From: a virus
Direction: 5' to 3' (one strand)
Length of the DNA stretch: 25,346 nt
Virus record (IMG/VR): IMGVR_UViG_3300032323_002311
Span: 1 to 25,346 of that record
In this document: positions 1-25,346 of the stretch, piece after piece
Layout: each line of letters opens with the position of its first letter
Position numbering within the stretch: position 1 is the stretch's first letter
Position numbers and translations under genes: made by a program
The notes under the pieces: model-generated
What the model was told of the DNA's origin: nothing
Seen by the model: only the letters and a program-made list of their open reading frames with translations
Database searches by the model: none

Positions 1-497
1 GCAGAGTTAAGACGCTCAAGTGCACGCTCTGCAGCAGATGCAAGACCTTGGTCTACAACGCGAGATTCGTTTACCGAAACGGGGGCCTGTGATGCATCAT
101 CAACAGCAGCGGCGAAAATTCGGATTCTAGAAACAACAGATGCAACAAGATTGAAGGCATACTTAATTTCACCAATTGCGTCGTAGTATTCCCAAGCCTC
201 TTGTTGCCATGCAGATGATGATGCTGAGCGACGAGACTTAAACTGCTCAAATTCTCCCTTGTCATTGACCTTAACCTGCGCTGCAGCAGCGGTCATGGAA
301 CGTGGAGAGTTGTAAGAAAGTGGTTGTGGAGAACTAGAATTTGCAGTGAAAATTGATGAAAGACCAGAAGGCTTTGGAGTCTGCTGCTTTATAACTACCT
401 GAGTGGAGCGATTAGTTGAACGCTTTTTACGAGGCTTCGGCGTAGTAGCAGGAGTCGCTGACTCTACTGCTGGCTCTTCTTTTTTGAATACGCTCAT
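1..497 (-). CDS. Portal protein, N-terminal part (runs off the left edge)
   Basis: Open frame from ATG at 497 to the window edge, 165 codons with no stop. The first 80 residues are low-complexity and basic (Lys/Arg, Pro, Ser). They lead into a segment reading WQQEAWEYYDAIGEIKYAFN followed by LVASVVSRIRIF. The pattern Trp-x-x-x-(A)W-x-YYD-x-(I/V)GE-(I/F)-(R/K)-Y-A-x-N-x-(V/L)-A-x-x-x-SR is what I recognise from actinobacteriophage portal proteins, the dodecameric ring through which DNA is packaged; this assignment rests on memory of the family. The start has a good ribosome site (GAGGAG, 9 nt upstream). A 12-codon ORF (ATG at 533) ends in TGA overlapping the portal ATG (CAATGAGC), so the two may be translationally coupled. 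Confidence 0.72.
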   Translation of the reverse strand, partial: MSVFKKEEPAVESATPATTPKPRKKRSTNRSTQVVIKQQTPKPSGLSSIFTANSSSPQPLSYNSPRSMTAAAAQVKVNDKGEFEQFKSRRSASSSAWQQEAWEYYDAIGEIKYAFNLVASVVSRIRIFAAAVDDASQAPVSVNESRVVDQGLASAAERALERLNS

Positions 498-536
498 TGG
501 CGATTCTCCTCGTCATGTTTGTTACGGAGCATGAAG

Positions 537-824
537 TTACTTATCCTCATACGCAGTTAACAGCCCTGCTACTGCGGATAGGGCAAATACCAAAGCCACA
601 GCAATAGTTACTGTAGTAATGATAGCAAAGACTGTGAGAACTGATGCTATCCAAAGTGATAGGCACCATTCACAGGTTAGTAGATAACCGAGCTTTTTAG
701 TCTCTGGTGGAAAGTGCTTCCACCACCAATTTCTAAAGCCCTCGGTAATAACGTCTCGCGTTATTAGTCTCGTGATGCGATAGGTCGCTAGACCTAAGAC
801 TGCGAACTCGAACCAACCAATCAT
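537..824 (-). CDS. DUF1360-type small membrane protein
   Basis: 95 residues from the ATG at 824, chosen because it overlaps the previous stop (ATGA) and has AGGA upstream. The N-terminus reads LATYRITRLITRD, followed by W-rich WWWKHFPPE and then LGYLLTCEWCLSLWIAS. The pair of cysteines in LTCxWC and the LATYRxTRLIxRD start are the signature of DUF1360, a family common in Actinobacteria and their phages with no established activity. A hydrophobic N-terminal stretch and two C-terminal hydrophobic stretches (about residues 48-64 and 66-88) indicate an integral membrane protein. It lies between unknown genes and the portal gene in one leftward operon. Confidence 0.7.
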   Translation of the reverse strand: MIGWFEFAVLGLATYRITRLITRDVITEGFRNWWWKHFPPETKKLGYLLTCEWCLSLWIASVLTVFAIITTVTIAVALVFALSAVAGLLTAYEDK

Positions 825-1186
825 GAAGGGTCCTCGCTCGACATTACAATGGCAGAACCATAAGGATTCCACCCTCTCAACCTTGAGCCACAGCCACAGT
901 TGTCATCTCTGGTTATGGCAATAATCTTGCCTGAGACCGTCAAGATATGGCTTATTTTACCTTCCTGAGTCATATCCTCGACTTGCTCCTTGAAAACCAC
1001 TATCGGGCCTTCTGGAGCGTCTTGAGCAATGATGAGAATGTCATTAATAACTACAGCCCTGCTTCTATCTACTCGGCGTGTTCCCTGAGGAGAATCGCCT
1101 TTTGTCTGTAGTTGAGTAAAGTCCTCGAGTGAGCCTGGAGGGGCAAGTTTGATAAGTGCTGGAAAAACGTCAATTGCTTTGCGCAT
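821..1186 (-). CDS. Hypothetical protein, 121 aa
   Basis: Starts at ATG 1186, directly on the upstream stop (TGATG), and ends with ATGA overlapping the next gene. The protein is mostly beta-type sequence: a central IVVFKEQVEDM...ISHILTVSGKIIAITRDD, then a short CGCGSRLRGW motif. It resembles a small SH3/OB-like barrel, but that is only an impression from hydrophobic alternation. I do not recognise a family. Its place in the operon suggests a packaging or head accessory role, which is inference only. Confidence 0.6.
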   Translation of the reverse strand: MRKAIDVFPALIKLAPPGSLEDFTQLQTKGDSPQGTRRVDRSRAVVINDILIIAQDAPEGPIVVFKEQVEDMTQEGKISHILTVSGKIIAITRDDNCGCGSRLRGWNPYGSAIVMSSEDPS

Positions 1187-1518
1187 CAGTTGATGTACTC
1201 CGAAGGTATGTAAAACTCTTCCCAACCTAGGGCTGTCTTAGCAAGACTCAGAGGGATAAGTAGCGGACGGGTACGTTCGGTCTTCTGAATTAACTCAAAA
1301 ACTTCTTCTTTAGTTTTAGCAAGAGTGGCATTACGCCATGAACGGTTTGAGGTAAGAGACTTGATAGGGAAAGCCATTGGATAACTGCTTGTCTCTGAAG
1401 TCATAGTCTCAAGGGCTCGACTCTGACGATTGCTTCTAGACTTCGGGTTTATCCACACAACGATGGCAAGTTCTTCCTCGCTGTAAGTGCCTGAAAGAGT
1501 TTTGTACTGGCGACTCAC
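1186..1518 (-). CDS. Hypothetical protein, 110 aa, GTG start
   Basis: GTG at 1518 overlaps the upstream TAG stop (TAGTG), and its own TGA overlaps the next ATG. It is Ser/Thr/Arg-rich in the first half (NPKSRSNRQSRALETMTSET) and has a KTKEEVFELIQKTERTRPLLIPLSLAKTALGW second half. The AKTALGW stretch resembles KTALGFPAE at the end of the unrelated-looking 17146 protein, probably by chance. No family is recognised. A perfect DnaA-box word (TTATCCACA on the plus strand) lies inside it at 1449-1457. Confidence 0.55.
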   Translation of the reverse strand: MSRQYKTLSGTYSEEELAIVVWINPKSRSNRQSRALETMTSETSSYPMAFPIKSLTSNRSWRNATLAKTKEEVFELIQKTERTRPLLIPLSLAKTALGWEEFYIPSEYIN

Positions 1519-2015
1519 TACTTGCTCAACCTTCTTGCCATAGCACGGTAGGAAACTCCTGCAGCCTCAGCGATAGACGCTGTGGGGACTCCCATAGAGC
1601 GGAGTGTGCGGGCGATAGAAGTTAATTCATCATTAGCCTGAGCCAGAGGACTATCAGGGGCTGTCTTAGCCCTATAACGCTTGGCTAGGTCGCTTAACTG
1701 CTTAAGCCTTGTACGCATATCTGCAGGCACTCCTGGGCTGATGGAGCGTAGGCGAGGGGCTGACTTAGTGGGTACCGAAGTCGTAAGTGACTTTGGTGGA
1801 GGAGCAGGGATTGCTCTCTGCTGCTCTAGAGGCGTGGCTCGCTTTACCCAGAAGTGAATGGTTGTTTTCGGACGTTGAGGGTTGAGGGAGTTGCCAAGAA
1901 CTTGCAAAGACCAACCAGCCTCCCAAAGGGAGCGTAGGCGGGACTCAGCTTCGGGGCGCGGTAAAGCAGCGATAAACGCTACCTCATCCTGCGGTAATAA
2001 AGTTCTCTGGTCCAT
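1518..2015 (-). CDS. Helix-turn-helix DNA-binding protein
   Basis: 165 residues, start ATG 2015 with AGGTGG just upstream. Two HTH-like segments are visible: residues about 22-58 (ESRLRSLWEAGWSLQVLGNS...TIHFWVKRA) and the C-terminal 32 residues (LRSMGVPTASIAEAAGVSYR then AMARRLSK). A proline-rich linker joins them, with PADMRTRLKQLSDLAKRYRA and a DSPLAQANDELT segment. This two-HTH arrangement is common upstream of terminase and portal genes in actinophages. It could bind packaging-site or operator DNA. I cannot tell whether it is a terminase small subunit, and another candidate for that role is at 23570-24568. It is the first gene of the leftward structural operon. Confidence 0.68.
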   Translation of the reverse strand: MDQRTLLPQDEVAFIAALPRPEAESRLRSLWEAGWSLQVLGNSLNPQRPKTTIHFWVKRATPLEQQRAIPAPPPKSLTTSVPTKSAPRLRSISPGVPADMRTRLKQLSDLAKRYRAKTAPDSPLAQANDELTSIARTLRSMGVPTASIAEAAGVSYRAMARRLSK

Positions 2016-2512
2016 CCACCTATCGTACAGGTTTTTTACGGAAGCGTACGGGAAAAGAGGACCTGAATCATTGTACGAAGCAGGCGATTTAATGAACCTT
2101 TCCTTTAAAATGCTTTTGGCCTGTGAGACGGCTTTCGTATATTTTGGGACTTTTCCAAATCGTTTCCAGATTATTTTTCTGAAGATTCTTGCTGCTTTTT
2201 TGTGGAGCTTTTATTGTGCAAATTTAGCTCGTGGACATGCCTAAAGAATTTTTTGTAATCTCTCTGCCATTATTTAGTTACGAAATAATAAAATTAAAAA
2301 GAATAAATGTTTGTGTTAATTATTTAAGTGATAAATGTTTATAGAAATAACTATGTGAGATGAGTTAGATGTTGTGATGACTAGTCATGTGAGTAAGTTG
2401 TTGAGATGTTGTATGCAAATGTCAGAGGCTTGTGCTAGTGCATAAGGCTTAACACTCTCATACCTAGATTGCTAGTCATACACCTAGAGCAACACACCTA
2501 GTCAAGATGGAC
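2016..2512. other. AT-rich divergent intergenic region
   Basis: About 500 bp between the leftward HTH gene and the rightward promoter at 2513, with no convincing gene. 2245-2370 is very AT-rich and carries two copies of ATAAATGTTT. A perfect 12-bp palindrome ATGACTAGTCAT lies at 2377-2388. AGATGTTGT occurs twice near 2365-2415, and ACCTAG occurs three times between 2461 and 2501. The region could hold an origin or operators for the divergent units. Confidence 0.5.
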
Positions 2513-2540
2513 TTGACATAGTGCAGGTAGATACTATGAT
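2513..2540 (+). promoter_or_regulatory. Promoter of the 2584 gene (GTGCAGG type)
   Basis: TTGACA at 2513-2518, a 16-nt spacer containing TAGTGCAGGTAG, and TATGAT at 2535-2540. The spacer word GTGCAGG is shared with most other promoters of the window. Because transcription should begin near 2547, the GTG at 2521 and ATG at 2536 lie inside the promoter and cannot be start codons. Confidence 0.75.
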
Positions 2541-2583
2541 TGAGGTAGTAGGACAAGCCTACGAAACGACGAAGGGATACAAG

Positions 2584-2817
2584 GTGCCTAAGCACACACA
2601 CCTAGTAGTTGCCTATAACCACGAAACAAAGACCTTTTGGTTTGATGGTGATGGGTCAAGGGAATGGATACGCAGAGCCATGGAGATTGAAACTAATACA
2701 TGGTCAGATGAAGAGGAAGCCTATGTGTCTATAGACAAGGCTTTAGAGCAGGAAGCAGTCGAAGCACTCGACCGCATGGGCATAGCAGTAGAACAAGACA
2801 ATTGGCAGGAAAGGTAA
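2584..2817 (+). CDS. Hypothetical protein, 77 aa, GTG start
   Basis: Start GTG at 2584 is chosen because the longer frame from 2521 begins inside the promoter. The conserved leader AACGACGAAGGGA ends about 8 nt before this GTG. The product begins VPKHTHLVVAYNHETKTFWF and is acidic, with DGDGSREWIRR, EEEAYVSIDKALEQEAVEAL and a charged C-terminus. No family is recognised. It is the first gene of a two-gene unit with the DUF3846 gene, 5 nt apart, ending at the terminator at 3209. Confidence 0.7.
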   Translation: MPKHTHLVVAYNHETKTFWFDGDGSREWIRRAMEIETNTWSDEEEAYVSIDKALEQEAVEALDRMGIAVEQDNWQER

Positions 2818-2822
2818 CCCGC

Positions 2823-3194
2823 ATGAAACTAGCGATACAGATAAAGACAACAGGTGAGGTCACAGACCTAGACCTAACCGCAGACAGCCTACAGACCCTA
2901 CAGACAGCCGTAGGTGGGTGGGTGCAGGCTATTGACCTAGATGAATCTCTCACTATGTGGCTTAACGAAGAAGGGAAACTTGAGGGACTACCGCATAACC
3001 CATACGCACAGTTCGCATGGGACAAGAGGTTTGGGGCTCACACAGACTACACAGTTGGGGACATAGTCTTCACAGGTGGCACAGATGAGGAGGGCTACAC
3101 CCTTGGACTCGACAAAGACACCGCAGACCAAATCCGCATGATGGTTCAACAGGTGGCACAGATTATCGAGCCACGAATCGAAGTAGTCTTCTAA
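2823..3194 (+). CDS. DUF3846-domain protein
   Basis: 123 residues from ATG 2823, preceded by GGAAAGG. The middle matches my memory of DUF3846: LQTLQTAVGGWVQAIDLDE, a short mwLNEEGKLEGLPHNPYAQF segment, then VGDIVFTGG. The (V/L)GGxxx..(D/E)...NEEGK..(G/L)(L/P)xN..A......(D/G)xIVGD pattern is typical. The family is widespread in Actinobacteria, their plasmids and phages, often next to anti-restriction or mobile-element genes; its activity is not established to my knowledge. Short alpha/beta fold expected, cytosolic. Terminated by a strong hairpin at 3209. Confidence 0.78.
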   Translation: MKLAIQIKTTGEVTDLDLTADSLQTLQTAVGGWVQAIDLDESLTMWLNEEGKLEGLPHNPYAQFAWDKRFGAHTDYTVGDIVFTGGTDEEGYTLGLDKDTADQIRMMVQQVAQIIEPRIEVVF

Positions 3195-3208
3195 GACTTG
3201 ACGGGAAG

Positions 3209-3232
3209 AGCCCTCCGCAAGGGGGGCTTTTT
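3209..3232 (+). terminator. Rho-independent terminator
   Basis: AGCCCTCC, GCAA loop, GGGGGGCT, then TTTTT. It follows the DUF3846 stop by 15 nt and is almost identical to the terminator at 3617, suggesting duplication of a whole promoter-gene-terminator cassette. Confidence 0.88.
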
Positions 3233-3250
3233 CGTTATCAAAGCGTTATA

Positions 3251-3299
3251 CGACACGCAGGGAAATCAGTTTGACAAAGTGCAGGAAGGTAGTTACCTT
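3251..3299 (+). promoter_or_regulatory. Promoter of the 3347 gene with upstream CGACACGC element
   Basis: CGACACGC at 3251-3258, TTGACA at 3271-3276, spacer AAGTGCAGGAAGGTAGT (17 nt), and TACCTT at 3294-3299. The leader then carries ATGACGAAACGGGGAACAAA before the ATG, a variant of the common ACGACGAAAGGA leader. Confidence 0.75.
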
Positions 3300-3346
3300 T
3301 ATCCCATAAGCAGAAAGCTTATACAAATGACGAAACGGGGAACAAA

Positions 3347-3601
3347 ATGTCAGCATACGGAACCGCAGTAACTATCAAGGGCACTACTTACTACTACATT
3401 ATCGACACGAAGGCTCAGGTTCGTGAGTTGCTCCTAGGTGCTACCGCACCTATCCAGAAGGTCGTAATCATGGAGGAGACCTACGGCGAGCCTCACCGAG
3501 AGATGAGTGCTCAGGAAGTCCTTGACATTGTTCTGAATCACCCAGAGGTCAAGGAAGAGGTCAAGGAAGAAACTCCTATCTTCGCAAACACCTCAGCCTA
3601 A
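3347..3601 (+). CDS. Hypothetical protein, 84 aa
   Basis: ATG 3347 follows the promoter and the conserved purine-rich leader. The N-terminal half is a beta-rich segment (TAVTIKGTTYYYIIDTKAQV) and then a helix-rich acidic tail (EVLDIVLNHPEVKEEVKEE). The tail carries a near-duplicate VKEEVKEE. No family recognised. It is a single-gene transcription unit with its own promoter and terminator, typical of the accessory cassettes in this region. Confidence 0.7.
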   Translation: MSAYGTAVTIKGTTYYYIIDTKAQVRELLLGATAPIQKVVIMEETYGEPHREMSAQEVLDIVLNHPEVKEEVKEETPIFANTSA

Positions 3602-3616
3602 GACCTACAAAGAGAG

Positions 3617-3645
3617 AGCCTCCCGCAAGGGGGGCTTTTTCTTTT
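3617..3645 (+). terminator. Rho-independent terminator
   Basis: AGCCTCCC, GCAA loop, GGGGGGCT, then TTTTTCTTTT. Second copy of the terminator type seen at 3209. Confidence 0.88.
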
Positions 3646-3646
3646 G

Positions 3647-3709
3647 CGACACGCCGAAAAAATAAATGCAGAATAGACTTGACAAAGTGCAGGAAGGTTT
3701 GAGAAGATT
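3647..3709 (+). promoter_or_regulatory. Promoter of the 3744 operon with CGACACGC element
   Basis: CGACACGC at 3647-3654, TTGACA at 3679-3684, then AAGTGCAGGAAGG in the spacer. The -10 is weak (GAAGAT/AAGATT near 3702-3709). The upstream element sits about 12 nt further out than in the 3251 promoter, close to one helical turn. Confidence 0.65.
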
Positions 3710-3743
3710 GACCTACAAGCAAGAAACGACGAAAGGAAACAAA

Positions 3744-3980
3744 ATGTCAGGCTACTACCCAGAAGGCGTAACAGGAAACGAATACGCAATTGCAGGCGGG
3801 CGTTCGTTCGACTCAGTTCGTGCAGAGGCTTGTTACAACGAAGAGTGCAAGATGTTTGAAGTTGAAGACATTGAGGCAGAAGTTGAAATTGAATTAGCAC
3901 ACGACACCGAATACTACGAGTGGAAGTGCCCTACATGTGGCGACACTCGTGACATTGAGCGAAATGTAGAGGAGTGGTAA
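3744..3980 (+). CDS. Small zinc-ribbon-like protein, 78 aa
   Basis: ATG 3744 follows the leader AACGACGAAAGGAAACAAA; an earlier in-frame ATG at 3666 lies upstream of the -35 and is excluded. Residues include CYNEEC about position 30 and CPTCG about position 65. This gives a C-x4-C ... C-x2-C spacing able to hold one zinc ion, with an acidic strand-rich stretch (EVEDIEAEVEIELAHDTEYY) between. The product resembles small phage zinc-ribbon proteins of unknown role. The stop is followed 2 nt later by the next ATG, so the two genes are probably co-translated. Confidence 0.7.
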   Translation: MSGYYPEGVTGNEYAIAGGRSFDSVRAEACYNEECKMFEVEDIEAEVEIELAHDTEYYEWKCPTCGDTRDIERNVEEW

Positions 3981-3982
3981 AG

Positions 3983-4171
3983 ATGATAAATCTAGTAGAA
4001 GACCTAATGGGCGTAAGACTTAACAAGAGGGGGCGTGTGGTTATCGGCACGCTACTATTCACAGCGTTCATAATGTTGTGGGCGTTCCTAGACAACGCAA
4101 CAACTCCAGAGATGTGCAAGGTTGCAACAGAGGACATGAGCCAGTTCTGCCTTGACCTCCTCTATCCGTAA
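3983..4171 (+). CDS. Small single-pass membrane protein, 62 aa
   Basis: ATG 3983 (alternative GTG 3974 in frame) with GGAG 13 nt upstream. Residues about 20-38 form one clear transmembrane segment (VVIGTLLFTAFIMLWAFL), preceded by basic residues LNKRGR, so the N-terminus is probably cytoplasmic. Two cysteines lie in the short C-terminal tail (EMCKVATEDMSQFCLDLLYP). Unknown function. Last gene of the rightward block, 18 nt before a terminator. Confidence 0.65.
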   Translation: MINLVEDLMGVRLNKRGRVVIGTLLFTAFIMLWAFLDNATTPEMCKVATEDMSQFCLDLLYP

Positions 4172-4189
4172 GAGGAAGAAACAAGAAAG

Positions 4190-4218
4190 CCCCCGCAGAG
4201 ATGTGGGGGTTTTCTTTT
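4190..4218 (+). terminator. Terminator of the rightward block
   Basis: CCCCCGC, loop AGAGAT, GTGGGGG, followed by TTTTCTTTT. It closes the rightward unit before the convergent leftward lysis genes. Confidence 0.82.
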
Positions 4219-4236
4219 GCGCTCGCTAAATGGAGA

Positions 4237-4267
4237 AACCCCTGAGGTAAAAAATACCCCAGAGGTT
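4237..4267 (-). terminator. Convergent hairpin, probable terminator of the leftward lysis operon
   Basis: AACCCCTGAGGT and ACCCCAGAGGTT pair with two mismatches around an AAAAAAT loop. On the minus strand the stem is followed by TTTCTCC. The loop and one arm are a copy of the recurrent GAGGTAAAAAATA word, here on the plus strand. Confidence 0.5.
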
Positions 4268-4281
4268 CCTCGTCTGCAGTT

Positions 4282-4560
4282 CTAGTTCCCTGAAGACGCA
4301 GCTTTTCGAGATGAGTTCTTCTTGTCTACCGCATTAAACACTTCGTTAATTTCTTCCGAAGTTAGTTTTCCGTCCTGTAGATAAGCACGACTTAGTCCCT
4401 CAACCACAGTCGCAACTCCACCGATACCTGCCATCAGTATTGCCTGCCATAGTTCGACGCCAGCGATTGCGCCAGCACCAACTACCGACAGACCTGATGC
4501 TGCAAACACTGCCAAGACTCTATTGAGAATCTGAACAGTCTTTCCTTTATTTATTGCCAT
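4282..4560 (-). CDS. Holin-like small membrane protein
   Basis: 92 residues from ATG 4560, chosen for GGAAGGAC upstream. Residues about 8-50 form two hydrophobic helices separated by a short turn: VLAVFAASGLSVVGAGAIAG and LWQAILMAGIGGVATVVEGL. A charged tail follows (DGKLTSEEINEVFNAVDKKN). Two helices plus a hydrophilic C-terminus next to a lysozyme and a peptidoglycan-binding gene is the usual holin picture. DGKLTxEEIN is also seen in actinophage holin-like proteins, and it resembles an EF-hand-like acidic loop. The role as the membrane-hole former is inferred from topology and neighbours. Last gene of the lysis operon. Confidence 0.6.
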   Translation of the reverse strand: MAINKGKTVQILNRVLAVFAASGLSVVGAGAIAGVELWQAILMAGIGGVATVVEGLSRAYLQDGKLTSEEINEVFNAVDKKNSSRKAASSGN

Positions 4561-4608
4561 AAGTGCCGTCCTTCCATGGTCGCACCTAAGCGTTGTGCAA
4601 GGACGCAA

Positions 4609-4651
4609 CAACGCCCAGCACCTCTAATGGTAAGAGAGATACTGGGCGTTG
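4609..4651 (-). other. Intergenic hairpin in the lysis operon
   Basis: CAACGCCCAG at 4609-4618 and CTGGGCGTTG at 4642-4651 form a perfect 10-bp stem, with a CTCT/AGAG inner helix in the 23-nt loop. There is no U-run, so it is not a standard terminator. It lies between the peptidoglycan-binding gene and the holin-like gene and could be a processing or attenuation element. Confidence 0.6.
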
Positions 4652-4662
4652 ATGGGGAAAAA

Positions 4663-5109
4663 CTAAGCGATAACTTCTACCGCAGTGCCTTTAAACAGCG
4701 CAACAATGACAGGTTCGTCAGTGCACGCATCTGCTTTAACTTTTGAGTCTTTATGAAACGCAGTGAGAGCCTCGAGTGTTGAATCACCAAAGGTTCCTCG
4801 GTTGTCCTCACCCGCATCAGAAAAACCAAGCTCAATGAGTCTGGACTGAACAGATGCAACTGAACGAGAGTTCTTTACACGAGACCCGTGCACAAGAGCT
4901 GAGAGCTGCACGAATACACCAGCTCCTGCCAATTTTTTACCTTCAGATGCAGCAACAGCTGGAGCTGGAGCTGCTGGAGCTTCGTTCTTCACAACAACTT
5001 CAGGTTCCTTGACTGGTTCTGGCTTTGCTTCTACAACTACCGCAGGGATAGTCACTGGTTCTACGGCGAGCGCAACTGGCTCAGCCTTTACTTCCTTGTT
5101 CTCTTCCAT
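4663..5109 (-). CDS. Peptidoglycan-binding-domain protein, separate from the lysin
   Basis: 148 residues from ATG 5109, with AGGA 5 nt upstream. The first 60 residues are an acidic, Pro/Ala/Val/Glu-rich linker (for example EPVKEPEVVVKNEAPAAPAP). The rest is a peptidoglycan_binding_1-like domain: SVASVQSRLIELGFSDAGED, then GTFGDSTLEALTAFHKDS. The family rule VxxxQxxLxxLGF....G.FG..T..A...FQ is met, with His in place of the usual Gln (AFH). No signal peptide is seen. It starts 8 nt after the lysozyme stop, so it looks like the wall-binding half of a lysin carried as its own polypeptide, or a structural or tail protein tethered to the wall. Confidence 0.72.
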   Translation of the reverse strand: MEENKEVKAEPVALAVEPVTIPAVVVEAKPEPVKEPEVVVKNEAPAAPAPAVAASEGKKLAGAGVFVQLSALVHGSRVKNSRSVASVQSRLIELGFSDAGEDNRGTFGDSTLEALTAFHKDSKVKADACTDEPVIVALFKGTAVEVIA

Positions 5110-5114
5110 AAGTC

Positions 5115-5714
5115 CTACTTTCCTTGGGGGTATTGGTCTAGCCACTTATAGAACGAGCCAGCCTTACCACCATTGTAAGCGTTAGGACCTATACCCCATG
5201 AGCCCCAATCTTCTCCTCCATTACTCATGTGATGAGCAATCTGGGCGTTGAGGACTGGGTTCCAGAGGTCAGAGTTCTGCTTCAAATTAAACTTCTCACG
5301 GCGGTCATCTCCGAGTCCACCAATCATGTTGATTTGGAAGAGCCCGTATGAGTTGTCACCTGTATTCGAGTTGCCATTGTGAGACTTAGGACGCCCAGTG
5401 GACTCCTTCATCACAATAGCCCATGCTTCCTTCAGTGCTTTGCCCTCAAACCCAACGAGGCTAAGCAGCTCCTTGAGCTCCAGAGGGTTAAGTTGTTCTC
5501 TAGTTGCAGCTAGCTCCTGAAGGCGGCTAACTTTTTTTACCTCACGAGCAGCAACTAGAGCTTCTAGTCTTTGTTCTTCTTGGATAGCCGCAGCAGCTAT
5601 GTTGGCTTCAGTTGTTGCTGTTGCCTGAGCCGCAGCGATTGTTACTGTTGTTGCTAGTAGAGCAATAGAGATTCCAAACACGATTGCTTCTGGGTGGAAA
5701 CGAAATGATTTCAT
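5115..5714 (-). CDS. Lysozyme-like transglycosylase (SLT fold) with N-terminal membrane anchor
   Basis: 199 residues from ATG 5714, which has AAGGAG 6 nt upstream. Residues about 10-30 are a hydrophobic signal or signal-anchor segment (IVFGISIALLATTVTIAAAQ). An Ala/Glu-rich coiled-coil stretch follows to about 75. The catalytic domain starts about residue 90: AWAIVMKESTGRPKSHN holds the likely catalytic Glu104, then TGDNSYGLFQINM and WNPVLNAQIAHHM. The E(S/T)...N...(S/G)YGLFQI pattern is that of SLT/goose-type lytic transglycosylases cleaving the glycan strand. A secreted or SAR-type endolysin is the likeliest role; a virion-associated lysin cannot be excluded. Its leader carries two hairpins (5744-5784). 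Confidence 0.8.
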   Translation of the reverse strand: MKSFRFHPEAIVFGISIALLATTVTIAAAQATATTEANIAAAAIQEEQRLEALVAAREVKKVSRLQELAATREQLNPLELKELLSLVGFEGKALKEAWAIVMKESTGRPKSHNGNSNTGDNSYGLFQINMIGGLGDDRREKFNLKQNSDLWNPVLNAQIAHHMSNGGEDWGSWGIGPNAYNGGKAGSFYKWLDQYPQGK

Positions 5715-5743
5715 TCGGTACTCCTTCTTTAGGGGATAGGGGC

Positions 5744-5793
5744 AGGTTGCAGGATTACGCAACCATTGGGGCTACCGAAAGCCCAGATGTCAA
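5744..5793 (-). promoter_or_regulatory. Possible promoter and leader hairpins of the lysis operon
   Basis: TTGACA on the minus strand (5788-5793) with a weak CCCAAT -10 at 5765-5770. The spacer holds GGGCT-TTCGGT-AGCCC and the leader holds GGTTGC-8nt-GCAACC. The -10 is poor, so an activator or read-through may be involved. Confidence 0.4.
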
Positions 5794-5841
5794 TTTGTCT
5801 AATGCGTCATTCATGTATAAACCTTACCAGAGGGTCAAAGA

Positions 5842-5884
5842 ACCCCCCAGACCTTCTAAGCGTAGGTCTAGGGGGTCTTTTTTG
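5842..5884. terminator. Bidirectional terminator between 5714 and 5889
   Basis: ACCCCCCAGACCT (5842-5854) pairs with AGGTCTAGGGGGT (5864-5876) with one mismatch. TCTTTTTT follows on the plus strand and TTCTTT on the minus strand. On the minus strand it ends the operon whose last gene stops at 5889. Confidence 0.8.
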
Positions 5885-5888
5885 TGAC

Positions 5889-6494
5889 TTATCTCACGAA
5901 CCCAAACGCCCTTCGGCAGTCTGGACCGAGCATTAACTCCCGCGAGCGCGGGTCTGTGAGTTCAGCACCGCACTTGCCACAGCATTTGTAATGTTCAGCA
6001 AACTTGCGTGCATACTTGTATGGGTCTTTCTGGATTACCCGCACAAATGCGAGGGCGTCCTCCACAGCAGGTCGTACACGAGTGAACGCTCCTACTGAAC
6101 CAAACAACTTGTTCATTTGCAGACGCTTCATGTATTCCTTGACTTCAAGGAACACGAGGTCTCCATGAACGGGTTGCTTCATAAAGTCAAGCATCAACTC
6201 CTCCACAGGGATTGCATACTTGCTTTTAGGGATTGTCTGAAGTGCCTCATTTAGTTCCGCAAATAGACGCTGACGCAGCTCCAACTCAGGATTTAACCCA
6301 GCATCAACCTTTTTTACCTCAGCCTCAGGGAAACCTAGAAACATCGAGATGTAACCAGATGCCTGCTTCTTGGTAAGCGCAGCTTTCTGTTCAAGAAACA
6401 CATTGAGGATAACCGCAGGGATTTCCTTCTGAACCATAAGGTCGTCAAGAAACTTCACCTGCTTCTCAGATGCAACTTCTAATACTTGTGTCAT
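5889..6494 (-). CDS. Protein with C-terminal DUF6011-like zinc motif, 201 aa
   Basis: Start ATG 6494 with GGAAGGAC upstream. The N-terminal 60 residues (ASEKQVKFLDDLMVQKEIPA...LTKKQASGYISMFLG) follow a pattern frequent in phage DNA-metabolism accessory proteins. The last 35 residues read HYKCCGKCGAELTDPRSREL and LGPDCRRAFG. This CG-x-CG-x-x-L-(T/S)-(D/N)-P-x-S-x-x-x-G-(P/x)-x-C form is the DUF6011-like treble-clef or zinc-ribbon that is common at the end of actinobacterial and phage proteins. It may bind nucleic acid, but the function is unknown. Last gene of the 7115-5889 unit. Confidence 0.68.
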   Translation of the reverse strand: MTQVLEVASEKQVKFLDDLMVQKEIPAVILNVFLEQKAALTKKQASGYISMFLGFPEAEVKKVDAGLNPELELRQRLFAELNEALQTIPKSKYAIPVEELMLDFMKQPVHGDLVFLEVKEYMKRLQMNKLFGSVGAFTRVRPAVEDALAFVRVIQKDPYKYARKFAEHYKCCGKCGAELTDPRSRELMLGPDCRRAFGFVR

Positions 6495-6554
6495 TTTTGT
6501 CCTTCCGTATTCTGTATTACATAACCTACCTGACTTTTGCAGGAAAGTCAAGTC

Positions 6555-6704
6555 CTACTTTTCTCTTGATGCAAGTAGAGCAGATGCCACCGACATAAAG
6601 CCAAGTGCAACCACAAACTCACTTTCACCTAGCACCGCAGAGATAACTGAGCCCACACCAGCGAGCGCAGAGATAACCGCAGTCCAAACGATTCCCTTAG
6701 GCAT
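6555..6704 (-). CDS. Miniature membrane protein, 49 aa
   Basis: ATG 6704 is preferred over the longer frame because of AAGGACG 7 nt upstream. It overlaps the end of the HTH gene by 8 nt. The sequence is almost entirely hydrophobic (GIVWTAVISALAGVGSVISAVLGESEFVVALGFMSVASALLA), giving two short membrane helices around a GESEF turn. Possibly a second holin- or antiholin-like protein, but it is not in the lysis cassette and this is a guess. Confidence 0.6.
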   Translation of the reverse strand: MPKGIVWTAVISALAGVGSVISAVLGESEFVVALGFMSVASALLASREK

Positions 6705-6900
6705 TTTGAGTCGTCCTTTGCTTGTCTGGACGAGTCCTACCAACCAATCTTGCACTTGGGTCACGAAGTGTCACTCCTTTCATGTTGATTGCCTTTCTTG
6801 CTGTTCTATACGCCACTCCAAGTTCAGATGCAACCGTCTCGATTGCCATGCCCTTGTTGTAGAGTTCCGCAGCTTGTTCAGCGATGCGAGTGCTCTTCAT
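6697..6900 (-). CDS. Small helix-turn-helix protein, 67 aa
   Basis: ATG 6900 is preceded by ACGAAAGGTAAAAA, combining the common leader with the GGTAAAAAATG word. Residues 5-40 form a typical HTH (AEQAAELYNKGMAIETVASE then LGVAYRTARKAIN). That is the resolvase/Mor-like pattern of an N-terminal helix, a turn at GMAIETVA, and a recognition helix VAYRTARKAI. The basic tail VGRTRPDKQRTTQ would suit DNA contact. Likely a transcription regulator; target unknown. The neighbouring GTGCAGG or CGACACGC promoter elements are an obvious hypothesis. Confidence 0.7.
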   Translation of the reverse strand: MKSTRIAEQAAELYNKGMAIETVASELGVAYRTARKAINMKGVTLRDPSARLVGRTRPDKQRTTQNA

Positions 6901-6920
6901 TTTTTACCTTTCGTCATTAT

Positions 6921-7115
6921 CTACTTCCCAAACATTTCTGGGAAACACTTTTCCATTGTGTCAAAGCAATAGCCTTGACCCTCAACCCACCAGATGCGAG
7001 TTGAAACATAATACAAACCCATAAACGCAATAACCGCAAGCACAACCGCGAGCGCGAACGCCCAGCGACGGCGCAAGATGTATTTCCTGTCCATAAGCAT
7101 TGTGTAAGTTGTCAT
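6921..7115 (-). CDS. Small single-pass membrane protein, 64 aa
   Basis: ATG 7115 follows the leader ATGACGAAAGGAAAACAGA. The basic N-terminus (MDRKYILRRRW) is followed by one membrane helix AFALAVVLAVIAFMGLYYV and an extracytoplasmic tail with two cysteines (YCFDTMEKCFPEMF). Topology by the positive-inside rule is N-in, C-out. Unknown function. First gene of a four-gene leftward unit. Confidence 0.65.
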   Translation of the reverse strand: MTTYTMLMDRKYILRRRWAFALAVVLAVIAFMGLYYVSTRIWWVEGQGYCFDTMEKCFPEMFGK

Positions 7116-7151
7116 TTCTGTTTTCCTTTCGTCATTTTGTAGTGCAGGATA

Positions 7152-7202
7152 ATTGTTGCAATCTTCCTGCACTATGTCAAGGAATTAGTTCTTCGGCGTG
7201 TC
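7152..7202 (-). promoter_or_regulatory. Promoter of the 7115 operon
   Basis: Minus strand: GACACGC element (7196-7202, inside the end of the phosphatase gene), TTGACA (7175-7180), spacer TAGTGCAGGAAGATTGC, and AACAAT (7152-7157). A second, inverted copy TCCTGCAC follows at 7142-7149, so two GTGCAGGA words flank the -10. Confidence 0.72.
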
Positions 7203-7817
7203 ATTTCCGTATGAATCGCCTTGCCAAACCTTCGGGTCTTGTTCAAGTAAGAACTTCTCGAAAGACTTGTTGCATAGTGCCCACTCGCTTCGAGTCTCAC
7301 GAATAAGGTCAATGGCTTCACGAGCACCCATACCCTCACGAATAAGAACCAATGCTGTAATGAGTCCTGAACGATTCCAACCAGCCTGACAACGAATAAG
7401 AACTCGCTTGCCACGCTTCCAATCGGCGTGAGCCAATCGCACAATGTCAAACAACTCTGCGGTATTCATCTTGTTGATGTCTGAATCCCAAACTCCATAA
7501 CGGAATTCTTTTACAAACCAATCAACAGGATTAGCGTCCGCATACATTGTGATAACTGTGTCGAAGTTTTTTGTTGTAATCATTGGAACTTTTAGTTGTC
7601 TATCAACATCAAGGTCATCTGTTCCACCTTGCCAAAGTCCATTGAGAACCTCTGACCACAATGGGTCGTAGTAGCGTCGTCCAGATTGACCATAGTCAGG
7701 TCTTTCAAGATTTACTAAATCTTCTTCTTCCGCATTGAGGTTTTCCCATAGAACTTGCGCTGACGCAACCTCTAAGTCTTCCCACTCTTTATCTGTCATT
7801 TCTGCTACCTTCTTCAT
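7185..7817 (-). CDS. Dual-specificity/tyrosine phosphatase-like protein
   Basis: 210 residues, start ATG 7817 with GGAAG in the conserved leader. Residues 137-151 read GKRVLIRCQAGWNRSG: the P-loop C-x5-R (Cys143, Arg149) followed by Ser/Gly, as in the PTP superfamily. The usual HC is RC here. Upstream, YGVWDSDINKM (about 107-116) supplies candidate general-acid aspartates, and YYDPLWSEVLNGLWQGGTDD gives the typical DSP beginning (I..GLW.GG..D). Helix GLITALVLIREGMGAREAID follows the P-loop. The expected reaction is phosphoester hydrolysis through a cysteinyl-phosphate; a substrate (protein, RNA 5' end, lipid) is not predictable. Phage and actinobacterial DSP-like proteins of this size are common. 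Single-gene unit. Confidence 0.82.
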   Translation of the reverse strand: MKKVAEMTDKEWEDLEVASAQVLWENLNAEEEDLVNLERPDYGQSGRRYYDPLWSEVLNGLWQGGTDDLDVDRQLKVPMITTKNFDTVITMYADANPVDWFVKEFRYGVWDSDINKMNTAELFDIVRLAHADWKRGKRVLIRCQAGWNRSGLITALVLIREGMGAREAIDLIRETRSEWALCNKSFEKFLLEQDPKVWQGDSYGNDTPKN

Positions 7818-7842
7818 TTTCTTCCTTTCGTCGTTGATGTAT

Positions 7843-7874
7843 TTATTATTTCATACCTCCCTGCACTTTGTCAA
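7843..7874 (-). promoter_or_regulatory. Promoter of the phosphatase gene
   Basis: TTGACA (7869-7874), AAGTGCAGGGAGGTATG spacer, and AAATAA/AATAAT -10 near 7845-7851. The leader ends CAACGACGAAAGGAAGAAA before ATG 7817. Confidence 0.72.
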
Positions 7875-7881
7875 ATGCAGA

Positions 7882-8076
7882 TTAGTGCTTGTAGTAGCCG
7901 TTCTTCTTATAGAACTGAGCACGAGCTTTTTGTGCTCTACGGCGAGCGCGAAAATGCTTTACCGCATTTACTAAGAAGAAGAAATCTTCCCAGCCAACTT
8001 CGGTAGTGCTCTTTCTGCGACGCCCATTGAGACGCTTGATTGTCCCAACTACTGCGCTATCTGGTAATCCATACAT
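7882..8076 (-). CDS. Basic hypothetical protein, 64 aa
   Basis: ATG 8076 follows leader ATAACGACGAAAGGACACACA. The sequence is strongly basic (RLNGRRRKSTTEVGWEDFFF, FRARRRAQKARAQFYKKN) and would suit nucleic-acid or ribosome contact. The first 15 residues (GLPDSAVVGTIKRL) look like the start of a small helical domain. Family not recognised. Single-gene unit whose stop lies just upstream of the -35 of the next promoter. Confidence 0.65.
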   Translation of the reverse strand: MYGLPDSAVVGTIKRLNGRRRKSTTEVGWEDFFFLVNAVKHFRARRRAQKARAQFYKKNGYYKH

Positions 8077-8102
8077 TGTGTGTCCTTTCGTCGTTATAGA
8101 AA

Positions 8103-8131
8103 GAATAACAGAAAGTGCAGGAAGATGTCAA
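8103..8131 (-). promoter_or_regulatory. Promoter of the 8076 gene, spacer word inverted
   Basis: TTGACA (8126-8131), spacer TCTTCCTGCACTTTCTG (17 nt), and TTATTC (8103-8108). Here the spacer carries CTTCCTGCAC, the reverse complement of the GTGCAGGAAG found in most other promoters. Confidence 0.7.
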
Positions 8132-8139
8132 GTCCATTT

Positions 8140-8158
8140 AGGAAAGTTATTTGGAAGT
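8140..8158. repeat. 19-bp repeat, copy 1 (AGGAAAGTTATTTGGAAGT)
   Basis: Identical to 21061-21079. It lies 9 nt upstream of the -35 of the 8076 promoter, between that promoter and the proteasome-like gene. A 15-nt core recurs at 24832 in the opposite orientation, and close variants occur at 22943 and 23081. Confidence 0.8.
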
Positions 8159-8188
8159 GTCGAGCTGTCCCCCAAATGACTGAACGAA

Positions 8189-8752
8189 CTACCCAGACTG
8201 GGAGATTACATAGATTGGCTCACCAGTTGATGGGTCGAGGCGAGCTGAGATGGCAACCGCAGCTTTAACGACGCTGCGAGCTGTGCCTATGGTGCGTTTT
8301 TTACCTTCGAAAGCTGTGTGCATTGAACCCAGAGCGTATTCAGCTCCAGACCCCATGGCGTATAACCCTGACTCATCAAGAGCCCAGTCGTAGCCACCAC
8401 CAATTTCATAGATGCGTCCGTGCACAACCACCAATACGGAGGAGTCTTGTTCACCCTTTTCCCCGTATTGAGCGTCATCAAAACATTGTTTTAGTGCAGG
8501 AACAAGTTTGGAAGAAATGAACTTATCTAGTCTGACGCCATAGTCTGAGGCAGCTGGGACTGGAGGCTTAAAAGTATGTGCAAGTAGATTGACCGCACGC
8601 ATGTCGCCAGCAGCTCCGAAGATGTATGCGCCATTTTTTACCACCTTGCCAGCATCTTTCGGCAGCACAAAGATGCGATTGTCTTCAGTTACTCGGCTGT
8701 CGTAGCCAATAACTGCCCAACCTTCACCCTGGATTGCTGCAAGCGTTGTCAA
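8189..8752 (-). CDS. Proteasome beta/HslV-like Ntn hydrolase
   Basis: 187 residues from TTG 8752. This start is chosen because GGGAGAAGAG lies about 8 nt upstream and it places Thr-Thr right after the initiator, as in HslV and beta-subunits. Thr2 would be the nucleophile after Met removal. YDSR gives Asp at mature position 17, and Lys31 or Lys35 are candidates for the catalytic lysine. YIFGAAGDMRAVNLL matches the (F)GxAGDxxxxxxL signature, and GSGAEYALGSMHTAF matches the conserved GSGxxxAxG of the C-terminal half. No alpha-subunit-type N-terminal extension is present. The family builds self-compartmentalised peptidases. No partner unfoldase (HslU/Mpa) is in the window, although a MoxR-type AAA+ is. 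The preceding gene stops 53 nt upstream. Confidence 0.82.
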   Translation of the reverse strand: MTTLAAIQGEGWAVIGYDSRVTEDNRIFVLPKDAGKVVKNGAYIFGAAGDMRAVNLLAHTFKPPVPAASDYGVRLDKFISSKLVPALKQCFDDAQYGEKGEQDSSVLVVVHGRIYEIGGGYDWALDESGLYAMGSGAEYALGSMHTAFEGKKRTIGTARSVVKAAVAISARLDPSTGEPIYVISQSG

Positions 8753-8804
8753 GTTGTTCTCTTCTCCCTGGAGCTGCAGCGCAGCAGCTATGTATTTTTT
8801 ACCT

Positions 8805-9056
8805 TTAGTCTTCCCAAAGCAAATCACGCAGCTCATCTTCATGCTTGTCGGCGTGATGATGTGCATTGTGCTTTGCTGAAATGTCTTCTTCGTCAATGAT
8901 TCTGTCTAAAGAAAGAACCGCAACGCAGCCTTCCTCCTCGAACATCACAACAAGTTTGGTTTCCCCATCATTTGGGTCGTCAATAATTGCTGCAACAAAA
9001 GGCGAAGCTCCACCATTTGAGTGGAACGATTTATCAACAATGCTTGGTCTCAACAT
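8805..9056 (-). CDS. Hypothetical acidic protein with His cluster, 83 aa
   Basis: ATG 9056. The N-terminal half is beta-like (SPFVAAIIDDPNDGETKLVV then MFEEEGCVAVLSLDRII), and the C-terminus holds HNAHHHADKHEDELRDLL, a cluster of six histidines within 10 residues. A TATACA sequence lies 8 nt before the ATG and there is no Shine-Dalgarno, so the mRNA could be leaderless. No family recognised. It precedes the Ntn hydrolase gene and may share its transcript. Confidence 0.6.
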   Translation of the reverse strand: MLRPSIVDKSFHSNGGASPFVAAIIDDPNDGETKLVVMFEEEGCVAVLSLDRIIDEEDISAKHNAHHHADKHEDELRDLLWED

Positions 9057-9086
9057 AGGTCTACTGTATAACAGCGCAGGGGGTTT

Positions 9087-9120
9087 GATTGGGAAAAAGA
9101 AAGCCCCTCCGAAGAGGGGC
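9087..9120 (-). terminator. Terminator of the 10758-9290 operon and its structured 3' region
   Basis: On the minus strand GCCCCTC-UUCG-GAGGGGC (9103-9120) is followed by TTTCTTTTTCCC. The UUCG tetraloop and U-tract make it a strong leftward terminator. Confidence 0.88.
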
Positions 9121-9148
9121 TCTCTATAATGAACTGGACTTTAGACAC

Positions 9149-9280
9149 CTATCTCCCTCAGGGAGTAGGGAGATAGATGCGATGGGAGGTAGAACCCATC
9201 TCATCACGGGTGCGAGACGAGCTCGAGCAGTTCCCGTGGAACTCTAGGATAAATGATTTTTTACCTAGTGATTTCCACGG
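9149..9280 (-). ncRNA. Tandem-hairpin element, candidate structured RNA (strand by context)
   Basis: This is 132 non-coding nt between the 9290 stop and the terminator at 9103. Perfect or near-perfect stems lie side by side. One is CTATCTCCCT/AGGGAGATAG (9149-9158 with 9167-9176). A second is GATGcGATGGG/CCCATCtCATC (9176-9186 with 9195-9205). A third is CACGGG/CCCGTG (9205-9210 with 9233-9238). The fourth is CCGTGGAA/TTCCACGG (9234-9241 with 9273-9280), enclosing CTAGG/CCTAG. Stems three and four share the 9234-9238 bases and so exclude each other, as in a switch. The orientation is inferred from the leftward operon and terminator. No tRNA, known riboswitch or CRISPR pattern was recognised. 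Confidence 0.55.
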
Positions 9281-9289
9281 CGAGCGCGT

Positions 9290-9532
9290 TTAGTCTTCTT
9301 CGTCCTCGTCATCTTCAATGCCTACACCAATTTCATGTGAGACCGCAGCGATGTCCCAGCCGTAGTGTTCCTTCAGCCAAACATTTGCAAGTCTTGATGC
9401 AAAGTCGTGGTCGTCTTCGCCTTCCTCCCGCAAACTCTCGTCAAGAACTACGGTGGTCATCAGAGTGAAATAGTCACCAACAAAAACAACTTCCTTCGTC
9501 AGCTTGATGTGGTCAATCTCAGGTAGCGACAT
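9290..9532 (-). CDS. Hypothetical acidic protein, 80 aa
   Basis: ATG 9532 comes 2 nt after the upstream TAA (AAGTAAAAATG). The sequence contains IDHIKLTKEVVFVGDYFTLM, DFASRLANVWLKEHYGW and an Asp/Glu tail (EIGVGIEDDEDEED). It could be a DNA-mimic type protein, but acidity alone does not show that. Last coding gene before the tandem-hairpin element. Confidence 0.65.
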   Translation of the reverse strand: MSLPEIDHIKLTKEVVFVGDYFTLMTTVVLDESLREEGEDDHDFASRLANVWLKEHYGWDIAAVSHEIGVGIEDDEDEED

Positions 9533-9534
9533 TT

Positions 9535-9828
9535 TTACTTACTCGGATACATAATCTTGGTTATGTTAATTGACGCAAAGTCTTCTGGGTCAATCTGCAA
9601 TTCAGTCGGTGCAGGATACAAACTCCCCTTTGGTGGCTCTTGTCCCTCTTCCAACATTGGGTAGAGAACAACGCTCTGCGGAATAGCAAAGCCCGTCTCT
9701 TGATTTCCTTCGCCACTTGCATAACTACGAATAGCTTCTTTTCTGATGCTTTCGATGTCGTTCTCTGCTTCGATGTCCATGATTACCTGTGATGTCACCA
9801 TAATGGCAACTCTGTGTTCGTGCTTCAT
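9535..9828 (-). CDS. Hypothetical protein, 97 aa
   Basis: ATG 9828 has AAGGAG 7 nt upstream, within a CGACAAAGGAGACAAA leader. The sequence begins MKHEHRVAIMVTSQVIMDIE, with an AENDIESIRKEAIRSYASGE helix and a proline-rich second half. The first 40 residues show the strand-helix pattern of the KFxVxVxxxxxVEAExxxEA-type mini-proteins also seen at 12363 and 20235. Unknown function. Confidence 0.65.
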   Translation of the reverse strand: MKHEHRVAIMVTSQVIMDIEAENDIESIRKEAIRSYASGEGNQETGFAIPQSVVLYPMLEEGQEPPKGSLYPAPTELQIDPEDFASINITKIMYPSK

Positions 9829-9855
9829 TTTGTCTCCTTTGTCGTTTGTTATTTT

Positions 9856-9993
9856 TTACTTTGGTTCTGGGCAATCCGCATAAGGGTTTTCATTTCCCTC
9901 GTTGTCTTCGCAGCTGCACCAGCCAAACTTCTCCACCTGTGTCTCGTGAGTCAATTCCGCAAGGTCACTCCAATACATAACTTCTTCGCTCAC
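9856..9993 (-). CDS. Cys-rich small protein, 45 aa, GTG start
   Basis: GTG 9993 overlaps the preceding stop (TAGTG), which is why it is preferred over the longer frame upstream. The product includes YWSDLAELTHETQVEKFGWC, then SCEDNEGNENPYADCPEPK. The WCSCEDNEGNxNPYxDCP segment (three cysteines, acidic) could bind a metal or form a disulfide. No family recognised. Confidence 0.55.
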   Translation of the reverse strand: MSEEVMYWSDLAELTHETQVEKFGWCSCEDNEGNENPYADCPEPK

Positions 9994-10370
9994 TACGCCA
10001 CCACTTCTTCTCTTGGCGCATACTCTGTCACATGAATAATTGCTTCTCTTGGAACTGAACCTCGATAGACCCAAGATGTAGCGTCCCCAAAGAACTCAGG
10101 GTTGTGGTCTGTGCCAACTTCCCACTTCTTTTTGTCGGTAGCTTTTGTATCTATCTTGAACACGATAATTCTGTCGTGCACTACAAACTCTGGTGCATCA
10201 CCTTTTTTACCGTAGTGAAAGTGCGATAGCAATCTGAAACCCATGAAGGTCAAACAATCTTCTGGGCTTCCACCTGCATACACTTCACCAAAGTTAGAAC
10301 GAAGACCTTCTCGCTCAATGCTTTCTTGATTGCAAACCGCAGTTGCATGATAAACATAGCGTGGAACCAT
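9993..10370 (-). CDS. ADP-ribosyltransferase-fold-like protein, 125 aa
   Basis: ATG 10370 follows the upstream TAA by 2 nt. The start RYVYHATAVCNQESIEREGL, then SNFGEVYAGGSPEDCLTF and a late YRGSVPREAIIHV, follow the layout of Tpt1/DarT-like and other small ADP-ribosyltransferase folds. That layout is (Y/L)H-(x)T......SI...GL, then (V/I)Y.S.s...a, then G.vP..aI. His8 is the candidate NAD-contact residue; a C-terminal catalytic Glu is not certain (EYAPREE). Roles could be RNA 2'-phosphate removal or modification of host nucleic acid or protein. This is a fold-level guess from sequence pattern. Confidence 0.5.
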   Translation of the reverse strand: MVPRYVYHATAVCNQESIEREGLRSNFGEVYAGGSPEDCLTFMGFRLLSHFHYGKKGDAPEFVVHDRIIVFKIDTKATDKKKWEVGTDHNPEFFGDATSWVYRGSVPREAIIHVTEYAPREEVVA

Positions 10371-10372
10371 TT

Positions 10373-10627
10373 TTACTTCTCCTGCTCTTCTAAGTATTCT
10401 GCAATTTCTTCTTGACTAATACCAGCAGTCTTGTGGAGTTTCGCCCACAACTCTCCTGTCTGTGCATACATCTCCATAATCACAAACAACTTATCCATTG
10501 AATAATCTTTGTGGTTGCGGTGCTTTTCCAAATGCTTGGATAGCAGTTGCATAGTTGCACTTACACCTTCGGTAAGAATTGCAAGTTCTCTACCGCTAAC
10601 TTCTAAAGTGACTGTATCTTCACTCAT
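10373..10627 (-). CDS. Helical hypothetical protein, 84 aa
   Basis: ATG 10627 overlaps the upstream TAA (TAATG) with GGAG before it. The sequence EDTVTLEVSGRELAILTEGV, then TMQLLSKHLEKHRNHKDYSM and ISQEEIAEYLEEQE, is mostly amphipathic helix. The beginning (LEVSGRELAILTEGV) resembles small phage proteins of unknown role. It is translationally coupled on both sides. Confidence 0.62.
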   Translation of the reverse strand: MSEDTVTLEVSGRELAILTEGVSATMQLLSKHLEKHRNHKDYSMDKLFVIMEMYAQTGELWAKLHKTAGISQEEIAEYLEEQEK

Positions 10628-10758
10628 TACTCCACCTCGCAATCGTGACCAGCATGCCACTCGGCAGCTTGCTCTTCATCAAACATGTCGAACTTTCGTC
10701 CGCACTCAATACAGATTTGGTTCATCTCTTGTAGAACCAGCTTCATTATGTCGTTCAT
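10627..10758 (-). CDS. Small zinc-finger-like protein, 43 aa
   Basis: Found by hand: ATG 10758 with AGGGAG upstream, TAA at 10627-10629 overlapping the next ATG. The sequence has CIECGRKFDMFDEEQAAEWHAGHDC, that is C-x2-C-x15-H-x2-H-x-C, a C2H2-like zinc site. The second half resembles the WHxxHDC endings of phage zinc-finger mini-proteins. First gene of the operon that runs to the terminator at 9103. Confidence 0.62.
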   Translation of the reverse strand: MNDIMKLVLQEMNQICIECGRKFDMFDEEQAAEWHAGHDCEVE

Positions 10759-10789
10759 CTTTTTCTCCCTGTTCTGAACTTATGTGTCT

Positions 10790-10839
10790 ATTCTACAATT
10801 TCCCTGCACTTTGTCAAGTTTATTTCTTTCGGCGTGTCG
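10790..10839 (-). promoter_or_regulatory. Promoter of the 10758 operon
   Basis: CGACACGC element (10832-10839, inside the end of the upstream gene), TTGACA (10812-10817), AAGTGCAGGGAAATTG spacer, and TAGAAT (10790-10795). The stop codon of the 10820 gene touches the -35. Confidence 0.76.
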
Positions 10840-11020
10840 CCTTCTCTTGGCATTGGAAGCAAGACTTCTCTGGGTTGTAGATAGATAGCCTCTCCCCGCA
10901 ACCGCAGACCCTAACCCCACGAGTCTTGCGCTTAGGAGGCTTGATGGCAGCCCCCTGCTGACGGCGTGAGATGGTCTTGACTTGTGGATACCACCAAGCG
11001 CTAGTTTCTAAGTAGTCCAT
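10820..11020 (-). CDS. Small zinc-ribbon protein, 66 aa
   Basis: ATG 11020 has a perfect AGGAGG 6 nt upstream, one of the best ribosome sites here. The basic N-terminal half (TISRRQQGAAIKPPKRKTRG) leads to VCGCGERLSIYNPEKSCFQC, giving C-x-C ... C-x2-C. The pattern CGCGxxLSxYNxxxxCxxC is reminiscent of actinobacterial zinc-ribbon proteins. Its last codons encode the CGACACGC element of the next promoter, so the gene 3' end and the regulatory site share sequence. Confidence 0.68.
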   Translation of the reverse strand: MDYLETSAWWYPQVKTISRRQQGAAIKPPKRKTRGVRVCGCGERLSIYNPEKSCFQCQEKATRRKK

Positions 11021-11061
11021 TTTTTCCTCCTGTGTTAAGGGTCAAATTGTTTTGCCCCTTA

Positions 11062-11190
11062 CTTATATAGACGATTTAGGAGGTCAAAAGTCAATGGGAT
11101 TTCTAGGGTGTTTTATCTCACACCAAAAACCCCCCATTTCTTTTAACAAAAGTTTCGCTAAGGCGGAGTTATATAAGTGAAGGGAGGAAC
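11062..11190. promoter_or_regulatory. Divergent promoter region between 11020 and 11193
   Basis: The leftward side has CTATAT/TATATA near 11064-11070 and TTGACT at 11089-11094. The rightward side has TATATAAG just before the 11193 ribosome site. Both sides share TATATAAGT followed closely by a G-rich run, which suggests a common regulator or a shared -10 form. No GTGCAGG or CGACACGC element is present. Confidence 0.45.
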
Positions 11191-11192
11191 TA

Positions 11193-11450
11193 ATGACGGA
11201 ATACAAACGCCTTGAAAAAGGCTCTCACGGCACGCTCTGGGCTTTGCTGGCTGACGGCACATACCAAGAAGCACGCTTCTGCTTCAACTACTTCTGTGGG
11301 TCTGAACCCGCAGGGTGCAACAAGGTTTTTATCGTTTCTGATAACGACCAACTACCACCCGCACACAAAGAGTTTTGTTCTTTTTGTGCAAATGCAGCTC
11401 AGCTTGCTGCTCAACAACTAAACAACATCTACAACTCAAGCTCCAGCTGA
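11193..11450 (+). CDS. Cysteine-rich hypothetical protein, 85 aa, the only rightward gene here
   Basis: ATG 11193 follows GGGAGGAACTA. The product begins TEYKRLEKGSHGTLWALLAD and has FCFNYFCGSEPAGCNKVF and FCSFCANAAQLAA segments. Six cysteines in three pairs suit one or two zinc ions. It lies in a leftward region with its own divergent promoter, unlike all neighbours. The downstream hairpin at 11462 and the terminator at 11547 could both end its transcript. Confidence 0.65.
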   Translation: MTEYKRLEKGSHGTLWALLADGTYQEARFCFNYFCGSEPAGCNKVFIVSDNDQLPPAHKEFCSFCANAAQLAAQQLNNIYNSSSS

Positions 11451-11461
11451 GCTGAGCTGCT

Positions 11462-11494
11462 GTGGGTCTGCGCCTGGCGAGCGCAGATTTCCAC
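11462..11494 (+). other. Hairpin after the 11193 gene
   Basis: TCTGCGC (11467-11473) and GCGCAGA (11481-11487) form a perfect 7-bp stem, extended by GTGG/CCAC. AATTTTTT follows within 10 nt, so it may terminate the rightward gene. The loop-side arm includes a copy of GCGAGCGC. Two copies of the ATTTTTTACC word lie immediately after (11499, 11515). Confidence 0.55.
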
Positions 11495-11546
11495 CAATTT
11501 TTTACCTCGAAGATTTTTTACCTGCACGCTGCGCTGCCTGGAAACG

Positions 11547-11581
11547 AAAAACCCCCAGCTTTTGCTGAGGGGTTTTCTCTT
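11547..11581. terminator. Bidirectional terminator between 11450 and 11585
   Basis: ACCCCCAGC/GCTGAGGGGT stem-loop. TTTTC follows on the plus strand and TTTTTCG on the minus strand. It separates the convergent 11193 and 11585 genes. Confidence 0.85.
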
Positions 11582-11584
11582 TAC

Positions 11585-11779
11585 TTAGTTATTCAGTTCT
11601 TGTTCCCACTTGAGTGTGTCGAACAATTCCCAGATTTCATCATTGGTGAAATGTTCGTGCAACCACTCGATGCGGTGCTGGGCTGTTATCGGGTTTTCGT
11701 CTACTGGCTTTGCAGTTCCGAAGATGCTACCCATAAGGGCTTTGTATGCGTATTCACTTGCTTTGTTTGTGTTCTCCAT
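11585..11779 (-). CDS. Hypothetical protein, 64 aa, possibly leaderless
   Basis: ATG 11779. No Shine-Dalgarno is visible. GATAGAAC lies directly before the ATG and could be the -10 of a leaderless transcript, with TGTCAG 17 nt further upstream. The sequence ENTNKASEYAYKALMGSIFG and ITAQHRIEWLHEHFTNDEIW is helical. No family recognised. Confidence 0.58.
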   Translation of the reverse strand: MENTNKASEYAYKALMGSIFGTAKPVDENPITAQHRIEWLHEHFTNDEIWELFDTLKWEQELNN

Positions 11780-11828
11780 AGTTCTATCATCATTACATAA
11801 GGGACTGACATTTTGCAGACAAAGAGAA

Positions 11829-11862
11829 ACCCCCCGACTCTGGGGGAGAGTCGAGGGGCTTC
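11829..11862 (-). terminator. Terminator of the 11879 gene
   Basis: Minus strand: AGCCCCTCGACTCT pairs with AGAGTCGGGGGGTT around a short C-rich loop, then TCTCTTT. It lies 17 nt after the gene stop. Confidence 0.82.
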
Positions 11863-11878
11863 GGTGTGAAATAGGGGA

Positions 11879-12214
11879 TTACTTCACAACCAGAACCACA
11901 TAATCTGTGGTGGTCTGTGTGGCTTCGTAAGCCTCAGGGAAAGCAAGTGCCAACTTCTTTGAGTCCACACCTGTGCGTGAACGCTTGCTTTGTTCAATTC
12001 GGATTTCGCCGTTTACAATACCAACTTCGGCATCTCCAAGAACTTCCTTGATTTTTGCTTCAAGTTCCTTCTTGGTCTTTTCCAACTCGGTAATCATTGT
12101 GCGTGTTGCCACGAACTCGTTGATTGCCGCTTGGGTTTCTTTGTTGAGCTCTACTGCTGTGTTCTCAACTTCTACTGCCTTTACTACCTTTACTGCAACT
12201 GTTGCCTTAGACAT
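11879..12214 (-). CDS. Recombination-associated-type protein, paralogue A
   Basis: 111 residues, ATG 12214 with AAGGAG upstream. A central coiled coil (INEFVATRTMITELEKTKKE LEAKIKEVLG) is followed by DAEVGIVNGEIRI and DSKKLALAFPEAYEATQTTT. The GD(A)E.G.(V/L).G.V.....(S/T)R...D.KKL...(F/L)PE.(Y/F) order is typical of small proteins, or C-terminal parts, linked to YqaJ-type viral exonucleases. Their separate role is unclear, and no exonuclease is in the window. The protein at 20538-20873 has the same length, start and end (roughly half of positions identical by eye). Own promoter and terminator. Confidence 0.72.
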   Translation of the reverse strand: MSKATVAVKVVKAVEVENTAVELNKETQAAINEFVATRTMITELEKTKKELEAKIKEVLGDAEVGIVNGEIRIEQSKRSRTGVDSKKLALAFPEAYEATQTTTDYVVLVVK

Positions 12215-12294
12215 AACTAAGACTCCTTTTCTTTATGTCATTATCCCGAACCCATTGTTGGGGACTTTTTGCTAGGTTTCCCTAACAAGAACTA

Positions 12295-12358
12295 CATTAC
12301 ACGACCTTCCTGCACTATGCAAGTCGAAACCGCATCTTTTTTATAACAGTTTGATAAC
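12295..12358 (-). promoter_or_regulatory. Promoter and upstream TTATCAAA repeats of paralogue A
   Basis: TTGCAT (12317-12322), spacer AGTGCAGGAAGGTCGTG, TAATGT (12295-12300). Upstream at 12343-12358 lies GTTATCAAACTGTTAT, matching the region upstream of the 20873 gene. The initial transcribed region (TTCTTGTTAG) also matches that copy. Confidence 0.7.
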
Positions 12359-12362
12359 GGAA

Positions 12363-12518
12363 TTAGGAGACTTCCGCAACCTCGAAATTAGCCTTGTGAA
12401 CGAGATTGCCGTATTCCTCTGCCGTCCAAGCCTCTGCCATAAGGATTGCTTCCTGCTCAGTCTCTGCTTCCCAGACTGTGTGAACATTTGCCTTCACTAC
12501 AACCGAATACTTTTTCAT
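12363..12518 (-). CDS. Mini-protein with KYSVVVKA..VEAETEQEA fold pattern, 51 aa
   Basis: ATG 12518 overlaps the upstream TAA (TAATG). The sequence KKYSVVVKANVHTVWEAETE then QEAILMAEAWTAEEYG shows a strand, a strand ending in a (V/W)xAxTxxEA helix, and a final strand. This is the very common small phage ferredoxin-like unit with unknown role; 20235-20393 has the same pattern. Confidence 0.66.
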   Translation of the reverse strand: MKKYSVVVKANVHTVWEAETEQEAILMAEAWTAEEYGNLVHKANFEVAEVS

Positions 12519-12751
12519 TAGTGAGAACCTCCAAACATTTCTGTCCAGCAATTTGGGTGAGTGCCAGAAACAATCTGCTCACGCAAAGCCTTGTCCAAAT
12601 CTGGATAGGCATCTTGAATAGATGCACCAAGTTCTCTAGCGAAGAAACCAGCGGTAGGAACTTCTACTTCGCCAATGTCGCCGCACCAAGAACATTTTGG
12701 TGTTCCCACTACTACTGTTTTGTCTGTTGCTGAAATACCTTGTATCGCCAT
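12518..12751 (-). CDS. CxxC..HPxCW small protein, 77 aa
   Basis: ATG 12751 follows the upstream TAA by 2 nt (GGGAAATAAAAATGG). The sequence CSWCGDIGEVEVPTAGFFAR, then LREQIVSGTHPNCWTEMFG, is a widely distributed actinophage type: CxWCG.tG.vev....................R....TG.HP.CW..mFg. Cys pair plus HPxC can hold one zinc ion. Its function is unknown to me. Middle gene of a coupled three-gene unit of small cysteine proteins. Confidence 0.72.
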   Translation of the reverse strand: MAIQGISATDKTVVVGTPKCSWCGDIGEVEVPTAGFFARELGASIQDAYPDLDKALREQIVSGTHPNCWTEMFGGSH

Positions 12752-12753
12752 TT

Positions 12754-12888
12754 TTATTTCCCCTTTATACATTTGTCGCAAGATGCGCCGTGGTTGTAAT
12801 CTCTTTCTGCAATCTGAAATGTCTCACCGCACAACCAGCAACCAATGTAAATCATTACTTGCTTTCGTGCCTTTGTGTTTGTTGCCAT
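12754..12888 (-). CDS. Zinc-ribbon mini-protein, 44 aa
   Basis: Found by hand: ATG 12888 with AAAGGAAGC upstream, stop TAA at 12754-12756 running directly into the next ATG. The sequence MIYIGCWLCGETFQIAERDY, NHGASCDKCIKG, has C-x2-C-x16-C-x2-C zinc-ribbon spacing. First gene of its operon, after the dyad promoter at 12918. Confidence 0.68.
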   Translation of the reverse strand: MATNTKARKQVMIYIGCWLCGETFQIAERDYNHGASCDKCIKGK

Positions 12889-12917
12889 TAGAGCTTCCTT
12901 TCGTCGTTATGGTTCTA

Positions 12918-12971
12918 TTATTGCACCAAGTGCAGGGAGATGTCAAGAACCTTCCTGCACTCGGCGTGTCG
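12918..12971 (-). promoter_or_regulatory. Promoter with dyad GTGCAGG words and CGACACGC
   Basis: CGACACGC (12964-12971), GTGCAGGAAGG, TTGACA (12941-12946), CTCCCTGCAC in the spacer, CAATAA (12918-12923). GTGCAGGAAG and CTCCCTGCAC form an inverted pair around the -35, the clearest dyad form of the shared motif. Confidence 0.74.
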
Positions 12972-12976
12972 CAATT

Positions 12977-13486
12977 TTAGAAGTGGAAATCCACTATGAC
13001 GAGGTATTGCATCTCAGGTGCGACCGCAACGCGCTCGCGGAAACGCTTTAGGTTAGCCGTGTAGTCCTCTAGGTCGAAGACCGCACTATCGCAAGTCCAA
13101 TCATCAGACAACAACTTTGCCAACTTGCTAAGTTTCCACAAATCCATTGAAGTCTGACCAAAGAAGTTTCTCCAGTCTGCTTCAGCATCATAGGTCGCAA
13201 CAACTCCAGCAAGATTGAAGTTCTCGACCTCTGAGTAATATCTTTTTATCTCGGTGTTTCTACACGCAATCCACTCGCCAAGTTTTTGTTCAGCGAGCTC
13301 CGTGTTCTCTGTGTAGCGCAAAACATTTTTACCTTTACCGAAGAAGTCAGACCAGCGACCGCCAATCTCGTTCCAGTCAGACCAAGACGGATTTGGTGTT
13401 TCGGAATACTGAACCGCACTCTTTACTTTGTCTGCTGCTTCTTCATGGCTCTCTGCCTCTACAAGAAGTATTTGTCCAACATGCAT
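12977..13486 (-). CDS. GGRW-motif hypothetical protein, 169 aa
   Basis: ATG 13486 follows the ACGACGAAAGGACAC leader. The start MHVGQILLVEAESHEEAADK reads like a mini ferredoxin-like unit, followed by WSDWNEIGGRWSDFFGKG. The (D/W)W..(I/V)GGRW..(Y/F/L)(F/G) motif recurs in many phage hypothetical proteins. The end YTANLKRFRERVAVAPEMQY and LVIVDFHF returns to strand. Its function is unknown. The promoter lies inside the end of the upstream gene. Confidence 0.66.
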   Translation of the reverse strand: MHVGQILLVEAESHEEAADKVKSAVQYSETPNPSWSDWNEIGGRWSDFFGKGKNVLRYTENTELAEQKLGEWIACRNTEIKRYYSEVENFNLAGVVATYDAEADWRNFFGQTSMDLWKLSKLAKLLSDDWTCDSAVFDLEDYTANLKRFRERVAVAPEMQYLVIVDFHF

Positions 13487-13524
13487 AGCCTGTGTCCTTT
13501 CGTCGTTTTTGCCGTGCTAGGTAA

Positions 13525-13552
13525 TTATTACATCTCTATGCAGAAATGTCAA
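13525..13552 (-). promoter_or_regulatory. Promoter of the 13486 gene
   Basis: TTGACA (13547-13552), 16-nt spacer TTTCTGCATAGAGATG, TAATAA (13525-13530). The spacer has TCTGCA, a weak form of the inverted CCTGCAC word. The stop of the 13536 gene lies between the two boxes. Confidence 0.65.
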
Positions 13553-13988
13553 TCGTGTCTTCAATTTGTTTTGCATTGGCAATTTCTTCTTCAAGCCAAG
13601 CCTTCGCACTTTGCAGCGCTTCGTTGATGTCATGAGTCACGCAATCAAGATGTTCGCCCCGCACATACAAATCGAACCACGGGTTATACATGTGTTGCAA
13701 ATCCCCAGCCTCAACGGCATCTGTGAATTTTTTATCTGTGTCGTATTCATAGGCTATGAGCTCAACGCCGTCCGTGATAAGAATTTTATGGCGCTCGCTG
13801 TGATACCGCATGTCGCCATCACAGTTGATGTCTACTACAAACCCGTTCTTTTTTACCTCGCAAATAAACGAGCTGCTGTGCTTATAGAAATCTGATGCTG
13901 TTTGATTTGGTTCCAGGGGTAAGCCTGCACCCCAAACAACTTCATAATCTGTCATGTCTTCCAACAGCTCTATCGGTCGTATCGTCAT
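13536..13988 (-). CDS. Hypothetical protein, 150 aa
   Basis: ATG 13988 has GGAGGTAAAAA immediately before it, a full Shine-Dalgarno inside the recurrent GAGGTAAAAAATG word. The first part (TDYEVVWGAGLPLEPNQTAS, FYKHSSSFICEVKKNGFVVD) is beta-rich; the last 40 residues are a helix (INEALQSAKAWLEEEIANAK). No family recognised. No separate promoter is visible after the terminator at 14019, so expression may depend on read-through. Confidence 0.65.
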   Translation of the reverse strand: MTIRPIELLEDMTDYEVVWGAGLPLEPNQTASDFYKHSSSFICEVKKNGFVVDINCDGDMRYHSERHKILITDGVELIAYEYDTDKKFTDAVEAGDLQHMYNPWFDLYVRGEHLDCVTHDINEALQSAKAWLEEEIANAKQIEDTIDISA

Positions 13989-14010
13989 TTTTTACCTCCG
14001 TCGTTTTTGA

Positions 14011-14052
14011 GAACGAAGAGCCCCGCCGTTTTCTGTGAGGGACGACGGGACT
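14011..14052 (-). terminator. Terminator of the VWA gene
   Basis: Minus strand AGUCCCGUCGU (14042-14052) pairs with ACGGCGGGGCU (14019-14029) without mismatch if G-U pairs are allowed, then TCTTCGTTC. On the plus strand two pairs would be lost, so it works leftward. Confidence 0.65.
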
Positions 14053-14133
14053 CTCCGTTTTTACCACAACTCTCTCCGCAGGTTTGGACACACGCTGGAA
14101 GGACGCATACCCGCTTTGAGAGACCTATTGAGT

Positions 14134-15939
14134 TTAGGCGTTGAGCCTACCCACATTTGTAAGTTCCCCAGCCGCTGCTCTACCAATCTCTGATGCCGCA
14201 CCAGTCGGGTCTAACACGCCACCAAGAACCGCAACTCTTGCATGTCGTGCCAGTCTCTCAGCATAGTGCCCACCATCAAAAGGTAGCCACAAAATCGCTA
14301 CACCCGCTTCGTTGCATCGAGCCAGCCACTTGCGTGCGTGCTCTCGCTCATCGTGAGTGTATTGACCATCTGAGACAACAACCAAAAGTCTAGCACCGCT
14401 TCCGTTCAGAAGATTGAGGCTTCCGTCAAGTGCTCTGAAAGCCTTGTCGAACTTCTCTGTGCCGTCCTCAGCCGTGTAGACATTTACATCTTCAAGGTGC
14501 TGTCCAGCCTTCAAGGTCGGGAACACATCGTTGCCGTAATAAACCATCGCACACTTGCCTTGAACACGGCGAACCGCCTCAGACATAACCCACGCAGTTG
14601 TTGCCATTGGGTTCATCGCAGAACCCATAGAGCCTGAAATGTCTACCATCACGCCAACTGTAAGTGTTGGGTCGTCTGTGTGCTTGCGAACTGTTCGACG
14701 GAACGGCTCGACTTGCTTCATAACGCCACGCTCTTTGAGTGCATTTGCTTGCACCATCTGTCGAGTTCGTAATCTTCCTGGAGGTGTGATGCTTGCAATC
14801 TCAATCGCATCACGCTCACGATACTTTGCCTTCTCTAACAACTGTGCAATCTGCACGGCTGCAATTCTCTCTTCAGGAGTTGGCTTACGAGTTTCACGCA
14901 AACGAGAAGAAGTCTTTGAGACACCAACACCTGTGCTTTTCTCGAACACCTGCTTTGCTACCTCTTCATTTTTCTGACGCTCTTTAGCATCTGCATGCTT
15001 CTCTTCTACTTGCTTTTCCCACTCTTCGCTCTGCTCTTGGTCTGCGAGCGCATCAGCGTTGTCAATAGAAATTACCGCACCTGCTTCTTCTAGTGCGTCC
15101 ATCAACATCTTTGCAAACTCGGAAGACATACTGCCTTCGCCTTTTTCACCTGACTCAGGCTTTCCATCTTGTCCTTGACCATCGCCTTTTTCTTCGGCAA
15201 CTTCACGAATAATCTTTGCCCACTCTTTAGCAAGTGGATAGAGAAGTTCGGCATTAGCGTGCATTGTGTGCGCTTGAAACTTTCCAGCAATCTCACGCAA
15301 CTTCACAATAACTTCAGGAGTCATGTAAGCATCTACTAACTCGACCAAGTCTTTCACTTCAGACTCTTCGAGAATACCTGCGTCAATTCTTGCGTGAACT
15401 GTTGCAACTAGAAAAGCTGCGCTTTGTGTATTTGATGCGCTCGCAAACTTTTCTTGTGCATCTGCAATCACGATGTCCATCGCACATGCTCGCAGGAAGT
15501 TTAGAGACTCAGGCATCGCCAAAAGTCCCTGCGCTTCAATACGACTTTCCTCCAAGAGGATAAGTGCTTGGTGCTCATCTTTTTCTAAATCTTTGTAAGC
15601 CTTTTCCAAATCCCATTGTGAGAACTTTGCATGGAAGGCTTCGTGCATAATCGCACCTGTTGCCTTAGGGAACTCGAATTGCTTTGAGCGTTCTGTGAGG
15701 TCTCCAACCATCTCAGGAGAAACCATCTTGCCAAAAGCAATCGCTGTGTCTACTTCAATTTCTGCGAGCGCAGGGTTGTAGCACGCTGGTGCTCCATGTC
15801 CTGCATCAGTTCCTACATAACCAATTAGGTCGTAGCGTTCGCTCCATTTGTTTGCAAGTTCACCAACTGCACGCCCTACTCCCAACCACTCAGGTGGGGT
15901 ATTGCTTGCACGGCTCTCGCTGTGTTTGATGTGTGCCAT
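14134..15939 (-). CDS. VWA-domain protein with N-terminal HExxH metallopeptidase-like region
   Basis: 601 residues, ATG 15939 with GGAAGGAAG upstream. Residues 95-110 contain TGAIMHEAFHAKFSQW (HEAFH, His99 and His103), with EESRIEAQ about 130-137 as a candidate third ligand. This layout is that of the DUF2201-type putative metallopeptidases. Residues 250-345 are Gly/Glu/Lys-rich and probably coiled or disordered. The VWA domain starts about 426 (LTVGVMVDISGSMGS), with the MIDAS DxSGS at 433-437 and a later VVSDGQY. The C-terminal end is Ala/Gly-rich. The MoxR-like ATPase gene lies 147 bp upstream. By analogy with CobS-CobT and MoxR-VWA pairs, the ATPase would remodel a target presented by the VWA protein. 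Confidence 0.8.
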   Translation of the reverse strand: MAHIKHSESRASNTPPEWLGVGRAVGELANKWSERYDLIGYVGTDAGHGAPACYNPALAEIEVDTAIAFGKMVSPEMVGDLTERSKQFEFPKATGAIMHEAFHAKFSQWDLEKAYKDLEKDEHQALILLEESRIEAQGLLAMPESLNFLRACAMDIVIADAQEKFASASNTQSAAFLVATVHARIDAGILEESEVKDLVELVDAYMTPEVIVKLREIAGKFQAHTMHANAELLYPLAKEWAKIIREVAEEKGDGQGQDGKPESGEKGEGSMSSEFAKMLMDALEEAGAVISIDNADALADQEQSEEWEKQVEEKHADAKERQKNEEVAKQVFEKSTGVGVSKTSSRLRETRKPTPEERIAAVQIAQLLEKAKYRERDAIEIASITPPGRLRTRQMVQANALKERGVMKQVEPFRRTVRKHTDDPTLTVGVMVDISGSMGSAMNPMATTAWVMSEAVRRVQGKCAMVYYGNDVFPTLKAGQHLEDVNVYTAEDGTEKFDKAFRALDGSLNLLNGSGARLLVVVSDGQYTHDEREHARKWLARCNEAGVAILWLPFDGGHYAERLARHARVAVLGGVLDPTGAASEIGRAAAGELTNVGRLNA

Positions 15940-15990
15940 GTCTTTACTTCCTTCCAGTTTGTGTCTCGGTGTCCAATCGAGTAATGCAAT

Positions 15991-16018
15991 TCTATAATGA
16001 AAAGTTATTGGGTGTCAA
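15991..16018 (-). promoter_or_regulatory. Promoter of the VWA gene
   Basis: TTGACA (16013-16018), 16-nt spacer CCCAATAACTTTTCAT, TATAGA (15991-15996). The spacer has no GTGCAGG; it carries CCAATAACTTTT, a form of the repeat at 8140 and 22943. This separates it from the main promoter class. Confidence 0.7.
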
Positions 16019-16031
16019 GTAGGGGGTGGAA

Positions 16032-16058
16032 GAGGGGCGACACCCATGAAGCCCCTCC
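16032..16058 (-). terminator. Terminator-like hairpin after the MoxR gene
   Basis: GAGGGGC (16032-16038) and GCCCCTC (16051-16057) form a perfect 7-bp stem. Only TTCC follows on the minus strand, so termination may be partial. Confidence 0.6.
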
Positions 16059-16086
16059 TCCTCAACGAAAACCTAAACAGGGAAGG

Positions 16087-17121
16087 TTAGATTTTCGCTG
16101 GCTTACACTCGACCGCATACGCACGAGTCAAGACATCAGCCACAATCGGGCGGTCTAACTCAGGGGAGGCGGCGAGAAGATTTGCGATAGCAAAGTCAGT
16201 TCCAAAAGTTTCCGCTATGTCACGGAAAGCCATTAGTTCACGGAACTGAGGAGACCAAGAAACTTCTCTTGCAAGTTGTTTCTTTGCCAAGTTCTGAGCA
16301 ACAGTCACGAGTGCAGTAGGCACTCCTAACTTTCGAGCAAGAGCCCAATCGGTAGTCATTTCAACCTGCAAGGTGAAACGAGAGAGCAGAGCCTCAGACA
16401 AACGAACTCCAGGAGCGTTCGGGTTAGTGGCGGCAACTACAAAAAACTCAGGGTGAGCCTTGATAGTTCCTCGCTCAGGGTTCGCTGTGATTGTAAGTTC
16501 ACGGCGTCCGTCCATCAAACCATAAACGATTGAAAGAACCTTAGGGTCAATCAAACCAATTTCGTCAATGAAATAAACGCCACCAGTTTCCGCAGCTTTT
16601 ACTAAGTCGCCATCAACCCACTCAAAACCACCAGCAGGTGTTTGCACATAGCCACCAATCATGTCAGCAACTTCTGTGTCTCCAGTTCCCATCAAGGTGT
16701 AGACATCTGAATACGCAGCCTCAACGAGTGCAGTCTTGCCACAACCTGGAGCACCATACAGAAGTGCAAACATTGGAGAGCCAGCAGAACCTGCAAAAAC
16801 TTTTGCAGTTGCTTCACGAGCCTTGCGAAGAGTTAGAACATCTGAGTGCATGCCCCACTTGCGACCAAAATACTTAGAACCATTTGGACGAAGATAAGCC
16901 TCTTCACCTTCCATGTTTTCAACTGCAACTGCGTTGTCAATCGCACGCTTGCGTGGAGCACGCTCCGCACCTGATGCACGAGCAACATAGCGACCAGTTG
17001 GAGTCACCTTTGCATTGAGTTGCATTGAAGCCTCTTCATTTGCAACCTGAGAAACTACCTCAATGACAGTCTCCCAAAATCCTCCGCCAATTTCGGCGTA
17101 GCGTTCTTTTAGAGTTTCCAT
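16087..17121 (-). CDS. MoxR/CobS-type AAA+ ATPase
   Basis: 344 residues. ATG 17121 follows GGGAGATAAAAA. Walker A is GAPGCGKT (123-130) and Walker B VYFIDEI (182-188). ADMIGGYVQ gives the pre-sensor (V/G)G-x-(Y/Q) pattern of MoxR/AAA_5 members, VVAATNPN the sensor 1 segment, and EALLSRF the arginine-finger region. The N-terminal 90 residues are a basic extension. MoxR/CobS ATPases couple ATP hydrolysis to remodelling of a partner held by a VWA protein, which is encoded next door. The same-strand neighbour upstream (17146-17598) begins the unit with the 17644 promoter. Chelatase activity is unlikely, since no chelatase subunit or cobalamin gene is present. Confidence 0.84.
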   Translation of the reverse strand: METLKERYAEIGGGFWETVIEVVSQVANEEASMQLNAKVTPTGRYVARASGAERAPRKRAIDNAVAVENMEGEEAYLRPNGSKYFGRKWGMHSDVLTLRKAREATAKVFAGSAGSPMFALLYGAPGCGKTALVEAAYSDVYTLMGTGDTEVADMIGGYVQTPAGGFEWVDGDLVKAAETGGVYFIDEIGLIDPKVLSIVYGLMDGRRELTITANPERGTIKAHPEFFVVAATNPNAPGVRLSEALLSRFTLQVEMTTDWALARKLGVPTALVTVAQNLAKKQLAREVSWSPQFRELMAFRDIAETFGTDFAIANLLAASPELDRPIVADVLTRAYAVECKPAKI

Positions 17122-17145
17122 TTTTATCTCCCTGTAATTTTCTTA

Positions 17146-17598
17146 TTACGCTATCTCGGCAGGAAAGCCAAGTGCTGTTTTGGTTTGGTTGATGCGATAA
17201 AGCATCTTGTTGGGTGTCTTGCTTTGTTTTACATCTTCCAAATCTTTTTTGGAAGTCTCGATGAGGATTGGTTCTTTAGTTATTTCCCAGCCACCATTTT
17301 TGATGCCATCAAATAACTGAGTTGCAAAACTCATGCGATTTTCTGTAAAGGTTTCTTTCATAGCATTTGCAAGTTGCTCACCATTGAGGTCAGAAATTGC
17401 ACGCCATGAAAGGGCTGAGTTTCTCCATTGTTTCTTTGGAGTAAGTGGAGTTGTCACTCGACGCCACAGAGAGGCAGGAACTTCCTTACCATCTGCTGCA
17501 TAGCCATCAGGTGTGATGATGATTTGCATCATCGCTCCAGGTTTGCGGAACTCCGCATAAAGTGCAATCCCTTGCACATCTTTTGTTGCATCTAGCAT
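17146..17598 (-). CDS. Hypothetical protein, 150 aa
   Basis: ATG 17598 follows leader CAACGACGAAAGGACACCCA. Sequence: beta-rich start (GIALYAEFRKPGAMMQIIIT, PDGYAADGK), then WRRVTTPLTPKKQWRNSALS and a helical C-terminus. Not recognised. It is 24 nt upstream of the MoxR gene in the same unit, so it may be a third partner of the MoxR-VWA pair, for example an adaptor. Confidence 0.66.
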   Translation of the reverse strand: MLDATKDVQGIALYAEFRKPGAMMQIIITPDGYAADGKEVPASLWRRVTTPLTPKKQWRNSALSWRAISDLNGEQLANAMKETFTENRMSFATQLFDGIKNGGWEITKEPILIETSKKDLEDVKQSKTPNKMLYRINQTKTALGFPAEIA

Positions 17599-17643
17599 TG
17601 GGTGTCCTTTCGTCGTTGGTGCTAGTTTGTGTTGCTATGGAAA

Positions 17644-17672
17644 GTATTGCATCATCTTCCTGCACTTGTCAA
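17644..17672 (-). promoter_or_regulatory. Promoter of the 17598-MoxR unit
   Basis: TTGACA (17667-17672), spacer AGTGCAGGAAGATGATG (17 nt), CAATAC (17644-17649). The leader ends ACCAACGACGAAAGGACACCCA. Confidence 0.76.
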
Positions 17673-17703
17673 GTCCATTTTGCAATTATTTTGAAAATCT
17701 TTT

Positions 17704-17985
17704 TTAGGCGACCAACACCATCATTTGGGTTGGCTTGACTTCAAAAGTCATTTCACGAGGTTCTGTGATGGCACGACCATTGTCGTCGTAGTCCATGACA
17801 TCGAAGTATCGAATTACTACATCTCCCTTATCGTTGCTAACAACTTCGATAAGTGAGTAGTCGTCATCTCGACCTACTCCTGTCCAATCACGCCAGTCCA
17901 CTTCGAGCCACTTGATTGCAGCTTCTAGTGTTCCAAATAAAATGCCATCTACTTCAATGACATCTTGATTGTAAAACTTGTTCAT
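17704..17985 (-). CDS. Hypothetical acidic protein, 93 aa
   Basis: ATG 17985 follows a promoter and AATGACGAAAGGACACCCA. The sequence VDGILFGTLEAAIKWLEVDW, DWTGVGRDDDYSLIEVVSND and YFDVMDYDDNGRAITEPREM is Asp-rich and beta-type. No family recognised. Single-gene unit. Confidence 0.65.
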   Translation of the reverse strand: MNKFYNQDVIEVDGILFGTLEAAIKWLEVDWRDWTGVGRDDDYSLIEVVSNDKGDVVIRYFDVMDYDDNGRAITEPREMTFEVKPTQMMVLVA

Positions 17986-18011
17986 TGGGTGTCCTTTCGT
18001 CATTGAGATAA

Positions 18012-18062
18012 GTATTGCATCACTTCCCTGCATTTGTCAAATCCATTTGGTTCGGCGTGTCG
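18012..18062 (-). promoter_or_regulatory. Promoter of the 17985 gene
   Basis: CGACACGC (18055-18062), TTGACA (18035-18040), spacer AATGCAGGGAAGTGATG, CAATAC (18012-18017). Note ATGCAGG instead of GTGCAGG. Confidence 0.75.
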
Positions 18063-18221
18063 TGGAGCTTTCAATACGCGTAGTGGACTTCGTAATAACT
18101 TCAACTCCTCTACTAGCCATCTTGGTGGTCGAGGGGGGAAATGAAAAGTGAGCCAGTTTTATCACGACATGGCTCAGGTCGGTGTTCAGGAGGAAACGAC
18201 GAAGAAACCTCCCGAAGTTTT
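18063..18221. other. Intergenic stretch after the methyltransferase operon
   Basis: No gene seen. It contains AGGAGG-(aaacgacgaagaaa)-CCTCCC (about 18188-18213), a plus-strand copy of the ACGACGAA leader word enclosed by a 5-6-bp stem. This may act as the terminator of the leftward 18222 gene. Confidence 0.4.
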
Positions 18222-18530
18222 TTACTTCTCGTATTCTGTCAGGTCTACACCCAGGGCGTCAAGCTTGGCACGAAGTGCCTCCTCATTTGCTCCAGGTTCA
18301 TACGACTCTGTTAAAACTCGTGCAACTTCAGGGCGTGCCCAATCTGATGCGCTTTCAATGATTGCCCAGTCGGTATCGTCCCAATGGGTTGTTTCCATAA
18401 TAGTCAAACCATCTGCGTTTCCGTAACTGCCATCTTCAGCAAAGTAGTTCAAGGTGCGAACAACTTCGCCTTCAGTTGCAGCTGGAGCTGGTGTTTCGCT
18501 GTCTGTGTTTTTTACTTTCTTGCTAGCCAA
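18222..18530 (-). CDS. Hypothetical acidic protein, 102 aa, TTG start
   Basis: TTG 18530 inside the end of the methyltransferase gene (8-nt overlap), with GGAG 9 nt upstream. Sequence ASKKVKNTDSETPAPAATEG, a low-complexity start, then LNYFAEDGSYGNADGLTIME and a helical acidic C-terminus (EALRAKLDALGVDLTEYEK). No family recognised. It has a GTAAAAAA word inside (KKVKN) and another at its stop. Confidence 0.6.
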   Translation of the reverse strand: MASKKVKNTDSETPAPAATEGEVVRTLNYFAEDGSYGNADGLTIMETTHWDDTDWAIIESASDWARPEVARVLTESYEPGANEEALRAKLDALGVDLTEYEK

Positions 18531-19209
18531 TTTTTACTCCTTTGATGTGGTTGATGAGCTGCTTGCCAATAAACTCTGTGTAGATGGGAGGTAGTGACTG
18601 ATACAACCCGTATTGAGTCATCCAGTCAATGCCAAGCAAAGACTCTTGAACTTTTTTACTTGGGACATAGCCACCCTTACGAACATAGCGTGCCTCAATT
18701 TTATCTCGCCTTGCACCGCCGTATGAGCCCGCTACTTGAACTGTCTTGTCGTGAAGTTTGTGTTCGGGCTGCACAAGGTCAATGTTTGACTCGAATAGTC
18801 GGTGTCTATCCATAACAACTTTCTCGCCGTCGTCGTCAATAGCCTCCAGGCCAAACATTCGTCCGCAAAGAGTTATTGGGTTGTGTAGCGGTGCGCCCGT
18901 TACATTCTCAAGGACATAAGGCAAGCCTGTTGCTATGAGTGCTTTTCTAGTCGGTTCAATAAGTTCTGGGTGCTTACGGCTATGAGAGTTGCGGGTAACC
19001 GAGTATGCCTGACACGGGGGAGATGCGTGGATTGCATCAAACTCGTGTGCGTGCTCTTTTACATACTCCAATGCATCAGCGGCGTGGAACTCAAATGGGT
19101 ATCGCTTGCCGAACTTCGGGTCTAAGTCAACGCCGACTACTTCAAAGCCAGCTTTGCTGTAACCCTTAGCAGCTCCGCCTTCACAGCAGAACAAGTCAAG
19201 TATTTTCAT
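18523..19209 (-). CDS. DNA (cytosine-5)-methyltransferase-type protein
   Basis: 228 residues, ATG 19209 with GAGGACGAA upstream. Motif I is LDLFCCEGGAAKGYSKAGF (4-22), VGVDLDP follows, motif IV is ASPPCQAYS (62-70, catalytic Cys66), and motif VI is LENV (100-103). The C-terminal part (GLYQSLPPIYTEFIGKQL) is the usual end of short phage Dcm-like proteins; motif IX-X region is brief, so the target-recognition domain is small. It should transfer methyl from S-adenosylmethionine to C5 of cytosine. No restriction endonuclease neighbours it, so it is probably an orphan enzyme protecting phage DNA. It could relate to the over-represented GC-rich words of the window. Confidence 0.85.
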   Translation of the reverse strand: MKILDLFCCEGGAAKGYSKAGFEVVGVDLDPKFGKRYPFEFHAADALEYVKEHAHEFDAIHASPPCQAYSVTRNSHSRKHPELIEPTRKALIATGLPYVLENVTGAPLHNPITLCGRMFGLEAIDDDGEKVVMDRHRLFESNIDLVQPEHKLHDKTVQVAGSYGGARRDKIEARYVRKGGYVPSKKVQESLLGIDWMTQYGLYQSLPPIYTEFIGKQLINHIKGVKIG

Positions 19210-19283
19210 TTCGTCCTCTATTTTTTACCTCAGCCGTTTGTCTTAGTCAGTCTACTGCTTTTTACTTGCAGCGGCAATGAAAA

Positions 19284-19305
19284 TGGGAGGACTCTCGCCC
19301 TCCCA
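19284..19305 (-). terminator. Terminator of the Api92-like gene
   Basis: TGGGAGG/CCTCCCA perfect 7-bp stem with an ACTCTCGC loop, followed on the minus strand by TTTTCATT. Confidence 0.75.
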
Positions 19306-19317
19306 CCTTCGCCAACT

Positions 19318-20010
19318 TTAGATTAGTTCGCTGATGTCCTCGAACGCCTGAACTGCTTCCGCCGTCTTGTTTGGATTGTCGGGGCAGTCGTCATACCAAT
19401 CTTCGTAGTCCCAGCCTTGAGCACAAGCACATCCGTCCTCGTTGTCTCGGTCTTTGTAGTCGGCGTGGCTGTTTGGAACATCCCACTCCTTGACTACGAA
19501 TAACTCGCCGTTCTCACCAGCAAACTCTACGCCCCAACCTTGTTCCTCTTCACAGTGGAACTCGAAGTGCAGAGTCGGGAACTGTTCAACCATTGCTCGG
19601 TATGCTCCCTCGGCAGCAGACCAAGCCGTGCTGAAACTGTATTGAAGTTCAGTCGGAGTATCCGTATTGAGGCTAGGGTCGCAAGCGTCCCACTTCGTAT
19701 CCCAGTTGCGAAGATTCCAGTCATACCAGCCATCAGATGAGAACTTCATTGAGTGAGCAAGTTTCTCTTCGCTGGACATCTCGTCGTAGCCCTCAGGTTT
19801 GTAATCGCTTGCTCCGAAGTATGCCTGTTTGTTTTCTGGCTGTATAAAGTTCCAGAACTGTATTGCGCCTTCGTGTGGCTTTTCTACTTGCTGATTAGTT
19901 TTGTAATCTTCGTAGTAAGTGTTGTAAGGCTTTGCTGCAAGTTCTTTGAACTCCGCAATCGCTTTTTCATCACCAGTTATGGTGAGGTTGTTATAGACCC
20001 AATTTGGCAT
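19318..20010 (-). CDS. Api92-like/DUF1281 protein
   Basis: 230 residues, ATG 20010 after the ACGACGAAAGGAAAACAA leader. The start PNWVYNNLTITGDEKAIAEF is the signature of the Api92/DUF1281 (ferredoxin-like) family of phage and plasmid proteins: M-P-N-x-(V/C)-x-N-x-(L/V)-x-(V/I)-x-G. Later WDWYDWNLRNWDTKWDACDP, LQYSFSTAWSAA and WGVEFAGENG follow the family order; the acidic insert DYKDRDNEDGCACAQGWDYE is less usual. Role unknown, sometimes linked to anti-host functions. Single-gene unit with terminator. Confidence 0.75.
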   Translation of the reverse strand: MPNWVYNNLTITGDEKAIAEFKELAAKPYNTYYEDYKTNQQVEKPHEGAIQFWNFIQPENKQAYFGASDYKPEGYDEMSSEEKLAHSMKFSSDGWYDWNLRNWDTKWDACDPSLNTDTPTELQYSFSTAWSAAEGAYRAMVEQFPTLHFEFHCEEEQGWGVEFAGENGELFVVKEWDVPNSHADYKDRDNEDGCACAQGWDYEDWYDDCPDNPNKTAEAVQAFEDISELI

Positions 20011-20034
20011 TTGTTTTCCTTTCGTCGTTTTTAC

Positions 20035-20214
20035 TTATGCAACTTTGAAAATGTCTGTGGTTTGAATTGTTGTTGAGTAGTCGGCGTCGTCGCCACCTAT
20101 TTCTTCAACTGGCTCTTCAATCTGAACAACGCAAGTTGTCAGTAGAGTGTCGAGTTCACCTTCTGATAGTTCTCTATCTGCTGTGAAAACTACTGTCATT
20201 TGATACTTTTGCAT
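20035..20214 (-). CDS. Mini-protein, 59 aa
   Basis: ATG 20214 with GAAAGGAAATGAA upstream. Sequence MQKYQMTVVFTADRELSEGE, LDTLLTTCVVQIEEPVEEIG: a strand-helix-strand of the KFxVxV type found in its neighbour at 20235. The last gene of a short unit; the stop is followed by AAAAACGACG. Confidence 0.64.
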   Translation of the reverse strand: MQKYQMTVVFTADRELSEGELDTLLTTCVVQIEEPVEEIGGDDADYSTTIQTTDIFKVA

Positions 20215-20234
20215 TTCATTTCCTTTCGTCATTT

Positions 20235-20393
20235 TTATGATGCCTCGAAGTCCCATTTAGCGCCAACCTCGAAATCCTCAAAGTCGTCTGCAATCCATTC
20301 ATCTAAAGACTCAATGGCTTTCATTGCATCTTCTGCTTTGACTTCAACTTCGTAATGTTTTGTAAGTGTTGCTCTCACAATGAACTTTTCCAC
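20235..20393 (-). CDS. Mini-protein, 52 aa, GTG start
   Basis: Found by hand: GTG 20393 with GGAAGG upstream, TAA at 20235-20237. Sequence EKFIVRATLTKHYEVEVKAE, DAMKAIESLDEWIADDFEDF. The pattern K(F/Y)xVxxxxxxxYEVEVxAExxxxAxE is the same as 12363-12518, so these may be distant paralogues. Follows the promoter at 20445. Confidence 0.62.
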   Translation of the reverse strand: MEKFIVRATLTKHYEVEVKAEDAMKAIESLDEWIADDFEDFEVGAKWDFEAS

Positions 20394-20444
20394 TTGTTGT
20401 TATTCCTTCCGTCGTTTTTATGGGTGTCTTGCTTTGTAGAACTA

Positions 20445-20491
20445 TTATTACATTTTTCTGCACTTGATGCAAGTTCTGCAGCAGCGTGTCG
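20445..20491 (-). promoter_or_regulatory. Promoter of the 20393 unit
   Basis: CGACACGC (20484-20491), TTGCAT (20467-20472), spacer CAAGTGCAGAAAAATG (16 nt), TAATAA (20445-20450). Confidence 0.7.
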
Positions 20492-20505
20492 TTTTGCGAG
20501 TAGAA

Positions 20506-20531
20506 AGCCCCCCTCCCGAAGGAGAGGGGCT
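20506..20531 (-). terminator. Terminator of paralogue B
   Basis: AGCCCC(CC)TC/GAGAGGGGCT stem-loop with CTTCGG-type loop; TTTCT follows on the minus strand. It lies immediately upstream of the 20393 promoter. Confidence 0.78.
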
Positions 20532-20537
20532 AACGAA

Positions 20538-20873
20538 TTACTTCGCTACTAGAACCACATAAGGCTTGTCTTCTGAACAAGCATCAAATGCTTCTGGGAA
20601 GGCTACCTTCAACTTCTTTGAGTCGAGGTAGTTCTTGTGTCGAGTCTCTCGACAGATGCGAACAACTCCATCCACAATTCCAACTTCAGCATCACCCAAG
20701 ATTGCCTTGACTTGTGCCTCTAGTGCTTTTTGTGTTTTGGTGAGTTCGTTCACCATTGTTCGAGTCGTAAAGAACTCGTTGATTATTGCTTGTGATGTTG
20801 CATCTAGAACAACGGCGGTCTGTTCAACTTGAACTTCCTGCACGACTTTGTTCACTACTTTCGCTTTTGACAC
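20538..20873 (-). CDS. Recombination-associated-type protein, paralogue B
   Basis: 111 residues, the same length and order as the 11879 protein: SKAKVVNKVVQEVQVEQTAV, coiled coil FTTRTMVNELTKTQKALEAQ, GDAEVGIVDGVVRI, then DSKKLKVAFPEAFDAC and a VVLVAK end. The shared features are the coiled coil, GDAEVGIV(N/D)G, DSKKL..AFPEA and VVLV.K. It differs around positions 70-85 (CRETRHKNYL against EQSKRSRTGV), a likely functional difference. Linked families accompany YqaJ-type exonucleases; no such enzyme is in the window. Confidence 0.72.
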   Translation of the reverse strand: MSKAKVVNKVVQEVQVEQTAVVLDATSQAIINEFFTTRTMVNELTKTQKALEAQVKAILGDAEVGIVDGVVRICRETRHKNYLDSKKLKVAFPEAFDACSEDKPYVVLVAK

Positions 20874-20956
20874 TGGTGTCTCTGCGTCCTTTCTGTATCA
20901 ACCTGCACTCGGTAGTGGAGGAGGGTTAGAGAAACTTATCTTCGCTAACAAGAGAA

Positions 20957-21022
20957 ACATTACATCATCTCTCTGACATCTGGCAAATCCAAATAGGGGT
21001 TTTTTGATAACAGTTTGATAAC
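20957..21022 (-). promoter_or_regulatory. Promoter and TTATCAAA repeats of paralogue B
   Basis: TTGCCA (20981-20986), TAATGT (20957-20962), then TCTCTTGTTAG. Upstream is GTTATCAAACTGTTATCAAA (21003-21022), two direct TTATCAAA words 3 nt apart, the same as in the paralogue A region. Confidence 0.65.
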
Positions 21023-21037
21023 AAGATTTCGTTGATG

Positions 21038-21052
21038 TCCAGGGGCCCTGGA
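21038..21052. repeat. 15-bp palindrome TCCAGGG-G-CCCTGGA
   Basis: Perfect 7-bp arms around one central base, in the non-coding stretch upstream of the paralogue B promoter. Possible operator or protein-binding site; there is no second copy in the window that I see. Confidence 0.55.
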
Positions 21053-21060
21053 ATTAAAAA

Positions 21061-21079
21061 AGGAAAGTTATTTGGAAGT
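21061..21079. repeat. 19-bp repeat, copy 2 (AGGAAAGTTATTTGGAAGT)
   Basis: Identical to 8140-8158. Followed immediately by AGTGCAGGAA, a copy of the promoter spacer word outside a recognisable promoter. Confidence 0.8.
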
Positions 21080-21117
21080 TAGTGCAGGAACGCTGCTCCG
21101 CCGCTGCAGCAGCCGAA

Positions 21118-21291
21118 CTATTCTTCTGGAATCTGTTCCTCAATCGCTGTGCGATTTTTTACTTCCCTGGTTCGCATCCGCTTTGTGCGGCGGTCTTCAA
21201 ATACCTGGGACTTCTGGTTTTGCACATAGCTTCCAGGCACGCCCTTAGTCATCCGCTTGATGCGCTCGCGTTCCCGCTTCTTCTCGTCCAT
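21118..21291 (-). CDS. Basic hypothetical protein, 57 aa
   Basis: Found by hand: ATG 21291 with GGAAAGG 12 nt upstream, TAG at 21118-21120. Sequence DEKKRERERIKRMTKGVPGS, VFEDRRTKRMRTREVKNRTA is dominated by Lys/Arg/Glu and probably helical; it could bind nucleic acid. No family recognised. The stretch 20874-21117 between this gene and paralogue B is non-coding and holds the repeats described separately. Confidence 0.6.
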   Translation of the reverse strand: MDEKKRERERIKRMTKGVPGSYVQNQKSQVFEDRRTKRMRTREVKNRTAIEEQIPEE

Positions 21292-21310
21292 TTATAAATT
21301 TTACCTTTCC

Positions 21311-21358
21311 AAAGAAAAACGACCCGCCAAGTCCCATCGCTGTGGGTGCTTATTGGCG
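21311..21358 (-). terminator. Terminator of the MGYTHYF gene
   Basis: CGCCAA (21325-21330) and TTGGCG (21353-21358) with an inner CCCA/TGGG helix. On the minus strand GGGTCGTTTTTCTTT follows. Confidence 0.78.
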
Positions 21359-21389
21359 AGCCGTTAGATTTCTAATTAGCCCCTGGCTG

Positions 21390-21836
21390 TTATGCGCTGA
21401 CCGCTTCACTTGCCGTAGGGTCTACTGCTTCCAAGCCGAGTGCGTTGCGGTAGAGGCGTGCACCGTCTGACCACTCAGACCAGTATCCGTCCGAGCCGAT
21501 GTCCACTGCAGAGCCGTAGCATTCCTTTAAGTGAATAAGGCACGCCGTCACTACTGCATCGTATGGCTTGCGTGCCGTCTTGCAGAAGTTGAATCCCTTT
21601 TCATCTAAAGACCAATAAAAGGTTTCGTGTGAGTCCGCGCCGTAACCATTGAAACTAACTACGGAATCGGTAACTTCCCAACCACCGAGCTTTTCGCCCA
21701 TGCCGTCGGCAAGTTGAATCTTGTCTTGAGTTGTGGCGTATTCGATAATAGTGCGAGCGCCGTTGGCAAACATTTCGAAACGAACTGCATCGTCACGAGT
21801 GATTCCTACTTTTGAGAAATAGTGTGTGTATCCCAC
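21390..21836 (-). CDS. MGYTHYF-family phage protein
   Basis: 148 residues, GTG 21836 with AAGGAG 11 nt upstream. The start MGYTHYFSKVGITRDDAVRF is characteristic: a family found across phages and plasmids that opens MGYTHYW/F. Further along are VSFNGYGADSHETFYW and YDAVVTACLIHLKECYG, where (F/I)NG......(E/H)(T/D)F......F.(F)CKTARKPYD is the family core. Biological role unknown to me. The gene is preceded by a strong promoter and a perfect 9-bp inverted repeat in the leader. Confidence 0.8.
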   Translation of the reverse strand: MGYTHYFSKVGITRDDAVRFEMFANGARTIIEYATTQDKIQLADGMGEKLGGWEVTDSVVSFNGYGADSHETFYWSLDEKGFNFCKTARKPYDAVVTACLIHLKECYGSAVDIGSDGYWSEWSDGARLYRNALGLEAVDPTASEAVSA

Positions 21837-21864
21837 TTGGGTTTGTCTCCTTCATCGTTTTTTG

Positions 21865-21888
21865 TTATTAGGGGGTGTTCCCTAATAA
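21865..21888. promoter_or_regulatory. Inverted repeat in the leader, probable operator
   Basis: TTATTAGGG-6 nt-CCCTAATAA, perfect 9-bp arms, between the -10 (TATAAT, 21893-21898) and the ribosome site of the MGYTHYF gene. The position just downstream of the start point suits a repressor, or a hairpin that controls translation. Confidence 0.62.
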
Positions 21889-21892
21889 ATCT

Positions 21893-21923
21893 ATTATAGA
21901 GCACTGACATTAGTATTTGTCAA
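21893..21923 (-). promoter_or_regulatory. Promoter of the MGYTHYF gene
   Basis: TTGACA (21918-21923), TATAAT (21893-21898) with 19-nt spacing, or TCTATA with 17. Near-consensus but lacks GTGCAGG, so it may be read by the host polymerase alone, early in infection. It lies inside the end of the 21910 gene. Confidence 0.75.
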
Positions 21924-22143
21924 GTGCTTTGTGCATCTTTACCAAACTGTTATCAAACTTTTTGTTTATCTTTCTGTATTGCCTTTGATACTTCCTGCCC
22001 TCAATTGAAGGTGGGATGTATGTGCTTCTTCTCATCTGCCTTCTGTAGGTTGGCTTAAGTTGGATGACCACCCAAACAAACAGGGTCAAGCCACTCCCAA
22101 TTAACATTCCCGCAAATAAAAGAGCGAGTTCTCTTGTTTCCAT
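21910..22143 (-). CDS. Small membrane protein with basic tail, 77 aa
   Basis: ATG 22143 just after the upstream TAA (GGATAAAAATGG). One membrane helix at residues 6-28 (LALLFAGMLIGSGLTLFVWV), then a long basic cytoplasmic tail (PTYRRQMRRSTYIPPSIEGR, KYQRQYRKINKKFDNSLVKM). It contains a plus-strand AAACTGTTATCAAAC (21944-21958), the repeat word found upstream of the two paralogues. No family recognised. Confidence 0.66.
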   Translation of the reverse strand: METRELALLFAGMLIGSGLTLFVWVVIQLKPTYRRQMRRSTYIPPSIEGRKYQRQYRKINKKFDNSLVKMHKALDKY

Positions 22144-22145
22144 TT

Positions 22146-22388
22146 TTATCCTTTTGTCATTTCTGCTGGTTCCATAAATCCAGCGCCGTTTAGTTCAGGG
22201 TCACGAGCAGGTATCAACACATGACCATTATCAAAGATTAAAACAATCGCGCCTTCTGAATCGTATTCTTCCCAGCCGAAAGCTTCAAGTTCCGATTCTG
22301 TCATAGGGCGTACCGAAATTAGTTTTGCTCCGATGGCACCCTTGCATTGGTCTGCGTAATAATTCTTTACTTCGTCTTTTGTTTTCAT
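22146..22388 (-). CDS. Hypothetical protein, 80 aa
   Basis: ATG 22388 with AGGAGG upstream. Sequence KTKDEVKNYYADQCKGAIGA, FGWEEYDSEGAIVLIFDNGH and VLIPARDPELNGAGFMEPAE; a short beta domain with a helix start. The (I/V)xxIFDNGxxLIPxRDPExNGxG segment is found in several phage proteins of unknown role. First gene after the TTGACA/TATAAT promoter. Confidence 0.68.
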   Translation of the reverse strand: MKTKDEVKNYYADQCKGAIGAKLISVRPMTESELEAFGWEEYDSEGAIVLIFDNGHVLIPARDPELNGAGFMEPAEMTKG

Positions 22389-22409
22389 TTTGTCTTTCCT
22401 CCTAAATTT

Positions 22410-22439
22410 ATTATAGAGCAGGAGATTTACATTTGTCAA
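22410..22439 (-). promoter_or_regulatory. Promoter of the 22388 gene
   Basis: TTGACA (22434-22439), spacer of 18 nt including CTCCTGCTC, TATAAT (22410-22415). The spacer has CCTGC, the core of the shared word, in inverted orientation. The TTGACA includes the stop region of the 22436 gene. Confidence 0.78.
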
Positions 22440-22744
22440 CTATCCGACACGACTTGATATGCAATCACCGAGAATGCCGCTACTACCGCGAGCATCCCCA
22501 TGCCGAAGAAGAAGTTCTCGCCGCCAAGCCATAGGCCCCAGGTCATAACAATTCCAGAAACAATTAAGGCCCTGTCCCAGCGCATGCCGACTTTCTTCCA
22601 CAGCAATGCAAACATCGATATAGGCCATATCAAAATTTGGAACACCGCCCATACAACGATGACACCCGTTGTTGCGTCAGTGTCTTCCGACCCGTTGTCA
22701 GCTCGAGCCGCTGCAACATTCCAAAGTATAAATAGTTCAATCAT
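22436..22744 (-). CDS. Membrane protein, 102 aa, apparently leaderless
   Basis: ATG 22744 lies only 6 nt after TATGAT (22751-22756), so transcription should start at or next to the ATG. Three to four hydrophobic stretches: MIELFILWNVAAA, TGVIVVWAVFQILIWPISMF, ALIVSGIVMTWGLWLGG and FGMGMLAVVAAFSVIAYQVV. The segment between helices is charged (ARADNGSEDTDATT). No family recognised. Confidence 0.7.
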   Translation of the reverse strand: MIELFILWNVAAARADNGSEDTDATTGVIVVWAVFQILIWPISMFALLWKKVGMRWDRALIVSGIVMTWGLWLGGENFFFGMGMLAVVAAFSVIAYQVVSDS

Positions 22745-22750
22745 GTTTTT

Positions 22751-22779
22751 ATCATAGAGCGAACCGTTACCGCTGTCAA
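22751..22779 (-). promoter_or_regulatory. Promoter for a leaderless gene
   Basis: TTGACA (22774-22779), 17-nt spacer, TATGAT (22751-22756), then AAAAACATG. No ribosome site fits between. Confidence 0.78.
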
Positions 22780-23086
22780 GTTACTGACGAGTAGCGTTTG
22801 AGCTAGCAGCGCGGTTTAAAAAGTTATTGGTTTCTTGGGCGGGCCGTTCTTCAGTTTCTCGGCGCTCCGTGTTGAGAAACCTATCCTACTTACCGTGTCA
22901 AGTCTTGTCAAGCAGGAAACGCGGGCCGTTAGCTCCGCCAGGTAAAAGTTATTTGGATGTTGGGTAACGCTTTGAGCTGGCCGCTCCGTCGAGTTATCCA
23001 CAGGCCGTTAATGGACAGACTTAGTTCTAACCTTGTACGGCAAGTTCTATGATAGGAACTTTAGGGACCAGGCCGTTTGTTAAAAG
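22757..23086. other. Non-coding repeat region with a DnaA box, candidate replication or packaging locus
   Basis: 330 bp without a credible gene. GGCCGTT occurs at 22842, 22924, 23003 and 23071, spacing about 70-82 bp, with further GCCG words on the same strand. TTATCCACA (22994-23002) is a perfect DnaA box. A promoter-like pair TTGACA (22906-22911)/TAGGAT (22883-22888) faces left. Two diverged blocks resembling GC(T/G)TTTGAGCT(G/A)GC lie near 22795 and 22970. An 18-bp repeat TAAAAGTTATTTGGATGT occurs at 22943 and 23081. Confidence 0.5.
22943..22960. repeat. 18-bp repeat, copy a (TAAAAGTTATTTGGATGT)
   Basis: Identical to 23081-23098, 138 bp away. Related to the 19-bp repeat at 8140 and 21061 through the core AAGTTATTTGG. 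Confidence 0.8.
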
Positions 23087-23098
23087 TTATTTGGATGT
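23081..23098. repeat. 18-bp repeat, copy b (TAAAAGTTATTTGGATGT)
   Basis: Identical to 22943-22960. This copy contains the stop codon and last codons of the 23087 gene on the minus strand. Confidence 0.8.
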
Positions 23099-23215
23099 GC
23101 CGTCAGCATCAGCTGCTTTGCTGTTGATGTCCGTTGAGCATTTAGGGCACCGTTCGTGCAGGCCGATGTCATACGCCTCGCCGCACCAGAAGCAATCTTT
23201 CAATACCGTTTCCAT
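23087..23215 (-). CDS. Zinc-ribbon mini-protein, 42 aa
   Basis: Found by hand: ATG 23215 overlaps the TAA of the gene before it (TAATG). Sequence DCFWCGEAYDIGLHERCPKC has C-x2-C-x11-C-x2-C ribbon spacing (CFWCG ... CPKC). The short tail STDINSKAADADGTSK ends inside the 18-bp repeat. Translation probably depends on coupling to the 26-codon gene, as no good ribosome site is visible. Confidence 0.62.
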   Translation of the reverse strand: METVLKDCFWCGEAYDIGLHERCPKCSTDINSKAADADGTSK

Positions 23216-23295
23216 TAACTTGGTAACTCATCCATTCTGTCCACCCAATCGGTAGGGTCTACCTCTTGGTCACACTTGCCGTTTGACTTAGGCAC
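23215..23295 (-). CDS. 26-codon acidic mini-gene with perfect ribosome site
   Basis: GTG 23295 with AAGGAG 7 nt upstream; TAA overlaps the next ATG. Product PKSNGKCDQEVDPTDWVDRM DELPS is acidic. The perfect AAGGAG in front of so short a frame, plus the TAATG overlap, suggests a leader peptide that drives translation of the zinc-ribbon gene. It starts 29 nt after the 45-bp dyad. Confidence 0.5.
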   Translation of the reverse strand: MPKSNGKCDQEVDPTDWVDRMDELPS

Positions 23296-23323
23296 GCCGT
23301 ATCTCCTTGCCGCTTGACAAATC

Positions 23324-23368
23324 ATTAATTACTAACTATGCTAAGGACTAGCATAGGTAGTAATTAAT
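23324..23368. repeat. 45-bp near-perfect dyad (20-bp arms)
   Basis: Arms ATTAATTACTAACTATGCTA (23324-23343) and TAGCATAGGTAGTAATTAAT (23349-23368) are complementary at 19 of 20 positions around AGGAC. Strongly AT-rich, so it is not a usual terminator. It overlaps the stop of the 23364 gene. Candidate operator, resolution, origin or packaging site. Confidence 0.8.
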
Positions 23369-23573
23369 CTATAAACCCCATGCCGCTTATGTTGCGGACG
23401 GGTTCCGTTGCTTCGAGCTGTAATACCTTCAGGCCGTTAAGCAGATTAGCCGCTTCATTCGCCCGTGCCGATACTCGGATGTGTTCATCGCGGGTTCGAC
23501 ACTCAATGATGTCCGACTGTAACCGAGCCGCAAGCTGTTCAGCATCTTCAATAAGTTGTTCTACCGTCATCAT
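23364..23573 (-). CDS. Helical hypothetical protein, 69 aa
   Basis: ATG 23573, overlapping the stop of the terminase-like gene (ATGATGA); a second ATG follows at once. Sequence VEQLIEDAEQLAARLQSDII, RVSARANEAANLLNGLKVLQ: two helices, coiled-coil like. Its stop lies in the dyad. No family recognised; by position it may assist packaging. Confidence 0.64.
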   Translation of the reverse strand: MMTVEQLIEDAEQLAARLQSDIIECRTRDEHIRVSARANEAANLLNGLKVLQLEATEPVRNISGMGFID

Positions 23574-24568
23574 AGCTCTTCGAGCTCCTCCGCTGAGATT
23601 TCCTGGGACTTGACGGATTCGTCTTCGTCTGTATTTTTTACCTCGGCGCTCGCCGTAGGTAAAATTTCTTCGTCGTCCTGGATTTCCGCGTCAATGATGA
23701 CATCGGCATCTTGTATGGAAGTTGTAGCTGCCAGGAGCTGAGCTGTGTTCTCCGCGCCTTGTTTCAGGCGGGCAAGCCGTTCCATCACAATCTGGGCTGG
23801 AGTACGACCATCCGTTATCTCAACATTGACATCGAACTCGAATCCACCCTTCACACCAGCACGGTCAAGGATTTCGCTTGCCGCTTTGAGGCGGACAGGC
23901 TCAGAGACAGCCGTCTCCATCATCTCTTCTAGAACATCTACTGCGTATGGGGCAGACTGCATTAGTTTCCTGCGTGCCCGTTCCACATCCTCCCCTGGTT
24001 TTCGTTGGGTGCGGAGGTGGACACGGCACAAGCCGTCATCCTTCAACCGTCCAGATGACCAGAGCATGCAACGCAAGCCGTCAATTTTTACCGTTCTACA
24101 ACGGTGAGGTAAAGCTGCGGGCGCTCGCTTGTCCGACTTCGGACCTCCAGCCGCTTGTTCCGCTTGCCATGCCTTAGTCGCGCCGACTACCCAAGGTGGT
24201 GTAATACGACACGCCGTTTCGTCGACCAGCAAGTCGAGGCCCGTTATGTAGTCAGAGTTATTGTCAAGTGGGTTTGAGAGGAGCGGCTTCTTTTCCGTTA
24301 GGGAAAGGACACGCCGTTCTTTAGATTGTTCTTGGGAGCGAGCCGCGATGAGTCCCGTTGGGGTGCCCGTCTGTGAATAGACGGCATCCCAGTTCATTAA
24401 CGCGCCGCGAAGTACTTGGCGGTTCTCGTAGGTATCCTCAACAACGCCGCGCTCCATCTCGACCAGGCCAATCGCCGTTAGGTCGGGGCGCAGGTCTAAG
24501 GGAGTATCAAGTGCGGGTTCGAGGTCTTCCTCTTCCTTCGGTTCATCGAAGGGAGTCAGCTCGGACAT
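23570..24568 (-). CDS. Terminase small-subunit-like protein, 332 aa
   Basis: ATG 24568 inside GAGGTAAAAAAATG. An acidic N-terminus is followed by a Cys-His segment, HRCRTVKIDGLRCMLWSSGR then LCRVHL (Cys-x7-Cys-x12-Cys-x2-His, about 155-183). That is like the CT(A)xx..G..C...... .CR.H knuckle common in actinophage terminase small subunits. Next is LMQSAPYAVDVLEEMMETAV, then SEPVRLKAASEILDRAGVKG and TPAQIVMERLARLK. The helical (A)P.AV..L.....s...vRLKAA..ILDRAGv motif is the recognisable core that binds packaging DNA. The last 60 residues are acidic. Longer than usual for the family. The function as packaging initiator is inferred from the motif. Confidence 0.65.
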   Translation of the reverse strand: MSELTPFDEPKEEEDLEPALDTPLDLRPDLTAIGLVEMERGVVEDTYENRQVLRGALMNWDAVYSQTGTPTGLIAARSQEQSKERRVLSLTEKKPLLSNPLDNNSDYITGLDLLVDETACRITPPWVVGATKAWQAEQAAGGPKSDKRAPAALPHRCRTVKIDGLRCMLWSSGRLKDDGLCRVHLRTQRKPGEDVERARRKLMQSAPYAVDVLEEMMETAVSEPVRLKAASEILDRAGVKGGFEFDVNVEITDGRTPAQIVMERLARLKQGAENTAQLLAATTSIQDADVIIDAEIQDDEEILPTASAEVKNTDEDESVKSQEISAEELEEL

Positions 24569-24579
24569 TTTTTTACCTC

Positions 24580-24774
24580 TTAAGCTTCAGCAGCAAGGGC
24601 GAGGTGGTCGTTCAATTCTTGACGCTTCTCCTGAAGGGCGGCACTGATAGCCGACTTCTCTACCTTGGTGCGGTAGTCCTGGTTTGAGAGCATGTCCGTG
24701 AATTCTTTGATTTCGGCACGCAGTGCCAATTCTTTATCAGCGTGGGCGCGGGCCTCTGCGATACTCATTGCCAT
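24580..24774 (-). CDS. Coiled-coil hypothetical protein, 64 aa
   Basis: ATG 24774 with GGAGACAAAA upstream. Sequence MSIAEARAHADKELALRAEI, SNQDYRTKVEKSAISAALQE, KRQELNDHLALAAEA is nearly all alpha-helix, with charged heptads. It sits 11 nt before the terminase-like gene. Possibly a small structural or packaging accessory; not recognised. Confidence 0.63.
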   Translation of the reverse strand: MAMSIAEARAHADKELALRAEIKEFTDMLSNQDYRTKVEKSAISAALQEKRQELNDHLALAAEA

Positions 24775-24798
24775 TTTTGTCTCCTATGTCGGTGAGGT

Positions 24799-24832
24799 AA
24801 AAAATATGGAGAGCGGGGCCCGCGAAGGCCCC
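24799..24832 (-). terminator. Terminator-like hairpin after the membrane-protein gene
   Basis: GGGGCC (24815-24820)/GGCCCC (24827-24832) with a short loop. On the minus strand the T-run (ATTTTTT) comes only after a 9-nt gap, so termination may be weak. The T-run is a plus-strand GAGGTAAAAAATA copy. TTCCAAATAACTT (24835) sits just before the hairpin on the minus strand. Confidence 0.5.
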
Positions 24833-24845
24833 ACTTCCAAATAAC

Positions 24846-25151
24846 TTACTTCTTTGCTGTGGTCTTCTTAGCTGGAGCCTTCTTCGCGCTCGCAGCGGCT
24901 GTGGATAACTTTTTTGTAACTTCCTTCGCTGCTACTTCAGCGACACGCCCGAAAGCAGGGTCAGACTTGTTGATGTAGCGGAGGGCTACAGGTACAAGGG
25001 AGGCCCAGAGAGCGTTGGCTACAAGGAGCCATTCGGCACCTGTGAAGTCAAGGGGTGAAGAGATGCCAGATGTCTGGCTGACAATCATTACTGCGCCGAT
25101 GACCTGACCCGCAAGGTTGCGGAGGTATGACTCAATCATTGCTTTGTTCAT
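24846..25151 (-). CDS. Two-helix membrane protein, holin-like, 101 aa
   Basis: ATG 25151 with AAGGACGAAAA upstream. Sequence NKAMIESYLRNLAGQVIGAV, MIVSQTSGISSPLDFTGAEW, LLVANALWASLVPVALRYIN. Two membrane helices (about 10-28 and 40-58), then KSDPAFGRVAE and a Lys/Ala-rich tail (KKAPAKKTTAKK). The MN-K-A-....R......A.......D.......NALW.A..P..LR(W/Y)(I/L)N..D..FGR pattern is frequent in phages and usually annotated as holin-like or unknown. The Lys/Ala tail resembles DNA-contacting tails. A perfect DnaA-box word lies inside (24900-24908). Not adjacent to the lysis genes here. Confidence 0.6.
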   Translation of the reverse strand: MNKAMIESYLRNLAGQVIGAVMIVSQTSGISSPLDFTGAEWLLVANALWASLVPVALRYINKSDPAFGRVAEVAAKEVTKKLSTAAASAKKAPAKKTTAKK

Positions 25152-25191
25152 TTAGTTTTCGTCCTTCTTTCGAGGGCTAGATAGTTTTTAC

Positions 25192-25220
25192 CTAGTACCA
25201 CTAAGTTACAGCATTGTCGG
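25192..25220 (-). promoter_or_regulatory. Possible promoter of the 25151 gene
   Basis: CCGACA (25215-25220) and TACTAG (25192-25197), 17-nt spacing, -35 imperfect. A copy of GGTAAAAA follows in the leader. Confidence 0.35.
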
Positions 25221-25346
25221 ACGAATTTTTTGGAAAAGTTGCGTGATATCTACCCCCTTTCATAAACAACAAAATCTGGAAAGGGCAATTTCTGAGTGGA
25301 AATCAGGGGTTTATAATTTCGAACGGGACATCAAAAAGATGAACAA
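25221..25346. other. Right-edge intergenic sequence
   Basis: No gene seen. TATAAT on the plus strand at 25312-25317 without a good -35, and an ATG at the very edge (25339). A rightward gene could start outside the window. Confidence 0.3.

Follow-up and report, generated by a model that had tools for sequence, protein, structure and literature searches.

A run of hairpins at positions 9149–9280 of the window, which is the whole stretch of DNA analysed here (one linear virus sequence of 25,346 bases), is genuine and forms a small RNA gene, not described before, of many uncultured freshwater phages. The gene has a dedicated promoter signal, three conserved hairpins, a single copy per record and C-rich loops; its transcription during infection is inferred, with no transcript seen. 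Nearly all long genes of the record are on the minus strand, and the RNA is read leftward because the long genes around the hairpin run lie on that strand. In this direction, the gene at 9532–9290 is followed by promoter-like DNA, the three hairpins, a terminator (9121–9094) and the leaderless start of the gene at 9056–8805. For the complete element, comprising promoter, RNA and terminator, the interval to be used is about 9094–9274.

Fold and covariation of the three hairpins

The earlier note had described four tandem hairpins in this region and had named a folding energy within the shuffled range as a refuting result. Folding of 9149–9280 gave -53.3 kcal/mol on the plus strand (z -4.5) and -52.1 kcal/mol on the minus strand (z -5.8), and none of 200 shuffled sequences folded equally well on either strand, so that this condition did not apply. 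The hairpins are indeed present, but only three of them (H1–H3) belong to the conserved RNA, the fourth using promoter DNA. The conserved body of about 100 nt matches a covariance model at 9141–9245 on the minus strand, its exact 5′ and 3′ ends being inferred and unmapped. H1 (9205–9238, minus strand) consists of an outer stem CACGGG/CCCGTG and a small inner stem CGAG/CTCG, with compensatory changes in four of five outer pairs. H2 (9181–9200, minus strand) is formed by GATGGG/CCCATC around the conserved loop UUCUACCU, and its compensatory changes affect all five pairs in a structure-fitted alignment and three of five in a plain one. H3 (9145–9180, minus strand) is a 13-bp hairpin, GCATCTATCTCCC/GGGAGATAGGTGT, whose loop contains a conserved CUCCCUG and whose pairs show compensatory changes in 11 of 13 cases. 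The common plan runs from H1 through a short AUGA linker, located directly before H2 at 9204–9201 on the minus strand, to H2 and a directly abutting H3 that starts with GC and ends with GUGU. In the window RNA taken alone, the consensus fold lies 5 kcal/mol above the minimum free energy fold; H1 and H2 compete with an alternative, and H3 is certain (pairing probability 0.9–1.0). Covariation supports the predicted consensus fold over this more stable alternative.

An exact 28-base search returned one close relative, and searches of IMG/VR with the flanking proteins returned 4, 34 and 80 loci, several of which are views of the same contigs. In most loci, reading of the region revealed a similar structured stretch upstream of the homologue of the gene at 8805–9056. 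A covariance model built from 11 sequences (R1) located about 45 instances of the RNA, on the expected strand and in the expected position; the window scored 91.6 bits (E 1e-16), and the most divergent relatives had E values between 1e-8 and 0.02. A second model (R2) agreed with R1 (window 81.7 bits, E 3e-14) and added further matches, including L013, L020 and L100, and three more were reached by a DNA pattern. The models cover more than 40 related IMG/VR loci, nearly always near a homologue of the small gene at 8805–9056, and the three-hairpin plan and promoter spacing are kept in relatives down to 52% protein identity. Of 18 whole records, 16 contain a single copy of the RNA per phage; the two records without a model match are of the divergent L010 and L040 types, in which the same plan is visible by eye. 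A second weak model match, at 11823–11916, resembles an ordinary terminator hairpin and was rejected as a second copy.

A lack of covariation in homologues had been set beforehand as a result that would refute the proposal. The 35 distinct homologues showed compensatory changes in each of the three helices, and the proposal survived this test. RNAalifold applied to a plain MAFFT alignment recovered the three hairpins unprompted, with compensatory changes in 14 pairs. In this alignment, 93% of cells were paired and 12 of 23 pairs had changed on both sides; no shuffle out of 500 scored as high, and slid controls were far lower. The wider alignment was fitted to the structure and is biased towards it; it gave 93% paired, double changes in 20 of 23 pairs and 0/500 shuffles. 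The stems drift while the loops stay C-rich and conserved. An H-type pseudoknot (GAGAC..GTCTC), present only in the L032 group and broken in others, was dropped.

This strongly conserved architecture, with one copy per record, an AUGA linker that is both conserved and unpaired, and a likewise conserved loop core ACC(C/U), would also suit a structured RNA that binds a phage or host protein, either as a decoy or as a packaging or assembly RNA like phi29 pRNA, with the loops and AUGA serving as protein contacts. We regard this explanation as unlikely, since clade-wise co-change of loops and ribosome-binding sites, concentrated in the loops as described below, is not expected from it. Moreover, a packaging role finds little support in the nearest annotated relative, where about 6 kb separate the terminase from the matching HslV gene and where the RNA is missing from the checked region.

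Promoter, terminator and independence from the neighbouring genes

A -10 element of the actinobacterial TAnnnT type, TATCCT (9246–9251, minus strand), lies about 7 nt before H1, and a -35 element read from the sequence, AAATCA (9269–9274, minus strand), is separated from it by a 17-nt spacer. The arrangement AAATCA-N17-TAnnnT is also found in L006, and a similar -35 precedes the downstream gene in relatives. In nearly all of about 38 aligned homologues the -10 stands at about 7 nt from H1, in the versions TATCCT, TATTCT, TAGAAT, TAAAGT and TAAACT; a few of the most divergent differ. This promoter signal provides a handle on transcription in these phages. On the other side of the RNA, a strong intrinsic terminator consisting of AGCCCCTCTTCGGAGGGGCT and a T-run was read from the sequence at 9094–9121 (minus strand); a terminator is at the same place in L002, L004 and L005, and with another sequence in L006. 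In L019 and L028, a covarying inverted repeat around GTAAAAA (GGAAGTAAAAAGTAAAAACTTCC, CGAAGTAAAAAGTAAAAACTTCG) was observed upstream of the RNA, inside its promoter.

Both neighbouring genes are conserved small genes without a Pfam match. The 83-aa gene at 8805–9056 (minus strand) has a homologue at the great majority of loci, and the 80-aa gene upstream of the RNA (9290–9532, minus strand) has relatives in 34 loci. The start of the former appears leaderless, with TACAGT (9068–9063) followed by 6 nt and the ATG. Relatives carry AAATCACC and a TAnnnT box at fixed spacing before the homologue of this gene, and this combination is likely the promoter type of the phage group.

In the window, the RNA lies between the 9290 and 8805 genes with no terminator upstream, a location compatible with a cis element, i.e. 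a 3′ UTR of the former gene or a 5′ leader or attenuator of the latter. In L023 and L032, however, a terminator precedes the RNA, whereas in the window clade it follows the RNA, and in L016, L019, L028, L092 and others the RNA and the 8805 homologue are kept apart by another gene. Since a gene or terminator isolates the RNA in many relatives, it is neither leader nor 3′ UTR there. The 8805 gene also has a leaderless promoter of its own. Based on the promoter at fixed spacing just before H1, the upstream terminator in L023 and L032 and the intervening genes, the RNA behaves as its own gene, and we consider a cis element very unlikely. Among the options raised in the earlier note, a processed 3′ UTR is accordingly disfavoured, while the conserved promoter spacing and the isolation from neighbouring genes speak for a phage small RNA.

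The other point in favour of a cis role is an upstream arm, CCGTGGAA (9273–9280, minus strand), which on folding can pair with TTCCACGG (9241–9234) and exclude H1, and can thus fold H1 away in read-through RNA. CACGG at 9234–9238, which had been noted as contested by two stems, can indeed pair in the sequence either upstream (with CCGTGGAA, 9280–9273) or downstream (with CCCGTG, 9210–9205). This arm, which belongs to the 8-bp stem of the earlier note, is part of the promoter DNA and precedes the predicted start of transcription. Despite sequence changes, complementarity of the promoter DNA to the RNA's first 22 nt exceeds chance, and exceeds that with sequences of other phages, in the window, L004, L005, L006 and L053; most other relatives lack it or show it below significance. 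The suggestion of a switch holds only to the extent that the alternative pairing is kept in the window clade, as it is not kept elsewhere. The arm may stop read-through copies from folding H1, or may act as a DNA operator.

C-rich loops and the ribosome-binding sites of the phages

The loops carry CCCUU-like motifs in H1 and H2 and CUCCCUG or CCCUAG in H3. The reading we prefer, with confidence that is about evenly balanced against doubt, is a stand-alone gene for a trans-acting sRNA whose C-rich loops pair with Shine-Dalgarno sequences. The RNA would be transcribed from its own promoter during infection, and the loops of H1, H2 and H3 are inferred to pair with purine-rich Shine-Dalgarno regions. 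Through such pairing, ribosome binding to selected mRNAs would be prevented or, less probably, redirected; mRNAs of the phage itself, such as the one for the AAA+ ATPase (17121), would be among these targets.

In clades other than that of the window, 6-mers complementary to upstream regions of the phages cluster in the loops and not in the stems (pooled p 2e-13). Upstream sites with AAGGGG occur in 64 of 300 cases in phages with CCCCUU loops versus 11 of 478 elsewhere (about 21–22% versus 2–2.4%). The corresponding counts are 12/176 versus 2/602 for CTAGGG (CCCUAG loops), 24/176 versus 31/602 for AAGGGA (UCCCUU loops) and 8/239 versus 3/539 for CAGGGA (UCCCUG loops). The motifs in these four comparisons were picked after the loops had been seen. 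When all clade-unique loop 6-mers were used without any choice of motif, the true clade assignment ranked first of 24 and loops exceeded stems (p 0.03). AAGGGG was found at 0 of 71 in an outgroup phage region without the RNA. Phylogeny is uncontrolled in these tests of co-change because the clades are few. The ribosome-binding sites of L013, L021, L028, L030, L009 and L031 are mostly AAAGGGG(G) and not AGGAGG, which is an unusual preference.

The window clade alone showed no overall loop–site excess (p 0.29; 281 of 400 shuffles as good; no advantage of loops over stems). Within the window, the AAA+ ATPase gene at 17121 (leader ACAGGGAGATAAAAATG) is the strongest individual candidate: its site CAGGGAG (ACAGGGAG before the ATG) is complementary to the H3 loop over 7 nt. 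CAGGGAG is found at the AAA+ gene in two relatives (L134 and L169) and not in G002, the phage of L004. In addition, the window contains an HslV/proteasome-like peptidase gene at 8189–8896, whose true start may be a TTG near 8742–8752 because homology begins near residue 40–46; the CAGGGAG site at this TTG is a second 7-nt complement of the H3 loop.

Several clades do not go beyond shuffled RNA, and C-rich RNAs match G-rich sites by composition, which accounts for part of the signal. This leaves room for the same trans-acting antisense logic with host mRNAs as targets, the match to phage sites being a by-product of shared site composition; the resemblance of the loops to the 16S anti-Shine-Dalgarno core (ACCUCC in the window H2 region) points the same way. 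Such targeting seems improbable to us, since the flavour of the phage sites changes together with the loops, with the reservation that host sites are not comparable, the host being unidentified. Pairing with phage sites could be carried further, to loops that constitute a second, phage-specific 'anti-Shine-Dalgarno' code co-evolved with the phage sites, by which one RNA would time translation genome-wide; this is put forward only as a tentative idea, doubtful at present. If the pairing model is true, an RNA regulator would be changing in step with a whole set of ribosome-binding sites, and these phages would provide a natural system in which global translation control by one phage RNA becomes directly testable.

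Another motif at gene starts is the octamer GGTAAAAA, which is about 20-fold over-represented in the window, almost only on the coding strand (minus-strand sites for example at 24577, 19229, 13996, 11522, 11506, 9265 and 6908), and is also present in L130, L131 and L132. It often forms GAGGTAAAAAATG at gene starts and sometimes lies in hairpin loops, and its 5′ extensions are clade-specific in relatives (GGGGTAAAAA, AAAAAGTAAAAA). The idea that the H2 loop targets the GAGGTAAAAAATG start motif was rejected, as such targeting is not clade-specific (p 0.35). In its position, but not in its sequence, GGTAAAAA is similar to the start-associated sequences of cluster K mycobacteriophages (PMC3203893).

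Relation to known RNAs and the carrier phages

The statement in the earlier note that no RNA family is recognised agrees with the absence of an Rfam match; no family reached threshold, and the sub-threshold matches in the window were all at the terminator side. ARAGORN found no tRNA or tmRNA in the window, and literature searches, limited to open-licence papers, did not bring up an account of this RNA. The nearest parallel in logic is the 6C sRNA of Actinobacteria, known as B11 in M. tuberculosis and M. abscessus; the C-rich loops of B11 base-pair with ribosome-binding sites and repress translation, and for eccB4 each loop is sufficient by itself (PMC10470900). Like 6C/B11, the phage RNA is small, with hairpins that present C-rich loops. 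It differs in being phage-encoded, in having three abutting hairpins, and in its loops, CCCUU, UACCU and CUCCCUG, whereas 6C has long C-tracts. The 6C criterion of two stem-loops with runs of about six C is not met, as there are three hairpins and the window loops UUCUACCU and UACUCCCUGA have at most three C in a row; L009 and L040 reach 6–7 C in a row, in H1 only. Pairing of the loops with ribosome-binding sites, a further 6C feature, has statistical support in relatives but none in the window clade as a whole. The Rfam 6C model gave no match at gathering in the window or 10 loci, nor a sub-threshold one. Judged by these comparisons of sequence and predicted structure, 6C membership fails and the phage RNA is best described as a new RNA family.

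Staphylococcal sRNAs with C-rich UCCC loops aimed at Shine-Dalgarno sequences are host-encoded in Firmicutes and are not known to be related to the phage RNA in sequence or structure. The phi29 pRNA is a phage-encoded structured RNA with a three-way junction and one gene per genome. The phage RNA is similar to it in size, in being phage-encoded and in having one gene per genome, but is composed of serial hairpins instead of a three-way junction and, as far as seen, is not beside packaging genes; it has no Rfam match to a known packaging RNA family.

The window had no nucleotide match among known phages (50,697 records), the two flanking genes had no protein match there, and no match was found in bacterial genomes. 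By other genes, the nearest annotated relatives are Actinomycetia phage DSL-LC01 and Microbacterium and Gordonia phages, from which an actinobacterial host is inferred; the carriers are uncultured, probably actinobacterial phages. The RNA was not found in the regions of DSL-LC01 and Pumpernickel that were checked. The present data provide a well-supported RNA family in phages whose freshwater hosts are abundant and mostly uncultured, a group for which almost no described regulatory RNA was found.

Two further features of the window were observed. Adjacent genes at 16087–17121 and 14134–15939 encode an AAA+ (MoxR-like) ATPase and a CoxE-like VWA protein; DSL-LC01 has this pair too, annotated as AAA ATPase and cobalamin biosynthesis protein. 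On both strands, the octamers GCGCTCGC/GCGAGCGC occur about 10 times versus 0.3 expected, and CACGCCGA occurs 8 times versus 0.15 expected.
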